Shown in pieces: positions 1 to 64,000 of a stretch of DNA of 64,000 nucleotides. The stretch's first letter is position 1. Every line of letters starts with the position of its first letter. Made by a program: the position numbers and the translations under genes. Origin of the DNA: Ignavibacteria bacterium (GTDB taxonomy: Bacteria; Bacteroidota; Ignavibacteria; Kapaibacteriales; Kapaibacteriaceae); the NCBI GenBank assembly GCA_016191145.1, contig JACPPD010000004.1, positions 62,001 to 126,000 of the forward strand. Direction: 5' to 3'. Below the pieces are notes generated by a model. It was not told the DNA's origin. It searched no databases and saw only the letters and a program-made list of their open reading frames with translations.

Positions 1-2
1 CA

Positions 3-815
3 CTGATCGACATCGGCAATTCGCTTCTCTTTCTTGCCGCAATCGAACGTTCTATGCGTTCTCCGGATTTTGCGTTCAATTACGGCTATGGCAAGTACGA
101 GAGTCTTGCCATCCTCGTTAGCGCCGTGCTTCTTACCATCCTAACCATCGTTACAATCATTGAGGCGGTGGCTTTGGTGCAGGAACCTCCACACGATACA
201 AACACTACCGTTCTGGTAATCTGGAGCGCTATTTCATTTCTGATATTGAGAAATACTTCTCATCGGCTTCAAAAAAACGCACTCCGGTTTCACCAGCCCA
301 TGCTTCATTACGATGCAGAGCTGTGGCGCATGGACTCCTGGGTTGAAATTGGAGTGGTAGGGGGCATCATCATCGGAGGACTATTTCGGTGGTTCGACTC
401 GTTTCAGGGAGCTGTTATTGCAGATACCATTACGTCCATTGCGCTTCTGCTTTTCGCGCTCAACGTCCCTATCCGACATGGTCGAGAAGCGTTCCGGCAA
501 CTTCTCGACCGCACACTGCCCGATAGCATGCAGTATGAAATCCTACGCATCATTGCCGATAAACACAATCGCATGTGTGAGTTTAAGAGTGTGCACACCA
601 GACAGTCTGGCCGCGATATCTTTATTGAAATTGATTTAGTGATGCCGTACGATTATAATCTGGAGACGCTGTATCTGCTCGAACGAGACATATTAAAAGA
701 ACTTAGCGATCAGTTTCCAACTGCGATACCGCGTGTGTATGTTACTCCATGCGACAAACGCTGCGAACTGCATGGGAAAACCACATGCCCCGTTAAGCTT
801 AGCGCGAACGTATAA
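3..815 (+). CDS. Cation diffusion facilitator (CDF) family transporter, 5' truncated
   Basis: The reading frame is open from base 3, so the N-terminus lies before the window. The visible part has four hydrophobic segments followed by a ~90-residue hydrophilic tail that matches the CDF cytoplasmic ferredoxin-like domain. The CDF hallmark FNYGYGKYESLA follows the second helix. In the helix that normally carries the (H/D)xxxD metal site the sequence reads ELWRMD, so the first ligand is replaced by Leu while the Asp stays; this may mean unusual metal selectivity. The C-terminus has a Cys-rich tail (CDKRCELHGKTTC) that could bind metal. CDF proteins export divalent metals by proton antiport. The gene overlaps the convergent OmpA-like gene by 17 bp. 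Family call is firm; the metal is unknown. Confidence 0.85.
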   Translation: MIDIGNSLLFLAAIERSMRSPDFAFNYGYGKYESLAILVSAVLLTILTIVTIIEAVALVQEPPHDTNTTVLVIWSAISFLILRNTSHRLQKNALRFHQPMLHYDAELWRMDSWVEIGVVGGIIIGGLFRWFDSFQGAVIADTITSIALLLFALNVPIRHGREAFRQLLDRTLPDSMQYEILRIIADKHNRMCEFKSVHTRQSGRDIFIEIDLVMPYDYNLETLYLLERDILKELSDQFPTAIPRVYVTPCDKRCELHGKTTCPVKLSANV

Positions 816-3000
816 CTTCTATCTGAACAGTTCTGCTTAAGAAACGCTCCTCCGGAGTTTTATAGGAATCAATCCCTGGAGGAAATTTGTCTGTTGCCAC
901 TTCAGAGCAATCAATGTTAACTTTTTTCCTGAGATATTTTTGAATGGTACTGCAAACGGATTGGGCACGCCGAGCCGAAAGTTTTCTGTTGAATTCCGCA
1001 TTACCCAGCATGTCGGCAAAGCCGCGCACAATCACTGTAGCACCAACAGGGACATGGTCGATAAAGTCTTTTATCTGATTTTCAGAAACCGGAGTAACTT
1101 CATCACTCGATACATCAAAGAGCGTTAAGGTGAGCCGCTCAATCTCCGTCTTCAAAGTATCCTTGCGTACGCTCAGTTCGGCTTCTGCAGACCCATGTGT
1201 TCCCTGCAATGCTTCCACAGTGAGTCTGATCTTCATCGGTACATCTTCGCGCATCAAATCCGCTGTAGCAGGCGTCAACTGTTGTGTAATTGATTGCGGC
1301 GCCCCCTGGCCTGTCTGACTAAACAGAATCTTTGCACCTGAAGATCCTTCGACCTTCCAGGATGTGAAGTATTTCTGTGTTGGCTCTGCGTCGTGTCCAC
1401 TCACTGCATGCGTTCCCGATGGATCGAGCACGATACTGGGAGGCGTAACAGACCGAGCCTCATTGAATCGCCGCTGTGCAACGGGTGCTAACAATTCCAG
1501 ATCGGCTGTTTCAATTTCAACTCTGCGGTTTTCGGAAAATCCATCCTCGCTGGGTTCGCGCGTCACCTTCGATGGGGCACAACTTCCGCTGCGTTCTGCC
1601 AGTTGAATTCTCGATGATTCAATTCCCCATACATTCACCAGATAGTTCTTTACTTCGTTTGCTCTCTTCTCGGCAAGACTGCAGTCTGCGCCTTCAGTAG
1701 TGGGATCGGAATTTCCAATTAAGCTGATGCTGCTTGCCGGACGCTCAAGCATTCGCTGCCCGATGATGTTTAGCACATCTCGGTGGACCGACGTTGTTCG
1801 AGGTTCAATGGCTTGAATATCAAATTCTTTAGCACTCTTAACCTGGTGATATCGGAACGAAATTGAGATAGACTGCGATTCAAAGAAAACTACAGGGAGT
1901 AATGGCAATGCTTCCGTAATGAATTGCGTGCTGATGTTCACTGTATAAACATCGGCTAACACACCGTCGGGATGCAAGGCGCGTGCAGAAAATTTTGCGA
2001 CTACTGTTGGCCTCAGCGGTCTCGACACCGTGTCCGTGCGATAGACGCGTTCTGTAATCATCACAGTATCGTTTGCAACAACGGTATCGAGCTCAACGCG
2101 TTCTATCCCTAGGCTTCTCTTATAGGCTCCATCCGGTGGCACATCAGCAAACACAGAATCAACGTACTCAACCTTTCTCTGAAAGATGGGAAGGGGCGGA
2201 TCAGGCGCATTCAGTGCAAAGCCAATGCCTACACCAACACGCAGTTGATCTGCCTTCCAGGCGACTCCTTCAACGATGTCCGTCAGCCCAATTGTGTATA
2301 GAACTTCAGGCGTGAGCATTACGGAATGATTTACAGTCATTGGAATATCGAAGCCAACACCACCTACCACACCAACAACAGTGCTAGACAATTGCTGCAT
2401 TTCGGCATTTGTTGTCTGGTTGCGCACACGCAAACCGTTTTCAAAGGTGCCGACACCAGGCACAATCAAATTTTCCTTCTGCGAATACGATGCCTGAGTC
2501 ATCGCCCCGGCAGATCCTCCCAACATGAGCCGGATAGGGTTTGCGATCCGAATATCTGCGAGGACTTCGGCGCCGATGAATACCATTTTTACGCCTAGTG
2601 AATATCGGACGGTACCGGGAGTTGAGTTGGTAACCAGGATGCCCTGATCGGTTGAGAAGTTTGCATTGTATGGAGCATACGTTAGTCGCAAAGTGGCTCT
2701 TAACACCTTCGAAAATTCATTCCGAATAAATCCCGATAGCGAAGCACCTATTGTTGTTGATGTAGTGTATGCCGGGCAGCATGTTGGTGCATAGGGGAGC
2801 GTAAAATCTCCGGTATGCATAGTCACCGCCGCGTCGGCAGCAAATCCAACGCTAAATAAATTTATTTGCTCGGGACTTTTGCCCTTCCACCATTGTGCAT
2901 GACATACGACTGGAGCCAGCAAAAGAAGTAAACAACACGAAACGGATTGAATGTGAAGCCGAAGGGTCCAGGTTTTTGTATGACTCATGTTCACACTCAT
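799..3000 (-). CDS. OmpA-family outer membrane protein with two OmpA-like C-terminal domains
   Basis: 733 residues. An N-terminal signal peptide (hydrophobic SVSCCLLLLLAPVVCHAQ) is followed by ~220 residues of alternating hydrophobic strands that look like an outer-membrane barrel. Two peptidoglycan-binding OmpA-like modules follow: one around residues 410-500 (GNSDPTTEG, LAEKRANEVKNYL, NRRVEIE) and one at the C-terminus (RGFADMLGNAEFNRKLSARR, SRTVQIEV). OmpA proteins tether outer membrane to cell wall; two modules in one chain are less usual. The start overlaps the end of the upstream WD40/T9SS gene by 4 bp, which suggests translational coupling and a shared operon. Confidence 0.85.
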   Translation of the reverse strand: MSVNMSHTKTWTLRLHIQSVSCCLLLLLAPVVCHAQWWKGKSPEQINLFSVGFAADAAVTMHTGDFTLPYAPTCCPAYTTSTTIGASLSGFIRNEFSKVLRATLRLTYAPYNANFSTDQGILVTNSTPGTVRYSLGVKMVFIGAEVLADIRIANPIRLMLGGSAGAMTQASYSQKENLIVPGVGTFENGLRVRNQTTNAEMQQLSSTVVGVVGGVGFDIPMTVNHSVMLTPEVLYTIGLTDIVEGVAWKADQLRVGVGIGFALNAPDPPLPIFQRKVEYVDSVFADVPPDGAYKRSLGIERVELDTVVANDTVMITERVYRTDTVSRPLRPTVVAKFSARALHPDGVLADVYTVNISTQFITEALPLLPVVFFESQSISISFRYHQVKSAKEFDIQAIEPRTTSVHRDVLNIIGQRMLERPASSISLIGNSDPTTEGADCSLAEKRANEVKNYLVNVWGIESSRIQLAERSGSCAPSKVTREPSEDGFSENRRVEIETADLELLAPVAQRRFNEARSVTPPSIVLDPSGTHAVSGHDAEPTQKYFTSWKVEGSSGAKILFSQTGQGAPQSITQQLTPATADLMREDVPMKIRLTVEALQGTHGSAEAELSVRKDTLKTEIERLTLTLFDVSSDEVTPVSENQIKDFIDHVPVGATVIVRGFADMLGNAEFNRKLSARRAQSVCSTIQKYLRKKVNIDCSEVATDKFPPGIDSYKTPEERFLSRTVQIEVIRSR

Positions 3001-5030
3001 CGTCTGTCCAGACCGATGATTTTCAAAACTGTCTGTGTAGGTGTGCGCACAACCAGCATGGCGTATGCACCTGTAAGCGTATGTGAAAGTGTGCGGACAA
3101 CAATCCGTTGCTGAATTTCACTGCTGCTCGCCTCATCGGTCCACAAAACATCGCCGTTAAGGGAAAACAACGTCAACATTGTTGTACCCGATTCGGCAAG
3201 TTCAATGGTAATCAGCGATGAATTGTCTGCAGGCTGTTCAATAATTTGAAGAATTGTACCAACAGGGTTATATAGGCGCGGTGTTCCCGAAGCCCTGCAG
3301 ATACCACGTACCAGGATAGAGTCACTTCGCGATGAAACCTGAACTCCGGGACCAGTTCCTATTTGCCTCACATTGAAAAATGAGAATGCAGAAATACTGT
3401 CCATGCCAAGCGTTGCGCGAAATCGGACATTGAATAAGGGCGAGTTGGTAAGCGGCAGAGGAATCGGTACAAGCGTGATTCGATTAATGCCGGACGTAGA
3501 GTTTTGAAATACGATGGGTATTGATGTGGAAAGCAGATGCAGCATGGTTGCATCGTATTCCATGGTGAAGACAACCGAATCAATGTCGGCAAGGTCCAGC
3601 GCCTGAGCCCCTTCCAGGCTGACATATATCGTTGTCTCTGTCCCAATATCGAGTGTGTCTCCAGTAGCAACAAATTGTGCAAAGGCAGGAGGAGGCTGAA
3701 CAATCGAAAACGATGCGCTTGTATCTGCCTGGAGGGTTACATTCAGAACTCGCCACACAATTGCCCGCGTGTCCTGCGATGTAGAAACGAATCTGGTTCC
3801 ATCGGGACTCCACCGCGCGGTAAGAACATCGCCAAAGTGAAGGTATCGGCGAAAAGACCCAGTTGCAATATCATGTACCATTGCCGAGTTGTCGTCCGAC
3901 CCGGAGAGTATTAATCGGTCATCAGGCGAGAATTCGACAATTCTCACAGTTGCAGTGTGCCCGCCAAATTGTTTAACTAACTGGCCCGACTGAACATCCC
4001 ACAGTGTTACGGTGCTATCGCTCATTGCAACTGCAACACGTGTTCCGTCGTGAGAGAAAGCAACTGCACGAACACCTTCCTTGGGATCGGAATTAACCCA
4101 CTTCTCTACTCCGGTAATGGCATCCCATAATCGCACGGTAGCATCGCCTCCGACAGTTGCAATCAGAGAACCATCCGGACTCCATGCGCCGTTCAGTACT
4201 CCCGATGTGTGCTTTGTAAAACTTAACGGCAGACCGCCAGAAACGGAATACACCTTGGCCTGATTTGCGCAGACTAGGACACGACTGCCATTCGGAGAAA
4301 ACGCAACATGCTCTATCACCGATGCCGGGTTGAGAGTACCAACAGCCACAGTGCTGGGTGGTCGGAACAGCCGTGCTCTATTGTCGTTCGCGTCGGTAAG
4401 GACAAGGTCAAATGTCGAGTTAAAATCGGCAAATTCAACAGCGTCTGGATGGTTGAGCGTCAACTCTACAGTATTCTGGCGTGTTTCATAAATGCGTACC
4501 ATGCCATCATCAGAGGCGGTGATGATTTTGGCAGAGTCTGGTCTCCATCTCACGGATGAGTATTCAGTAACTGGTGTGGGCAGCACAACAAGAGGAAGAG
4601 AGCCTCCAACATTTGCATCCCAAACGTGTGGCTCCGCAGCAACGCTTACAATGCGATCTCCCGAAGGAGACCAGTAGGCATCGTTTACAGATGTTTGATG
4701 CCCAGTATAAATAACGTTATCGTTCGACTGGGGTGGTCGCGACTGGATTACTCTAACACGGTAGGAACTCGAAACAGGAAGACCAGTGATTTTCCACTGA
4801 TACACTAAACCGGTAACGCTGTCGGCTATCAGCGACCACGTTCGACCATCGGTCGAATACTCGAGTCGAACGTTGATGGTATCCTCGACACCGCTCCACC
4901 GAATGTCTACAATGGAGTCGCGGTTTGTGTAAAAAATTTCTCCACCAACGGGCAGATCAATTGTCAGTTGCGCATGAGTCGCAACCGCTGCCAACAAAAA
5001 GAGAACGACGATTCCTCCCCTGCCGTTCAT
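2997..5030 (-). CDS. Secreted WD40 beta-propeller protein with cohesin-like domain and T9SS-type C-terminus
   Basis: 677 residues with a signal peptide (GIVVLFLLAAVATHA). Residues ~100-430 contain repeated blades of WD40 type (for example HTSGVLNGAWSPDGSLIATV and VRLWDAITG), enough for one propeller. A segment around residues 455-565 resembles cohesin/dockerin-partner folds (VYVSLEGAQALDLADIDSVVF). The last ~75 residues resemble a type A T9SS sorting domain (TMLTLFSLNGDVLWTDE, LTGAYAMLVV), although the usual PNP motif is weak (YNPVGTIL). It is likely exported and attached to the cell surface. It is the upstream partner of the OmpA-like gene (4-bp overlap). The ligand is unknown. Confidence 0.75.
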   Translation of the reverse strand: MNGRGGIVVLFLLAAVATHAQLTIDLPVGGEIFYTNRDSIVDIRWSGVEDTINVRLEYSTDGRTWSLIADSVTGLVYQWKITGLPVSSSYRVRVIQSRPPQSNDNVIYTGHQTSVNDAYWSPSGDRIVSVAAEPHVWDANVGGSLPLVVLPTPVTEYSSVRWRPDSAKIITASDDGMVRIYETRQNTVELTLNHPDAVEFADFNSTFDLVLTDANDNRARLFRPPSTVAVGTLNPASVIEHVAFSPNGSRVLVCANQAKVYSVSGGLPLSFTKHTSGVLNGAWSPDGSLIATVGGDATVRLWDAITGVEKWVNSDPKEGVRAVAFSHDGTRVAVAMSDSTVTLWDVQSGQLVKQFGGHTATVRIVEFSPDDRLILSGSDDNSAMVHDIATGSFRRYLHFGDVLTARWSPDGTRFVSTSQDTRAIVWRVLNVTLQADTSASFSIVQPPPAFAQFVATGDTLDIGTETTIYVSLEGAQALDLADIDSVVFTMEYDATMLHLLSTSIPIVFQNSTSGINRITLVPIPLPLTNSPLFNVRFRATLGMDSISAFSFFNVRQIGTGPGVQVSSRSDSILVRGICRASGTPRLYNPVGTILQIIEQPADNSSLITIELAESGTTMLTLFSLNGDVLWTDEASSSEIQQRIVVRTLSHTLTGAYAMLVVRTPTQTVLKIIGLDRR

Positions 5031-5044
5031 GCTTACCCCAGCTG

Positions 5045-6556
5045 TTAGAATGTGTCACCTTCTCGAAGATAGGGCGGTTCCGTCGGTTCTTCAAATGATG
5101 AATAGTTGTAGGCAAGATTTTGAAACGTAGCATTGTCCTTATTAAAGAACAATCGTACCTCGCCTGTGGGTCCGTTACGCTGTTTTCCGACAATGATTTC
5201 AGCTACATTTTCCGTTGATGTTTTGTCTTCAAATTCTGTTTGCTTGTAGTACTCGGGCCTATGAATGAACATTACCACATCGGCATCCTGTTCGATGGAT
5301 CCGGATTCGCGCAAGTCTGAGAGCATTGGACGCTTATCGGCGCGTTGTTCAAGACCTCTGTTAAGTTGTGAGAGAGCCAGTATCGGAATGTCGAGCTCTT
5401 TTGCAACGGCTTTCAATGTATGCGAAATCAAGGAGATTTCGCGTTCTCGGCTTTCGGCTTTCGGAGCATGCATGAGCTGCAAATAGTCGAGGATAACCAG
5501 ATCAACTTTGTGTTCCACCTTCATTCGCCTGACCTTAGCTCTGAATTCAACAGGTGTTAGTGCAGCAGAATCGTCGATATAGATTTTCGCAGACATCAGG
5601 CTATCTACTCGCTTAACAATTTCGTGCACTTCTTTTTGGTTAAGCCGTCCGCTACGAAGTTTTTGCAGATTGATTTGTGAGTCGGCGCTAATGAGACGGA
5701 GCACAAGTTGGTGTGCTGCCATTTCCAATGAAAAGATTCCGACTGCTTTACCATTTCTTGCAGCTTCGCGTGCAATCGTTAGCGCAAAAGCTGTTTTACC
5801 CATGGAAGGGCGCGCTGCGGCAATCAACAAATCCGAGCGTTGAAAGCCGCTCAGTAGTTCATCAAGTTTTGTGAATCCCGTAGCAACTCCAGTAACGCCG
5901 TTGTGCGAACCATCTGTTAACGAAAGAATCCTCTCAATTGCATCCTTGGTAAGTTTCTTCATGTCGGAATACGACCGACGTGTTCTTCGTTCAGCAACTT
6001 CAAAGATTTTTTGTTCGGCGCGGTCTACTTCGTCGAGTGCATCCGTAGTCTCATCAAAGCAATCTGCAATGATTGCTGTAGATACGGAGATAAGCTTACG
6101 TTTTAGATACCGTTCGAGAACGATGCGCGCGTGATGTTCGACGTTTGCCGCCGATACTGTACGAATACTGATTTCGGTTAGCGAATACATTCCGCCAACG
6201 CGTTCGAGCATACCGCTGCGCTGGAGCTCTGTTGAAAGCGTAACAAGGTCTATCGTTACGCCGCGTTCGAACATATCGAGCATTGCACGAAAAATGATTT
6301 CGTGCCTCTCATGGTAGAAACACTCTGCGTCGAGTATCTCCAGCACCTTGCTCACTGCATCTCGATCGATGAGCATAGCGCCCAATACTGCAACCTCGGC
6401 ATCAGTAGAGTGCGGAGGAATTTTCCCAACAGGATTTTCTAAAGGCAATACACGGGCATGACCCGACGTATCGCCTGGTGTAGCAAGACTCATCGATTCT
6501 TTAAAAGAAATAGTTTCGAGTGATTTCCAAACCTCGGCTCCCCTGCCAAGCCGCAT
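5045..6556 (-). CDS. dnaB: Replicative DNA helicase DnaB
   Basis: 503 residues. It has the N-terminal DnaB domain (PPHSTDAEVAVLGAMLID) and the RecA-like helicase domain with Walker A ARPSMGKTAFAL, Walker B VDLVILDYLQLM and the RESGSIEQDADVVMFIHRPEYY segment. DnaB is the hexameric 5'-3' helicase loaded at the replication fork. The longest frame gives 48 residues before PPHS; a second Met at residue 22 (position 6493) gives an N-terminus nearer the family norm, so the true start may be 6493. No Shine-Dalgarno is evident at either. The downstream WD40 gene begins 14 bp after the stop. No intein is present. Confidence 0.95.
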   Translation of the reverse strand: MRLGRGAEVWKSLETISFKESMSLATPGDTSGHARVLPLENPVGKIPPHSTDAEVAVLGAMLIDRDAVSKVLEILDAECFYHERHEIIFRAMLDMFERGVTIDLVTLSTELQRSGMLERVGGMYSLTEISIRTVSAANVEHHARIVLERYLKRKLISVSTAIIADCFDETTDALDEVDRAEQKIFEVAERRTRRSYSDMKKLTKDAIERILSLTDGSHNGVTGVATGFTKLDELLSGFQRSDLLIAAARPSMGKTAFALTIAREAARNGKAVGIFSLEMAAHQLVLRLISADSQINLQKLRSGRLNQKEVHEIVKRVDSLMSAKIYIDDSAALTPVEFRAKVRRMKVEHKVDLVILDYLQLMHAPKAESREREISLISHTLKAVAKELDIPILALSQLNRGLEQRADKRPMLSDLRESGSIEQDADVVMFIHRPEYYKQTEFEDKTSTENVAEIIVGKQRNGPTGEVRLFFNKDNATFQNLAYNYSSFEEPTEPPYLREGDTF

Positions 6557-6674
6557 TGGCTTTGGTCAGACGGCAACCTAATAAAACGTGACGCTACTTG
6601 CACGCATAATTATTCCAATTAATTGCACAGATATTTTTTGTTGTTCACATACTTGTTTTCGATTCACACAATTA

Positions 6675-7673
6675 CTATGGTATCACTATTTCGCGCTTCA
6701 GTTCAGCGCTGGCATACATGGCTTCTATCACCTTCATCCGTTCAATGGCTTCGCCTATCGTAGAAATCATCGGCACAATTCCACGAACGGAGTTAATGAA
6801 GTGTTTGAGTTCAGACTCATAAGATTTTCGATATATCGTAAGCTGAGATTTTAGCTGCTGTGCCTGCGTAGTTTGAAACGCAGAACCCATTCGTTTTACT
6901 AATCTAAATGGATTTATAAAGGCGCTTCCCTTCTTTCCAAACACGTTGCAGTAAAATAGATCCTCGGCGCGCATCAGAGACCAGCTTGTTTCAATGGTTG
7001 CAACGCTGCCATTCTCGAAAGAAAGCATGGCAACAACAACATCTTCAACACTTTTAGTTTCGTGATGGAAAGTGTTTGCCATCACGCTTCTTACCCGGCC
7101 GAAATCGAAAACATGGAGGATCATGTCGATAACTGCCACGCCAAGATCTATCAGCACTCCGCCGCCCGACTTGTCGGCGTTCGCCATCCACCGCGCATCG
7201 GATGTGCGCTGCTTTACCCATCCGGCCTTCACATAAAAGACGGGTCCAATTTCGCCACGGTCAATAGCATTTTTCATGTGCACTACATCGGGCCGAAACC
7301 GATGGTTCATGCCTATCATCACATTAACACCAGCTTCCGCGGCTGCAGAGCGTATCGCCACCGTCTCCAGCAATGTTCTTGCCGCCGGACGCTCTATAAA
7401 CACATGCTTGCCTGCCTGAACAGCAGCCAGCGCCACTTCGGCATGGGCATCTGTGCTTGTGGTAACAATAACAGCATCAACATTTGGCAGACTCAGCGCT
7501 TCTTCGAGCGATTTGGTGACGTGTTCAATGCCATGCTTATCGGCAATGATCCTTCCCTTGGCAACATGCCTGTCTACAATTGAACAGATCTTAACGCCTG
7601 TAAACGATGTTAGTATCGGGAGATGGATACTTTGTGCAATGTTCCCTGCACCAACCAGGACTAAGCCCGTCAT
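6675..7673 (-). CDS. Gfo/Idh/MocA family NAD(P)-dependent oxidoreductase
   Basis: The N-terminal Rossmann fold begins LVLVGAGNIAQSIHLPIL. The family EKP signature appears as a variant, FIERPAARTL, with Arg in place of the usual Lys. The C-terminal region matches the GFO/IDH/MocA substrate-binding domain (MIGMNHRFRPDVVHMKN, GGVLIDLGVAVIDMILHVF). I place the start at 7673, where GGTGG precedes the ATG at suitable spacing and the Rossmann fold begins at once; an in-frame ATG at 7697 is possible. Many members act on nucleotide sugars for surface polysaccharides, and the neighbouring GT9 gene is consistent with that, but the substrate cannot be read from sequence. Confidence 0.85.
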   Translation of the reverse strand: MTGLVLVGAGNIAQSIHLPILTSFTGVKICSIVDRHVAKGRIIADKHGIEHVTKSLEEALSLPNVDAVIVTTSTDAHAEVALAAVQAGKHVFIERPAARTLLETVAIRSAAAEAGVNVMIGMNHRFRPDVVHMKNAIDRGEIGPVFYVKAGWVKQRTSDARWMANADKSGGGVLIDLGVAVIDMILHVFDFGRVRSVMANTFHHETKSVEDVVVAMLSFENGSVATIETSWSLMRAEDLFYCNVFGKKGSAFINPFRLVKRMGSAFQTTQAQQLKSQLTIYRKSYESELKHFINSVRGIVPMISTIGEAIERMKVIEAMYASAELKREIVIP

Positions 7674-7746
7674 CTTCCACCAATTTAATATGTTCAATAA
7701 AAGCCGATTATTTACCTAAGCAAACTATGTGCCGCCGATAACACTT

Positions 7747-8781
7747 TCACACCGACTGAACTAACCGCTTCACTGCCGAGAACACCGTAGCCGGCGCGAT
7801 TGATTCCATGCACAGGAAATGTCCCTTCGGACACGTTGCTCTGCCAATATGCGAACATGGCCGGCACTGTACATCGTGCTCAACCACTGTGTAGCGCGTA
7901 CCGAACGGCGCAAAACCAAGCTCTTTTACGGTGCTTCCAAATATTGCCACGACGGGAATTTTTCGGGCTGCACCCAGGTGCATCACTCCCGAGTCATTCG
8001 TTACCAGCACATCGGATTCGTCGAGAGCACGCACTGTTTGCTCCAGTGTTGATGCTCCGTCTGCCCTGTCAACGCTCACGCCTGCAGCATCTTGGACTGC
8101 ATTGCAAATTGAAACGTCTGCCAAGCCCCCTACCAATGTAACGTGTGCACCTTCATCAACGAGCATTTTACACAGAGCTGCCGCTTTCGATACTGGCCAA
8201 CGTTTTGTTGCATGACGTGCTCCGGGTGCTAACGCAACTCGCATTGCTAAATCGTTGCTTGCAAATTTTATGTTAAGGGGCTTGTAGGTTCCGTTATTTT
8301 TTTCTTCCGGAAGCCACACTTCCGGGCCATCGGTGTCGAGCATCAATGGAAGGTTCGCAATAGCAGAACGGTATCGTTCCACAACATGCGTAATGGCAAC
8401 CGGCTTACGTTTGAAGTAAACGAGCGCAAGTTTTTCCAGGCGATGTTTAGGCGCCAGAACAACATGATCGCCAAGTCCGCGCCGAAAGAGTGATGAACGA
8501 AAATTGTGCTGCAAATCAACAATGAGGTCGTAACCGCTCCGAGGCAGGCTTTCCTTAACCGACAATTTCAATTCGTCTGCATGCCTATCCGAGGCTTCGG
8601 TGTTTTCGAGAGACCACAGCCGACGTATCCGTGGATTGTGTTCATAGACTCCCGCAAATGCCGCTGATACTGCAACGTCCAAGATTGAATTGGGATATGT
8701 TAATTGCAACTGACGGACTATCGGAGTTGAGAGAATCACGTCTCCCAACGATGATAATCGTATAACCAATATCGACTGCAT
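7747..8781 (-). CDS. Glycosyltransferase family 9 (heptosyltransferase-like)
   Basis: 344 residues. The N-terminus ILVIRLSSLGDVILSTPIVR is the classic GT9 opening, and the donor-binding motif VTNDSGVMHLGAARKIPVVA lies in the C-terminal half. The Cys-rich segment CRPCSHIGRATCPKGHFLCM near the end is typical of WaaF/WaaC relatives. These enzymes add heptose or related sugars to the LPS core at the inner face of the cytoplasmic membrane. The gene is divergent from the STAS gene with 52 bp between starts. Confidence 0.88.
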   Translation of the reverse strand: MQSILVIRLSSLGDVILSTPIVRQLQLTYPNSILDVAVSAAFAGVYEHNPRIRRLWSLENTEASDRHADELKLSVKESLPRSGYDLIVDLQHNFRSSLFRRGLGDHVVLAPKHRLEKLALVYFKRKPVAITHVVERYRSAIANLPLMLDTDGPEVWLPEEKNNGTYKPLNIKFASNDLAMRVALAPGARHATKRWPVSKAAALCKMLVDEGAHVTLVGGLADVSICNAVQDAAGVSVDRADGASTLEQTVRALDESDVLVTNDSGVMHLGAARKIPVVAIFGSTVKELGFAPFGTRYTVVEHDVQCRPCSHIGRATCPKGHFLCMESIAPATVFSAVKRLVQSV

Positions 8782-8833
8782 CGTGCGAATTTGCGATCTT
8801 TGACGCCGAAACCGAATTCACCGGAAGATTAGT

Positions 8834-9175
8834 ATGCGTTTTTCTGTCGAACAAGACGATGAACTTGTTGTCCTCTCGCTTCGAGAGCCAGTCCTTGATT
8901 CCACCAACGCACCCGAAGTAAAGAGCGAGCTTCTTATCCTATGTCAGGAGAATGTACGCGCCTTAATCATCGACTTAACGATGGTTCACATGTGCGATTC
9001 CCAGGGTCTGAGTGCCTTGTTGCTGGCAAGTCGGCAGATGAAGGACCTCGAAGGGTTTGTAGTCCTCGTTGGTGTACAGGAGAATGTGAGAAATCTCTTC
9101 AAAATCTCTCAGATCGAGTATCTGTTTGAATTTAAGCCATCAGTGAATGACGCAATCACCTGGCTTCAGACGTAA
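8834..9175 (+). CDS. STAS-domain anti-sigma factor antagonist
   Basis: 113 residues forming one STAS domain. The phosphorylatable Ser sits in MCDSQGLSALLLASRQ, matching the DSxGL motif of SpoIIAA/RsbV proteins. Such proteins bind an RsbW/SpoIIAB-like kinase when unphosphorylated and so free a sigma factor or another target. A candidate kinase partner is encoded about 46 kb away at 54682-55086; the pairing is inference. The sequence GATCTTTG upstream resembles the -7 box seen elsewhere in the window with one mismatch. Confidence 0.85.
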   Translation: MRFSVEQDDELVVLSLREPVLDSTNAPEVKSELLILCQENVRALIIDLTMVHMCDSQGLSALLLASRQMKDLEGFVVLVGVQENVRNLFKISQIEYLFEFKPSVNDAITWLQT

Positions 9176-9193
9176 CGCAGCAGCATCCCGCCA

Positions 9194-9766
9194 CTAATCC
9201 TTTGGCGGCAACGGCAGGGAGCCCGGAACTCCCATTAAGGGAAAGTCTTTTCGAAGTGGGTAGAGGGGCGCACCATCTTTATCCATAAAATCTTCGGGCA
9301 TATAGAATCTTCGCAGGTCGGGATGTCCGTCAAAGATGATGCCGTACATATCGTACGTTTCCCGTTCGTACCAGTTTGCACTTTCCCATACTTCGACTGC
9401 AGTAGGTATATGCGGATTATCGTCGCGCACCACAGTCTTCACGCGCAAACGTGCGGCGTGTTTTGTTGAAGCTAAAAAGTAAACAACTTCAAATCTGTTG
9501 GGAGATGTATTCCAGTCTATTGCAGTAACATCTACAAGCAGATCAAACTGCGATGCATCATCATCGCGGAGTTTCCTTAGCACGTCGATAATTGTATCCT
9601 TATCGACAATGAACGTCGCATCACCATGGTGCTCTACCGATGCAGCCTGTGGTGAAACATTTTTTACAACAGATAGTGCTTTATCGAAGCTGAATCCTAT
9701 TTCCAAGAGTACCTCTAACGATTTGAAGCCTGTGGCTGGGGTTTCCGTCTGCGCTTGCGTGCCCAT
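9194..9766 (-). CDS. nuoC: NADH-quinone oxidoreductase subunit C
   Basis: 190 residues with the complex I 30-kDa subunit signature YERETYDMYGIIFDGHPDLRR (split as YERETYDMYG and IIFDGHPDLRR) and the upstream FDLLVDVTAIDW strand. It belongs to the peripheral arm of NADH dehydrogenase. No other nuo gene is near, which is unusual. The listed ATG overlaps the upstream hydroxylase gene by 52 bp. An alternative TTG start at 9706 lies just after that gene's stop and is preceded by AGAGG, giving a 170-residue protein that still contains the whole conserved domain; I think the TTG start is at least as likely. Confidence 0.88.
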   Translation of the reverse strand: MGTQAQTETPATGFKSLEVLLEIGFSFDKALSVVKNVSPQAASVEHHGDATFIVDKDTIIDVLRKLRDDDASQFDLLVDVTAIDWNTSPNRFEVVYFLASTKHAARLRVKTVVRDDNPHIPTAVEVWESANWYERETYDMYGIIFDGHPDLRRFYMPEDFMDKDGAPLYPLRKDFPLMGVPGSLPLPPKD

Positions 9767-10368
9767 TCGGGCACAGTATTAAAAACGTAATCCCAAAGCG
9801 GATTACTAACGCCGTATGCAGTATGCTCGTCTACAAAGTGGTGCTTCATGTGATATTCTTTTACGAACCGCGCAACCCTATTCGTCATGGGGAAATGGTG
9901 CGTAGCGTAATGGATACTATCGTACGCTACATATCCAAACACAAATCCTGCAAACATTGCGAAATGGAAATCTCCCAGCGTATACCTAAACAGAAAATAA
10001 AACAGAACTGCAAGCGGCACGCTCACAAGCAGTGGCATAACCAGGCGTGTGGAATCTCTGGGGTAATCGTGATGGATGCCATGCACTAAAAAATGCAATT
10101 TCTTACCGGTCTCGGTTTTGGGTTCCTTATGAAATGCCCACCGATGAATGGTATACTCCGTTAGTGTCCAGAACAAGACGCCAACCACAAACATTCCAGC
10201 AAAGGCAAACCATCCTGTAGCGACAACGGCCAGATAGGCAACCCACACCACAACGGGGAGATAAACTACAATCGGCGTTGCGGGATGAATGTGTGAGAAG
10301 TATTCAAGAATCGGATTCCTGAACAGCGGGATCGTCTCGTCCCTGTTGGACACAAACTTGGCGTCCAT
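9715..10368 (-). CDS. Fatty acid hydroxylase / sterol desaturase family membrane protein
   Basis: Four hydrophobic segments and the di-iron histidine motifs of the family: HRWAFH, HFLVHGIHHDYP, HYATHH and EYHMKHH. The spacing resembles the Scs7/FA2H fatty acid 2-hydroxylase branch, which acts on lipid acyl chains in the membrane using O2. I chose the start at 10368 (MDAKFVSN) because the longer frame to 10422 only adds a short segment that runs toward the 7-bp repeat array. The stop lies inside or just before nuoC depending on the nuoC start. A 7-bp repeat array begins 53 bp upstream of this start, in the promoter region. Confidence 0.82.
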   Translation of the reverse strand: MDAKFVSNRDETIPLFRNPILEYFSHIHPATPIVVYLPVVVWVAYLAVVATGWFAFAGMFVVGVLFWTLTEYTIHRWAFHKEPKTETGKKLHFLVHGIHHDYPRDSTRLVMPLLVSVPLAVLFYFLFRYTLGDFHFAMFAGFVFGYVAYDSIHYATHHFPMTNRVARFVKEYHMKHHFVDEHTAYGVSNPLWDYVFNTVPEWARKRRRKPQPQASNR

Positions 10369-10420
10369 GGGTGTTTTCCTTGAAAAAAGCAGGGGGCAAA
10401 ATACGAATATCCATAGTGGC

Positions 10421-10724
10421 AAGTTCAGGGTTCAAAGTTCAGGGTTCAAGGTTCAGGGTTCAAAGTTCAGGGTTCAAGGTTCAGGGTTCCAAGTTCAGGG
10501 TTCAAAGTTCAGGGTTCCAAGTTCAGGGTTCAAAGTTCAGGGTTCCAGGTTCAGGGTTCAAGGTTCAGGGTTCCAAGTTCAGGGTTCCAAGTTCAGGGTT
10601 CCAAGTTCAGGGTTCAAAGTTCAGGGTTCCAAGTTCAGGGTTCCAAGTTCAGGGTTCCAGGTTCAGGGTTCAAGGTTCAGGGTTCCAAGTTCAGGGTTCC
10701 AAGTTCAGGGTTCAAGGTTCCAAG
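10421..10724 (+). repeat. Heptad tandem array 1 (RGTTCMR units), forward orientation
   Basis: About 43 uninterrupted 7-bp units alternating between GGTTCAG/AGTTCAG and GGTTCAA/GGTTCCA, so 14 bp is also a period. No unit breaks phase. All three forward frames stay open and encode permutations of the same seven-residue pattern, whereas the complementary strand is full of TGA stops. It lies directly upstream of the hydroxylase gene. I do not regard the long open frames over it as genes. Confidence 0.97.
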
Positions 10725-10972
10725 GGAGTGCCACGTGCCACAGTACAGCCGTGTGGTCCGCAATGCGGGGATCGGGGGAATGCAAACAGCCTACAAATGA
10801 TAAATGAAATGACATGCCAGGACCGTGCACCCACACATGGAATACCACGAACCTGGATGGTTGAACCGTAGACACACGGCTCATGATAACGGACTATTGC
10901 TGCCATAACAGGAAGATCGCGGATAAACAACTATGGCAGGAAGATCGCGGATAAACAACTATGGCGCAACTC
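10725..10972. other. Non-coding spacer with GTGCCAC heptads, part of a larger degenerate direct repeat
   Basis: No convincing gene. It holds two GTGCCAC heptads (10728-10741), the 13-mer GCCGTGTGGTCCG (10748-10760) that recurs at 12727-12739, and a segment ending CACGGCTCATGATAAC whose counterpart near 12853 reads CACGGCTCCTGATAAC. It therefore appears to be the diverged outer part of the repeat whose best-kept core is at 10973-11082 and 12923-13032. Confidence 0.7.
10910..10965. repeat. Perfect 28-bp tandem duplication
   Basis: Two identical adjacent 28-bp units (10910-10937 and 10938-10965) beginning AGGAAGATCGCGG and ending ACTATGGC. It has no counterpart in the second copy of the surrounding repeat, so it is probably a recent slip duplication. 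Confidence 0.95.
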
Positions 10973-11082
10973 AACAAATACTTACCAGCAATTTGAGGCT
11001 CTCCATACTCGTGATACTGCCGACAGCCATGTTATAGGGGTTTAGATGAGTATAAATAAATATATTTAATATTAAATCCTTG
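10973..11082. repeat. 110-bp direct repeat, copy 1
   Basis: Collinear without gaps with 12923-13032 at an offset of exactly 1950 bp, with about 10 differences. It contains an invariant block starting CTCCATACTCGTGATACTGC and an AT-rich palindromic stretch ATTTAATATTAAAT, and it abuts a heptad array. On the minus strand both copies start a short open frame MAVGSITSME. Confidence 0.95.
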
Positions 11083-11284
11083 AACTTGGAACCCTGAACC
11101 ATGAACCATGAACCATGAACCCTGAACCATGAACCCTGAACTTTGAACCCTGAACCTGGAACCTTGAACTTTGAACCCTGAACTTGGAACCATGAACTTT
11201 GAACCCTGAACTTTGAACTTGGAACCTTGAACTTTGAACCTGGAACCCTGAACCCTGAACCTGGAACCCTGAACCCTGAACCTG
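11079..11284 (-). repeat. Heptad tandem array 2, reverse orientation
   Basis: About 29 units of the same 7-bp family as array 1, but on the minus strand (TGAACCC, TGAACTT, TGGAACC on the plus strand). It starts 18 bp beyond the stop codon of the T9SS propeller gene. The join contains GCCACTTCGTGGC, a small hairpin that includes the GTGCCAC heptad read on the minus strand. Confidence 0.97.
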
Positions 11285-11302
11285 CCACTTCGTGGCACCC
11301 CC

Positions 11303-12649
11303 TCATCTGACAACGAGCGGTGAGGAAAACAACAGCTGCTGACTGCGCGTTAGGCGCAGGAAGTACGACCCCACAGCAAGCTTTGGAGTTGGGTTTACCG
11401 AGCACGTGTTATTGATAATGCTGGTAGAACCGGTTGACATGACTTGGCCGGTTGTCAATGTAATTTCAAAGCGCACAGGGCCATCCGGGGCAACTGTATG
11501 AATCGTTACCGTGCCGTCAGTTGGGTTAGGAAAGATCGTGCTCGAGCTTTCAGGCTCCGACTCTTCGACAGATACGGTTTCCAGGTTGAACCGGCTGACA
11601 GCAATTCTCCCTCCAATACCGTTGAAGTTGTATCTAAAATCCGAGCTAAAGTTTGCCCCCATCCAGGCGAAGCACATCTGGGGTTCCCTTTGCCATGAAG
11701 GCAACCATTCTATGTCGCAGGCATCCGACATGCCGCTCCGCATCACCAATAGGCCAGTGGCATTCGGTGTGAAGGTCACGGCATATCCACCATTTTGGCT
11801 TCCAGAATACTGCTTTCTGAGAACGATTTGCTGTAGTTGTCTATCGTAAACATAGACCGAGCCGTTGGTGACCGGAGTGTCGTCCACTAGTCTGCTTACC
11901 GCCACATACCGCCCGTCGTCGGAGATGGCCATGGCAGCGATGAATTCCTCGCCGGAGCCGCCGTAGAATTTATCCAGGGGCTCGCCCGTTTCGGCGTCGA
12001 GCAGGAGACCGTAGTCATTCGAAGGTGAGGGCACTAACCGGTGAACCAGGATCAGGCGGTCGTCGGGAGTCATTTTCGGATAGGCAAAATTCCATGACAT
12101 ATCTGTCCGCCACAGCGTATCACCAGTTGCCACATCGTACATGACGCCCTCATGAGCATCAAACAGGCGCTTGCCATCGGACGTCAGTAGGACTGCCGGC
12201 CAAGGCTCGGAATTGCCTGTGAACTCCCTGATTACTTCCAGCTCCGGCCACCGCCATACCTTGATGAGCCCTGCCTCGGCGGTGGCAAAGACGTTGGCGT
12301 TGCGGGCAAAGGTCATGTATTGGGCATCACCATAATGCCCACTGCGCACGTTTCGGATTTCCACTCCTGTTTCGACATCATACTCAACCAGATACTTATC
12401 CTGCGGCTCTTCTCTGCGTACGGTGGCTACAATGAATCCTCTCGGATTGCCGCCCATGGCACTAGCCGTGAAGTCTACCCATGGTGTTTGCGTAGTAAGT
12501 TTCGTCCACAGTGTATCCACGCGCGGCGTCAGGTCCTGGGCACTGAGCACCGGTCCAACTGCAGGGTTCCCGAGAATGAACAACGCAGGATCAGCAAAAC
12601 TCAGGAGAGACACCACGGCAATGCCGAAAAAAAGCCTCTCGTATATCAT
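11303..12649 (-). CDS. Secreted beta-propeller-like protein with T9SS type A sorting domain
   Basis: 448 residues from the chosen start MIYERLFFGIAVVSLLSF, which gives a signal peptide at once; the open frame extends upstream to 12814 but only through repeat sequence. The centre holds WD40/quinoprotein-like repeats (GLIKVWRWPELEVIREF, GVMYDVATGDTLWR, GLLLDAETGEPL). The C-terminal ~80 residues are a clear T9SS sorting domain (STIFPNPTDGTVTIH, LAVGSYFLRL). It is likely secreted and anchored at the surface. The gene lies between two copies of a 110-bp direct repeat and directly upstream of heptad array 2. It may be a distant relative of the WD40/T9SS protein at 2997-5030. Function unknown. Confidence 0.82.
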   Translation of the reverse strand: MIYERLFFGIAVVSLLSFADPALFILGNPAVGPVLSAQDLTPRVDTLWTKLTTQTPWVDFTASAMGGNPRGFIVATVRREEPQDKYLVEYDVETGVEIRNVRSGHYGDAQYMTFARNANVFATAEAGLIKVWRWPELEVIREFTGNSEPWPAVLLTSDGKRLFDAHEGVMYDVATGDTLWRTDMSWNFAYPKMTPDDRLILVHRLVPSPSNDYGLLLDAETGEPLDKFYGGSGEEFIAAMAISDDGRYVAVSRLVDDTPVTNGSVYVYDRQLQQIVLRKQYSGSQNGGYAVTFTPNATGLLVMRSGMSDACDIEWLPSWQREPQMCFAWMGANFSSDFRYNFNGIGGRIAVSRFNLETVSVEESEPESSSTIFPNPTDGTVTIHTVAPDGPVRFEITLTTGQVMSTGSTSIINNTCSVNPTPKLAVGSYFLRLTRSQQLLFSSPLVVR

Positions 12650-12689
12650 GCGCCGCAGCGCGGCGCATCTTCGTGGCATGTGAACCTTC

Positions 12690-12922
12690 GGTGTGCCGCG
12701 TGCCAGGTGCCACGTGCCACGGGAGTGCCGTGTGGTCCGGAACAGGCCTAAACAGAGGACCTGCATACAACCTCCAGAAAATAAATTAAATGATGAACCA
12801 GGATGTGGAACCACCTACGCGGCTCCGATGCTGGATCTTAGAACCATGCATGCACGGCTCCTGATAACTCATTGAGGTTACCATGCAGGGAATATAGAAA
12901 CAAAAATTACTCGACGTACCTC
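12690..12922. other. Non-coding spacer with GTGCCAN heptads, diverged direct-repeat flank
   Basis: It holds a run of 7-bp units GTGCCGC-GTGCCAG-GTGCCAC-GTGCCAC (about 12693-12720) followed by GGGAGTGCC, then the 13-mer GCCGTGTGGTCCG shared with 10748-10760 and CACGGCTCCTGATAAC shared with the first spacer. No gene is supported. It is the upstream region of the T9SS propeller gene. Confidence 0.7.
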
Positions 12923-13032
12923 TACAAATACTCAACAGCTCTTTGAAGCCCTCCATACTCGTGATACTGCCGACAGCCATGTTATGGGGGTTTAAAGGAG
13001 TATAAATAAATATATTTAATATTAAATTCTTG
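12923..13032. repeat. 110-bp direct repeat, copy 2
   Basis: Matches 10973-11082 at about 91% identity with no gaps. As in copy 1, it passes straight into a reverse-orientation heptad array. The minus-strand open frame MAVGSITSMEGFKELLSIC here continues to 64 codons (to 12786), but its extension is not shared with copy 1, so I do not call it a gene. Confidence 0.95.
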
Positions 13033-13221
13033 AACTTTGAACTTTGAACTTTGAACCTTGAACTTTGAACCTTGAACTTTGAACCTTGAACTTTGAACCT
13101 TGAACCCTGAACTTTGAACCTTGAACTTTGAACCCTGAACCTTGAACTTTGAACTTTGAACCCTGAACCCTGAACCTTGAACTTTGAACTTTGAACCTTG
13201 AACCCTGAACCCTGAACCCTT
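13029..13221 (-). repeat. Heptad tandem array 3, reverse orientation
   Basis: About 27 units, mostly TGAACTT and TGAACCT/TGAACCC on the plus strand. It is less mixed in unit type than arrays 1 and 2. It begins 2 bp past the stop codon of the SET-domain gene, so that gene's 3' untranslated region is the array itself. Confidence 0.97.
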
Positions 13222-13222
13222 C

Positions 13223-13726
13223 TTAGTCAAACCCCAGCGCCCGATGCATCTCTTCGCCATAGTCGGCAAGGATTTCATCGCCTCGCCTGATGGTGCGCGT
13301 GGCAGTGAGCCAGATTCTGTCGTCGAAGTCGATGAGGTACTCAACGTTGGGTTGTTTTCGGGAGCCGTGGTAGTCGCAGGCATAGCGGCCGAGGCCTGAC
13401 GTGGTTTTCCGGGCATCGAGGACGTGCTTTTCATCGAGCTGTATTCCGTAAGAGCCCATCGCTTCGTGGTGATACCGACGGTCGTATTCATCAACAGTCA
13501 GCCGTTCGCCTTTGTACTCTACAACCTTGTCGCCCTTTTTAAAGGTCTTTAAGGCAAACAGACCCAGACCTGCCTTGGGTATGCCGCTTTTCTTTACCTC
13601 CACACTGAATGCAATGCGGGTATGCTGACCGCAATATGGATGGGTAATTGTAGTTTTTCTTTTGCATCTGCCGTTTGATCCGCTAAAGGCACAGCGGCGC
13701 GTTACGCGCATCGAGTGTCTGCTCAT
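13223..13726 (-). CDS. SET-domain protein (putative lysine methyltransferase)
   Basis: 167 residues. A short N-terminal region with four Cys/His residues (CAFSGSNGRCKRK, HPYCGQH) may bind zinc. The SET domain follows: KAGLGLFALKTFKKGDKVVEY, YGIQLDEKHVLDAR, then GRYACDYHGSRKQPNVEY in the place of the usual RxxNHxxxPN pseudoknot, and RTIRRGDEILADYGEE, which keeps the catalytic-region Tyr. The Asn-His pair of the pseudoknot is replaced, though PN is kept. Bacterial SET proteins methylate lysines on varied targets; the target here is unknown. Heptad array 3 begins 2 bp after the stop, and the TonB receptor gene ends 15 bp upstream of the start on the same strand. Confidence 0.85.
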   Translation of the reverse strand: MSRHSMRVTRRCAFSGSNGRCKRKTTITHPYCGQHTRIAFSVEVKKSGIPKAGLGLFALKTFKKGDKVVEYKGERLTVDEYDRRYHHEAMGSYGIQLDEKHVLDARKTTSGLGRYACDYHGSRKQPNVEYLIDFDDRIWLTATRTIRRGDEILADYGEEMHRALGFD

Positions 13727-13741
13727 GGATCGCGAAGTTAA

Positions 13742-15841
13742 CTAGTCGCCCAGGGCAAGTTCGAACATGACGGTGAAATTTATTCCGGCCTGAGCAAACA
13801 ATGTGGGCACAAGAGTGCCATTATAGAACGCTGTTGCGCCGTTGGTCACATATTCCTTATTCAAAATGTTGTTGACGAGTACGCCGATGGAATGACGATG
13901 CCCAAACGTCCATTTAGCGCGAGCATTCAACGTTATAAATGCATCTAATTGCAAATCTTGCCTGTTAGTGAGCTCCAAAAATGATTGTCCCACATATCGT
14001 GTATTTGCTTCGAGCTCGAGCTTCTCGTATGGCAGAAAGGTAACACCTGCAAATGCAATGATCTTCGGCGTCAGAACGGGAGTGACGCTGGTATATGTTG
14101 TGTCTGCCCCGATGTTCTCTGGTGAATATTCCGAAATGGTTGCATTCATGAATGTGCCTGAGACACTGATGTTAATGCGTTCACTAAGATGTATGCGTGC
14201 TTCGATCTCAGCTCCAATCCTCCTGCTTGACGGCATGTTTTTCCGTAACTGAACAAATTGTTGGTCGATGTATTGGCCAATAGGAGCAATTTCATCGGTA
14301 AACGACATATAAAAAAAGTTAATATCTGCATCAAATATTTCGTCGGCGTATCGAATGCCCCCTTCAAGATCTGCAACGTACTCGGGTCTTACTGTGTTCG
14401 GTTTCAACAGCACATTCACATTTGCATCGCTGATCTGAGTTGAACCCAGCAGGTCGAAACGTGTGGGCTCGCGTCCTGTTAAACCATAGGAAGCGAAGAG
14501 CCTGACGTTGTTCGACGCCTCGTATGTGACTCCGAATTTGGGATTGAAAAAGAACCAATTGTGCTGCGGTACTTCGGGTTTTGATGAAAGGGGCGTAACA
14601 TCCGGGTAAAAATTCATCGCTACTGAACGTAGCTGTACGTCGCCGAACAGACTTATCCGACCGGCATTCCACTGCCCCTTGAGAAAACCGCTGACTTCGT
14701 TCTTCTGCGTTCTGTCGTCGTAATACGGTCGCGCAATTTCCGGTGAAACGGTTTCCCAATTGCGACGCTTGAACATATAGGCGTGCAACCCGGCAGTGAT
14801 ATCTAAACTGTCTACAACATCAATTACATTGACTGAAAGAATTGTGCCGAGGTGCTGGTTGGACAGTGGGTAATTGATTTGCGTTAGAACACCGGCGGTG
14901 TCGCGAAACCCTGAAAAAAAATCACCTCCGGCGCCGCCGTAATATATCTGAACATTGCTTACAGCCTTAGCACTTATTGAATGATTCCACTGCACCTGAA
15001 AAACGTACTGACCAAAATTGTCGTTATCGGACGAATCATTGATGTTTGTCCTCCTGTCGGCATCGTAAATAGGTTTAGGAACTGCGAAATACCCCAACTG
15101 GTTCGCAGTGCGCCCCGCAACGGCACTGAACTTAATGATGTCATCGGAACTGTACCAGGCAGTTCCTATGGATGCCGACCACGACGAAGATGCTGTGCTA
15201 TAGCGATACCCGTCTGTTGAAAATGTGCTGAACCGAGCATAGCTTGAGAAGTTGCCGGGCAGCCTTCCGGTAGACACTTCGGCGCTGCCCCTTCGAAGAT
15301 TGAACGATCCACCCGTTAGTTGAATTCGCGTCGAAGGTCTTAGGCCATTCAGGTCTGCGCTTTCAATATTCACCGATCCGCCAATGGATGCAGTACCGTT
15401 TGAACTTGTTCCTACTCCGCGCTGCACCTGCACAGAATGAACACCGTTCATCAGGTCGGTAAGGTTGGAGAAGAACACTCCCTGATCAATCATGTCGTTC
15501 AGCGGAACTCCATTCCACGTGACGTTTATCCTCGTCTGATCAATCCCTCTCAAACGGAACGATCCGTAGTTGGAAAAGTTAGTTCCGGACTCAGAGTATG
15601 CAACGACGGAAGGCGACACTTGCTCGATGATGTATTCAGCATCTTGCCCGGACATAATGTTGCGCACGGCAACACTATCGACTGTGCTGTTCGTGAAGGG
15701 AGCGTCTTTCCCTGCCCTCACGGCCTGCACAACGATGCCTTCCTTCAGAATCGTTCGTATTGTGGTATCGGGTGATTGAGCGTGCAGAAATTGAAAGCTG
15801 CACGTAATTGCGATCGCAGTGATCGAAGCATATTTTTTCAT
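13742..15841 (-). CDS. TonB-dependent outer membrane receptor, probable thiamin/TPP transporter
   Basis: 699 residues from the chosen ATG at 15841, which starts the signal peptide MKKYASITAIAITCSFQFLH. The open frame extends to 16075 but those codons overlie the riboswitch. A plug domain follows (GSFRLRGIDQTRINVTWNGV, GTASIGGSVNIESA), then a 22-strand type beta-barrel ending in a hydrophobic/aromatic strand. A TPP aptamer ends 3 nt before the start codon, so the receptor should be made when thiamin pyrophosphate is low. From that I infer import of thiamin or its phosphates with TonB-ExbBD energy. No other thiamin gene is in the window. Confidence 0.9.
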   Translation of the reverse strand: MKKYASITAIAITCSFQFLHAQSPDTTIRTILKEGIVVQAVRAGKDAPFTNSTVDSVAVRNIMSGQDAEYIIEQVSPSVVAYSESGTNFSNYGSFRLRGIDQTRINVTWNGVPLNDMIDQGVFFSNLTDLMNGVHSVQVQRGVGTSSNGTASIGGSVNIESADLNGLRPSTRIQLTGGSFNLRRGSAEVSTGRLPGNFSSYARFSTFSTDGYRYSTASSSWSASIGTAWYSSDDIIKFSAVAGRTANQLGYFAVPKPIYDADRRTNINDSSDNDNFGQYVFQVQWNHSISAKAVSNVQIYYGGAGGDFFSGFRDTAGVLTQINYPLSNQHLGTILSVNVIDVVDSLDITAGLHAYMFKRRNWETVSPEIARPYYDDRTQKNEVSGFLKGQWNAGRISLFGDVQLRSVAMNFYPDVTPLSSKPEVPQHNWFFFNPKFGVTYEASNNVRLFASYGLTGREPTRFDLLGSTQISDANVNVLLKPNTVRPEYVADLEGGIRYADEIFDADINFFYMSFTDEIAPIGQYIDQQFVQLRKNMPSSRRIGAEIEARIHLSERINISVSGTFMNATISEYSPENIGADTTYTSVTPVLTPKIIAFAGVTFLPYEKLELEANTRYVGQSFLELTNRQDLQLDAFITLNARAKWTFGHRHSIGVLVNNILNKEYVTNGATAFYNGTLVPTLFAQAGINFTVMFELALGD

Positions 15842-15844
15842 CGG

Positions 15845-15925
15845 TCGTTTTCCTTCGCCGGCATTATCCGGTGCAGGTTCAAAGAGTGTGTTCTCAGCCA
15901 TCGTATCCGACAGCACCTCTAACGA
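15845..15925 (-). promoter_or_regulatory. TPP riboswitch (THI element) controlling the TonB receptor
   Basis: Read on the minus strand, the conserved blocks appear in order: AGAGGTGC, GGCTGAGA, ACCTGCACCGGATAATGCC and GGCGAAGGAA. The ends pair as P1 (TCGTT with AACGA). This matches the TPP aptamer consensus closely, including CUGAGA and GGAUAAUGCC. The only ribosome binding site, AAGGAA, lies within the conserved 3' segment and sits 8 nt before the ATG. Ligand binding should therefore mask the site directly, giving translational shut-off without a separate expression platform. Confidence 0.95.
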
Positions 15926-15931
15926 AGCGCG

Positions 15932-15939
15932 CAAAGATA
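15932..15939 (-). promoter_or_regulatory. Promoter -7 box for riboswitch/TonB receptor
   Basis: TATCTTTG on the minus strand fits the Bacteroidota -7 consensus TAnnTTTG. It ends 6 nt before the first base of riboswitch P1, so the transcript would begin at the aptamer itself. No clear -33 TTG element is seen. Confidence 0.7.
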
Positions 15940-15945
15940 CACACG

Positions 15946-15953
15946 TATCTTTG
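15946..15953 (+). promoter_or_regulatory. Promoter -7 box for murA
   Basis: TATCTTTG on the plus strand, followed by TTCTCT as at rpsA. It forms a back-to-back pair with the receptor promoter, and the two boxes are the arms of one inverted repeat with only 6 bp between. The leader to the murA start at 15982 would be about 22 nt. Confidence 0.65.
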
Positions 15954-15981
15954 TTCTCTATTATCAGATTGGAATTTGCCG

Positions 15982-17244
15982 ATGGATAAGTTCGTTGTCG
16001 AAGGAGACCGACGCCTTCAGGGTACCGTAAAAATTTCCGGTGCAAAGAATGCATCACTTGCACTAATGCCAGCATGCATCCTTGCTCCCGGCTTGTATCG
16101 TCTTACCAATACACCCAACAACAGAGATGTATGGACGTTTAGTCGGCTGCTCGGAGAAATGGGAATTCATGCAGAACTGAATAACGACGAGCTATTTATC
16201 GACTCAACGAACATCACGAGTTTCGAAGCCCCCTACGAACTTGTAAAGCAAATGCGCGCGTCGATTTATGTGCTTGGTCCCTTAGTTGCCAGATTTGGCA
16301 AGGCCCGTGTGTCGCTCCCTGGAGGCTGCAACTTTGGTCCGCGTCCCATCGATCTTCATTTAAAGGGGCTTGAACGGCTTGGCGCGGAGATTGAGGTGGA
16401 AGGCGGATACATCATTGCAAGCAGCAAGAAACTTAGGGGAACACACTTTCACTTCGACGTTTCGAGTGTGGGCGCTTCCGTGAATGTGCTCATGGCAGCA
16501 ACGCTGGCTCATGGCCATACAACGCTAACCAATGTTGCACTCGAGCCGGAGGTGACAGCCCTGGCACACATGCTGACGAAAATGGGCGCGAAGATTGACG
16601 GAATCGGGACAACAACGCTGGAAATAGACGGTGTGGATGATCTTAAGTATGTTGATGAAGAAACAATTCCGGATAGGATAGAAGCTGCAACGTTCCTGAT
16701 TGCCGCCGCAGCAACCAAGGGTGACGCGACTCTCACGAATGTGAATGCCCATCATCTGACTGCCGTTGTGCAGGCTCTGGAAGATTCCGGATGCACAGTT
16801 TATATAACGGGGCAGACAATACGTGTTAGCATGGACAGCAATCCTGAACCCGTTGACATTACAACGGCTCCCTATCCTGGTTATCCAACAGATGCGCAGG
16901 CACAATGGGCTGCCTACATGCTGAATTGCACAGGCGCTGCAAGCATTAGGGACGCGATTTATCCAACAAGGTTTGGATATGTTGCAGAGCTGCATCGCTT
17001 GGGAGCAGACATTGAAATGTCCGATGGATCTTGCCTGGTAAAAGGTGGCGCAAAGCTTACGGGTGCGTCGGTTATGTCGAGCGACCTTCGTGCAAGCGCA
17101 TCGTTAATCATCGCTGCTATGATGGCCTCGGGCAGCTCTGAGATTTTACGTGTCTATCACCTCGATAGAGGATATGAAGCTCTCGAAGTGCGGATGAATG
17201 CACTAGGAGCATCGATTCGTAGGGAACAATATCAAGAGTTTTAG
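15982..17244 (+). CDS. murA: UDP-N-acetylglucosamine 1-carboxyvinyltransferase
   Basis: 420 residues from ATG 15982 (MDKFVVEGDRRLQGTVKISG), which fits the family length; an upstream in-frame ATG at 15871 would add residues that overlie the riboswitch and promoters. Motifs include KISGAKNASL with the substrate-binding Lys and Asn, and SLPGGCNFGPRPIDLH with the catalytic Cys that fosfomycin alkylates. MurA adds enolpyruvate to UDP-GlcNAc, the first committed step of peptidoglycan synthesis in the cytoplasm. The next gene starts 4 bp after the stop, so murA and the EnvC-like cell-wall gene form an operon. Confidence 0.97.
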   Translation: MDKFVVEGDRRLQGTVKISGAKNASLALMPACILAPGLYRLTNTPNNRDVWTFSRLLGEMGIHAELNNDELFIDSTNITSFEAPYELVKQMRASIYVLGPLVARFGKARVSLPGGCNFGPRPIDLHLKGLERLGAEIEVEGGYIIASSKKLRGTHFHFDVSSVGASVNVLMAATLAHGHTTLTNVALEPEVTALAHMLTKMGAKIDGIGTTTLEIDGVDDLKYVDEETIPDRIEAATFLIAAAATKGDATLTNVNAHHLTAVVQALEDSGCTVYITGQTIRVSMDSNPEPVDITTAPYPGYPTDAQAQWAAYMLNCTGAASIRDAIYPTRFGYVAELHRLGADIEMSDGSCLVKGGAKLTGASVMSSDLRASASLIIAAMMASGSSEILRVYHLDRGYEALEVRMNALGASIRREQYQEF

Positions 17245-17248
17245 CAGC

Positions 17249-18445
17249 GTGCACAGAGTTGTTTATCGCTTCTCAATATCATCTGCGCTTGTATTTACAC
17301 TACTTGCATTTCTCGTTCACGCCTTGCCTGCTACTCCACAGTCTCCAATAGCAAAACAGAAAAGGGAATTACAGCGCTTACGACAATCCATAGAACAGAC
17401 GCAACAGAAAATCGATGCGCTGTCGAGAACGGAACACACAACGCGAAGGGCATTGTCTTCGTACCAATGGCAGCGTCATCGCATTGCAACGTTCATTGCA
17501 CAACTTGAAGTCGAACTGAGTGCACTTAAAGATTCTGCCGTTGCTCTCCAACTCGAACTCGAAGCAACGAGAGCTTCGTTGGACGTAGCCGAGAAAGCGT
17601 ATAGCAACGCGTCGTACAACATGTTGCGGTGGAAGGCCGAACACAAAGGACTTACTGATGCGTCGGTTAGGTACGACGCGTTTTTCCGACAGCTAAGTAC
17701 GTCGTTAGCATCGTATCGAAATGAAATGACAACGCTTAAAGACTCTCTTACGTCGCAGGAAAATCTGCTCGAAGAATACGCAACAACTCAGCAGAACATA
17801 ATGGATGCAAAATCTCAGGAGCAGAAGAATCTGAGTGCATCAATAGTCAAGAGTTCAACAGAACTCAATCGGATCCGATCGGACAAGACGAGTTTGACAA
17901 AGCAATTGGAAGAAAGGCGCAAGAGCGTCGCCAAACTTCGGTCTATGATCAGCAAGCTGGTTGCTGAAGAAGCGCGCAGAGCAAGCGAAAGAGCTGCGCG
18001 AAAGAAAACGTCAGGGTCTACCCAGCCCCCTCCCATAACAAGTGCAGTCTCCGGATACCCAGGCAGATCGCTGCCATGGCCTACACGGTCACACTCTATT
18101 CTTCAAGGTTATGGCACATATACAAATCCGACGACGGGAACGGTGTTAGATAATCCGGGGATTGATATTAAAACACCGTCGGGTAGTGAGGTGAAGAGTG
18201 TTGCACCTGGAGATGTGTCGTCGGTTACCTTCCTTCCAGGATTTGGATCGCTCGTCATCGTCGATCACGGCAATGGTATTCGCTCCGTGTATGCGAATCT
18301 ATCGAGCGTATCGGTGACGAAGGGTTCTAAGATTTCGGAAGGCAGCCGAATCGGAACGAGTGGCGAGAACATCGACGGAGAGCTGCTGCATTTTGAATTG
18401 TGGAATGGCCGCTCGCGCCAGAATCCAACTATTTATCTCCGTTGA
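17249..18445 (+). CDS. EnvC/NlpD-like murein hydrolase activator with degenerate LytM domain
   Basis: 398 residues, GTG start 4 bp after murA. A hydrophobic leader (SSALVFTLLAFLVHAL) is followed by a long coiled coil (residues ~30-240) rich in Lys/Glu/Gln, then a C-terminal M23/LytM domain (LPWPTRSHSILQGYG onward). The zinc-binding His of HxGIDI is Asn here (DNPGIDIKTP), and the catalytic HxH-region His in the YAHL motif is also Asn (SVYANLS); only LHFEL and one Asp remain. Like EnvC it probably cannot cleave peptidoglycan and instead activates amidases at division. The coiled coil plus dead LytM layout is the EnvC arrangement. It overlaps the convergent LCP gene by 17 bp. Confidence 0.85.
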   Translation: MHRVVYRFSISSALVFTLLAFLVHALPATPQSPIAKQKRELQRLRQSIEQTQQKIDALSRTEHTTRRALSSYQWQRHRIATFIAQLEVELSALKDSAVALQLELEATRASLDVAEKAYSNASYNMLRWKAEHKGLTDASVRYDAFFRQLSTSLASYRNEMTTLKDSLTSQENLLEEYATTQQNIMDAKSQEQKNLSASIVKSSTELNRIRSDKTSLTKQLEERRKSVAKLRSMISKLVAEEARRASERAARKKTSGSTQPPPITSAVSGYPGRSLPWPTRSHSILQGYGTYTNPTTGTVLDNPGIDIKTPSGSEVKSVAPGDVSSVTFLPGFGSLVIVDHGNGIRSVYANLSSVSVTKGSKISEGSRIGTSGENIDGELLHFELWNGRSRQNPTIYLR

Positions 18446-19637
18446 TTTGATTTTCAACTGTTAGAAGCGCTCGTATTCTGTCGGCAGCTTCAATATCTTT
18501 CCTTCTGCGATACGCATCCTCCAGAAGACCGCACAACCTATTGCGATACTCAATTCTTTTACGATGTTCCGTAATCTGAAGCCAGGCTTTTTGCTGGTAA
18601 GGTCGTCTGAGTATTCTGATGACGGATGTAGCCGATTTTGCGCTGTCGGCAGAAGCCCTTGCAATTAAGGTAAGCAGACGCTGTTCATACGTCGACGCAG
18701 GCTTCACGCTGTCAAGGCCAAGCGCTTTATTTCTGAGGTCGATCTTTCTGTTTAAGGCAGCGATGTTCGATGAATCGAATTGGTATGTGGTAAACTTCGA
18801 CACAACAGGCGGTTCAATCCTAACCCATGCTCTCGATGGATCTTCGTTAAACCCGTGCCTGTTTAACTCAACAAGAATGTATGCGGCATCATCAAACGTC
18901 AAATTGGATTCAACAAGCATCAATGCTGCACGAATAGCAAGGTCCCCTATCACCGTGGTAGATCTCCTAACGTTCTTTAGCATAATCTGACGAATGAATT
19001 CACCCTGATTAAACGACCGCTGAAAGTCTCCGGTAGAGAATGCCTGCCGCGAACGCAGGACCTTGAGGGCCGACGTTGCATTGCTTTTATACCCGAGTAA
19101 TTCTAACAATCCAATTGCCTGCGAAAACCCAAACTCAACCCAATAATCAATGCCGTCCACACCTGTAATTTCCATCACGGCAGCATGATACTGGTTTCGT
19201 CCCCTATTAGCTCTAACATTAGTTAGCTTGTTGTATCCGGTTGAGTCGTCGAATCCGGCATCGGCATACGTATCTCGCGGAATCGAAATGATTTCTATGC
19301 ATCCGGAGTCGAGGAAAAACCGCACCAGATGATTGGCATCTGCATGCATGGTTGGATCGCCGAGTCTGGAGTCGACGCCGGTAATCAACATGTTAACTAC
19401 TCTGCCCTTAGGCTTGGGGAAATTTCCGGACTTAAGCCGAATCGTTGAGTCAGTTAATACAAACGTTTGCGTGTCGATTACGTCGGCACCACTGCCAACG
19501 CGTTCGACATGTGTCGATTCAGCCACTAATGCATCTTCGGGCTTCTGCTGTTGATGCTGCGAACAGGAGCCAAGAATCGTACAGCCTACGATGATGAGCG
19601 TGGCTACTACAGACCGCGACGTTTTGCTTCTTCCCAA
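18429..19637 (-). CDS. LytR-CpsA-Psr (LCP) family protein, probable lipoprotein
   Basis: 402 residues. The N-terminus has a hydrophobic stretch ending ILGSC, a probable lipobox. The LCP domain is recognised by NMLITGVDSRLGDPTMHAD, IEIISIPRDTYAD with the conserved Arg-Asp pair, and the following GVDGIDYWVEFGF segment. LCP enzymes transfer undecaprenyl-linked polymers to peptidoglycan or other acceptors in Gram-positives; in Gram-negatives the role is less defined. The C-terminal ~130 residues are charged, helical and of no family I recognise. The gene overlaps the upstream mazG by 31 bp, so the two are probably co-transcribed. Confidence 0.82.
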   Translation of the reverse strand: MGRSKTSRSVVATLIIVGCTILGSCSQHQQQKPEDALVAESTHVERVGSGADVIDTQTFVLTDSTIRLKSGNFPKPKGRVVNMLITGVDSRLGDPTMHADANHLVRFFLDSGCIEIISIPRDTYADAGFDDSTGYNKLTNVRANRGRNQYHAAVMEITGVDGIDYWVEFGFSQAIGLLELLGYKSNATSALKVLRSRQAFSTGDFQRSFNQGEFIRQIMLKNVRRSTTVIGDLAIRAALMLVESNLTFDDAAYILVELNRHGFNEDPSRAWVRIEPPVVSKFTTYQFDSSNIAALNRKIDLRNKALGLDSVKPASTYEQRLLTLIARASADSAKSATSVIRILRRPYQQKAWLQITEHRKRIEYRNRLCGLLEDAYRRRKDIEAADRIRALLTVENQINGDK

Positions 19638-20368
19638 TGTTCGTCCATTTCCTCGAGGCTCATTGTTGTGAGTTCTCGCTGTTCTTCAGCAACTCGCTTT
19701 TCTATGTATTGAAAGCGATGCATGAATGTGTTAACTGTATTGTGAAGGGCATCTTCGGCGATAACACCCTCGTGCCGTGCGGCATTGACGAGTGCAAACA
19801 ACACATCGCCGAATTCGCGTCGCGTGCCCCCTACATTACCATTCGTTATCTCAACTTTCAGCTCATCCAACTCTTCGTAGACCTTAGCCCATACATCGCG
19901 CTTATCGTGCCAGTCAAACCCAACATTAGCTGCCTTCTCCTGTACCCGCTGCGCTCTCAGCGCGGCAGGCAGAGATTTGGGTACGCCATCGAGAACAGAC
20001 TCTCTGCCCTCTTTGAGTTTTAGCCGCTCCCAATTGTGCAGCACCTTTGTTTCATCTTCGGCAACTTCATCGCCAAAAATGTGTGGATGACGATTAACGA
20101 GCTTGTCGAACTCCTGATTAATTACATCAATCAGTCCAAATGCGCCCCGCTGTTCTGCCATCACGCCATGCATCACTACGTGAAGAAGGAGGTCTCCGAG
20201 TTCTTTGGATAAATCTTCATCCTTACCCGAGGAAATTGCTTCAAGTGTTTCGTAGGCTTCTTCAATCAGCAGATGCGAGATGCTTTCGTGCGTTTGCTTG
20301 ATGTCCCATGGACACTGTTCTCTCAAAATCCAAACCAATCGAATGAAGGCTTGAAATGAGGAAATCAA
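19607..20368 (-). CDS. mazG: Nucleoside triphosphate pyrophosphohydrolase MazG
   Basis: 253 residues with two MazG domains. The first has CPWDIKQTHESISHLLIEEA and ELGDLLLHVVMHG (the ExxE..ExxD metal site); the second has GTRREFGDVLFALVNAARH. MazG hydrolyses NTPs to NMPs and pyrophosphate and helps clear abnormal nucleotides. The only start near the conserved domain is a TTG at 20368, so the start is uncertain by a few codons. Domain content and length agree with full-length family members. Confidence 0.93.
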   Translation of the reverse strand: MISSFQAFIRLVWILREQCPWDIKQTHESISHLLIEEAYETLEAISSGKDEDLSKELGDLLLHVVMHGVMAEQRGAFGLIDVINQEFDKLVNRHPHIFGDEVAEDETKVLHNWERLKLKEGRESVLDGVPKSLPAALRAQRVQEKAANVGFDWHDKRDVWAKVYEELDELKVEITNGNVGGTRREFGDVLFALVNAARHEGVIAEDALHNTVNTFMHRFQYIEKRVAEEQRELTTMSLEEMDEHWEEAKRRGL

Positions 20369-20421
20369 ATCGGCGGCATCAACAGGATATGGGATGGGAG
20401 TTTTGATAGTTCAGGCCATGC

Positions 20422-21402
20422 TTACGCCAAGGGCGTCACATATTTCTGATCGGCAGTCTTCAGTGCTGCGCGAACCCATGTGCCGCGCTCTTCCGCTGTT
20501 TTGCGTACTGCAAGACGCTCCTTATTGCAAGGTCCATCGCCATTGATTACTCTCTTGAATTCGTCCCAATCCGGATCTCCGAAATCCCATAGACCGGTTG
20601 CCGGATCCTTCCTCAGCTCGGAGTCGGGAATGGTCAAGCCTAATTCAAGAATCTTTGGTACATACTGATTGAAAAACTGCTGACGCATTTCGTCGTTAGT
20701 TGCCATTTTTACTTTCCACTTCACAAGCTTTTCTGTGTGAATACTAGCTTTATCGGGTGGACCAAAAAAATGCATGATTGGGCGCCACCATCTATTCAGA
20801 GCTTCCTGCACCATGGTGCGTTGCGTGGGCGTTCCCGTTGCAAGAACTACAACGTTATCGTAGCCATACTTAAGATGAAATGATTCTTCCATGCAGATAC
20901 GTTCCAAAGCTCTGCAGTAGGGGGCATACGATCCCTTTGAGTTCGTCACCTGATTGATAATGGCAGAAGCATCGATTAGCCAGGCAATGATGGCAGTGTC
21001 TGCCCACGTATAAGCCGGATAGTTAAACACGTTCGAATACTTGCTCTTGCCCGAGATCAAATCGTCAATCATTTGCTCGCGCGGTTTCCCCAACGTCTCG
21101 GCAGCGCTGTAAAGAAGCTGCGCATGCCCAACCTCGTCCTGTACCTTTGCCATCAGAGCCATTTTCCGTTTGAAGCCGGGAGCACGCGTAATCCATGTTC
21201 CCTCTGGCAGGGCACCAATAATCTCGGAATGAGCATGCTGCTCAATCATGCGGATGAGCTGACGTCGGTATTCTGTTGGCATCCAATCGTGTGGTTCAAT
21301 TTTTTCGCCGCGATCGATATGTGCTTCAAATTCAGCCAATCGTTCGGGATCTTCCTGAACTTGATCTGTTAAGGGCTCAATGATTGAGAGGTTGCCGTAC
21401 AT
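20422..21402 (-). CDS. paaA: Phenylacetyl-CoA epoxidase subunit A (PaaA)
   Basis: 326 residues of ferritin-like helical fold. The di-iron carboxylate motifs are visible: ExxH in [20 protein letters not shown] and [11 protein letters not shown], preceded by [11 protein letters not shown]. PaaA is the catalytic subunit of the PaaABCE monooxygenase that epoxidises phenylacetyl-CoA using O2. The usual neighbours paaB, C, D and E are absent; the gene stands alone between mazG and an HmuY-like lipoprotein. The remaining subunits must be elsewhere, or the protein has another role. Confidence 0.9.
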
Positions 21403-21431
21403 GTTTGTTCTTGGTTATTGGTGTCAGGTAT

Positions 21432-22061
21432 CTACCACTTACCGGACGTTGTTTTTGCGTATCGGAAATGATAGTAGCCGAGTGGTGTATCCAGGGTGGG
21501 TGACGCAGGAGCATCGAGATAAATGCTTGTTACCTGAAATTTGACGTGAACTCCCGATGCTGTTTTGATGAACAGAACTTTATCGGGGCTCGGGCTGATT
21601 GTATGCGTCGAAGCAGTGTAAATAAACATCGCACTGTCGCCGCTTAAAGCTACGGGGATGATTCTTCCTGTCTGCGACGTGTCGTCGGCCGAGAGAAGAC
21701 TGTCGGCTGGAACATCAATTAGATTATCGAAGCGTGAGCTGACAACCGTACCCAGAGTTGTTCCGGATCCAACGGTTCCTGAGTTTAGGAACATATCAAT
21801 CTGACGTGTTTGAGCACCCGGCAGGAATGCCATCTTGATGTCCCATTTAGACGTCAGTGCTTCCGATGGAGGAACGATGCTGTCACCGTCAATTGAATAG
21901 TATAGCCAGCCAACTGTGCTGTCCGGCAGAAGATTCTTCCTTGAGACAACTTTGGCATTACCCTGCTGTGGCTGCGTTGTATTGCTAACGCAGGAGAATA
22001 ATAGAATTACGGCTAGCGAATACAGAATGCTTCGCAAGAAGGCGGGGATTGTAGATTTCAT
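21432..22061 (-). CDS. HmuY-like lipoprotein
   Basis: 209 residues from ATG 22061. A signal peptide ends at ILLFSC, a lipobox. The body follows the HmuY pattern: SKWDIKMAFLPG, then an N-S-G turn (FLNSGTVGSG), then the C-terminal strands VLFIKTASGVHVKFQVTSIY and GYYHFRYAKT. HmuY proteins bind haem at the cell surface in Bacteroidota. Haem ligands cannot be assigned by eye and no haem receptor is adjacent, so function stays open. It lies 29 bp downstream of the lptG-family gene on the same strand. Confidence 0.7.
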   Translation of the reverse strand: MKSTIPAFLRSILYSLAVILLFSCVSNTTQPQQGNAKVVSRKNLLPDSTVGWLYYSIDGDSIVPPSEALTSKWDIKMAFLPGAQTRQIDMFLNSGTVGSGTTLGTVVSSRFDNLIDVPADSLLSADDTSQTGRIIPVALSGDSAMFIYTASTHTISPSPDKVLFIKTASGVHVKFQVTSIYLDAPASPTLDTPLGYYHFRYAKTTSGKW

Positions 22062-22090
22062 AGAACCGCAATTTACCAACTACGTCAATT

Positions 22091-23173
22091 CTATTTACGG
22101 GTAAATAACATTGTGAGAATTGCAGCCACGCCAAACACGATATTGGCACTCCAGCCAATGATTACGGCAGGGATGCTCGTGTTAGCGCCTACTGCCTGAC
22201 TGATCTCAGTAAAAGCTATATAGAAAAATGCCAGAACCATTGCGGCAGCGATATTTACTGCAATGCCTCCACGCCTACGAACAGCGGCAAATGGAACGGC
22301 AATTAAGACAACGATGACGTTGGCAAATGGGAATGCCCACTGAGAGTAGTAATCAATCTCCTGCCGCCGCGTATCCTTGCCCCCTGCCCTCAGCGTCCAA
22401 ATATAATCCTGTAGATCGTCAAATGTCAGCTCGTCAGGATCGCGCTGAAGACGTTGTATTTGTTCGTGCCGGATGGTAAACGGCAGGACGGCATTCTTCA
22501 GCGTTGTAATCGTCATGGAATCGCCGCGAATGTCTCTGCGCATTGCCGAATCTGCTATCCACACCGAAGAAGCGCTATCCCATTTCATCAGCGGTGCATC
22601 GATACGCCATGCAAGGCGAGGTTTATAAATATCAGTAAATTCATCAATCGATACGTTTCTTGCAGTTCGGTTCGTTTCATCATAATATTCTATGGTCGTA
22701 TTTCGCAGCGGATTGTCTCTGAAATACACATTGAACAGCGAATTCCCCCCACGTTCCTGCAAGACGGTACGTTCAAGCCGAATCTTTTTCGTAATCGCCT
22801 GCGGCACAACCCACCCGTTGAAGTATAACTCTCCGAAGCTGACGAATAAAGCTATTCCCATGTAGGGGGCAAGGAAACGCCAAAAACTTTGGCCTAAAGA
22901 TCGCATTGCAGTCACTTCGTTCGACGCTGCCAGCCGTCCTACATTAAACAGCGCAGCCAGAAGAGATGCAACGGGGATAAGCAGCTTTGCAATGTACGGC
23001 AGATAGTAAACATAGTAGCTAATTGCATCGAAGATGCCAACTTTAAGATCGATGAAATTGTCGAGTCGTTCAATTAAGTCGATGATGATGAACAACAGCG
23101 ATAATGCAACAAGCGTAAAGAAGAATGTGCTGATAAACCGTCGCATCAGGTACCGGTCGATAATATTCATCAA
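22091..23173 (-). CDS. lptG: LptF/LptG family LPS export permease
   Basis: 360 residues. The start MNIIDRYLMRRFISTFFFTL is typical of YjgP/YjgQ proteins. There are three N-terminal and three C-terminal transmembrane helices around a periplasmic jellyroll region (residues ~130-270). LptF/G form the membrane part of the LptB2FG ABC transporter that extracts LPS from the inner membrane. The assignment to G rather than F is a guess. It overlaps ftsX by 4 bp. Confidence 0.9.
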   Translation of the reverse strand: MMNIIDRYLMRRFISTFFFTLVALSLLFIIIDLIERLDNFIDLKVGIFDAISYYVYYLPYIAKLLIPVASLLAALFNVGRLAASNEVTAMRSLGQSFWRFLAPYMGIALFVSFGELYFNGWVVPQAITKKIRLERTVLQERGGNSLFNVYFRDNPLRNTTIEYYDETNRTARNVSIDEFTDIYKPRLAWRIDAPLMKWDSASSVWIADSAMRRDIRGDSMTITTLKNAVLPFTIRHEQIQRLQRDPDELTFDDLQDYIWTLRAGGKDTRRQEIDYYSQWAFPFANVIVVLIAVPFAAVRRRGGIAVNIAAAMVLAFFYIAFTEISQAVGANTSIPAVIIGWSANIVFGVAAILTMLFTRK

Positions 23174-24045
23174 CGACCTTTCACTTCGGCTCTGCGTACT
23201 GCATTGATCGACAGGCTCCAGGCGATGGCAAGACCAGGAACGAGCAGCGTGGCTGCAATTAAAGCCACATCTGTACTGCCAACGTATCGCAGCCAGGGTA
23301 AAAGCAAGGTTCCGTTCATCAAAACCACGAGACCGAACACAAATGCACTGGCAAGACCTAAAAACCCAGCAATCACGCCAACAACAAAGTGCGGTGTTGC
23401 CAATGCCGCTCTGTTCGCCCCCAGTAGAGCGCCCAACTCAAGATCACCACCAGCCTGGTGGATTTCCGCAAGGAAGGCATACATCAACGCAATAGAGAAC
23501 ATAATAATACTTAATACTGCTGCGCTGAGTCCCAGAATGGTTAGGTCAGAGCGCCTGGAATCAAGCATGGCCACAAATTCCCTTGGCCACACTACTTCCC
23601 TGACGAGCTCTGGATACTGACGCTCAATTGCCGATGTTAGTAACGAAAGTGAAGGTGTGCGCACGAAATCCGATTTTAAAGTAAGGCGAACAATTGAAGG
23701 TAGTGCAACTACTTCGCGCAGCTCGTTTTCCGCTCCAACTTCTCTTGCAAACATATTCCATAATTCATCGCCAGCAACAAGCCTTGCACTTACAACACCC
23801 GGTATCTGCCGTACCGTGTGAGTGAAATTGGTGGCCGTGCTGTCCGATGCATCACTGTGCAGGAAAATCTCAACCCTGACGTTTTCAGCCTGTGCATCAA
23901 CTTCGCGCCACACGGCAAGTATCCAGCTTGCACCTGCAATGCACCACACAGATCCTGTGAAGGCAACAAGGACCATGCGCAGAACAGGCCACTTTCGCCG
24001 TTTCATAAGCGCTCCGGATGCCATTTTTTGAAACCACAACCTCAT
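23170..24045 (-). CDS. ftsX: FtsX-like permease
   Basis: 291 residues. One N-terminal transmembrane helix, a periplasmic domain with the FtsX pattern (VRVEIFLHSDASDSTATNFT, IPGVVSARLV, LPSIVRLTLK), and three C-terminal helices (SAAVLSIIMFSIALMYAF, VVGVIAGFLGLASAFVFGLV and the last). FtsX works with the ATPase FtsE at the division site to activate periplasmic hydrolases. No ftsE is in the window. It overlaps both neighbours by 4 bp, within a lptG-ftsX-flippase run. Confidence 0.88.
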   Translation of the reverse strand: MRLWFQKMASGALMKRRKWPVLRMVLVAFTGSVWCIAGASWILAVWREVDAQAENVRVEIFLHSDASDSTATNFTHTVRQIPGVVSARLVAGDELWNMFAREVGAENELREVVALPSIVRLTLKSDFVRTPSLSLLTSAIERQYPELVREVVWPREFVAMLDSRRSDLTILGLSAAVLSIIMFSIALMYAFLAEIHQAGGDLELGALLGANRAALATPHFVVGVIAGFLGLASAFVFGLVVLMNGTLLLPWLRYVGSTDVALIAATLLVPGLAIAWSLSINAVRRAEVKGR

Positions 24046-25343
24046 GATGCCTGAAATTTATTTATTACTGCCTTACGCACATCCTGAACAGCTCGCATCA
24101 GTGCATTTAGTGGAAAATGCACCGACTTTCTTACATAGGCAGTGCACAGCAAACCAACTACGATGGAGTTTGCAACAAGCCCAAGACCGATGTAGTTCTG
24201 CAACCCAAGAAATGCGGTGACAAAGAGAGTTGACATGCCAACAACAAGTCCTATTGCCGAAAACTTAACAACTACTGTGCTGTGACCCATGGCCTGTATG
24301 ATGGAGGACATCAGCGTAAACGGCATTCCCAGAGCAGCAAGAATTAGAATGTTAAAGTGTCCAACCGAAGCCGAATATTTCTCGCCAAGAAGCGGAACTA
24401 TAAGAGAACTTCCGCCTAGCTCGAGAATTACAAGCGCAATCACGGTAGGGATGAGCGTTACACTGATAGCCTTTGTAACCAAAATCTGAAGATCTTCTGT
24501 GCGATGCTGTGTGATCATACGAACCGATGCTGGATATAGCAACGAAACAACTGCATCAAAAGCCTGCTCGAAGAATCGATATAGATTTTTAGCAAGATTG
24601 TAAACTCCCACAACACCTACACCAAAAAAGGCTGCGATAACTAACACGTCGAGCTGACGCGGCGTACTGTTCAATGCTCCTGCTACGGCCATGGGAATCC
24701 CGTACCGCAGGTAGTCCCGGAACGTTATCGAACCCTTCCAATTAAACCGCAGCTCCTTTCGGGTGAAATATAGCGCACCAAGTGAACTTGCCGCCATTCC
24801 TGCAAAGTCAATTTGTATAATATCTTCCAGCGTGTGCAGGGAGTCGGTATTGATAGCCCATGCCGTCATAATCGTGCGCACTAAAAACCAAATGAGGTCT
24901 ATGATGAACAGATCCCTCATCCGCATTTCGCGATAGATTAATTTCAGACAGAACATTCGTGGAAGAGTGAGCAGGCAATACAACGGCAGCATGGTTGCCA
25001 CCTTTACGAATTGCTTCTCGCGAAATAAATCTGAAAGGGGCTGCTGCAACGCCAGGACAAGAAGAGAGGAAACTGCCAGGACTGTTGCATGTATCACAAG
25101 GCCCATGGCATTGATGCGTTTCCTTTCCGTTGGGTCAGTACCAAATTGGATTAGCCCATTCAAAGCCGATCCATCGGAAATCAGCATGATCCACGTGTTC
25201 AGGGCAACCAGCAAGGCAAAAACACCATACACATTTGGCGCCAACGCCTGGATTTGCCACAACTGCACAAGACCATACAAAACGTACAGGCCCTTGTCGG
25301 CAAGCGACCATGTGATTTTGCCAAGGTGCGAACGAAGCTTCAT
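24042..25343 (-). CDS. Polysaccharide/oligosaccharide flippase (Wzx/MOP family)
   Basis: 433 residues with about 12 predicted transmembrane segments and the RfbX/PST family opening (LGKITWSLADKGLYVLYGLV). Motifs include RYGIPMAVAGALNSTPRQLD and FGVGVVGVYNLAKNLYRF in the middle. Such proteins flip lipid-linked glycans across the inner membrane. It forms part of a surface-polysaccharide block with the heparinase-like gene 1 bp upstream and asnB beyond. Confidence 0.85.
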   Translation of the reverse strand: MKLRSHLGKITWSLADKGLYVLYGLVQLWQIQALAPNVYGVFALLVALNTWIMLISDGSALNGLIQFGTDPTERKRINAMGLVIHATVLAVSSLLVLALQQPLSDLFREKQFVKVATMLPLYCLLTLPRMFCLKLIYREMRMRDLFIIDLIWFLVRTIMTAWAINTDSLHTLEDIIQIDFAGMAASSLGALYFTRKELRFNWKGSITFRDYLRYGIPMAVAGALNSTPRQLDVLVIAAFFGVGVVGVYNLAKNLYRFFEQAFDAVVSLLYPASVRMITQHRTEDLQILVTKAISVTLIPTVIALVILELGGSSLIVPLLGEKYSASVGHFNILILAALGMPFTLMSSIIQAMGHSTVVVKFSAIGLVVGMSTLFVTAFLGLQNYIGLGLVANSIVVGLLCTAYVRKSVHFPLNALMRAVQDVRKAVINKFQAS

Positions 25344-25344
25344 C

Positions 25345-27162
25345 TCACTCTAAAATAGGTGAGATTGTCCATGTCAGCTCGCTACCGTGCATCGTTAGGA
25401 TAACTGCTCTTGATTGAACTGACGTGGCAAATGCCGGGGCAATGTGTATTGGGAGTAGTTCAGCTTTGGCATTGGTCCATCGAAGCACGATGGCTGAAGT
25501 GTTACCACGCAGCAAAATTGAGTTCGTGTCCATTTCAGCATGGATCGTATGTCCAAGAGGGATAATAACTTTTCCGCCGGACACACCATGGACTACGTCG
25601 TTAATTTCAATCTGGTCAGTAATGGCAATGGTGCGAACATGTTTATGCCGTTTAGATTCCACAACTCCGCGCCACTTGGTTAAGCCCCCTTCAGCCTCGA
25701 ACCTCGGTTCATCGAACATCCACCACAGATTTTCACTGCCACCAGGCAGAAAATGCGATTGCTCAACATTGTTAATAACAGCTGTTGCATGCATCTTTAC
25801 ACTTCGGTCGAGGTTCCGGCGCTCAGGACTGCCGGAGTACCAGCAGGATCCAGGATCAACTATGATGTGTTCGTCATTCATGGAAAGCGTTATCGAGTTC
25901 TTGTCGTTGTGTGCATGTCCGCCCTTGCCGTACTGACCATTGCTGCCGCAGCGTGCCGTTATTGTATAGGCATCCTGCGAGTATATCCACATTCCAAAGT
26001 TGGGGAATGATACCTGCCGTTCAATCGGCGCTGAGCATGCAGTCTGCAATGGGCTGAACCGCGCAGCCTCGTCGAACATTGCTGTTGTATCGGCCAAATA
26101 TCCGAGTACTTTGACTGCCATACCGTCATCGTTATCACCAATAAGCGGCATGCCAACCGATTCAAGGATGCGCTGTGCGTAGATGGCTTTCGATAATCTC
26201 TGCCACCACACTTCATCCAACGCTTCATGTTCAAAAGGTTGCTCGAGCAGTACACGCGTAGCGCGGACGAGAATGTCTACTACGTGCCGATGATAGGCAG
26301 TGCTTGCTTCGAAGCTCATTCCATCGTCGAGAATCTGAGATTCGATCTGTTCTCGAATTTCTGACGCAGCAACCTCGGCAAGGTTCTTCAAATGATTGTC
26401 ACCATCGAGATAGGCGCCAATTGTTAATAGTCCAAGCAGATTGCCCAAGTAGTGCGACGTTGACATGCCCCCTGCCCTTTCCAAACGAGCATCAATAACG
26501 TAGCCGTGGTCGGAAGCAAGCCCTGCCACAATTTGTTCTAATTCCGGATCGAAAAATCCCGCCTGAGAAAACCAGTCGTAGGCAGCCAGCAGGGAATGCA
26601 CGCGAATTCCCACATCCATTGCAACGGACCAGAATTCTCCACGCGGCGCCGGATATTTCTGAAAAAATTCGTGCACTTCATCACGAAATTTTAGATACCA
26701 CTGACTCGGATCTTGTTTTTCAATGTGCGCCGCCAATGCATACGCACACCAATGATGCATGCGGGCCAGCTCGAGCACACCTCTAAAATCGCGGATTTGG
26801 CTAAACGAATTGCCGATGTGCCATGAGTCAATACCATACGCCTGCACAATTCCCTTTGCTGCCAATCGTGCAAATGCCACAACGTCTTTGCCGTGGAGTT
26901 TCAGCCATTGCTGACTTGGGATAACAACTACATTGCGGTTTAGCGTCATTGCTGTTTTACCCGCAAATGGAACTCGCGTGCTGAGCAGAAGCAAACGAAT
27001 CTTGGAACGCAATACGTCCCTCACCTTTCCGGCTATGAATGGTCGAACCGGACCTATTAACAATCTTAGTCGTGTCTGCACATCCATCGTCCACAAGTTA
27101 ACTTCGTACCCGTTAATACCTTCTGCTGCCATATCGTCAGTTCCATTGTTCACAGTCTTCAT
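25345..27162 (-). CDS. Heparinase II/III family protein (polysaccharide lyase-like)
   Basis: 605 residues. The N-terminal half is an alpha/alpha-toroid (GNSFSQIRDFRGVLELARMH, SHYLGNLLGLLTIGAYL) and the C-terminal half contains the Hepar_II_III signature GGHAHNDKNSITL with IIVDPGSCWYSG. Proteins of this type in polysaccharide clusters trim or process uronic-acid polymers. There is no obvious signal peptide from the first Met, so location is unclear. The start is 11 bp from the divergent asnB start; alternative Mets at 27132 and 27087 would leave more room for promoters. Confidence 0.85.
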   Translation of the reverse strand: MKTVNNGTDDMAAEGINGYEVNLWTMDVQTRLRLLIGPVRPFIAGKVRDVLRSKIRLLLLSTRVPFAGKTAMTLNRNVVVIPSQQWLKLHGKDVVAFARLAAKGIVQAYGIDSWHIGNSFSQIRDFRGVLELARMHHWCAYALAAHIEKQDPSQWYLKFRDEVHEFFQKYPAPRGEFWSVAMDVGIRVHSLLAAYDWFSQAGFFDPELEQIVAGLASDHGYVIDARLERAGGMSTSHYLGNLLGLLTIGAYLDGDNHLKNLAEVAASEIREQIESQILDDGMSFEASTAYHRHVVDILVRATRVLLEQPFEHEALDEVWWQRLSKAIYAQRILESVGMPLIGDNDDGMAVKVLGYLADTTAMFDEAARFSPLQTACSAPIERQVSFPNFGMWIYSQDAYTITARCGSNGQYGKGGHAHNDKNSITLSMNDEHIIVDPGSCWYSGSPERRNLDRSVKMHATAVINNVEQSHFLPGGSENLWWMFDEPRFEAEGGLTKWRGVVESKRHKHVRTIAITDQIEINDVVHGVSGGKVIIPLGHTIHAEMDTNSILLRGNTSAIVLRWTNAKAELLPIHIAPAFATSVQSRAVILTMHGSELTWTISPILE

Positions 27163-27173
27163 ATCCGTGTTCT

Positions 27174-29009
27174 ATGTGCGGCATAATCGCTCTCTCCGAC
27201 CCTCGACTATCAACGCCCGAGATCACCGACCTTGGGACGAGGATGCTCGACGTAACAAGTCACCGCGGTCCTGATAACCGCGGGATGTGGTCGGCTCCTC
27301 CAGTGTTCCTCGGACACAACCGGCTCAGTATTATCGATCTATCAGCCGCATCGAACCAACCGATGACGTACTACGGCTGCACCATAACTTACAATGGTGA
27401 AATTTATAATTATGTTGAACTAAGAAACGAGCTGAAGCAGGACGGCTATACATTTCACACCGTTGGAGACGTTGAAGTTATCCTTGCCGCGTATCACAGA
27501 TGGGGAGCAGCCTGTGTTGAGCGTTTTATCGGCATGTGGGCATTCGTTATCAGCGACGATGCAGCGCAGTCGCTGTTTTGCTCGCGTGATAGGTTTGGTA
27601 TCAAACCGTTTCACTATATCTATCGCGACGGACGGCTTCACATTGCAAGCGAAATCAAGGCATTAAAAATTTCGCCTCTGTTTCGGTCAAATATCAATGA
27701 AGCCCAAGTGGCAAGGGGCTTGTATCTGGGGTGGATGCACCATTGGGACGAAACGTATTACGAGGACATAAAGGCATTGCCTGCAGGATGCAATCTGACG
27801 CTGGTTGATGAAAAAATTTCGATTACGCAGTATGCGCATATCGATACTGAAACTACAAGCCCCTTAACATTCCATGAGCACGCTGAGCAGTTCAGAGAAA
27901 TGTTCACCGATTCAATCAAGCTTACGGTGCGCCGCGATGTTGAAATGGGCGTGTGCCTTAGTGGCGGACTCGACAGCACATCAATTGCAAGTGCACTTGC
28001 ATCTTCGACGGGGGAGAATCGGGTAAAGACGTTTACTGCATTCTACACCGGTAAGGGTGATGTAGACGAGCGCCCGTATATCGATCATGTGCTTGCAGCA
28101 TACCCACAGATCGAAGCGCACTACATTTCGCCTACCGACGCCGATGTTGCAGAGGCGCTTGAAAAAATTGTGTGGATGATGGATGCGCCAATGCCATCCT
28201 CTTCGTACATCTCACAATATTTCGTGATGAAGCTGGCGGCTCAGCATGGTGTGCGTGTTGTTCTCGACGGTCAGGGTTCGGACGAGATTCTTGGCGGATA
28301 CATGCACTCCATGTACAGAATCATCGCAGACTATCTGAGAGACTTCGATTTCTCTGGCGGACTCGGCGAGTGGACGGCGCACAGCAGCCGGCAGTCATTC
28401 CCTTTTAGTAAAAAAATTGACGTATTAGCAAAGAGTGTCCTTGCCTCTGTTCGAGACGAACCAGCGTTGTATGATTTCGAGTATCGCCGAACGTATCCGT
28501 GGATCATGAAAAAATCGGCATCTGCCTTTCCGATTACGGTAGACATGCCGAGGGGAACACGATTTAATGCATTTCTTTACAATCTGATTCACGTTACGCT
28601 TTTGCCAACGCTGCTCCACACCGAAGATCTCAACGCAATGGCGTTCAGCATTGAGAGTCGCGTCCCGTTTCTCGATCACAGACTCGTGCAGCTATGTTTC
28701 TCAATGCCCAACAGCCACCGCGTACATCGAGGCGAAACGAAGCGCGTACTTCGTGCTGCAATGCGCGGAATCGTCCCGGATCAGGTACTGGATCGCAAAG
28801 ACAAAACAGGGTTTGTTACACCAGGACACATTAGATGGTTAAGGGGCGCTCTTTCGCACACACTCGATGGTGATTGGCGGGAACTCGAGGGTTACGTTGA
28901 TAAAAGCGCACTGGAAAACGTTCTTCGTCGGTATCGTGCAGGCTACAACAAACATGCGCTATTTGTGTGGCGTCTGGCAATGCTTCGCAAGTTCCTATCG
29001 TTGCGCTAA
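27174..29009 (+). CDS. asnB: Asparagine synthase (glutamine-hydrolysing)
   Basis: 611 residues. The catalytic Cys follows the initiator Met (MCGIIALSDP), and the class II glutaminase domain shows RGPDNRGMW and YNGEIYNYVELRNEL. The synthetase domain has the ATP-pyrophosphatase loop CLSGGLDSTSIASALA and DGQGSDEILGGY. In polysaccharide clusters AsnB-type enzymes may amidate sugars instead of making asparagine, and the neighbouring flippase and heparinase-like genes make that possible. It ends 3 bp before the convergent LytTR gene. Confidence 0.93.
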   Translation: MCGIIALSDPRLSTPEITDLGTRMLDVTSHRGPDNRGMWSAPPVFLGHNRLSIIDLSAASNQPMTYYGCTITYNGEIYNYVELRNELKQDGYTFHTVGDVEVILAAYHRWGAACVERFIGMWAFVISDDAAQSLFCSRDRFGIKPFHYIYRDGRLHIASEIKALKISPLFRSNINEAQVARGLYLGWMHHWDETYYEDIKALPAGCNLTLVDEKISITQYAHIDTETTSPLTFHEHAEQFREMFTDSIKLTVRRDVEMGVCLSGGLDSTSIASALASSTGENRVKTFTAFYTGKGDVDERPYIDHVLAAYPQIEAHYISPTDADVAEALEKIVWMMDAPMPSSSYISQYFVMKLAAQHGVRVVLDGQGSDEILGGYMHSMYRIIADYLRDFDFSGGLGEWTAHSSRQSFPFSKKIDVLAKSVLASVRDEPALYDFEYRRTYPWIMKKSASAFPITVDMPRGTRFNAFLYNLIHVTLLPTLLHTEDLNAMAFSIESRVPFLDHRLVQLCFSMPNSHRVHRGETKRVLRAAMRGIVPDQVLDRKDKTGFVTPGHIRWLRGALSHTLDGDWRELEGYVDKSALENVLRRYRAGYNKHALFVWRLAMLRKFLSLR

Positions 29010-29012
29010 CCA

Positions 29013-29780
29013 TTACCGTTCCTGCCTTCTCGGTGGCCTCACCTGAAGCAGGTCCATCACAAAATCCCGATAGCTTGTAGACACATCAATCTCGTCGCCA
29101 TTACTCATTCGGAGTACTGGAGATTTACCACGTTTGAGCTGACGTATATGATTTACATTAACAATGTGTGATCTGTGGACGCGCAGCAATCCGGCATCGA
29201 CCAAGCGCTCTTCGAGTTCACCCAGACTTCGCGAGAGCAGCAGAGAACCATCGGGGTTGAGAACGACTCTGGCATAATTGCCTTCGCCGTTGACGCACAC
29301 CACTTCATCAATTCCCCGAACATCGATGCCGTGCTGTGATGGCAGTGCAAGAATCCGTTTCCGAAACGGATACTGATCCTTTGCCAGAGCGTCATCCGAC
29401 GTATCAGGATGCAGTCTCGCCAACTTATTCGACACTCGTGTAATTGCTGTAGACAAAGACTCACTGGTAAGGGGCGGCACCAGGTAATGGACTGCGCCGG
29501 CTTCGAAGGCATCGACTGCATACTGAAGCTCGTTTGTTACACACACAAGTGCGGGTGTCAGTCCAAAGTCGAGCTTCCATGTTTTCAGCATTTCCCCTTC
29601 ATCAATCATCGGGTCATGGAACACAACATCGGGTTTGTACCGCTCCATCACTACCTGCATCTCTCTCATGTTTCCAGATTCACCAACCACCCTCACTCCA
29701 ACTTTTGTTACCTTGCGAAGAGCAGTCACAAAGGCCGAAGACAAACTTTGAGACATAGAGAGTACAGCACGGATGAGCAT
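29013..29780 (-). CDS. LytTR-type response regulator with degenerate receiver
   Basis: 255 residues from ATG 29780, which has AAAGG upstream; the longer frame to 29813 lacks one. The C-terminal ~100 residues are a clear LytTR DNA-binding domain (VVCVNGEGNYARVVL, LLRVHRSHIVNVNHIRQLKR). The N-terminal half fits a receiver fold, but the acidic pair after beta1 is replaced (MLIRAVLSMSQSLSS where DDE is expected) and the conserved Lys near beta5 is Pro (YLVPP). The phospho-acceptor position Asp in VVFHDPMID remains. It may therefore act without phosphorylation. No partner kinase is adjacent. Confidence 0.85.
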   Translation of the reverse strand: MLIRAVLSMSQSLSSAFVTALRKVTKVGVRVVGESGNMREMQVVMERYKPDVVFHDPMIDEGEMLKTWKLDFGLTPALVCVTNELQYAVDAFEAGAVHYLVPPLTSESLSTAITRVSNKLARLHPDTSDDALAKDQYPFRKRILALPSQHGIDVRGIDEVVCVNGEGNYARVVLNPDGSLLLSRSLGELEERLVDAGLLRVHRSHIVNVNHIRQLKRGKSPVLRMSNGDEIDVSTSYRDFVMDLLQVRPPRRQER

Positions 29781-29910
29781 AGGATATAACCTTTGAACTG
29801 CGGGAATTAACACAATTGATTAGTGAGAAGACTACAACCTCAAATTCCATTTCGGAAAAGATAAATGTTTACACACATGCCGGAAATCTGTTACATCCGT
29901 AGGTTCGACA

Positions 29911-30840
29911 ATGCTTCCAGTTTTTGGTGGACTACTTGTTTTAATTGTGGCTGGCATTACAGCCCGACTCATTCCAGGCTTCCCGGATCCTGTAGTAGTC
30001 CGGAAGGTTATCGGCAAGATTGTGATAACATTCTTCCTGCCGGCGCTGATCTTTAACGCCGTATTTACAGCGCCAATAACACAGGATTTTCTCGCAGTAC
30101 CAGCCGTAGCTATTGGAGTTGCTCTGTTCAGCCTTACACTTTCCGTGCTGGTGTACGGCATCATTTTTAAGCATCAGCTTACCGGTCCAGTCAAGGGGAC
30201 ACTGATTCTTGCCGGTACATGGTGCAATGCAACCTATCTGGGACTGCCAATTGTTACATCGGTTTTGGGTCAATCCATGCAAAAGGTCCCAATCATTTTC
30301 GACCTTTTGGGCATGACGCTTACGCTTTTCACACTGGGTACAATTGTGGCCGTTGAATACGGAAGAAACGTTGTCCATCACACAATCTGGCAGGGCCTTC
30401 TGGAAGTAGTTCGCCTGCCCCCTGTAATATCACTTGTCCTCGCCCTCAGTTTCAACATGCTATCTATCGCAATTCCTCAATGGTTCCTGGACACATGTCG
30501 GATGGGAGGGGGCGCTGTAATCCCTCTCATGTTATTCTCTGTGGGGCTGGCATTACCATTTAGCAGGGAGTCGATTTCACGGCAACGCTGGACGGATCCG
30601 ATTCTCATTCCGGCAATTATCATTAAATTGATAATTGCGCCTACAATAGGCTACTACCTAATTTCGATATTAATTTCCGATCCACACGTTGCAAAAGCCA
30701 CTCTACTCGAATCGGCCATGCCCACAATGGTACTCACCATGGTGTTTGCGGAACGTTACGGGTTAGACGAAGAAGTTTTGGCCAGGATGATTGTGATAAC
30801 AACAGTGTTGTCGATGGGAGTGTTGTTGACAATTGTTTAA
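29911..30840 (+). CDS. AEC family transporter (auxin efflux carrier-like permease)
   Basis: 309 residues with about ten hydrophobic helices. It matches AEC proteins in the opening VFGGLLVLIVAGITARL, the GKIVITFFLPALIFNAVF segment, AGTWCNATYLGLPIV in the middle and LESAMPTMVLTMVFAERY near the end. Bacterial members carry organic acids such as malate or malonate. The substrate is not readable. The gene is convergent with the lectin-like gene (18 bp apart). Confidence 0.85.
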   Translation: MLPVFGGLLVLIVAGITARLIPGFPDPVVVRKVIGKIVITFFLPALIFNAVFTAPITQDFLAVPAVAIGVALFSLTLSVLVYGIIFKHQLTGPVKGTLILAGTWCNATYLGLPIVTSVLGQSMQKVPIIFDLLGMTLTLFTLGTIVAVEYGRNVVHHTIWQGLLEVVRLPPVISLVLALSFNMLSIAIPQWFLDTCRMGGGAVIPLMLFSVGLALPFSRESISRQRWTDPILIPAIIIKLIIAPTIGYYLISILISDPHVAKATLLESAMPTMVLTMVFAERYGLDEEVLARMIVITTVLSMGVLLTIV

Positions 30841-30858
30841 AATGCAACAATATCAAAC

Positions 30859-33150
30859 TTAATGGATAATGCTCCACATTTTGGTTTCAACGTTGCCATC
30901 ATACACAACCTGAATCAAGTACAGACCTGAGCTCAACGCCTGTACTGGCAATTGAATGGCAGAAACACCACTCCCAACCTGTCTCCATACAAGTTCTCCG
31001 TTCGAATTATAAATCACAATCGATGTCCTCTCATCCGGAATCCGTGACAACGTCAACTTCGCGCGATCTGATGACGGATTGGGCGCAATGGATAATATCA
31101 GTTCTTCGTTTGCAGATACATCTTCTTCTATCGCAGTCGATAACAACGACCTGCATTCAATGACGCTCCAGTAGGTAAGCTCGTGAAATTGGGAAGAGAA
31201 TCCCGTAGCGGACGTTATTCCAATCCATGCCATGCCATCAGCATCCATTTTTAACTCTGATTCAATATTCAATGGCACTGTTAAAATTGGTTCACCCAGA
31301 GAGCGATTTTTTGAAAGCCAAACGCTCAGCAGGCCGCTTTCCACCCGAACTCTTGCATGGTATATACTGCTGTCAGCAACTAGATTTGGAACTCCATTGA
31401 ACGTAATACCGCGCAAGTACGGATCTTGATGAATGCCCTGTACCTCTTTCTTGTTCGAGACTTGAACGGCTACATGGCTAGCTGAAGGATCAGAAAATGC
31501 GCCATTCAGGTACGAGTCAAATTCAACAGCAATGGCATTGTCAATTCCAGAATAACCAATACCCATACCGTTTTCACCAAGCTGATTTTTCGGACCACCG
31601 GACAATACTAATGCAACACCGTCTGCACCAGGAGAACCACCATCACGTAATTCATGGTCGTTCCCTTCGTAAATCGAAAATCCAAAGCGCGTATCGAATG
31701 AGGAAGAAACATTGAATTTTTCTTTTGCCCAAACGGCACCTGCCTGAAACAACAAGGTATCAGTCAGAATCACTTTTCCATCAGAGTAACGGGCAGAGCC
31801 TACATACTGATAATCGTTTACAACGGTCGAGAAGTTCTTCGTTCGAATAGTATCGAAAACACAATCTGTAAACCACATTCCATCTTGGCCACTGGTCGCA
31901 TACCAGCTAAGTTCAGGCTCCACTGAATAGTCTGCATTAGTGCCGTTCTTTCCTCCTGACAATTTTAGTTCAATATTTGTTGGTCTCGATTTCGCACTAA
32001 ACAAAATCTGTCCACCCGCTCCACCACCTCCTGGACCATGTGGCCTAAGGAATACGGCTCTCAGGTTTCCTCCTTTGCCGCCAACAGATTCAACTACAGT
32101 ATTGCCATCGAAAAGTCCGACGCCGAGAAAAACTGACCCGCCAGCTCCACCGCCTCCTGCTCCATCATGGCTTGCAGTTTGAGCACCTGTCCCATTTGCA
32201 AGCAGATCGGAGCCAATCCCGTTACCAATGAATACCGGGGCCGATATAATGATGCATCCGCCTCCATTACCACCTTCGCTGCCCAGATTCTCATTCTGAT
32301 GGCCGCCGCCACCGCCACCTCCAAAAAATATCCTAGGATACTTAATATCATTTTGCAGACTATTTCCACCTAGCCCCCCATTCAATTCAAGTCCGCAAAC
32401 GCCATATACAGCGCCTCCCAATCCGCCTCCACCTCCGTTGCCACCTCCACCCCCGCCAGCATTATGATTTGCTCCACCACCGCCTCCATTCGCTTGAGCG
32501 GCACGTCCAGCCAACATCTCAATTGGCAAAACTGCTGCACCCTCACCCTTTTGACCATAAAAATTCGAAGGGTATGAAGAACTCAACATTTGGCTAGTTA
32601 AGCATTTGTCATATTGGCCCGAAACCTGCCCGCCCCTAAACCCTTTCCCAGAAACATCAACAATTCCATTAAGAAAAAGAGTATCAGTTGCTTCGATTGC
32701 GACTACTCCACCAGAATAACCGTCAAATTCTTCTGCTGTGACGGGGCCAAAAATCCTTACGCGTCTACCGCTGATTACCGGCACAAGCTGAACCGATCCT
32801 TCAACGTCGTAATTCCGACTTAAATTCGATCTTAAGAAAATCGTGTCACCTTCGATGTTTCCTACCGTTGCAAATTCAAAGTTTCCGCCAAAACCCATAT
32901 CAGTCGGAATTCCAGAATCATTGGCCGCCAATGAAAGCTTCATGCCTTTAGCTTGATATATCAGTACACGGTCAGAGATTTTAAATTTAGAAGCATCTAA
33001 GACCCTCAATGCAGCACTGCATTCTTCGATGTGCATTGCAATGACCGGGACACCCTTAACAACGTACGAATTGATATCAATATCATCCTGTGTAAAAACA
33101 GTATGTGCCGAAACCATCACACTGAGAACGATTGTTAATATGAAACGCAT
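30859..33150 (-). CDS. Glycine-rich secreted protein with L-type lectin-like domain and T9SS sorting domain
   Basis: 763 residues. Signal peptide (MRFILTIVLSVMVSAHTVF), then a beta-rich N-terminal part, then a region (~190-400) with many poly-Gly runs (GGGGGGNGGGGGLGG). A domain around residues 450-660 resembles legume/L-type lectins (FGFSIYEG, GADGVALVLSGG, NAIAVEFDSYLNG, HVAVQVSN). The C-terminus is a clear T9SS domain (LSIAPNPSSDRAKLTL, LSSGLYLIQV). It is probably a surface adhesin or sugar-binding protein. An unusually strong ribosome site, AGGAGGTGA, precedes the ATG by 5 nt, which suggests high expression. Confidence 0.82.
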   Translation of the reverse strand: MRFILTIVLSVMVSAHTVFTQDDIDINSYVVKGVPVIAMHIEECSAALRVLDASKFKISDRVLIYQAKGMKLSLAANDSGIPTDMGFGGNFEFATVGNIEGDTIFLRSNLSRNYDVEGSVQLVPVISGRRVRIFGPVTAEEFDGYSGGVVAIEATDTLFLNGIVDVSGKGFRGGQVSGQYDKCLTSQMLSSSYPSNFYGQKGEGAAVLPIEMLAGRAAQANGGGGGANHNAGGGGGGNGGGGGLGGAVYGVCGLELNGGLGGNSLQNDIKYPRIFFGGGGGGGHQNENLGSEGGNGGGCIIISAPVFIGNGIGSDLLANGTGAQTASHDGAGGGGAGGSVFLGVGLFDGNTVVESVGGKGGNLRAVFLRPHGPGGGGAGGQILFSAKSRPTNIELKLSGGKNGTNADYSVEPELSWYATSGQDGMWFTDCVFDTIRTKNFSTVVNDYQYVGSARYSDGKVILTDTLLFQAGAVWAKEKFNVSSSFDTRFGFSIYEGNDHELRDGGSPGADGVALVLSGGPKNQLGENGMGIGYSGIDNAIAVEFDSYLNGAFSDPSASHVAVQVSNKKEVQGIHQDPYLRGITFNGVPNLVADSSIYHARVRVESGLLSVWLSKNRSLGEPILTVPLNIESELKMDADGMAWIGITSATGFSSQFHELTYWSVIECRSLLSTAIEEDVSANEELILSIAPNPSSDRAKLTLSRIPDERTSIVIYNSNGELVWRQVGSGVSAIQLPVQALSSGLYLIQVVYDGNVETKMWSIIH

Positions 33151-33199
33151 ACTTCACCTCCTAAATTCGATTCACTATGACGGGCTGAAAACAAGCCCG
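33151..33199 (-). promoter_or_regulatory. Leader of the lectin-like gene: strong SD and small hairpin
   Basis: On the minus strand a 6-bp hairpin (CGGGCT, 7-nt loop, AGCCCG; 33181-33199) is followed by TTAGGAGGTGAAGT immediately before the ATG. The SD is close to a full anti-SD complement, unlike most genes in this window, whose starts lack one. Confidence 0.55.
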
Positions 33200-33272
33200 A
33201 TTTACACTCAAACAACAAGTGAAATGCCTGCCGACTGGTAATGAAATGCTTCCACAAGGTTGTGATGTATTT

Positions 33273-33280
33273 TACCTTTG
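33273..33280 (+). promoter_or_regulatory. Candidate -7 box for the FkbM-glycosyltransferase pair
   Basis: TACCTTTG fits TAnnTTTG and lies 43 nt before the FkbM start. No good -33 element is visible. Confidence 0.4.
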
Positions 33281-33323
33281 TGACTCAACCTTATCTCATT
33301 TATTTTCTTAACCTTTGAATTGA

Positions 33324-34217
33324 ATGAAATCTCTAGCACGCTTACTTCTGAAATTGCTTTGTAGAATATACCCAATTGAGCGAGGAAAATTTAAAATTCT
33401 CAATGAAATATACTTTAAATACCTCGCACCGCAACAAGACACTTGGGTCGCTGCAAAATTATCATACAACATTACAATGCGGTTAAATATTGCGGAGTTT
33501 TTACAGGCTCATATATTTTTATTTGGCAGTTATGAATTGCCGACAATTAAGTTTATTCGATCCTATTTGACTACAGGTGATGTCTGTTTCGACATTGGAG
33601 CTCAGATCGGCTACCTTTCGTTGGCAATGGCAGTTTCCGGCAACAAAAATGTTTTTGTTTACTCTTTTGAACCAGAGCCCAAAAATTTGGAACGATTCAG
33701 CGAGAATATCAGACTCAATTCTTTAACTAATGTCAATCTGATTTCTAAGGCAGTTTCGAATAACGTGGACCAACTGAAACTTTATATGTCACGTGACCAC
33801 AATGCAGGAACCCATTCGATCATTAAAGACGATCCAAACGTTACAGAAGAATTTGTGGTAGTTGATGCAACAACAATCGACAACATCATTCATGAACAAG
33901 AAATTGATCGATTGGATTTAGTGAAAATCGATGTTGAAGGTGCAGAATTGGAGGTTGTTGAAGGAGCAACCGTGACTTTAAAAATATTTAAACCGACACT
34001 TATCATTGAACTTTCTGAAAGTATTCAACAAACACGGAACTACTCTACAGTCACGTTTAAATCAAAAATGAGTGAGTTTGGCTATTTGCCGTTTACACTA
34101 ACAGATGCGGGTAAATTGAGGCCTGTTGCAAATTCATTCGTGCACCAAATGGACAATGTTGTTTTCGTTCATTCCGATAACATGGATCGCGTCAGTTCAC
34201 TGATCAACCACGAGTAA
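33324..34217 (+). CDS. FkbM family methyltransferase
   Basis: 297 residues. SAM-binding motif I is VCFDIGAQIGYLSLAMA, followed by YSFEPEPKNLERFSENI and LDLVKIDVEGAELEVVEGA, all standard for FkbM enzymes. These O-methylate sugars or natural products and often sit in glycan clusters. The gene is clearly more AT-rich than its neighbours by eye, which points to later acquisition. The glycosyltransferase gene starts 2 bp after its stop, so the two are co-transcribed and probably act on the same glycan. Confidence 0.87.
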   Translation: MKSLARLLLKLLCRIYPIERGKFKILNEIYFKYLAPQQDTWVAAKLSYNITMRLNIAEFLQAHIFLFGSYELPTIKFIRSYLTTGDVCFDIGAQIGYLSLAMAVSGNKNVFVYSFEPEPKNLERFSENIRLNSLTNVNLISKAVSNNVDQLKLYMSRDHNAGTHSIIKDDPNVTEEFVVVDATTIDNIIHEQEIDRLDLVKIDVEGAELEVVEGATVTLKIFKPTLIIELSESIQQTRNYSTVTFKSKMSEFGYLPFTLTDAGKLRPVANSFVHQMDNVVFVHSDNMDRVSSLINHE

Positions 34218-34219
34218 CT

Positions 34220-35266
34220 GTGCTCTCTCTCCGCATGCTCGGACCCTACCCTCCGCCCTACGGTGGAGTTGCGCTGCACCTAGTACGCCTCATGGAAGCG
34301 TGCAAGCAAAGAGGAGTTCTTGTGACAGGGCTAACGCTTGGGGGCATTCCAACCGCACTCCCGGACATACGACGCCTTCACTTGTTCGATTTGTTCAACC
34401 GAGCGCCTGTTCACTATCATACCGATGAGGGAAATTTTAAATGGATGATCCTACTCTCCTTGTGGTGGAGATTGTTTAGAATTCCGTTTGTGGTAACGGT
34501 GCATTCATTCCGACATCGCGGTGAATTTTCTTCGCCTATCGTCCGCCGTCGGCTCGGGCGCGCCTACAACTCTGCCAGGAAGATTATCGCAGTTAGTACT
34601 CAGGTAAAACTTGAACTGCAGTCGAGAATTGGAGTGAGTGAAAGTCTTATTACCGTAGTGAAGTCAGCGCTTCCTATTTCGCAGTGGGAAAAGAGCGCTG
34701 CAATGCCTGATGGCATTCCGCATGAATGGATGGCTGCACCTGTTAGAGTTCTTGCTAATGCTGCAAGGCTGGTTCGGTACGAGGAGAAGGATTTGTATGG
34801 TCTGGACGTTGCGGCGCGCGCATTTGGGCAGATTGCAGATCCGAACGTGCACTGTTTGATTATCATCGGCGACGTTATCGATGTGTCACTGTTCGATGAG
34901 CTGTCCGCACTTGTTCAGGATACTAGCAATATTTATCTTATGAACGGAGTTCAGGAAATTCTTGCTCCGATTGTTAACCACGCTCACATTGTGCTGCGTC
35001 CCACGCGCACCGAAGGCAGCGAAAGCCTTACTCTTTCTGAAGCGTTGGAGCTTGGGAAATGGGCAATTGGTTCTGACTCGGTAATAAGACCCAAGGGAAC
35101 GGTTCTGTTTAGGAACGAAGACCCGTCGGACCTTGCGCGTGCCGTTCGGGAATGTGCTGTATCTGTACTACAGAACCAGTTTCCAGCCCCCTGCATACCA
35201 AATGAAGATGCCGCCGATTCGATTATTGATGTTGTTCTTGAAGCTTTATCTTCAGATCGTCGATAA
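34220..35266 (+). CDS. Glycosyltransferase family 4-like protein
   Basis: 348 residues from a GTG at 34220 (an ATG at 34235 is also possible). It has a GT-B layout: MLGPYPPPYGGVALHLVRLM at the N-terminus, a middle VVTVHSFRHRGEF and the donor-site segment RPTRTEGSESLTLSEALELG near the C-terminus with the conserved Glu residues. The sugar donor is unknown. It follows the FkbM gene directly and overlaps convergent surE by 44 bp. Base composition is nearer the chromosomal average than that of the FkbM gene. Confidence 0.83.
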   Translation: MLSLRMLGPYPPPYGGVALHLVRLMEACKQRGVLVTGLTLGGIPTALPDIRRLHLFDLFNRAPVHYHTDEGNFKWMILLSLWWRLFRIPFVVTVHSFRHRGEFSSPIVRRRLGRAYNSARKIIAVSTQVKLELQSRIGVSESLITVVKSALPISQWEKSAAMPDGIPHEWMAAPVRVLANAARLVRYEEKDLYGLDVAARAFGQIADPNVHCLIIIGDVIDVSLFDELSALVQDTSNIYLMNGVQEILAPIVNHAHIVLRPTRTEGSESLTLSEALELGKWAIGSDSVIRPKGTVLFRNEDPSDLARAVRECAVSVLQNQFPAPCIPNEDAADSIIDVVLEALSSDRR

Positions 35267-35990
35267 CACTAAAATTAGTTAGTTCATAATGCAGCGGCGT
35301 AACGGAGGCATAACCCGCAGCCACGGCTAAGTCGTCGGCATCCTCTACCGCTGCAATGGAAACCATCTTGCCAATAAGCCAGAAATACTCTCTTCCGTGT
35401 GGATCTGTGCGACGGTCGTAACTATCCATCCATTGCGAGTGCCCCTGACGCGTTACCCTCAGCCCCTTGTACTCGGCTCTGGCGACAGCGGGAACATTTA
35501 CGTTCAATAGTGTTCCAGATGGTAAATTAATTGAGATAAGTTTTATAGCCATTTCGCTGGCAACTTCACGCGCCAGCGAGAGATCTGCCTGATGGTCGAA
35601 CGTGGCAAGTGAGATAGCCATGGATGGGATGCCCATCAGCGTTCCCTCGGTGGCGGCACTTACCGTTCCTGAATATATCGCATTAACGCTTGTGTTTGCG
35701 CCGTGGTTGATGCCGCTGACGATGATGTCCGGACGCTTATCCAGCAGCGCACTCACTGCAAGCTTTACGCAGTCTGCTGGAGTGCCGTTTACAGCCCATC
35801 CAAACACTTCACCGTTCCGATGAAACGGGACTGCGCGAAGGGGGCTTGCAACTGTAAGGGCATGCCCCACTGCGCTCTGCTGCCGGTCGGGAGCCACTAC
35901 CATAACTTCGCCAACTGATCTCATTGCATGGACAAGCGCAGCTATGCCGGGAGAGTCGATACCATCATCGTTCGTGACAAGAATTCGCAT
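35223..35990 (-). CDS. surE: 5'/3'-nucleotidase SurE
   Basis: 255 residues. The metal site ILVTNDDGIDSPGIAAL opens the protein and the second motif VSGINHGANTSVNAIYSGTV follows, with SAATEGTLMGIPSMAISL after it. SurE dephosphorylates nucleoside monophosphates and takes part in stress survival. Length and motifs agree with a complete enzyme. Confidence 0.96.
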   Translation of the reverse strand: MRILVTNDDGIDSPGIAALVHAMRSVGEVMVVAPDRQQSAVGHALTVASPLRAVPFHRNGEVFGWAVNGTPADCVKLAVSALLDKRPDIIVSGINHGANTSVNAIYSGTVSAATEGTLMGIPSMAISLATFDHQADLSLAREVASEMAIKLISINLPSGTLLNVNVPAVARAEYKGLRVTRQGHSQWMDSYDRRTDPHGREYFWLIGKMVSIAAVEDADDLAVAAGYASVTPLHYELTNFSVIDDLKIKLQEQHQ

Positions 35991-36045
35991 AATTCAATTT
36001 GTTTAACATATCTCCATTCCTGGCAACATCTTTGCCCGCTCTAGA

Positions 36046-37413
36046 CTATCGCGTAAGGTCGAGATAAAACACAAATGCCATTAGCAGCAGCAACAGAATA
36101 AATCCTGCCTGCTGAAACCGCATTTTAACTTTAGTTGGTATTTCGCGCCTTATCACGCTTTCGATACCAACAAACAGCAAATGGCCTCCATCGAGACCGG
36201 GAAGGGGCAAAACATTCATCACGGCTAGCGAGATGGATATCAATGCCATAAAACGAAGGTAGGGCTCGGCTCCAAGCTCCTGGCTTCTTGAAGCCATTTG
36301 TGCTATGCGGATGGGTCCGCCAATGCTCTGCCGTACTCCAACATCGCCGCGAAAGATGTGGACGATGGAAGAGTAAATAAGACCGACGGTTCTTCCAACT
36401 TCGGCTACTGCCGATGTGAGCGCGTTAACAGGATTAAACGGCACAGATCGGCGTTCACCAATGTATCGCTGCGAAATTTCTACGCCAATCGTTGAGTCCT
36501 TACCCACGGTAACAGGCACCGGCATTGTATTGCCGTTGCGCTCTATGTGGAACTTGATTTCCTGCTGTGCATGCTGGCGTACATACTGCTGCACCTGTGC
36601 GAAACTTGCAATTGGAATACTGTCGATGGCAAGAACGTCGTCACCAGCTTTCAAGCCCCCTTTCCCAGCAGGGCCAAACGAAGCCACTCCGGCAAGCTGA
36701 ACGCGCATGCCCTTGGGGTGCAAGCCTAATCCCTTTCCGGACGACATCGCGCGCACGATTTCGACTCCGTCAACATGTTTAGTAATCATGTAGCCATCGC
36801 GCAGAACTTCAACCGACCTTGTGTCGCTAACCGGATTGAGAGCAAGCTGCTCGATAACATCTTCCCATGTATCAACTCGTTCTCCATCAACCGACAATAG
36901 CTGATCGTGCATCCGGAAGCCTGCTTCCGAGGCGATGGTGCCTGGTTCTACCCAGCCGATGCTCGTTGTTACCATTTCTTCCTGACCAAAGAGGAGTGGC
37001 ATGCTCCAAAAAATGGCAACTGCAAGTATCAAATTCATCGTCACACCTGCAGTAAGCACAATGGCTTTCTGCCAGTTTTTCTTGCCTCGAAATTCCCAAG
37101 GCTGTGCGGGCTTGCCTTCAAAACTTGTATCGAACGATTCATCCACCATACCCAGAATTTTTACATATCCTCCAATCGGAAGCCAGCATAACCGATAATC
37201 TGTTTTCCCTTCCAATTCCAAATCTTTTGGAAGAGGACCAAAAGAAAATCCTGTGAGCTTGTTCCATCCAAGCATTCGTGGGCCCATGCCGATGGCAAAT
37301 ACATCTGCACGCATTCCCGTCCAGCGTGCAGTTAAAAAATGACCGAGCTCGTGAACGAACACGAGTATGCCGATAACAATTAGGAATGAGAGTGTTGTAC
37401 TGAAGAATTCCAT
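36046..37413 (-). CDS. rseP: Site-2 zinc metalloprotease RseP
   Basis: 455 residues. The zinc-binding HELGHF (VFVHELGHFLTAR) is in the first transmembrane segment and the second active-site motif LPGLDGGHL near the C-terminus. Two PDZ-like segments lie between (VEPGTIASEAGFRMHDQLLS and GPAGKGGLKAGDDVLAIDS). RseP cleaves anti-sigma factors and other membrane substrates within the inner membrane. It overlaps dxr by 34 bp; the dxr-rseP pairing is widespread in bacteria. Confidence 0.95.
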   Translation of the reverse strand: MEFFSTTLSFLIVIGILVFVHELGHFLTARWTGMRADVFAIGMGPRMLGWNKLTGFSFGPLPKDLELEGKTDYRLCWLPIGGYVKILGMVDESFDTSFEGKPAQPWEFRGKKNWQKAIVLTAGVTMNLILAVAIFWSMPLLFGQEEMVTTSIGWVEPGTIASEAGFRMHDQLLSVDGERVDTWEDVIEQLALNPVSDTRSVEVLRDGYMITKHVDGVEIVRAMSSGKGLGLHPKGMRVQLAGVASFGPAGKGGLKAGDDVLAIDSIPIASFAQVQQYVRQHAQQEIKFHIERNGNTMPVPVTVGKDSTIGVEISQRYIGERRSVPFNPVNALTSAVAEVGRTVGLIYSSIVHIFRGDVGVRQSIGGPIRIAQMASRSQELGAEPYLRFMALISISLAVMNVLPLPGLDGGHLLFVGIESVIRREIPTKVKMRFQQAGFILLLLLMAFVFYLDLTR

Positions 37414-38558
37414 AAAAGTCGATTTCTTGTTTCCCTGTCAATGGCCAAAATGTCGGACATTGACGGATGAGAAAGATGTTCAATGTTATTCAATGCTTCT
37501 TCAACGATTCGCGGAATCTCGATAAACGCAATCTGATTTGAAAGAAATGCCTGTACAGCAACTTCATTTGCTGCATTTAAAACACATCCTGCCGATCCGC
37601 CGGTTTCGAGAGCTTCGTACGCCAGACGGAGGCATGGGAATCTCACTGTGTCGGGTTTTTCGAATGTGAGTGCACCCACTGCCGCCAGGTCTAACGGAGG
37701 CATGGCAAGCGGTAAGCGATGCGGATACGTTAGCGCATATTGAATGGGCAGCAGCATAGACGGCAGACTGAGTTGAGCCTTAATTGATCCATCAACAAAT
37801 TCAACAAGCGAATGAATTATTGACTGCGGATGAATAACTACATCAATCCTGCTGGTATCGATCCCAAACAACCAATGCGCCTCAATCACTTCGAATCCTT
37901 TGTTCATCAGCGTAGATGAGTCTACGGTAATCTTATCGCCCATCTTCCAGTTGGGATGGGCCAGTGCATCGGATGCACGCACATGTTGTAATTGTTCGGA
38001 AGTATGCGATCGGAAGGGGCCGCCAGACGCTGTAATAATAAAACGTGCGATGGCATTTGGATTCTCGCCGATGAGACATTGAAGAATGGCTGAGTGTTCA
38101 CTGTCGACGGCAATGAGCGTTGCATCGAATTTCCTGGCAGCTTCAGTAAACACCTTACCAGCGCTCACCATCGTTTCTTTATTTGCCAGCCCGATGGTGT
38201 GTCCACTTTCAACTGCTGCCATCGTTGGAGCCACGCCGCTGAAGCCTACCATCGCTGACATCACAAAGTCGTTTTCGGTATCCGAAGCGGCTTCGCATAA
38301 TCCTGCTTCGCCACACAAAACACGACCATTAAAGTCGGGAAGAAGATTTTTGAAACGTTTACATGCCCCTTCATCGCGAATAGCTACTCCATATGGGTGT
38401 AACGCGCTGGCTTGTTCAGCAAGGTCTTCCACCTTGGTATTGCACGTAAGCCAACGCAATTGATATTCAGGGGCAAACCGTTGAACAATATTCAGCGTCT
38501 GAGTGCCGATTGAACCAGTTGATCCAAGGACAGTGATGTTCCGCGGCAAGCTATGCAT
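37380..38558 (-). CDS. dxr: 1-deoxy-D-xylulose 5-phosphate reductoisomerase
   Basis: 392 residues. NADPH-binding ITVLGSTGSIGTQTLNIV is at the N-terminus; the catalytic region shows IAVDSEHSAILQCL and ASGGPF, and SSTLMNKGFEVIEAHWLFG carries metal and substrate contacts. Dxr makes 2-C-methyl-D-erythritol 4-phosphate in the MEP isoprenoid pathway. The start overlaps the rng stop by one base, so rng-dxr-rseP form an operon. Confidence 0.97.
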   Translation of the reverse strand: MHSLPRNITVLGSTGSIGTQTLNIVQRFAPEYQLRWLTCNTKVEDLAEQASALHPYGVAIRDEGACKRFKNLLPDFNGRVLCGEAGLCEAASDTENDFVMSAMVGFSGVAPTMAAVESGHTIGLANKETMVSAGKVFTEAARKFDATLIAVDSEHSAILQCLIGENPNAIARFIITASGGPFRSHTSEQLQHVRASDALAHPNWKMGDKITVDSSTLMNKGFEVIEAHWLFGIDTSRIDVVIHPQSIIHSLVEFVDGSIKAQLSLPSMLLPIQYALTYPHRLPLAMPPLDLAAVGALTFEKPDTVRFPCLRLAYEALETGGSAGCVLNAANEVAVQAFLSNQIAFIEIPRIVEEALNNIEHLSHPSMSDILAIDRETRNRLLWNSSVQHSHS

Positions 38559-40162
38559 TATGAGAGGTAGGTTTTTGTCACATCACTTCCGCTAGTAGTA
38601 ATGCCTCTGAATTCTCCCGCTTCCAATTCGTTATCTTCTTTTAGTGTCACGAAGAGTAAATATGATCTAAGCCAGTGCAGAGTAGTTTTCATTTTATTCC
38701 GCTGCATGTAATGCACAACATACGGATGAGCTTCTATGGTTACCTTCACATTCCACGTTCGCGCTCTGAAAGTCCGCAGCCACCGGTCTATTGATGCTAC
38801 TGTAGTTGATGGCGACTGAACCTTGCCTGTACCAAAGCACAGCGGACACTCTTCGCTGCTGCGCTCGGCCATGCTTTGGCGAATACGCTGGCGCGTAAGC
38901 TGCATGATGCCCAGTTGCGTAACGGGATAGATAACCGTCTTAGCCCTATCTCGAAATGTTTCTTTGCGCATTTCAGCGATGAGTTTTCGCCGATTGTCTT
39001 CGACCTGCATGTCGATGAAGTCAATCAAAACGATCCCGCCAATGTCGCGCAAACGTAGTTGTTTTGCAATCTCTTTCACGGCTTCAAAATTCGTCTTGAC
39101 GGCATTGATTTCTTGTGTACGCTCGTTCGATGCACGGCCGCTATTAACGTCGACAACTACCATAGCCTCCGTGTGATCCATAACAATGGAGCCACCGCTT
39201 GGCAATGCGATACGCCGTGCGTGTGTCTGATGCACTTCGCGTTCAATGCCATAGACATCGAATATCGGACGGGTGTCGGAAAACAATTCCAGTTTGCCAT
39301 GCAGATGCGGAGCAGTTCGTTCGACGTACGCTTTTAAATCCCGATACAATTTCCTGTCGTCAACAATTACCTGAGTAACGTCATCCTTGAACAGGTCTCG
39401 AATAACAGAGTGGGCAATGCCCGCTTCTTCGTGCAGCAATGCCGGATTTTTTGCATTACGAACATCCTTCTCAATATCTTTCCAATCATCGAGAAGAGTC
39501 TCAAAATCCCTGCGAACATCTTCTTCGCCTAATCCGGCAGCAGCCGTGCGTATGATGCATCCCATTCCAGCAGGCAATATTGACCGGGCAATCATGCGCA
39601 GCCGTTTTCGTTCCCTGCCCGAAACGATTTTGCGCGATACACCCACAGCCTCGTCGAATGGCATCAGCACAACATTGCGTCCGGTTAACCCAACCTTTGT
39701 TGTTACCCTAACACCTTTTTGATGATAAGCTTCGCGCGTTACCTGAACAATTACAGTTTGCTTCGGTTGAATATTTATCGTCACTTCGCCGCTGCGTTTA
39801 GTGCTAAACGTTGGCAGTTTCTTTTTAGGTGCGGCACGTGCTGTGCGCAGGGCGACGTCTGACGATTCTACAGTTGCACTTACCGTTCTTTGAACTGCGT
39901 CGTCTTCGTCATCTTCAGTCGTCACCTCCTCCATCGATGAATCAACATCGCTGAAATGAAGAAACGCATCTTGTTCCAGCCCAATGTCGATAAACGCTGC
40001 ATTCATACCCTGCAGGATTTTCGACACCTTTCCAAGGTAGATATTCCCAACATGATGTTCGCGATCGGGCTCTTCGGTGAATAATTCTGCCAGGCGGCCA
40101 TCCTCGGTGATGGCAATGCGCATGTGGGAGGGAGTGACATTAATTAGGATCCGGCGTACCAT
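38558..40162 (-). CDS. rng: Ribonuclease E/G
   Basis: 534 residues. An N-terminal S1 domain (GNIYLGKVSKILQGMNAAFI, IDIGLEQDAFLHF) carries an acidic insert (residues ~78-110), then the catalytic domain with VVVDVNSGRASNERTQEINA and GGIVLIDFIDMQ (metal-binding Asp residues) and the zinc-link CPLCFGTGKVQSP. RNase E/G cleaves single-stranded RNA in rRNA maturation and mRNA decay. The size is that of RNase G-like proteins, without an RNase E scaffold tail. The SRP RNA gene ends 38 bp upstream. Confidence 0.94.
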   Translation of the reverse strand: MVRRILINVTPSHMRIAITEDGRLAELFTEEPDREHHVGNIYLGKVSKILQGMNAAFIDIGLEQDAFLHFSDVDSSMEEVTTEDDEDDAVQRTVSATVESSDVALRTARAAPKKKLPTFSTKRSGEVTINIQPKQTVIVQVTREAYHQKGVRVTTKVGLTGRNVVLMPFDEAVGVSRKIVSGRERKRLRMIARSILPAGMGCIIRTAAAGLGEEDVRRDFETLLDDWKDIEKDVRNAKNPALLHEEAGIAHSVIRDLFKDDVTQVIVDDRKLYRDLKAYVERTAPHLHGKLELFSDTRPIFDVYGIEREVHQTHARRIALPSGGSIVMDHTEAMVVVDVNSGRASNERTQEINAVKTNFEAVKEIAKQLRLRDIGGIVLIDFIDMQVEDNRRKLIAEMRKETFRDRAKTVIYPVTQLGIMQLTRQRIRQSMAERSSEECPLCFGTGKVQSPSTTVASIDRWLRTFRARTWNVKVTIEAHPYVVHYMQRNKMKTTLHWLRSYLLFVTLKEDNELEAGEFRGITTSGSDVTKTYLS

Positions 40163-40199
40163 GAATTCACAGACTATTTAAATCTGAGATAAACAAAAA

Positions 40200-40293
40200 G
40201 CCAAGTTTACCGTGGCGCCTTGTACACAAACTGACCGTTGCTTCCTTCCGGACCTGGCGGAGTTGGGTTCGGCACAATCGCACGGGACTTGGC
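40200..40293 (-). ncRNA. ffs: Signal recognition particle RNA, small bacterial type (4.5S-like)
   Basis: About 94 nt. The minus strand contains the near-invariant domain IV loop AGGTCCGGAAGGAAGCA, and the ends pair as GCCAAGT with ACTTGGC, then CCGTG with CACGG. The loop binds Ffh. The terminal helix is followed by TTTTTG, so it may also act as an intrinsic terminator. A TAnnTTTG box lies 7 nt upstream of the 5' end. It sits 20 bp beyond the hmgA stop and before rng. Confidence 0.95.
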
Positions 40294-40300
40294 TGAACAA

Positions 40301-40308
40301 CAAAACTA
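40301..40308 (-). promoter_or_regulatory. Promoter -7 box for SRP RNA
   Basis: TAGTTTTG on the minus strand (TAnnTTTG), ending 7 nt before the expected SRP RNA 5' end. The promoter falls between the hmgA stop region and the RNA, so the RNA need not depend on hmgA transcription. Confidence 0.65.
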
Positions 40309-40313
40309 CGCAA

Positions 40314-41603
40314 TTAGACTTTAAATTTTGGCTTCAATCCCTGCCAGCATTCCCAATAATCAGATTGAAGTTCAGAACAAGACATTGCAAAAGCTGTTGG
40401 CCGCGCCACCAATCCCGTTTCGAACATGAAGGCCAATGTTCCTTCAAGTTTCGTGGGTGTAAGGTCTGCCAACGTCATTTTAGTATAGGTGTCAGCATCG
40501 GGACCGTGACCGCTCATACAATTATGCAGCGAGGCTCCTCCCGGTTCGAACCCGCCCCCTTCCTTAGCATCGTAAACACCTTCGATGAGTCCCATGAATT
40601 CGTTCATAAAGTTTCGGTGAAACCATGGTGGACGGAATGTATGTTCTGCAACAATCCATCGGGGTGGGAACACAACAAAATCGGCATTAGCCATTCCGGG
40701 TGTATCGGAAGGAGATGTTAAAACTGTATAGATTGAAGGATCGGGATGGTCGAACGTAACGGTGTTGATGCACTGAAAATTTCTGAGGTTGTATTTGTAG
40801 GGGGCATAGTTGCCGTGCCAAGCAACAACATTCAGCGGCGAGTGATCGTAAACACCCCGCCAGAGATTACCCATAAATTTAGTTATTACTTCGAATTCAC
40901 CGCTGCGCTCCTCGTACCAGGCAACGGGTGTTAAGAAATCCCGTGGGTATGCGAGACCATTTGCGCCAATAGGACCAAGATCTGGCAAACGCAGCGCTGC
41001 ACCGTAGTTCTCGAGAATATAACCGCGACACGGTTCATTCATCTCTACACGAAACTTGAAGCCGCGAGGTATCACGCATATTTCACCGGGTTCAACGCTT
41101 AGCACACCCAACTCAGTAAGAAACGTCAGGCGCCCCATTTGCGGCACCACTAATAGCTCACCATCTGCATTATAAAAAAATGTATCAACCATACTAGTGT
41201 TGGCCACATACATGTGTATTGCCGATCCGGAATGCGTTGCTACGTCGCCATTACCTGCAATCGTCCGCAATCCCTGCACAAACGTTGTAGGCACAGACGG
41301 TACATCCAGCGGGCTCCATCGCAGTTGATTGGGAGTAGTATCGACTTCATTGAACGGCGTAGATCGCACCAGCGCATTATCGATTCGCTCATACGGTTTA
41401 TGCACTACCGACGGACGAATCCGATACATCCACGAACGTCTGTTGCTCGATCTCGGCGCTGTAAAGGCCGTCCCATTAATCTGTTCAGTGTACAGACCAT
41501 ACGCTGGTTTCTGCGGCGAATTCTGTCCCACTGGCAAAGCCCCCTTCACCGATTCCGTAGCAAAGTCGTTGCCGAAGCCGCTCATGTATTGCAAATCATT
41601 CAT
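40314..41603 (-). CDS. hmgA: Homogentisate 1,2-dioxygenase
   Basis: 429 residues, full length. It starts [17 protein letters not shown] as in the family. Iron ligands are in [13 protein letters not shown] (His and Glu) and [15 protein letters not shown] (His), after the [14 protein letters not shown] jellyroll segment. The enzyme opens the ring of homogentisate with O2 in tyrosine/phenylalanine breakdown. AAAGGA lies 9 nt before the ATG. The next pathway enzymes (maleylacetoacetate isomerase, fumarylacetoacetase) are not in the window. Confidence 0.96.
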
Positions 41604-41664
41604 ACATCCGTCCTTTCACTCGTTTGAGCGATATCGTAGTGGCCGTGTTGCACCGTTCAATTCG

Positions 41665-41738
41665 TACGCCCGGCAGGATTCGAACCTGCGACCCACAGCT
41701 TAGAAGGCTGTTGCTCTATCCAACTGAGCTACGGGCGC
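41665..41738 (-). tRNA. tRNA-Arg (anticodon UCU)
   Basis: 74 nt cloverleaf on the minus strand. The acceptor stem is GCGCCCG with CGGGCGT (first pair G-U), the D-loop is AGCTCAGTTGGATAGAGC, the anticodon loop CTTCTAA reads UCU, and the T-loop is GGTTCGAATCC. The CCA end is not encoded. A TAnnTTTG box lies 6 nt upstream of the first base. Confidence 0.97.
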
Positions 41739-41744
41739 GTGGTG

Positions 41745-41752
41745 CAAAAATA
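41745..41752 (-). promoter_or_regulatory. Promoter -7 box for tRNA-Arg
   Basis: TATTTTTG on the minus strand, 6 nt before the tRNA 5' end. Just upstream lies a run of GTGCCAN heptads; a TTG within it sits 16 nt before the box. Confidence 0.6.
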
Positions 41753-41757
41753 ACGTC

Positions 41758-41781
41758 GTGCCACGTGCCAAGTGCCAGGTG
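41758..41781. repeat. GTGCCAN heptad run
   Basis: Three perfect-phase 7-bp units GTGCCAC-GTGCCAA-GTGCCAG followed by GTG. The same unit occurs near 10728 and 12693. It occupies the upstream part of the tRNA-Arg promoter. Confidence 0.8.
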
Positions 41782-41801
41782 TCTATGCTTAAAACTAATT
41801 A

Positions 41802-42050
41802 CTATAACGGAATGATTTCGTACGGATCCAATTTCTCATTAATCACAAGGGGGATAATACCATAAGCAGTTTCAAGGACTACGGGATCAGACGGTGGTGA
41901 CCCCCCTAAAAAATTAGATTCCCTTTGCAATTCTGCGAGCCATTCATATAACGCAGGCGACACAGCTAGCTCCGCGGGGGGCTTGCCGTGAATTTCAACG
42001 TATCGCTCAACCGATGCGAATACTTCGTCGAATGCGTCGAACCAATCCAT
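41802..42050 (-). CDS. Small acidic hypothetical protein
   Basis: 82 residues from the ATG at 42050 (MDWFDAFDEVFASVERYVEI). I recognise no family. The composition is protein-like: an acidic amphipathic N-terminal helix, then EWLAELQRESNFLGG and a C-terminal VINEKLDPYEIIPL. It is not shadowed by another gene. It lies between tRNA-Arg and the palindromic repeats upstream of rpsA. Confidence 0.5.
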   Translation of the reverse strand: MDWFDAFDEVFASVERYVEIHGKPPAELAVSPALYEWLAELQRESNFLGGSPPSDPVVLETAYGIIPLVINEKLDPYEIIPL

Positions 42051-42117
42051 AATGCAATAACACAAAAAACCATGCCAAAGTTACTTTTTGGCGCCTCAAA
42101 CCGCCGCTCCCACCACC

Positions 42118-42157
42118 ATGCCGGGTATCTCTTGATACCCGGCATCATGATTTTTTT
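42118..42157 (+). terminator. Palindromic repeat copy 1 with T-run
   Basis: 12-bp perfect stem (ATGCCGGGTATC / GATACCCGGCAT), loop TCTT, then CATGA and seven T. It has intrinsic-terminator form for plus-strand transcription, but no plus-strand gene precedes it, so it may block read-through into rpsA from antisense transcription. Confidence 0.6.
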
Positions 42158-42197
42158 ACCACCATGCCGGGTATCAAGAGATACCCGGCATGGTGGT
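42158..42197. repeat. Palindromic repeat copy 2
   Basis: The same 12-bp stem with the loop reversed (AAGA) and the stem extended by ACCACC/GGTGGT to 18 bp. It follows copy 1 directly, inverted relative to it. There is no T-run on either side in the right place for termination. Confidence 0.85.
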
Positions 42198-42241
42198 GGC
42201 TTCGCGGTTTGCGTGGCAGTCCGAGCACAAAATTTTTTACC

Positions 42242-42249
42242 TATCTTTG
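42242..42249 (+). promoter_or_regulatory. Promoter -7 box for rpsA
   Basis: TATCTTTG followed by TTCTC, the same 13 bases as at murA. By the spacing seen at the RNA genes, transcription would begin near 42256, leaving an ~85-nt leader. Confidence 0.6.
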
Positions 42250-42260
42250 TTCTCTTTTCC

Positions 42261-42313
42261 CGACCCTCAGTTTGTTCCACTAATCAAACTCGTTGGCAGG
42301 TTGCGAAGGGTCG
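42261..42313 (+). promoter_or_regulatory. Structured rpsA 5' leader
   Basis: Outer helix CGACCCT (42261-42267) with AGGGTCG (42307-42313) encloses an inner hairpin AGTTTG (42269-42274) with CAAACT (42285-42290). It lies wholly between the predicted transcription start and the rpsA ATG. S1 autogenous control acts through leader structure in E. coli, so this may have a similar role here; that is inference. Confidence 0.45.
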
Positions 42314-42340
42314 CGCTACACTGCTAACATCAAGGCTTTT

Positions 42341-44212
42341 ATGACGGATCAGGAAACAACACAGGAGACATCACCGGAAACAGCACATCAGCATACTTCT
42401 GAAGATGCAGTAGCAGCGATAGCGGACACACCCGCCACACCGCCCCCTTCCACACACTCACGCATTAAAAAAACAGCCCTTGCAGCAATCCTGGAAGGTG
42501 ATCTGGACAATGTGTCGATGGACGACGATTCTTTCCGGAGTCTGTTCGACACCATGCTCTCCAAGGTTAAAGAAGATGAGATGGTTCACGGAAAGGTGAT
42601 TTCCGTAACTAAGGATGAGATTCTCGTCGACATTGGTTTTAAATCTCTTGGAATCGTTCCCCGGGCAGAATTCGTGGGCGCTGAAACACTCACGCCTGGC
42701 GATGGAGTGGATGTCTTTGTTGAGAAAATTGAAGACCCTGAAGGACGCTTGATTTTATCGCGTCGGCGTGCTGATTTCATGAAGACGTGGGACGATATTC
42801 TCAAGCTGCATGAGACTCAGTCGGTAACACCTGTGAGGATCCTCCGGCGCATCAAGGGCGGCATGGTCGTCGATCTGCTTGGCATCGAAGCATTCCTGCC
42901 TGGATCTCAGATCGATGTTCGCCCCGTCCGTGATTTCGATTCTTGGGTAGGCCGAAACCTTGATGTACGTGTGGTGAAAGTCAATCACCCAAGTGAAAAC
43001 GTTGTTGTAAGCCACAAGGTCCTGCTCGAAGAGCAGCTCACGGAACAGCGGGGGAAAATTCTGAATCTCCTTGAAAAGGGGCTTGTACTCGAAGGTGTTG
43101 TTAAAGCCATTTCAGATTTCGGCGTCTTTGTAGACCTTGGTGGTGTAGATGGTCTGGTACACATCACGGATTTGTCGTGGGGACGTGTTACGCATCCAAG
43201 CGAAGTGGTGTCGCTCGATCAACAAGTTAAGGTTGTAGTACTCGATTACGATCCAAACAGGAAGCGCATTTCCCTTGGCATGAAGCAGCTCACGGAACAC
43301 CCGTGGGAATCAATCGGCGAACGTTATGCGCCCGGCACTAAAGTTTCCGGAAAGGTTGTTTCGCTGACCGATTACGGTGCGTTTATAGAAATTGAAAAAG
43401 GTGTTGAAGGTTTGATTCACATTAGTGAAATGAGTTGGACGCAACACGTCAAACATCCTTCGCAGGTGGTTTCTCTTGGGCAGGTAGTCAGCGCTATCGT
43501 GCTCAGCATAGACAAAGCTGATCGTAAACTGGCGCTGGGTATGAAACAGTTGGAACCAGATCCATGGAACGATCTGACTGCGAAGTATCCGGTAAGCTCG
43601 GTGCACAAGGGAGTGGTGCGCAACCTGACGAATTTTGGAGTGTTTATCGAACTCGAACCCGGTGTAGATGGCTTGGTGCACATCAGCGATTTGTCGTGGA
43701 CAAAGAAGATCCGTCACCCAGGTGAATTCGTTAAAAAAGGCGACGTCGTCGACGTAATCGTGCTTGCCATCGACAACGAGCACCGACGGATTTCGCTTGG
43801 ACACAAGCAAATCACGGAAAATCCATGGGACATTTTCGAAAATGAATTTAATGTCGGCATGGACACCGAAGGAAAGATTGTTCGGGTTATCGACAAGGGC
43901 GTGATTGTTGAGATGCCTCAGGGTGTGGATGGCTTCGTGCCAGTCTCGCAGTTGTCTTTCGCTCCTGTACGCACTATTGCCGACTACTTTAACGTCGGTG
44001 ATGTACTTCCGTTGAAGGTAGTTGAATTCGACAAGGAGCAGAAGAAGATAGTTCTCTCAGTTGTGGAACTTCTTCGCACTAAATCGGCTGATGAAATTGC
44101 TACCTACAATGTGAATCACCCGGTACCCAATGCAGATAAATTCACGGATGGCTCTGCGATTACTCCTTCGATTGAAGACCTCGAATCGAGCGAATCCGTC
44201 GAAGAGGAATGA
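42341..44212 (+). CDS. rpsA: 30S ribosomal protein S1
   Basis: 623 residues from ATG 42341 (MTDQETTQET); the frame is open to 42293 but those codons fall in the structured leader. Six S1 RNA-binding domains are visible, beginning VHGKVISVTKDEILVDIGFK, VTPVRILRRIKGG, LEGVVKAISDFGVFVDLGG, VSGKVVSLTDYGAFIEIEKG, HKGVVRNLTNFGVFIELEPG and TEGKIVRVIDKGVIVEMPQG. The acidic Thr/Glu-rich N-terminus (~50 residues) is disordered. S1 helps recruit mRNA to the 30S subunit, which matters here because most genes lack a clear Shine-Dalgarno. A strong terminator follows. Confidence 0.96.
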   Translation: MTDQETTQETSPETAHQHTSEDAVAAIADTPATPPPSTHSRIKKTALAAILEGDLDNVSMDDDSFRSLFDTMLSKVKEDEMVHGKVISVTKDEILVDIGFKSLGIVPRAEFVGAETLTPGDGVDVFVEKIEDPEGRLILSRRRADFMKTWDDILKLHETQSVTPVRILRRIKGGMVVDLLGIEAFLPGSQIDVRPVRDFDSWVGRNLDVRVVKVNHPSENVVVSHKVLLEEQLTEQRGKILNLLEKGLVLEGVVKAISDFGVFVDLGGVDGLVHITDLSWGRVTHPSEVVSLDQQVKVVVLDYDPNRKRISLGMKQLTEHPWESIGERYAPGTKVSGKVVSLTDYGAFIEIEKGVEGLIHISEMSWTQHVKHPSQVVSLGQVVSAIVLSIDKADRKLALGMKQLEPDPWNDLTAKYPVSSVHKGVVRNLTNFGVFIELEPGVDGLVHISDLSWTKKIRHPGEFVKKGDVVDVIVLAIDNEHRRISLGHKQITENPWDIFENEFNVGMDTEGKIVRVIDKGVIVEMPQGVDGFVPVSQLSFAPVRTIADYFNVGDVLPLKVVEFDKEQKKIVLSVVELLRTKSADEIATYNVNHPVPNADKFTDGSAITPSIEDLESSESVEEE

Positions 44213-44233
44213 GCCCACTGCCGATCCAAGATT

Positions 44234-44273
44234 CAATGCCGGGTATCTCTTGATACCCGGCATTGTTTTTTTT
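44234..44273 (+). terminator. rpsA terminator, palindromic repeat copy 3
   Basis: The same 12-bp stem and TCTT loop as copy 1, extended by CA/TG, followed by eight T after a G. It lies 22 bp after the rpsA stop and is a textbook intrinsic terminator. Confidence 0.9.
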
Positions 44274-44283
44274 GACGCTGGTT

Positions 44284-44365
44284 TCAATCGAACCGCTGTT
44301 GTATGAACTGTATGCCATTGGCCGTCTATGTCAATCGAACCACTGCTGAATGAACTGTATGCCAT
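44284..44365. repeat. Imperfect tandem duplication across the folC start
   Basis: Two 35-bp units (44284-44318 and 44331-44365), 3 mismatches, 47 bp apart. The second unit codes for the start of folC (SIEPLLNELYAM); the first lies in the untranslated region in a different frame. It looks like an ancient duplication of the gene's 5' end. Confidence 0.85.
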
Positions 44366-45614
44366 GATGAGTCATTCCAAGGTAAAACTTGGCCTGACGC
44401 GAATCCAGTCGTTGTGCGAGAGACTAGATAACCCTTACACGAGATACCCTTCGATTCACGTTGCCGGCACGAATGGCAAGGGCAGCACCTGTGCCATGAT
44501 TTCGTCGATCTTACAGTGCGCAGGCTATAACGTGGGGCTGTATACATCGCCACACATTCGCCGTTTTAACGAGCGAATCCGCATTAACAACGAGATGATT
44601 TCCGACGAAGACATTGTGCGAATCGGCAAACCACTGTTGGAGAGTGGCAGAGAGATCGACGCGACATTTTTCGAAATCACAACTGCGATGGCCTTTGCAT
44701 ACTTTGCAGAGCACAGGGTTGATGTTGCCATTTTAGAAACGGGAATGGGAGGCAGGCTCGATGCCACGAATGTTGTTGAGCCACTCGCGTCGGTAATAAC
44801 ACAGATAGACTATGACCACATGGAATACCTCGGCGCAACTATTGAAAACATTGCGCTGGAAAAAGCAGGAATTATCAAGTCAAACGTTCCTGTCATCGTT
44901 GGTCAGCAGGGGGCTGAATCTTCAAAGCAACTCATGCGGCAGATATTCGAACAGCGCGCTGCAGAAGCTCATACCACGGTAACATTTGCCGAAGATGTTG
45001 TGCGCGTTGAGGTCGACGATATTTACCCTGATCTATCGATGAGCGTAAGTGTTATCGATGGCGACTTGCTCCACTATTACACAACATCTCTTGCAGGTGC
45101 TCATCAGGCACGGAATATCGCAACCGTGATGGCAACATTGCCGCATATTAAAAATGTTTATTTTATTAGCGAAGATCACGTTCGCGACGGTTTGCGATTG
45201 GTTGATGCTAAAACCGGAATCGAAGGACGCGTTCAGCTTATTCGCACAGACCCAACAGTTGTTCTCGACGTATCGCACAATCCATCCGGCGTTCAAGCCC
45301 TGGTTGACACACTCCAACAGGCAGGATACCGCGACCATTCATGGCAGGTTGTTTTCGGCGGCATGCGCGATAAAGATCTTCTTGGGATGCTCGAGAGACT
45401 AAAGCCACTCGTTTCGACGCTGCATCTTTGCACGCCTAAATTTGACAGAGCTATTTCCGTAGGGGGCTTGGAACAACTCTCCGCGCAGGCCGGTTACCAA
45501 CGCATATCAACGCACGATAGCGTTGCCGATGCTGTACAACAGGCAACGCTCCGCGGTCCGGTTGTAGTCTGCGGAAGCTTTTACGTAGCCGACGAAGCAG
45601 TCGCCGCACTTTAG
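44328..45614 (+). CDS. folC: Folylpolyglutamate synthase / dihydrofolate synthase
   Basis: 428 residues. The Mur-ligase-type P-loop is HVAGTNGKGSTCAMISSIL, followed by GLYTSPHIRRFNERIRIN and ETGMGGRLDATNVV, and the C-terminal domain has LDVSHNPSGVQAL. FolC adds glutamates to folates. The start ATG lies within a duplicated segment, but there is only one sensible ATG for the frame. It ends 16 bp before the convergent PAS-UbiA gene. Confidence 0.95.
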   Translation: MSIEPLLNELYAMMSHSKVKLGLTRIQSLCERLDNPYTRYPSIHVAGTNGKGSTCAMISSILQCAGYNVGLYTSPHIRRFNERIRINNEMISDEDIVRIGKPLLESGREIDATFFEITTAMAFAYFAEHRVDVAILETGMGGRLDATNVVEPLASVITQIDYDHMEYLGATIENIALEKAGIIKSNVPVIVGQQGAESSKQLMRQIFEQRAAEAHTTVTFAEDVVRVEVDDIYPDLSMSVSVIDGDLLHYYTTSLAGAHQARNIATVMATLPHIKNVYFISEDHVRDGLRLVDAKTGIEGRVQLIRTDPTVVLDVSHNPSGVQALVDTLQQAGYRDHSWQVVFGGMRDKDLLGMLERLKPLVSTLHLCTPKFDRAISVGGLEQLSAQAGYQRISTHDSVADAVQQATLRGPVVVCGSFYVADEAVAAL

Positions 45615-45630
45615 GTCATTGAGAAACAAC

Positions 45631-46887
45631 TTACAAAGCAAGTGCAATCGCCACCAGTACAGTGACAACAATCTGCAAATAGATTGTGTTCACATTGGCC
45701 TTTACAAGTGTTCGCTCAAGGATATGTTTGCGCATATACGTCCATACCCATGTGCCATATACAACGCTTACAATTGCCGGTACCCAGAGTAAAGGTTTGT
45801 TGTAGGCTAACGCAAGCGATCCCGTAAATGCAGTTGCCGCAAGCCACACGGCACCCCAAATCCACACTGCACTCTTCTTACCAAAAGTTACTATCAGATG
45901 ATTCTTCCCTGTTGCTGCATCGCCTTCAACATCAGGAACCTGGTTGATCACCAGAATATTCGTGGTCAGCAATCCTGCGGGAATTCCGAACAGAAACGCT
46001 TCCCATGAATAGAGTCCTGTGATGACGTAATACATACCGAACGTAATCAATGGTCCGAATGCAATGCTGATGGCAAGCTCACCAAGCCCCCTTCGAGCAA
46101 CAAGCCGCACAGGCGGCGCCGTGTAAAAAAATCCGCATATCAAGCCAATGATTCCTATTATCAGGACCCCTTGTCCAACTACGATAGACAAATACACACC
46201 GATTGCAAATGCAAGAAGCATTAGGCTCACTGCAACGCTGCGTGTACCTTTTAAATCGATCAGCCGCATTTCTATTGCACGGCTGCCGCCCGAATACTGA
46301 ACGAAGTATTTAGTATTTGCCTGATCTGTGCCACTCATCACGTCGAAGTAATCGTTAAAGACATTACTCGCCAGATGCAGCATCATTACACCGAACATTG
46401 CGAGAAGGGCATTCACCCAATTGATAGCAGCGTGTGCAACGCCTGCAGAAAATGCAATTCCAATAAACACCGGAGTGATTGCTGCAGTGAGAAATGGTGC
46501 GCGAGTAATCACGAGCCAGCGAATCATTTTTGTCGACCCCTTTATGGCGATATCAACAGGGGCTGGCAATTCTTCAGTGATGCCGCAAAATCCAATTTGC
46601 TGTCCTGCTTTGAATGTTGGTGTTATGCGAATTCGTGCGCCAAACAGTTCGCCGTTCTTGCGAACAAAATTCGTCTCCGTAACATATTCACCTTCTTTAA
46701 CAGCGGTGCCCAGCCAGGTCGATAAATTTTGTAACACAATCTCGCCTGGGGAGAATACGCTCACGCGCAGCTTACCAACGGTTTCGCTGGGAGAGTACCC
46801 GAACATGACTTCGGCGCCGGCTGAATACGTTTCGATTATTCCTTCGAGGTCGCACGTAATAACAGATTTTTCAAGTGTGGTAGCCAT
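45631..46887 (-). CDS. PAS-UbiA fusion: sensor domain joined to a prenyltransferase
   Basis: 418 residues. Residues ~1-105 form a PAS domain (VITCDLEGIIETYSAGAEVM, GYSPSETVGKLRVSVF, NFVRKNGELFGARIRITP). Residues ~120-418 form a UbiA-type prenyltransferase with about nine transmembrane helices and both Asp-rich motifs (NVFNDYFDVMSGTD and NQVPDVEGDAATGK). The UbiA part is closest by eye to MenA, which prenylates 1,4-dihydroxy-2-naphthoate to make demethylmenaquinone. A soluble PAS domain at the N-terminus of such an enzyme is unusual and suggests redox, light or ligand control of quinone synthesis. The frame is continuous with no stop between the parts. Confidence 0.88.
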   Translation of the reverse strand: MATTLEKSVITCDLEGIIETYSAGAEVMFGYSPSETVGKLRVSVFSPGEIVLQNLSTWLGTAVKEGEYVTETNFVRKNGELFGARIRITPTFKAGQQIGFCGITEELPAPVDIAIKGSTKMIRWLVITRAPFLTAAITPVFIGIAFSAGVAHAAINWVNALLAMFGVMMLHLASNVFNDYFDVMSGTDQANTKYFVQYSGGSRAIEMRLIDLKGTRSVAVSLMLLAFAIGVYLSIVVGQGVLIIGIIGLICGFFYTAPPVRLVARRGLGELAISIAFGPLITFGMYYVITGLYSWEAFLFGIPAGLLTTNILVINQVPDVEGDAATGKNHLIVTFGKKSAVWIWGAVWLAATAFTGSLALAYNKPLLWVPAIVSVVYGTWVWTYMRKHILERTLVKANVNTIYLQIVVTVLVAIALAL

Positions 46888-46959
46888 TACCGATCCCTGA
46901 ATGAATGTAGAGTAGGCAAATGTAGTAACACTGACTCATTGGTCAATATGTGCGGGCTA

Positions 46960-46967
46960 TATTTTTG
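46960..46967 (+). promoter_or_regulatory. Promoter -7 box for purH (likely leaderless)
   Basis: TATTTTTG with TTG at 46939-46941, 18 nt before it. The box ends only 5 nt before the purH ATG. With the 6-7 nt spacing seen at RNA genes, the transcript would start at or next to the start codon. Confidence 0.6.
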
Positions 46968-46972
46968 TCTTC

Positions 46973-48496
46973 ATGATTGCACTCATTTCTGTATCCGATA
47001 AAACTGGAATCGTTGAATTTGCCCAGGAGTTGCACAATCTTGGCATCACCATCATCTCTACGGGGGGCACTGCATCTGTTTTGAAGGGGGCAGGCATACC
47101 AGTAATAAAGGTTAGCGACGTCACGCAATTCCCTGAGATTCTCGATGGACGGGTGAAGACTCTTCACCCTAAAATCCATGGTGGATTGCTTGCAGTGATG
47201 AACAATCCAGAGCACGTTAAGCAAATGCAACTACACGGAATCGAAAAAATTGACCTGCTGGTGGTAAACCTATATCCATTCGAAGAAACCATTTCCCGTA
47301 TATCGGCAACGGACGACGAAATCATTGAGAACATAGACATCGGCGGACCTGCAATGGTTCGGGCAGGTGCTAAAAATTTTGAACATACATGTGTTGTCGT
47401 CAATCCGAAGCATTATTCGTCAGTCCTCGAACAACTGAGTTCTGTCGGTCAAATTTCGTCAGCACTCCGGCTGAACCTTGCACACGAAGCATTTGCGCAT
47501 ACTGCGCACTATGATGCACGCATCGCAGGATACCTTTCCTCAAAAGTCAGAGCCGATTTTGTAGAGGAGTCTGCAATTCCGTTGCGGTTGGACCAACCCT
47601 TACGGTATGGCGAGAATCCTCATCAAACAGCAGTACTGTACGGAACGTTCACAACTATTTTCAGGCAGATTCACGGCAAGGAACTTTCATACAACAACAT
47701 TGTTGACATCGATGCAGCATCGAAACTGTGTTTGGAATTTTCCGAACCAACGGTGTGCATCATCAAGCACACAAATCCGTGCGGAGTTGGTACCGGAACC
47801 GATCTTGTTGAGGCATGGAAGAAAGCCTTTGCAACAGACAGCGTTAGTCCATTCGGCGGCATCGTTGCCGTTAACCGAAAAGTTGACTCATCCTTTGCCC
47901 AAACGATGCATGCAATCTTTACAGAAGTTGTAATAGCCCCTTCTTTCTCCGCTGAAGCCCTCGAAATATTGCAGCGAAAAAAGGATCGGCGATTGATAGT
48001 TGTCGATGAATCACTGCTACGCCGCGCATTCGGATATGAAACACGATCCGTTGCCGGCGGATATCTGGTTCAGACAAGCGACACTAAACTTATTGACGAT
48101 TCTGTGTTTCGAGTTGTAACCGATCGCTTACCCTCAGATGAAGAGCATGCAGCGATGATGTTTGCCTGGAAGGTTGCAAAGCACGTTAAGAGCAATGCAA
48201 TTGTGTATGCACTCACCGACAGGACGTTAGCCATTGGAGCGGGGCAGATGAGCCGCGTAGACTCTGCGCGCATTGCCGTCCAAAAAGCCCACGACGCCGG
48301 GCTCAACCTACAGGGTTGTGCCGTAGCCTCCGACGCATTTTTCCCCTTCGCCGACGGGCTACTGAAAGCTGCAGAGGCAGGTGCAACGTGCGTTATTCAG
48401 CCGGGCGGTTCCGTCCGCGACGAAGAGGTAATCCGTGCAGCTAATGAGCAGGGGCTAGCAATGGTGTATACGGGGCTGAGGCATTTCCGGCATTAG
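46973..48496 (+). CDS. purH: Bifunctional phosphoribosylaminoimidazolecarboxamide formyltransferase/IMP cyclohydrolase
   Basis: 507 residues. The N-terminal MGS-like cyclohydrolase domain starts [20 protein letters not shown], as in the family, and contains [13 protein letters not shown] and [13 protein letters not shown]. The C-terminal AICAR transformylase domain has [14 protein letters not shown] and [12 protein letters not shown]. It catalyses the last two steps of IMP synthesis. The start is certain by family alignment, which supports a leaderless mRNA. A bidirectional terminator follows. Confidence 0.97.
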
Positions 48497-48520
48497 AACG
48501 GGACAAATTCAAAAAACACC

Positions 48521-48567
48521 AAAACCACCATGCCGGGTATCAAGAGATACCCGGCATGGTGGTTTTT
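48521..48567. terminator. Bidirectional terminator between purH and lon, palindromic repeat copy 4
   Basis: Perfect 21-bp stem: the shared 12-bp core with AAGA loop, extended by AAAACCACC/GGTGGTTTT. The stem ends provide a T-run in both directions, suiting the convergent genes on either side. Confidence 0.9.
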
Positions 48568-48571
48568 CCCG

Positions 48572-50992
48572 CTACCCTTTCATTTTGCTTGCCTCATGCA
48601 GCACATTCAAATTATGCTGCACCTTGGCATACACTGTCTTCTCCGGGAACATACCGTTGGGCTGGAGTTTGCCTGCCGGCGTACCTAAAAGAAGCGAGAC
48701 GGCTTCTTCGAGGCGCCTGATTGGATAAATGGAAAAGTTCTTTTTGCGGACTGCGTCGATTACGTCGTCCCGGAGCATGAGGTCTTTAATGTTGGTATGC
48801 GGAATCAACACACCCTGCGTGCCTGTGAGCCCCTTATCCTTACACACCTCGAAGAAGCCGATAATCTTTTCGTTTACGCCGCCAATTGCCTGAATGTCGC
48901 CTTTTTGATTAATCGATCCTGTAACAGCAAGATCCTGGCGTACCGCGATGTTTGAGATCGCTGATAGAAGAGCAACAATTTCTGCCACCGATGCACTGTC
49001 GCCATCGATTCCTCCATACGATTGCTCAAATGCTATACTCGCGGTAAATGAAATCGGCTGCGATCGGGAGAAAAGCGATCGTAACAATCCTGAGAGGATC
49101 ATCACACCCTTATTGTGTATGGCTCCAGATAGTTTTACCTCCCGCTCGATGTTGATCAGACCTGCATTGCCCGCGCTTACTGTGGCAGTAATGCGAGAAG
49201 GCTTGCCGTAAGAAACGATACCGCTCTGATAAACAGTGAGGCCATTGATTTGTCCGACTCGCTTTCCTTCGACGTCGATGAGAAGAACACCTTTCGTGAT
49301 TTGCTCGCGCAGACGTTCGTCTACGCTATTGCTTCTCCAGAGACGCTCGTCGAGAGCCTGCTTAACGTGCGTTCGGCTAATGAGGTTTGCACCAGCCTGA
49401 TGGGCATAGTGCGATGCTTCGCGCATCAGGTCGGCAACATAACTGAACTGGAGAGTGATCTTTTCCTGGGAGTCGGTGTACGCAACCGCCCATTCAATCA
49501 ACCCTGCTGCACCGGTTTTGTCGCAATGCAGAAGATCTTCCTCCTCGGCCATTTGTGCAAAGAAACTCGACATGTGGGTGATCATAATCTGCGAACGATC
49601 GGTCTCTTCGTCGAACTCGGCATGAATCTTGAACATCTTGTGAAAGTCCTCTTCGGCAGCCCACAATGCATGATAAATTGAAGGATCGCCCAATAAAATG
49701 ATTTTGACATTCACTGAGATGTATTCGGGTTTTACAGTGTTGAGCTGGAACTGCGACTCGGGTGTCTGAATTTCGAGCCGCCCGTATAGCAAAACTTTTT
49801 TTAGTGCCGACCAAATCACCGGGTCGGTGAGTACATCCATTGCATTGAGTGCGATAAACCCTCCGTTAGCCCGCAGTAGCGACCCCGCGCGAATTTGCGT
49901 GAAATCGGTTACTGCAAAGCCCTTTGCATCAATGCGCTTCTCAATGGTTCCGAATAGGGTTGCATGGGTCGGCGACGTCTCGATGATTACAGGTGCTTCC
50001 TTGGTGTCGTAATTATCGATAATGAGATTGACGGTGTACAATCGTTCCAGTGCACGGGCATGCTCTTCGAGTGCCTCGTCTGTAACTCCTCCAAGCCGAG
50101 CTGAGTTGATGCGGACAAACTCCTCGAGGTGCGAGATGATGTGATTTGCAACATCATCAAGAAATTGAGCAACTCGATCGCGGGGAAAACTGACTCGAAC
50201 ATCATGAAACACAGTCTTAACAAGCACTCCCACTGCGTTCCTATCGTGCCTCGACAGTTCATTACGGAATTCGGCCATGATTCGCAGCGACCTACTGCCA
50301 ATCTCGTTGAGTTCTTCCTTGTGTTTGAGATATGCATCCCTGATCTTTTCAACCTGGCCGAGTTTTATCTCTCCCTTCTGAAGCATTTCGTCTAAGTCAT
50401 CAAGCGTTCGAGGTTTTTCATCAATTAGAGGAAATATTTCTGTTCGGGCTGTGCCGTCGTCTTCCTGAATCTGGCCCAATACAAAACCCTCCGGACGGAG
50501 CTTTGCGTCAAGCTCTTTCAACAGCGCCTGCTCACGAGATTGGTATCGCTGTATGATTTCTTTACGCTGTACCTGAAATTGTTCCTCCTCAAACAACTGC
50601 GGAATTCTCCTGCCCAATACTGCCAGCGCATCTTCAACCATGCGGCGAAATACCCGGCCTTCCCCTGCCTGAAAACGAAGCAGAACCGGAGTATCTGTCT
50701 GACGAAAGTTGTGCACGAATGCAAAGTCAAACAGCTCTGGCTTCGATTGCTTCATTTCGTCGAGTATCTGCCGGATGGTAGTCATGCGCCCAGTACCTAC
50801 AACTCCCGACGCCCAAATGTTGTACCCCTGCGAGCGTATTCTCGCACCTAGCCGCAACGCTTCGACTGCTCGATCTTGTCCAACAATTCTTTTAAGTGGC
50901 TGCAACTCCCTCGTTGTTTTAAATGGAAGTGATGATAGGGGGCAAGTCCATCGCAATTCGGACGCTTTAAGAGGGACGATACCGTTTTTCAT
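48572..50992 (-). CDS. Lon-family ATP-dependent protease (AAA_32 plus Lon C-terminal domain)
   Basis: 806 residues from ATG 50992, which is preceded by AAGGAGACAG, the best ribosome site nearby; frames to 51010 and 51094 are open. The N-terminal half has the AAA core of the YcbZ/LonB-like group (LKRIVGQDRAVEALRLGARI, ASGVVGTGRMTTI with Arg replacing the Walker A Lys). The protease domain has catalytic Ser in YGGIDGDSASVAE and Lys in GGVNEKIIGFFEVC (near residues 665 and 708). Substrates of this subfamily are little known. It directly follows the AddB-like nuclease gene and is probably co-transcribed with it. Confidence 0.9.
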   Translation of the reverse strand: MKNGIVPLKASELRWTCPLSSLPFKTTRELQPLKRIVGQDRAVEALRLGARIRSQGYNIWASGVVGTGRMTTIRQILDEMKQSKPELFDFAFVHNFRQTDTPVLLRFQAGEGRVFRRMVEDALAVLGRRIPQLFEEEQFQVQRKEIIQRYQSREQALLKELDAKLRPEGFVLGQIQEDDGTARTEIFPLIDEKPRTLDDLDEMLQKGEIKLGQVEKIRDAYLKHKEELNEIGSRSLRIMAEFRNELSRHDRNAVGVLVKTVFHDVRVSFPRDRVAQFLDDVANHIISHLEEFVRINSARLGGVTDEALEEHARALERLYTVNLIIDNYDTKEAPVIIETSPTHATLFGTIEKRIDAKGFAVTDFTQIRAGSLLRANGGFIALNAMDVLTDPVIWSALKKVLLYGRLEIQTPESQFQLNTVKPEYISVNVKIILLGDPSIYHALWAAEEDFHKMFKIHAEFDEETDRSQIMITHMSSFFAQMAEEEDLLHCDKTGAAGLIEWAVAYTDSQEKITLQFSYVADLMREASHYAHQAGANLISRTHVKQALDERLWRSNSVDERLREQITKGVLLIDVEGKRVGQINGLTVYQSGIVSYGKPSRITATVSAGNAGLINIEREVKLSGAIHNKGVMILSGLLRSLFSRSQPISFTASIAFEQSYGGIDGDSASVAEIVALLSAISNIAVRQDLAVTGSINQKGDIQAIGGVNEKIIGFFEVCKDKGLTGTQGVLIPHTNIKDLMLRDDVIDAVRKKNFSIYPIRRLEEAVSLLLGTPAGKLQPNGMFPEKTVYAKVQHNLNVLHEASKMKG

Positions 50993-51012
50993 CTGTCTCC
51001 TTGAATTCATTG

Positions 51013-53913
51013 CTAAACTGATGGCTGTTGGGCTGAGTGATACGGACCCCAGTGATCTACTCTGCATACTTCCTTGAAGCCACATGAACCGCATGCACCC
51101 TCAATTGGTATCACAGGTAGGCTGCCCGATCGTATAACATCGAGATACTGTTCAACGTTGTGTAATGCCGTATTGAATTCAGCATTATTTTTTACTCGCT
51201 CGCTGATCTTGGGATTGTTAGAATCTTTAATACTCTTGCCAAATGTGTGGTAGGTCCCCTTTTCCAGAACGCATTTCACGTTGCGTTGTGTAAAAAACCG
51301 ACGTAGCGCCTGGGCATATAATGGCATCTGTGATTTCCTCCCGAGCTCAATATCCTTGTACTTTGGAAGTGACCGTTCACCCGTCTTGTAATCAATCACA
51401 ATGCAATGCACTTCATCTTCGCGAATTGCCACATCCACTCTGTCGATACGCAGCGTGATGGGAACACGTACATCAGAACTCAATGTTATTTCATCTGTTA
51501 TTTCTAGTTCGAGCAAGGCAGGTTTGAAATTCGAGGAGCGCTGAGACTCCATTTCAACAACGAGCCACCGATGAAGCATTCCTGCTCTAAAATCTGAATT
51601 GTACATCGTGCTGCGTTCAACGATATCGTACAAATACCCGCCAGGTATCTTCTTCCTCTCTTCCTCATAGATGTGCTGTAACAAGGGAAGCCACTCTTCC
51701 GCTGTATGCGTTGTAAGGTCTACCATTGCAGCCTTTATATCGTCGATAGACGAAATGTCGGTAACAGTATGCCCCCGAACCTGATTGAAAAATTCCTTAG
51801 CCACTGCATGCATCATAGAGCCGTGGCTGATGGGAGAGATTACCTCATCAATGCCCTGCCGCGACTCTACCCCAAGAACATACCCGACAAAATATCGAAA
51901 GGGGCATTGGGCGACAGTATCGATGCGCGATGGGCTGACTCGACCGTTGGTAATTTTAGTAAATCGTGATAATATATCCTTATCAAGCGCTGTTGCCAGG
52001 ACTCCCTGCTGCCTTTCGTTGAAATCTACAACACCGTTTGTACCGAAGGCAAGCAATTCACTCGGAGAAATTACAAGCCTCGACGTTGAATCCAGACAGT
52101 GAATACCAGACAATTGTTTGAATTCGATCACTGTTGAACCGATTGCAAGATCATCAATAAATTTAGATTCAACAGTTTCGTCGCCATCGTCTGCGCCGGG
52201 CACCGATGCAACGAGTATTCCCTCATGGGTCGCCGAATTAACAATGTCGGCAAGCGCCTCGTAATCCATCGCCTCGCGAATACCTGCCAACAGCTCTTCG
52301 TTGATGGGATCCCATGCTGCCAGTGGCAGCTCACCTTCGATGAAGCCCAGGGCCATAACATATTTAAATTCCAGGCCGCGAAGCTCTTGTGGCTTAGCAA
52401 CGGTAATTCCCCTGACCTGCACGTTGGAATCGTCTGTCTCAAGAGTCTGTACAATTCTCCACCATCGCGAGATATGATCTGCCAGAATAGTTTCGGTTTG
52501 CACATGACGTTTGGCAACGTGCTTGTAAGTTTCCAGCGAATGCATCAATGAAACCGGCGGATCGATGCCCAGGTTCTGAATAATGTTCTCACGAACCCAT
52601 CGCACAAATTCTTCGGGTGCAATAAATCCATCGGATATATCAATTGTTTTTGCAAGCCACTCAAGGCAACTGATTCCTTCCTCAAACATCGTAACGAGCA
52701 TCTGTACATTTTTTTCATTATCAAAATCGTTCACAGATCTCAGCGTACCCAGAGTCCCCTGAAACTGACTAAGCCAGTCGCGCCAACCATTACCTCCAGC
52801 TACGCGTGCTATTGCACCACACTCGTATAGGCGCCCAATTTGCATCGATGCGTGATGCACGTGACCGGAACGTATCAGACGATCTACGTCGGTCCGACGC
52901 CAATTTCGGCTTACTACGTGGCATGCTGCCAGTATTGTAGTTGCGCTCCCGTTGTGTTCGAGCATCGATTGTTTTTGAATCGAAATTGGAATCTTTGCCG
53001 ATGAAGCAAGTTCAATTATTAAATTATCATACGATCCGGACCGCGGGACTACAACTGCAATGTCGTAAGGATGGACTCCATTTGTCACAAGTTCTTTCAC
53101 AGCACCTAATGTTCGTCTTACCTCCTCTCGTTTTGTTGGCCACTTCCTAAGAATTGTTGTTGAGTTTTTCTTTGGCACTTCAGTTTCAGCGAAATGCCAG
53201 CCGTGAGCTACCATCCATGTAGCCATCGCTCTGCTTCTGTCGTCGGCTGTTCCTGAGAGTGAAAAACGAACAGCAATATCCCATTCGGTATAAGCAAGAA
53301 GTGTAAGAAGACTCCTATCGGCTATTGATAATCCATGAGTATACATTACCAGGACTGGCTGTTTCCTGAAAGCTTCCGGCTGCGCTGCAGCTTTATCTAT
53401 GATGTACTGAACAACATCGCCACGATCGAGAAATGCACGCCCCTTGCGTTGTTCATATTCGTGCCAAATTCTTACAACACGATTCATTGCGTCAAGTCTG
53501 TGCGGCCGATTCTCATCCGTAAACATTTCCTCTACGCTTTGAGCTGTGTGCAATTCCTGCTTCCACCGAACAATGTGGTAGATTGAAAGTCCCGATGGCC
53601 TGAATTGTTCTCCAACATTCTTCAGCGAAAGATCCAGCAGCAACTCAGATTCGATATCTGAAATCAAGCTCACTTCCTGGTTGCGCACCTGTTTGAACAG
53701 GTTGCGAACAAACTCCGACATCGTTATGATTTGAGGAAGGGGCTCACCAGCGCGTTTCTCCGCCCATACGCGAGCTGCCCGCTGGATGTGCATCATGGTT
53801 GGAACAACCATTGTTGCCACGCCAGGCAGATGGTAGACGGCCTCGTCGAAGCTTGGCGCCATGGCAGCGTCCTGGAGAATCGAATCAGTGCTTCCGAAGA
53901 CGCTCAGGCTCAT
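51013..53913 (-). CDS. AddB-like PD-(D/E)XK nuclease
   Basis: 966 residues. The C-terminal nuclease has ITLRIDRVDVAIRED and CIVIDYKTGERSLP, the D...DxK active site. Four Cys fit an iron-sulphur staple: one at VAQCPFRYFVG and three in CGSCGFKEVC. The N-terminal ~600 residues resemble a degenerate helicase fold as in AddB. AddB works with AddA to process double-strand breaks for RecA. No addA is adjacent; the partner may be elsewhere. The Lon-family gene follows at once. Confidence 0.85.
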   Translation of the reverse strand: MSLSVFGSTDSILQDAAMAPSFDEAVYHLPGVATMVVPTMMHIQRAARVWAEKRAGEPLPQIITMSEFVRNLFKQVRNQEVSLISDIESELLLDLSLKNVGEQFRPSGLSIYHIVRWKQELHTAQSVEEMFTDENRPHRLDAMNRVVRIWHEYEQRKGRAFLDRGDVVQYIIDKAAAQPEAFRKQPVLVMYTHGLSIADRSLLTLLAYTEWDIAVRFSLSGTADDRSRAMATWMVAHGWHFAETEVPKKNSTTILRKWPTKREEVRRTLGAVKELVTNGVHPYDIAVVVPRSGSYDNLIIELASSAKIPISIQKQSMLEHNGSATTILAACHVVSRNWRRTDVDRLIRSGHVHHASMQIGRLYECGAIARVAGGNGWRDWLSQFQGTLGTLRSVNDFDNEKNVQMLVTMFEEGISCLEWLAKTIDISDGFIAPEEFVRWVRENIIQNLGIDPPVSLMHSLETYKHVAKRHVQTETILADHISRWWRIVQTLETDDSNVQVRGITVAKPQELRGLEFKYVMALGFIEGELPLAAWDPINEELLAGIREAMDYEALADIVNSATHEGILVASVPGADDGDETVESKFIDDLAIGSTVIEFKQLSGIHCLDSTSRLVISPSELLAFGTNGVVDFNERQQGVLATALDKDILSRFTKITNGRVSPSRIDTVAQCPFRYFVGYVLGVESRQGIDEVISPISHGSMMHAVAKEFFNQVRGHTVTDISSIDDIKAAMVDLTTHTAEEWLPLLQHIYEEERKKIPGGYLYDIVERSTMYNSDFRAGMLHRWLVVEMESQRSSNFKPALLELEITDEITLSSDVRVPITLRIDRVDVAIREDEVHCIVIDYKTGERSLPKYKDIELGRKSQMPLYAQALRRFFTQRNVKCVLEKGTYHTFGKSIKDSNNPKISERVKNNAEFNTALHNVEQYLDVIRSGSLPVIPIEGACGSCGFKEVCRVDHWGPYHSAQQPSV

Positions 53914-54032
53914 GATGAACGTAGGTTATTGATTCAGTTAAATTCGTGAAGTACAACGTCTACCAAAATGTTTTTCAATACCAGCATGCAATTTGCATCG
54001 GCTGAGTGATATGTTTCTAACATTGCCACATA

Positions 54033-54635
54033 ATGTTTACTGGCATCATTGAGGAAATCGGAAAAATTGACTCTGTGCAAAGAGACGCCGACAGCACAGT
54101 ATTTCACATTGCGGCTGGCATTGTCATAAAGGATCTCAAGGTAGATCATTCAGTGAGCGTCGCTGGCTGCTGTCTTACCGTTACCGATCTCGATGCAAGT
54201 GGATTTGTAGTACGCGCAGTAAAGGAAACGCTTGGGAAGACGACATTGGGAGATTTTCGGGAAGGGGCACACGTCAACCTGGAACGCGCAATGAAATTGT
54301 CTGACAGGTTGGGAGGGCATCTGGTTCAAGGGCACGTAGACGCAACAGGAACGGTCCATTCTGTAACGCATCTCGATCAGGGCGTTGAGATGTGGATCAG
54401 TTACCCAAAACGATACTCAGCATGGGTTGTTCCGGCCGGCTCCATTTGCGTTAACGGAGTTTCGCTAACCATTGCTGAGTTATCGGTTGAGAAATTTAAG
54501 GTTGCTCTCATTCCGCACACGCTGGTTCACACAACCTTTGGCGACATCGGAGCATCTGATAAAGTCAATCTTGAATTTGACATGATAGCGAAGTACATCG
54601 AGACTGTGGTTGCCCGTCGCCAATGGCCTTCGTAG
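54033..54635 (+). CDS. ribE: Riboflavin synthase alpha chain
   Basis: 200 residues with the two homologous lumazine-binding domains: MFTGIIEEIGKIDSV ... GCCLTVTD, then LVQGHVDATGTVHSVTH ... NGVSLTIAEL. It converts two lumazines to riboflavin. No FMN riboswitch is seen upstream and no other rib gene is near. Confidence 0.96.
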   Translation: MFTGIIEEIGKIDSVQRDADSTVFHIAAGIVIKDLKVDHSVSVAGCCLTVTDLDASGFVVRAVKETLGKTTLGDFREGAHVNLERAMKLSDRLGGHLVQGHVDATGTVHSVTHLDQGVEMWISYPKRYSAWVVPAGSICVNGVSLTIAELSVEKFKVALIPHTLVHTTFGDIGASDKVNLEFDMIAKYIETVVARRQWPS

Positions 54636-54681
54636 CACCTTCACACTTTCTTTTCAACGCCACGTCAGGCTACGGTCTCAC

Positions 54682-55086
54682 TTAATAAAAATATTTAAGA
54701 ATAACGCTCATGCCGGGGCCTGACACGACAAACTCAACGTCGTCTGCAAGGTGACGAATCAGAAAAACACCTCTGCCTCCTTCCCTCATCAGATTTTCGG
54801 GCAGACGCGGGTCGGGAACATTGTTGGGATTGAAACCCTGGCCGGCATCCCGTATAATGATGGTTGCCTTGTGCGCTGTTGCAATAACATCTATTGTTAC
54901 AGGTTTTTCCGGATCCAATCCATTACCGTGGATAATTGCATTATTTACAGCTTCGGTAATTGCAACCAGCATGTCGTGATATCTGTCTGGATGGAGAATA
55001 TGCAATTCTTTGATGGCACGAATAAAGGGCTCAACCCGCATGATACTGGTGGTAAGGCTTGGCAGATTGAGGTGGTATGAATTCAT
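54682..55086 (-). CDS. RsbW/SpoIIAB-like anti-sigma histidine-kinase-fold ATPase
   Basis: 134 residues of a single GHKL domain. N-box AITEAVNNAIIHGNG, G1 IRDAGQGFNP and G2 REGGRGVFLIRHLADD are intact. Such proteins phosphorylate STAS proteins and bind sigma factors or other targets. The STAS protein at 8834-9175 is a possible partner. The start overlaps the end of the upstream beta-barrel gene by 4 bp, so the two are coupled. Confidence 0.88.
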   Translation of the reverse strand: MNSYHLNLPSLTTSIMRVEPFIRAIKELHILHPDRYHDMLVAITEAVNNAIIHGNGLDPEKPVTIDVIATAHKATIIIRDAGQGFNPNNVPDPRLPENLMREGGRGVFLIRHLADDVEFVVSGPGMSVILKYFY

Positions 55087-57071
55087 AAGGCCACTCTGGC
55101 CTGCATGGCCAGGCGCGGGATTTCAACCTTTTTGTTCGGTTCAATAGTTTGAAATTCGTAGTATCCAGATAGGATTAAAGTGGAACCGCTTGACGGACTA
55201 TAGCGAATATCTACTTCCGGAGCCCAGGATCTAACTGAAGCGGTAAGAGACGATTCACCGGCGGGCACCATCAGCCTCCTTTGTTTGAATGCATATAACC
55301 TAATTCCCGCACCAACTTCCCATGCTGTTTGCGACCTGGAAAAAATAAGGAATTTGGTTATGTACTCTAGCGTACCGTTCGAAGGCAACTCCGAAAAATC
55401 ACTCCAAAGCAATGTTGACGTTTCAAAGTATTGAACTACCGATGGTATTTCAAAACTCATCGATGGAGTGAACCTGATTATCACGCTGTCGCGATAGAGA
55501 ATTTTCCGGTAGCCATAGGAGCGTATGGTTGCTCCCTGGCTTTCAAAATCGTAGACCGTGTAATTAGCCAGCACTTCGAATGTAGGCATCATTGATACCA
55601 CTGCCCCACGGATGAATACAAACGGCGACAATCGGATTACGCCATTCTGATTATTCTGCTCACTGTTTGTGGACCGGAGGAACACAGTGTGAAGGAGCTG
55701 ACTGGACAGAGAAACACCAACGATGAGAAGTTCGGATATCGTGTGACTATACCGAATTTTTGCCAATGCATTCAACTCGTCTCTGTCATCATTGTTAAGA
55801 TCACTTGGTGTATCATATCGCAGCAGCCACCACGTCCATTCCGCAGTTATAGTATCCCTTTCGGCCGGATTCCATAAGGCTCGGGCAAACAGCCGTAAGC
55901 GCGACGTTGTGTTATCGCGTTGCGATTCTTGCAGACGTATCGTATTCAGTTCCGTCTCGCCAATCGAATTCAACGGCGCCACGGTATTCGATTCGTTTCT
56001 AACGAATATCGAGCCCCCTCCCATTAAATTCATTTGTTTAAGCTGTAGTGAAAGCCTTCCTTCGATGTCAACAACAAATTCCGCAAGCGTGCGGCTAACG
56101 GCAGATATCGGAACGTCGGCGATTGCTTGCCCGTATGACCGTTGAATGGAATTAGCCTGCAGCATTCCAACCGACCCGAACGAAAAGACCTTGTTGATTT
56201 TGTAATCGAGATTAAAATCAGATCCTATTCTGTCTTCATTTCTATTCTCGACGGCCAGCGGTGCTGGTATTCCGGAAATTTTTGTGAAGTACTGTCGGCG
56301 TAAAGTCGAAGCGCCTGCGCCAATCGTGAGGACCGATCCTTCAAGTGTACTGCGTTCAAGGTCGATACGCACATCGGCATCACTGTTTGTTCTAGCGGCA
56401 TCCAGTTTGTGCCATCCGCCCAAGCCCCTTGCGCTTATGTACCAATCATCGAGATTCAGATGGTTGATAGTTGCCACGCCTCCAACGAGAGATCCCGTTG
56501 CCTCCACGCCAAGCTGTGTTGTAGCTTCAGCCCCGGTAAATGCCTCGATTTGCCACGATCTGGCGTTGGGACTTACATCGGAGAGTTCGCTGAGCCTGAC
56601 GCCGACGGCACCTGAACCCCTTTTAAGTGAAGAAAGGCCAACAGAACGAGAGTCCTGGGATACAATCCAAGCTCCTCTGGCAATACCCGACATCAGGAAG
56701 CCACCAGTACCTGGACCAATCGGCAAGTCCAGTGAAAGCTGTGCTGTTTCATCGTCGCGGACGGCAATGGTCTGAGTTCTGAAAATCGTGCCATAGTAGA
56801 CATTTGCAAAACGTACCCAGCCCGACCTACCGGAGTAACCTGTTGCTATGAAAGGAACTTGCACGTCCGCATTTCCGGTAAACCGAAATGTGCTCGCCAA
56901 TTTGTCCACGCCGTAGTAAAGCCCACCCCCGGGCACGATCTGCGGGGGCTCCATCAATGGCAGAAGGTCTTGAGCTGTAACAAATCGAGGAAAAATGAGG
57001 ATCAAGATCGTGACTACCGTCGCTAAGACAGCCTGGTGTAAACGAATTTTCTTGAATCCTGACTTGAGCAT
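55083..57071 (-). CDS. Predicted outer membrane beta-barrel protein
   Basis: 662 residues with a signal peptide (LATVVTILILIFPRFVTAQ). The rest alternates polar and hydrophobic residues in strand pairs of barrel type with aromatic girdle positions, ending in a hydrophobic final strand (EIPRLAMQARVAL). I recognise no named family. It is coupled to an anti-sigma-like ATPase downstream, which may tie envelope state to regulation, though that is speculation. Confidence 0.65.
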   Translation of the reverse strand: MLKSGFKKIRLHQAVLATVVTILILIFPRFVTAQDLLPLMEPPQIVPGGGLYYGVDKLASTFRFTGNADVQVPFIATGYSGRSGWVRFANVYYGTIFRTQTIAVRDDETAQLSLDLPIGPGTGGFLMSGIARGAWIVSQDSRSVGLSSLKRGSGAVGVRLSELSDVSPNARSWQIEAFTGAEATTQLGVEATGSLVGGVATINHLNLDDWYISARGLGGWHKLDAARTNSDADVRIDLERSTLEGSVLTIGAGASTLRRQYFTKISGIPAPLAVENRNEDRIGSDFNLDYKINKVFSFGSVGMLQANSIQRSYGQAIADVPISAVSRTLAEFVVDIEGRLSLQLKQMNLMGGGSIFVRNESNTVAPLNSIGETELNTIRLQESQRDNTTSRLRLFARALWNPAERDTITAEWTWWLLRYDTPSDLNNDDRDELNALAKIRYSHTISELLIVGVSLSSQLLHTVFLRSTNSEQNNQNGVIRLSPFVFIRGAVVSMMPTFEVLANYTVYDFESQGATIRSYGYRKILYRDSVIIRFTPSMSFEIPSVVQYFETSTLLWSDFSELPSNGTLEYITKFLIFSRSQTAWEVGAGIRLYAFKQRRLMVPAGESSLTASVRSWAPEVDIRYSPSSGSTLILSGYYEFQTIEPNKKVEIPRLAMQARVAL

Positions 57072-57185
57072 TAAATTTTTTCCATGTAACTTTTACCTAT
57101 TGGAATGGTTTGGAACTCCTGTTATAATTGTAGCAGAAGCAAGGAGGGGCGATCCTACTTCTTTCACATCAATAGGATTTGGTGA

Positions 57186-58280
57186 ATGGCCATTTCTGCG
57201 CCTAGAACAATTTTACTCATAGACGCCAACGAAGAGCGTCGGAATGAGACTGCCAAGAGGTTACTCGACAGCAGGCTTTCGGTATTGGTGGCACCCGATC
57301 TGGCTGCTTCGCAGGCACTTGTTCGGCACCATAGACCATCGTGCGTACTTCTCGATGCTGCATTTCTTCGGTATGAAGACCTTCGAGAAAAATTATACAT
57401 CCACGGTCTCAACGTCGATACTCCCTTTGTTGTTCTTGCAGATGATTCCGAGCCCCTTACCAGTACAAGCGTACCCTATGGCGTAATCTCACGCCCACTA
57501 ACCGAGGCAGGCATCCATTCATTGTTAGCCTTGCAGGGATTACCTGTTTTAGGCGAAACTCCACCTGTCATCCAGCCAGTAAGCACGCAGCCTTCGTTGT
57601 TGTACGCTTTGCCACACGAATATCGCACACCGCTCACGGATATCATTGGACAAGCCTCGTACCTGCATGGGCATGCGCGCGACACGAAGCCGGAGGAGAT
57701 CCGCGAAGTCAGCGCTGAAATTTTGTCCGCTGCAAGAAGATTGTTGCGGGTCACTGACAACTTCTTGATGTACGCTCAGATTGAAACGCTTTCGGAGAGT
57801 CCCCTTCACGTGGAGCGAATGCGCCAATGTACAACCACCGAGCCGGCATCCATTATTTACGACACGGTTATTCAACGGTCTCTTGCGCACCAGCGCCAGT
57901 CCGATATTTCCATGGCGCTCGATATTGAAGGAATACCTGTAGCAATGATGGAGCAGCATTTGGACAAGGTTGCATCGGAGCTCATCGACAATGCGTTGTA
58001 TTTCTCGCGTCAGGGAACGCCCGTGAGCATTTCAGCAACACCTACTGACAGGGAAATTATTTTCAGCATCCGAGATCACGGTGTTGGTATGCAGGAGCAG
58101 GAGCTCCTCCAAATTGGCGCCTACCGCCAATTCCGGAGGAAGACGCAGGAGCAGCAGGGTATCGGACTTGGACTCGTCATTGCAAAACGTCTAATAGAAC
58201 TACACGGCGGAACGTTTACCATCTCTTCCGCTCTAGGCCTCGGCACAAGCATCACGTTCAGTATTCCCCGCGCTGCATAG
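57186..58280 (+). CDS. Receiver-histidine kinase hybrid
   Basis: 364 residues. An N-terminal receiver (ILLIDANEERRNETAKRLLD, phospho-acceptor Asp in SCVLLDAAFL) lacks the usual beta5 Lys. A HisKA dimerisation helix follows with ALPHEYRTPLTDIIGQ (phospho-His), then a full HATPase_c domain: VASELIDNALYFSRQ, IRDHGVGMQEQEL and GIGLGLVIAKRLIELHGG. There are no transmembrane segments, so the kinase is cytoplasmic and probably takes a signal from its receiver. No cognate regulator is adjacent. Confidence 0.88.
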   Translation: MAISAPRTILLIDANEERRNETAKRLLDSRLSVLVAPDLAASQALVRHHRPSCVLLDAAFLRYEDLREKLYIHGLNVDTPFVVLADDSEPLTSTSVPYGVISRPLTEAGIHSLLALQGLPVLGETPPVIQPVSTQPSLLYALPHEYRTPLTDIIGQASYLHGHARDTKPEEIREVSAEILSAARRLLRVTDNFLMYAQIETLSESPLHVERMRQCTTTEPASIIYDTVIQRSLAHQRQSDISMALDIEGIPVAMMEQHLDKVASELIDNALYFSRQGTPVSISATPTDREIIFSIRDHGVGMQEQELLQIGAYRQFRRKTQEQQGIGLGLVIAKRLIELHGGTFTISSALGLGTSITFSIPRAA

Positions 58281-58328
58281 GCCCACGATACCTCGAAATG
58301 GTGCCGGGTTACTCCTCAGAGTAAGACA

Positions 58329-60548
58329 TCACACCTGCTCCAGGCGGGCATAGCTAAGCATCAGCTGCTTTTTCTGTCCGTTGCTAAACTCAACCGTAGC
58401 TTTTGCCGACGAGCCGTAGCCGCTGACGTCGACTACTACACCAACACCAAACATTGGATGTTTGACGCGCTGGCCAGTCTTTACAGATTGTTTAACACTC
58501 AGCTGTGAATAGTCTTCTTTAACAGGCATCTGGGAATACGTTTCAACAGTGCGCCTAATTTTTGCTGACACGGCAACAGATCTGCCAGACGGAGCAAGTG
58601 TATTCTGGTCGAGTTCTGATAAAAATGTTGATGGTCTGGAAAATGATAATTCGCCGAAACGGTATCGGCGCTCAGCATACGAGAGGATCAATTCTTCGCG
58701 TGCCCTGGTAATGCCAACATAAAACAGGCGCCTCTCTTCCTCCTGCTCGCCTGGATCCGTTTCCGCTTTTGCAAGAGGGAACAATCCCTGTTCCAAACCT
58801 GCGATAACAACAAGCGGAAATTCCAGCCCTTTGGAAGCATGCATCGTCATCAATGCAATACGGTTTGATCCAAGCTGCGGATCGTCTTGTTCACTCACGA
58901 GCGCCACTGTTTCGAGATACGATGCGAGCGTGAGATTTTCTTCGATTTCCTGTTGTTCGAGAATGTGGTCGAGAATACGCTCGATGTTGTTCCACTTATC
59001 GAGGGATTCCTCCGTGTCCTGCTGCTTATACATGGTTGGCAGCCCAGTCGATTCTATATACTGCTGCGCCAGCGTTGCTGGTGGCAAATCATTAAGCACT
59101 TCGCGGTGCCGTTCAACTAGCTCCACGAAATTGCGGGCAGCAGTTACAACGCGCTGCTGAATCTGGGGCACCACGCTTGCATCGGCCATAACATCAAAGA
59201 GCGTAGTTGAATTATTTACAGCATACTCTTGCATTCGGTTAAGTGAAGTTTGACCGATGCCTCTGGCCGGTTCATTAACAATGCGCAACAAACTCTCCGC
59301 GTCGGCCGGATTTACAAGCAGGCGCAAGTATGCCAGCGTGTCTTTCACTTCCTTGCGTTTGTAGAAGCTAACGCCGCTTACTATTAAGTATGGCAGGTTG
59401 GCCCTCCGCAGCGCGTCTTCGAGAGCCTGCGATTGGGCATTAGTCCGGTAAAGAACGGCAGTGTCGCTATAACGGTACAGATTCTTTTCAATGCGATTCT
59501 TAATTGTTCTTACAATAGACTCAGCTTCTTCCCTATCGTCCCTGCATGACAATACAGTGATCTTCTCACCCTCGACGTTTTCCGTCCACAGAGTTTTTCT
59601 CAACTGCTTTTCATTATTTTTTATCACGCTGTCGGCAGCGGCAAGAATAGTCTTTGTCGACCTATAATTCTGTTCTAATCTCACAACACGAGCATCCGGA
59701 TAATCGCGTTCAAATTCGAGGATATTCCTGATATCGGCGCCTCTCCACCGATAGATACTCTGCGCATCATCGCCAACAACACAGATATTTCTAAATTTTT
59801 TTGCTAAGATGTTCACTACTCGGTACTGTGCCCTATTGGTGTCTTGATACTCATCCACGCACAAATATTTAAACCTGTCGTGCATACCTTCGAGAACATC
59901 TGTGTGATTATCGAGAAGAATAATCGTATTCAGAAGCAAATCGTCGAAGTCCATCGCATTGCTATGCTTCAATCGTTTTTCATATAACTCGTAGATCTGA
60001 GCAGTTTGTTTTTCGGAAATAGTTGAAGCGCGTCGAGAGTATTCCTGCCACGACATCATTTCGTTCTTGGCATTCGAGATGCGTCCTTTTACACCATTAG
60101 GGGGCACAGCCTGCTGCGACACACCCAATTGGTTCATCACAGCCTTGATAGCCGCCAGTTGATCGTCAGAATCGTAGATAGTAAAACTCGACGTATATCC
60201 TATTCGATCTGCATGTTGGCGGAGAATCCGTGCAAAAAGAGAGTGAAACGTGCCCACCCACATCGAACGCGATACCGAGCCCCCTACCAATTCACCAACA
60301 CGTTCCTTCATTTCCTGTGCTGCCTTATTGGTAAACGTAAGAGAAAGAATATGCGAGGGATGAACGCCTAGCCGCAGCAGGTAGGCAATCCTAACTGTGA
60401 GTACGCGAGTCTTTCCCGATCCTGCGCCGGCAATGATGAGAAGCGGTCCTTCGGTGTGTGTTACAGCCTCTGCCTGACGCTGGTTCAGACCATCGAGGAG
60501 ATCCTCGGCTGGAACATGATCTGACTGAGAAACAAGTTTTAGTGTCAT
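58329..60548 (-). CDS. pcrA: ATP-dependent DNA helicase PcrA/UvrD
   Basis: 739 residues. Walker A is LIIAGAGSGKTRVLTVRI; the Q-motif LNQRQAEAV precedes it. Other helicase motifs present are FTNKAAQEM, VDEYQDTN, GDDAQSIYRWRGA, LEQNYRST, TMHASKGLEF and VGITRAREEL. The C-terminal RVKHPMFGVGVVVDVSG is the small Tudor-like domain of PcrA that binds RNA polymerase. It acts in nucleotide excision repair and removal of blocked complexes. Confidence 0.96.
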   Translation of the reverse strand: MTLKLVSQSDHVPAEDLLDGLNQRQAEAVTHTEGPLLIIAGAGSGKTRVLTVRIAYLLRLGVHPSHILSLTFTNKAAQEMKERVGELVGGSVSRSMWVGTFHSLFARILRQHADRIGYTSSFTIYDSDDQLAAIKAVMNQLGVSQQAVPPNGVKGRISNAKNEMMSWQEYSRRASTISEKQTAQIYELYEKRLKHSNAMDFDDLLLNTIILLDNHTDVLEGMHDRFKYLCVDEYQDTNRAQYRVVNILAKKFRNICVVGDDAQSIYRWRGADIRNILEFERDYPDARVVRLEQNYRSTKTILAAADSVIKNNEKQLRKTLWTENVEGEKITVLSCRDDREEAESIVRTIKNRIEKNLYRYSDTAVLYRTNAQSQALEDALRRANLPYLIVSGVSFYKRKEVKDTLAYLRLLVNPADAESLLRIVNEPARGIGQTSLNRMQEYAVNNSTTLFDVMADASVVPQIQQRVVTAARNFVELVERHREVLNDLPPATLAQQYIESTGLPTMYKQQDTEESLDKWNNIERILDHILEQQEIEENLTLASYLETVALVSEQDDPQLGSNRIALMTMHASKGLEFPLVVIAGLEQGLFPLAKAETDPGEQEEERRLFYVGITRAREELILSYAERRYRFGELSFSRPSTFLSELDQNTLAPSGRSVAVSAKIRRTVETYSQMPVKEDYSQLSVKQSVKTGQRVKHPMFGVGVVVDVSGYGSSAKATVEFSNGQKKQLMLSYARLEQV

Positions 60549-60563
60549 GGCATAGTGAAAGCT

Positions 60564-61556
60564 TTATAGTTCAACAAATCCAGTTTTCTTATACACTTTC
60601 CTCAACGTCCTACGTGCTCTTTCCCTGGCATGTTCAGCGCCCATCTTTATAACCTTATTTAACGACTCTTCATCTGAGCGAATCTCTAAATATTTCTGAC
60701 GCAGCGGACTAATCAGATCAACCAGCGCTTCACCGACGGCTTCCTTGAAGGGGGCGTAACCACGCCCATCAAATTCCTTTTCAATATCGGCAACAGATTT
60801 ATTGGTAGCTAGATGGTAGAGCGTAATAAGATTCGACACACCGGGTCTGTGTTCTTGATCGTATATGACCTCAGAACCCGAATCCGTGACTGCGCGTCTA
60901 AGCTTTGACCGTATCTGATCGTCGGTATCGGTAAGAAACAACGTGGCGCGTTCATTAGGATCCGACTTGGACATCTTCTTTTCCGGTTCCTGGAGCGACA
61001 TAATTTTTGCCCCAACCTTTGGGATGAACGGTTCCGGGACGGTGAACGTATCCGAGTAAATGTGATTAAAGCGTTCTGCAAGATTTCGCGTCAGCTCAAG
61101 GTGTTGTTTCTGATCTTCACCGACAGGCACGAGGTCGGCATTATAAATAAGAATATCGGCTGCCATCAGAATTGGATACGTAAACAGACCAACGTTAACG
61201 TTATCGGCGTGCTGACTGCTTTTGTCCTTGAACTGCGTCATCCGGGAGCATTCGCCGAAACTCGTCAGGCACGACAAAATCCACTGCAGTTGGCAGTGTT
61301 CGGGCACATGAGACTGAACAAACAGCGTAGACACCGACGCATCGATACCACCGGCGAGATACATTGCTACCACGTCGAGTGTACGCCTGCGAAGTTTTGC
61401 GGGCTCTTGTCGGACAGTAATGGCATGCAGATCGACAACGCAGAACAATCCATTGTATTCGCGCTGAAGTTCCGTCCAATTACGCAGCGCTCCGAAATAC
61501 TGTCCAAGGGTAAGATCGTTGGTGGGTTGCATCCCTGACAGGATTGTGGGTTTCAT
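60564..61556 (-). CDS. trpS: Tryptophan-tRNA ligase
   Basis: 330 residues. The class I motifs are TILSGMQPTNDLTLGQYFGA (HIGH-region variant with Thr, also seen in E. coli TrpS) and KKMSKSDPNERAT. The adenylate-binding DLVPVGEDQKQHLELTR segment is present. It charges tRNA-Trp. It ends 15 bp before pcrA on the same strand. Confidence 0.97.
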   Translation of the reverse strand: MKPTILSGMQPTNDLTLGQYFGALRNWTELQREYNGLFCVVDLHAITVRQEPAKLRRRTLDVVAMYLAGGIDASVSTLFVQSHVPEHCQLQWILSCLTSFGECSRMTQFKDKSSQHADNVNVGLFTYPILMAADILIYNADLVPVGEDQKQHLELTRNLAERFNHIYSDTFTVPEPFIPKVGAKIMSLQEPEKKMSKSDPNERATLFLTDTDDQIRSKLRRAVTDSGSEVIYDQEHRPGVSNLITLYHLATNKSVADIEKEFDGRGYAPFKEAVGEALVDLISPLRQKYLEIRSDEESLNKVIKMGAEHARERARRTLRKVYKKTGFVEL

Positions 61557-61617
61557 CGAGCAAACTTACGGGAAACGATGCCGTGAAAGCTCCGAGATGT
61601 TGTTGCATATTTGTTCT

Positions 61618-62172
61618 ATGCAATTCCATCGCAACTGCATACTCTTCCTCGCCGTCATTTGTGCTTCTACATTTGCCTCCGGTCAGGAGGAAATTGGACT
61701 CTCCTCGCAACCTTCGGCATCGTGGACGATGCTTTCTGTGCATCGGGTGTGGACGCCACAGTTGAATGGTTATCCAAATGGCGGGTTTGGAATGCAGGTT
61801 TTTATTGCCCTTGGTAATACCCGTAATCCATGGCTGGGCTTTTCTCTCCTTGGCACTGGCCTGGAAAAGCGGGATGCACTCGCTATTAACACCGGCATCG
61901 GCACTTGGTTTTTAGGCGACTCTCGCCTTGGAGCATTCTGCTTTGCCATGACGGGCCTCGGCGTTACGTCAAGTTCGGGCTTGGCAAGATTTAACTTTCT
62001 GTCCGATCCCACTACGAGGTATGGTCTTGCATCACAGGCAGGCGTTGGCGGTGCAATCGAAGTGTTCAGTAATGTGAAAATTCATCTCACTGCATTTGGA
62101 ATGTGGTTCACTAACGATGGAGGATTAACTCCGATTGGCCTCCAGGCTGGTCTCACTTTTGGTGGTAAATAA
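61618..62172 (+). CDS. Small predicted outer membrane beta-barrel protein
   Basis: 184 residues from ATG 61618, which begins a signal peptide (MQFHRNCILFLAVICASTF). About eight amphipathic strands follow, rich in Gly and aromatics, ending LTPIGLQAGLTFGGK. It has no named family that I recognise. The aldo/keto reductase gene starts 4 bp after its stop. Confidence 0.65.
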   Translation: MQFHRNCILFLAVICASTFASGQEEIGLSSQPSASWTMLSVHRVWTPQLNGYPNGGFGMQVFIALGNTRNPWLGFSLLGTGLEKRDALAINTGIGTWFLGDSRLGAFCFAMTGLGVTSSSGLARFNFLSDPTTRYGLASQAGVGGAIEVFSNVKIHLTAFGMWFTNDGGLTPIGLQAGLTFGGK

Positions 62173-62176
62173 GTTT

Positions 62177-63568
62177 ATGTCTGCATCGTTTGGCTTTGGC
62201 TGCTACCGGGTCTCGGATACAAACCCCAAGCACGAAGAAGCCCTACGCTTTGCCGTTGCGTCGGGTATATCACTGATCGATACGAGCTCCAATTATGGTA
62301 ATGGCGCCTCGGAAAGACTCGTCGGAAAACTCGATAAACGTCCACTGACGATTACTAAACTTGGCTACGCACAGGGAGAGATCCTTGATATGATGAATGC
62401 ACGGCAGGCAATCAGCGACGCGTATGCAGACGTCGTTAAAGTCGGCGAAGGGATTTCTCACTGCATTCATCCCGATTTCCTCAGCGATGCGTTTGAACGT
62501 TCGCTTGCTCGGCTGGGCTCGGACTCCGTTGATGTCTTGCTCTTGCATAATCCCGAATATTATCTGCAAATCGCACATCAGTCGGGACTTGCAGTTAACG
62601 AAGCCCGAAATGAATTTTATAACCGTATTTATAATGCTTTTAAATGGCTTGAACAACAATGCAGCATTGGCCGCATTCACGCGTATGGTATTTCGTCGAA
62701 TACGTTTGTGAACCAGGCCGACGCTCCGGATTTTGTTTCGCTGGAAAAGTGCATCGCTATTGCTCATTCTGTAGGGGGCTCTGCCAATGCTTTTAAATAC
62801 GCTCAAATGCCTTTGAACATTATTGAACACTATGCCGCAACAACATTGAATCAGGCGTTTGACGAAGAACATGGCTATGCAATGACGACTCTCGAGCTTG
62901 CTAAAGAAAATGACGTTTTAGTCCTAATCAATCGTCCTCTGAATGCAATCGTCGATTCAGATATCATCAGACTTGCTTCACACGAAATTTATCCGCACGC
63001 ACCTCAGACTGCAACTCTGGAATCCAGAGTACATTCGTTGGAAGTTGTGGAACACGATGTGCTGCAGATGCTGATTGCCGCGGGGAACCAAATGCATAGG
63101 TCTGAATTATCCGAAACCTTCCGCGTGGCAGGTTCCCTGTGTCAGTCCTGGAATAAATTCGACGGCTTGATGCATTGGAGGGATGTGCGAAAATCGTTTC
63201 TCGATCCCAGACTTGCACAGGCTGAGCGGTTTCGCTCGTCGGAAGATGAACGCCTTGGAATGTATCTCGATGATGTGCGGAATCTGCTCGACGATATTGA
63301 AAATATATACGCCGTTGAAGAAAATAATTCACTTGAAGAATTGCGACTGACGGCTGCAGAATTATTCGGCCTACCTTCCTTTACACCCCTTCAGCATATT
63401 GCTCTCCATGCCTTACGTTGCACCGATGGCGTGTCTGCTGTTCTTGTTGGTATGCGTACTCCGGAATATGTCCGAGATGTACTGTCGGTATATCACCTGC
63501 CAGAGGCAACCTTCACTCGAGAAAAATGGAATCAGGTTGAAGATCATCTTGTTAGACTGAGCTCATAA
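62177..63568 (+). CDS. Aldo/keto reductase with long C-terminal extension
   Basis: 463 residues from ATG 62177. The AKR catalytic tetrad is present: Asp and Tyr in LIDTSSNYGNGASERL, Lys in LTITKLGYAQG and His in VDVLLLHNPEYY. The barrel covers about the first 310 residues and includes LELAKENDVLVLINRPLNAI. The last ~150 residues (helical, acidic) resemble no common AKR tail but end with a segment like the AKR C-terminus (CTDGVSAVLVGMRTPEYVRD), so the extension is an insertion before it. Substrate unknown. It is co-transcribed with rpe. Confidence 0.87.
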   Translation: MSASFGFGCYRVSDTNPKHEEALRFAVASGISLIDTSSNYGNGASERLVGKLDKRPLTITKLGYAQGEILDMMNARQAISDAYADVVKVGEGISHCIHPDFLSDAFERSLARLGSDSVDVLLLHNPEYYLQIAHQSGLAVNEARNEFYNRIYNAFKWLEQQCSIGRIHAYGISSNTFVNQADAPDFVSLEKCIAIAHSVGGSANAFKYAQMPLNIIEHYAATTLNQAFDEEHGYAMTTLELAKENDVLVLINRPLNAIVDSDIIRLASHEIYPHAPQTATLESRVHSLEVVEHDVLQMLIAAGNQMHRSELSETFRVAGSLCQSWNKFDGLMHWRDVRKSFLDPRLAQAERFRSSEDERLGMYLDDVRNLLDDIENIYAVEENNSLEELRLTAAELFGLPSFTPLQHIALHALRCTDGVSAVLVGMRTPEYVRDVLSVYHLPEATFTREKWNQVEDHLVRLSS

Positions 63569-63569
63569 T

Positions 63570-64000
63570 ATGGAAACACGTATTGCGCCATCGTTGTTGT
63601 CAGCCGACTTTGCTAACCTCGAAAACGCAGTGTTGGCATGCGAAGCCGGCGGTGCGGATTTGCTGCACGTCGATGTAATGGATGGTCATTTTGTGCCGCC
63701 AATCACCATGGGACCGGTGGTAATGCAGGCTCTGAAACGCATCACTAATCTTCCACTGGATGTGCACCTGATGGTTTCTAATCCCGATCATCAGGTTGAA
63801 CAGTTTGCCGAAGCGGGTGCATCGTGGATAAGCGTACACGTAGAAGCGTGCACACACCTCCACAGAACGCTGGCACGAATCCGAAGCCTTGATTGCAAAG
63901 CAGGCTTTGTCTTGAATCCGGCAACTCCTCTCGACTATGCCTTCGAAGCCGCAGATGCCGCCGATTTTATTTTGCTGATGTCTGTTAACCCCGGTTACGG
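63570..64000 (+). CDS. rpe: Ribulose-phosphate 3-epimerase, 3' truncated by window end
   Basis: The ATG at 63570 is one base after the preceding stop codon. The visible 143 residues start METRIAPSLLSADFANLENA and contain ADLLHVDVMDGHFVPPITMG and LPLDVHLMVSNPD, then reach LLMSVNPGYG at the window edge. It interconverts ribulose 5-phosphate and xylulose 5-phosphate in the pentose phosphate pathway. Confidence 0.96.
   Translation, partial: METRIAPSLLSADFANLENAVLACEAGGADLLHVDVMDGHFVPPITMGPVVMQALKRITNLPLDVHLMVSNPDHQVEQFAEAGASWISVHVEACTHLHRTLARIRSLDCKAGFVLNPATPLDYAFEAADAADFILLMSVNPGY

Follow-up and report, generated by a model that had tools for sequence, protein, structure and literature searches.

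A conserved fusion of a PAS domain to a MenA-like UbiA prenyltransferase: a putative enzyme-level regulator of quinone supply

How microbes set the levels of their quinones has been described as poorly understood (PMC12421875). Control of quinone supply at the level of an enzyme is reported for the synthesis of DHNA, which is under feedback control at MenD (PMC12421875, PMC9835592), and PAS cysteines have been linked to quinones in two further proteins: ArcB has two that are oxidised by quinones, and the response of EvgS requires ubiquinone and involves two such cysteines (PMC8174306, a paper in which ubiA features as a deleted gene). Other PAS domains, such as those of Aer, NifL and MmoS, belong to FAD redox sensors, and a tryptophan on the F-alpha helix is given as the primary determinant of FAD binding by PAS domains (PMC10468136). 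In the gene described here, a sensor-type PAS domain and a MenA-like prenyltransferase form a single protein. As with MenD, control of quinone supply would be exerted at the level of an enzyme, but whereas that reported control acts on MenD/MenF (PMC12421875, PMC9835592), here it is putative and would come from a separate domain fused to the prenyltransferase. The original prediction, made from the DNA alone, knew of no well-described example of such an architecture, and the literature searched agrees: none of the publications returned by searches of an open-access library describes, by its title and abstract opening, a PAS domain fused to a UbiA enzyme, and the words UbiA and prenyltransferase are absent from the main text of a large PAS-domain survey (PMC10468136).

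The gene lies in a stretch of 64,000 nucleotides (hereafter, the window) from contig JACPPD010000004.1 of an Ignavibacteria bacterium (assembly GCA_016191145.1; Table 1). Its conserved neighbours encode an S1-domain protein, a Mur-ligase/FolC-like protein and a PurH-like AICARFT/IMPCHase. In 18 of 19 loci examined, the window gene included, the start codon falls no more than nine codons from a conserved ITCD motif, and GGAG stands upstream of the start in 11 of those 18, the window gene's own site being weaker. Pfam recognises PAS_9 at residues 8-100 (28.4 bits, cut-off 27) and UbiA at residues 139-386 (100.3 bits, cut-off 34.2), and the NCBIfam sensory_box model TIGR00229 is also passed (30.5 bits, cut-off 22.9). 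A full-length AlphaFold2 model computed from 30 aligned rows (mean pLDDT 87.7, pTM 0.81) shows a PAS fold, with strands at residues 7-13, 17-21, 68-75, 81-93 and 96-106, followed by a helical UbiA bundle. Conservation was read from alignment A3, which holds the window protein and 29 of the 38 fusion loci found in a genome collection; outside it are three cut loci (L034, L038, L055), one masked (L056), one with eight stops (L062), and L030, L032, L036 and L037.

Table 1. Coordinates of the fusion gene and its features within the window.
Feature	Position	Strand	Remarks
PAS-UbiA fusion gene	45631..46887	-	single ORF, 418 aa, ATG start, no stop within
PAS domain, residues 7-107	46567..46869	-	Pfam PAS_9; AF2 model; VIA-align Z 17.5 to 3lyx
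Linker, residues 108-120	46528..46566	-	least conserved part; mean identity 0.29 across groups
UbiA/MenA-like prenyltransferase domain, residues 121-418	45634..46527	-	Pfam, AF2, Foldseek, profile search
Cys12 codon, first PAS strand	46852..46854	-	C in 30/30 rows
Cys101 codon, last PAS strand	46585..46587	-	C in 30/30 rows
Trp58 codon, long helix, F-alpha position	46714..46716	-	W in 30/30 rows; aligns with Aer Trp (8dik)
First aspartate-rich motif NDYFDVMSGTD, N178-D188	46324..46356	-	N178, D179, D182, D188 invariant, 30 rows
Second aspartate-rich motif NQVPDVEGD, N315-D323	45919..45945	-	N315, D319, D323 invariant, 30 rows

The reading favoured here, at a probability of about 0.62, is that the protein is a MenA-type polyprenyltransferase acting one step before UbiE/MenG and regulated allosterically by its N-terminal PAS domain. 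The membrane-embedded enzyme would attach a polyprenyl tail to a respiratory quinone's aromatic headgroup, for subsequent methylation by UbiE/MenG, while the PAS domain, presumably cytosolic, would act on the prenyltransferase by allostery. That the PAS domain regulates the enzyme we infer from its exceptional conservation and its position directly before the first membrane helix. More weakly, we infer that its signal is redox, which would arrive through a flavin near Trp58 and/or the Cys12/Cys101 pair, possibly from the quinone pool as in ArcB.

Profile cut-offs and modelled fold together identify the N-terminal half as PAS. Modelled separately (pLDDT 85.0), it superposes on 3lyx with a Z of 17.5 (rmsd 1.8, 106 residues aligned), and 3lyx also heads the PAS structures returned by Foldseek for this half; the top row of the PAS profile search, 7rdr, a repeat protein matched in eight stretches below threshold, was set aside. 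The model fits the FAD redox sensors Aer (Z 15.4), NifL (15.3) and MmoS (14.7), and the fold alone is silent on the ligand because comparable scores are reached by LOV, BMAL1 and ARNT PAS domains. Individual residues are more telling. The invariant Trp58, on the long helix, coincides with the tryptophan of Aer in the profile alignment and thus supplies the principal FAD feature; unlike in the FAD sensors, the probable secondary positions (His and Asn in Aer) are, on a presumed assignment, Ser46 and Phe74 in 30 of 30 rows, and the domain is joined to a metabolic enzyme rather than to a signalling output. Cys12 and Cys101 are the fusion's sole invariant cysteines (every other cysteine column reaches at most 4 of 30 rows), and they occupy the first and last PAS strands, which we take to be neighbours in the fold. 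A LOV-type domain was rejected: the only conserved cysteines are these two, both on strands and so away from what we assume to be the place of the LOV flavin-adduct cysteine. A haem PAS of the FixL/DosP type was likewise rejected for the window protein, which lacks an F-alpha histidine and has Asn at position 54; no histidine column is invariant, position 54 being N in 17 of 30 rows and H in 11, and those 11 may bind haem. ArcB and EvgS, as far as they are described in PMC8174306, resemble the fusion in having two conserved cysteines in a PAS domain adjoining a membrane part. They differ in that the fusion's cysteines, on the first and last strands, probably lie elsewhere (those of EvgS are on the H and I strands), and in that the fusion's output is the quinone-synthesis enzyme itself, which would make the feedback direct. 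Our best guess from the sequence is a redox-sensing PAS domain, working via a flavin, a thiol switch or both, because Trp58 aligns with that of Aer and a PAS cysteine pair is also present in ArcB and EvgS.

The same residues bear on a rather unlikely alternative, in which the PAS domain serves structure or dimerisation, or docks UbiE or upstream enzymes, and senses nothing. PAS domains may indeed promote protein-protein interactions (PMC10468136), and no cofactor signature is matched in full; however, an invariant pair of strand cysteines and a helix tryptophan would be needless for a mere dimer interface, and docking sits poorly with the existence of sister enzymes that adjoin ubiE without any PAS domain. 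These sisters come from the Chloroflexi class of G063, which we take to be Anaerolineae because the Anaerolineales genome of locus L061 stands at its centre. The family profile matches 29 of 298 genomes of the class at E <=1e-60, three of them over the whole fusion and 26 over the enzyme part alone; a match counts as PAS-less if it starts at profile position 111 or later (seven proteins and 12 neighbourhoods were read). Directly downstream of the sister, on the same strand, ubiE is found in 7 of the 12 stretches, 23-377 bases past the end of the match (L116, L118, L119, L120, L125, L126 and L127), and in none of the other five. All three sister enzymes that were typed (L107, L116, L119) pass the menA model TIGR00751, with 139-152 bits against 102.

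Beside the fusions themselves, ubiE was found close by in one of 40 stretches (the 38 collection loci and two from the Chloroflexi class). In that stretch, L124, the stop codon of the fusion overlaps the start of ubiE by ATGA, and the encoded UbiE, though read without its first residues, still scores 172 bits on TIGR01934, above the cut-off of 158. Function is not evident from the fusion's gene neighbours in most groups, part of these neighbours having been chosen by a longest-ORF rule that is wrong in places (L118 and L124 were re-read). They include HSP70, a hotdog thioesterase and a CAAX-type protease in Flavobacteriales, and a sigma factor, MerR/TipAS and AAA proteins in Chloroflexi. The best matches of the Flavobacteriales thioesterase, which precedes the fusion, are EntH (115/237 bits) and DHNA-CoA hydrolases (92/185 and 88/226), all of them below cut-off and at most suggestive. 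Two further neighbours may be recorded: a protein whose V4R match falls just below cut-off follows the fusion in the gammaproteobacterial MAG (L058:11576-12313; 30.6 vs 31 bits), and one Chloroflexi fusion adjoins haem o synthase, another respiratory UbiA enzyme (L047:8971-9915; TIGR01473, 232 bits, cut-off 210).

The enzyme half belongs to the UbiA superfamily by its Pfam score, by its helical membrane bundle (AlphaFold2 and Foldseek) and by the two aspartate-rich motifs, which we take to be the defining feature of that superfamily. The original prediction had spoken of intact hallmark motifs. This holds for the UbiA aspartates, which are invariant in 30 rows, but does not extend to membership of MenA proper, the protein lying below all NCBIfam MenA cut-offs: its best MenA score is 134.1 bits against a cut-off of 264 and its TIGR00751 score 81.3 against 102.15, and the fusions L053 and L061 likewise fall short. 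MenA models are nevertheless its best NCBIfam matches; identity as a chlorophyll synthase, a 4-hydroxybenzoate enzyme or a haem o synthase was rejected on much weaker scores. UBIAD1 and archaeal UbiA structures come first in Foldseek, and UBIAD1, the animal menaquinone-4 synthase, is also the nearest solved relative by sequence (PDB 8djk, 4.4e-17, profile positions 129-418), closest in both respects but matched without the PAS domain. The fusion is thus like MenA (NF004751/TIGR00751) in its profile matches, in its aspartate motifs and, probably, in taking the place of plain MenA where that is gone, and unlike it in falling below the equivalog cut-offs, in its N-terminal PAS domain and in an acceptor-side loop (YF.QYSGGSR) that is not the one found in the family's plain MenA. 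Given this loop and the scores below cut-off, the aromatic substrate could differ. We would file the fusion as MenA-like by role rather than as a MenA equivalog, because no known headgroup route was found in the genomes of the family.

Evidence for the role comes from a natural deletion. In addition to the window's own genome, 59 relatives were scanned, 22 of the same, Kapabacteria-like family and 37 from the rest of the order. The window's genome encodes four UbiA proteins, among them a plain MenA (NF004751, 280 bits, cut-off 264; TIGR00751, 176, cut-off 102) beside UbiE/MenG. This adjacency is direct in 12 of the 12 family genomes that have plain MenA. Among the 23 family genomes (the 22 relatives and the window's), nine have both fusion and plain MenA, ten the fusion only and three plain MenA only, G021 being too fragmentary to score, which leaves 22. 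UbiE is over its cut-off in 21 of the 23, with G020 just short (156 vs 158 bits). Six fusion-only genomes (G003, G005, G014, G015, G018 and G022) keep UbiE in like flanks with no MenA: CrtD-like and DUF6438 genes in G014, G015, G018 and G022, these two plus pyrE- and xth-like genes in G003, and pyrE- and xth-like genes alone in G005. Among the other fusion-only genomes, G012 and G016 stop at contig borders, and G004 is described below. A tblastn search for MenA in the MenA-less loci gave weak matches, the best (E 1.7e-6) with the L072 query and inside ubiE, and our reading of the L072 matches is that they come from that ORF running on into ubiE. In the single-contig genome G004, UbiE is present with other neighbours, and four UbiA-family proteins are encoded: the fusion, classed here by its 66% identity to the window's fusion; a strong 160-bit Pfam match; a protein with 361 vs 351 bits on NF006088, whose next best matches are phosphoribosyltransferase models; and a 44-bit match without an NCBIfam match. 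The fusion is the sole MenA-type enzyme among the three of these that were looked at, the 160-bit protein being the fourth and outside that set.

The pattern of presence and absence alone is not statistically telling: given 12 genomes with MenA and 19 with the fusion, chance would leave about 1.4 of the 22 scored with neither, against 0 seen, and although at least three changes of plain MenA are needed on the UbiE tree, its well-supported branches force only one. The strength of the argument is the retained UbiE, because UbiE needs a prenylated substrate. Strong support for placing the fusion at the prenylation that precedes UbiE, as a putative substitute for plain MenA, comes from the loss of plain menA with UbiE and fusion kept, from the adjacency of sister enzymes to ubiE and from the ATGA overlap. 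The original prediction of a sensory domain on a quinone-biosynthesis enzyme is partly borne out, a sensory-type domain being conserved as a unit with a MenA-like enzyme which the genomes point to as acting before UbiE; its further proposals, that redox or ligand state sets the supply and that the quinone is menaquinone, are hypotheses. Since fusion and plain MenA coexist in 9 of 23 genomes, their roles there may not be identical. This coexistence, together with the low MenA scores and the distinct acceptor loop, favours an otherwise unlikely reading in which the fusion prenylates another acceptor for a second lipid, such as an accessory quinone or a vitamin-like compound, and not the main respiratory quinone. 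Plain MenA, however, is absent only from genomes that have the fusion, and these retain ubiE; the ATGA overlap ties the fusion to ubiE in one genome; and three Flavobacteriales-like genomes (G068-G070, all small and incomplete) show only the fusion and one other, untyped UbiA protein.

Two further observations concern plain MenA. A CrtD-like carotenoid desaturase homologue stands beside UbiE and MenA in 8 of the 12 family genomes with plain MenA (L083, L085, L082, L092, L095, L086, L084 and L087). In the fusion-less genome G008, a second plain MenA-like protein (L064:9330-10271) accompanies its MenA, with 202 bits against cut-offs of 264-277 and 119 vs 102 on TIGR00751.

Upstream of prenylation, the family is peculiar. 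NuoH of complex I is present in all 23 genomes (at about 400 bits), and 12 of them have plain MenA despite having no MenD, MenB or MqnC over cut-off. For menD, there is no match at E 0.001 in the 23 genomes; menB is over cut-off in none of them, with matches far below, as expected of related hydratases, and neither is mqnC, with one marginal match (17.9 bits, G018). The menD search works in the same order, where 12 of 37 non-family genomes are over cut-off; the remaining 25 of these order mates (G023-G059) are without a MenD over cut-off. The mqnC search has no positive control, being over cut-off in 0 of the 37 order mates, with weak matches in eight (up to 48.5 bits). PF02621 gives weak matches of 22-36 bits in 15 of the 23 family genomes, the one in G000 lying between a SpoU methylase and a transaldolase. 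The family has either strongly diverged headgroup enzymes or an undescribed route; Nitrospira is reported to have posed a similar puzzle before the discovery of its methyl-plastoquinones (PMC12324825).

The two halves of the protein vary together, and the PAS domain has changed the less. Mean identity within the 10 Kapabacteria-like rows is 0.77 for PAS vs 0.67 for UbiA, and between these and the other 20 rows 0.62 vs 0.44. In six close pairs, dN/dS of the PAS half is 0.02-0.13, below that of the enzyme in four of the six, dS being saturated (2.4) in one pair. Pairwise distances of the two halves correlate at r = 0.88, a value reached in 0 of 2000 permutations. PAS and UbiA are one protein under strong purifying selection; this covariation and conservation are no proof of regulation. 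On the UbiA tree, a single branch (66/99 support; one change in 200 of 200 bootstrap trees) separates all fusions from both the family's plain MenA and the PAS-less homologues of the Chloroflexi class, in a topology whose deep order is unsure: long branches meet, as the program warned, and one outgroup branch is very long. In this tree row L106 retained about 40 PAS residues and three rows are identical. The simplest reading is a single fusion event, followed by spread of the fused gene. PAS domains are promiscuous, and this promiscuity might suggest that the enzyme is a common MenA whose PAS domain is neutral or in decay; we consider that very improbable, as the identity comparison contradicts it, the PAS half being more conserved than the enzyme and hence not mere decoration, and the PAS_9 match being kept in 30 of 30 rows.

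Within the family, the scan of relatives found the fusion in 18 of 22 genomes (three of these copies, in G010, G012 and G016, cut by contig ends) and did not find it in G008, G011 or G019; G021 has only a C-terminal scrap. In the same scan it occurred in 0 of the 37 genomes of the order outside the family. Scanning the genome collection with two short peptide patterns, by which divergent members are undercounted, gave 38 fusion loci in five groups: 18 Kapabacteria/Ignavibacteria-like, 12 Chloroflexi, 6 marine Flavobacteriales-like, 1 Gemmatimonadetes and 1 gammaproteobacterial, the last two being one MAG each, with binning errors possible. Grouping followed taxon labels, except that L025, L028, L029, L037, L039, L041 and L060, whose labels are vague or misleading, were placed by identity. 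The fusions of L037 (labelled Melioribacter roseus) and L039 (Bradyrhizobiaceae) are 62-66% identical to the window's and group with the Kapabacteria-like ones; these MAG labels look wrong. In the plasmid collection, 35 records matched, all at <60% identity and none spanning 80% of the query. All 25 rows of alignment A2 are collinear from PAS through the last helices, and in A3 both UbiA and PAS_9 are recognised at E 0.001 in each of the 30 rows. The claim that both halves share one unbroken frame is confirmed by the ORF, by Pfam and by the 18 same-family genomes. An artefact (sequencing error or indel, misassembly, wrong frame), for which there is nothing beyond one broken copy among the 38 loci, is ruled out because the same frame recurs in those 18 of 22 relatives and in the single-contig chromosomes of G004 and CP075367.1 (locus L061). 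The broken copy is a Flavobacteriales-like fusion (L062:10001-11344) with eight stops in the match frame, and is either a broken gene or an assembly error.

What is new here is a conserved, probably regulatory architecture on a known enzyme superfamily. Because the sensor-type domain is better conserved than the enzyme that it precedes, the fusion suggests that quinone supply is tuned on the enzyme itself. Taken further, the PAS domain might read the redox state of the quinone pool, through a flavin and/or a Cys12-Cys101 switch, and throttle the prenyltransferase that feeds it, within an undescribed pathway lacking MenD and MqnC. As a whole this is speculative and unlikely, but if true it would mean feedback on the supply of respiratory quinone contained within one protein. 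The fusion also draws attention to a bacterial family in which complex I, UbiE and MenA-type enzymes occur without any recognised pathway to the headgroup, as was once the case for Nitrospira, and a prenyltransferase with a built-in sensor-type domain would offer a direct and testable answer, in one protein transferable to E. coli, to how quinone levels are controlled.
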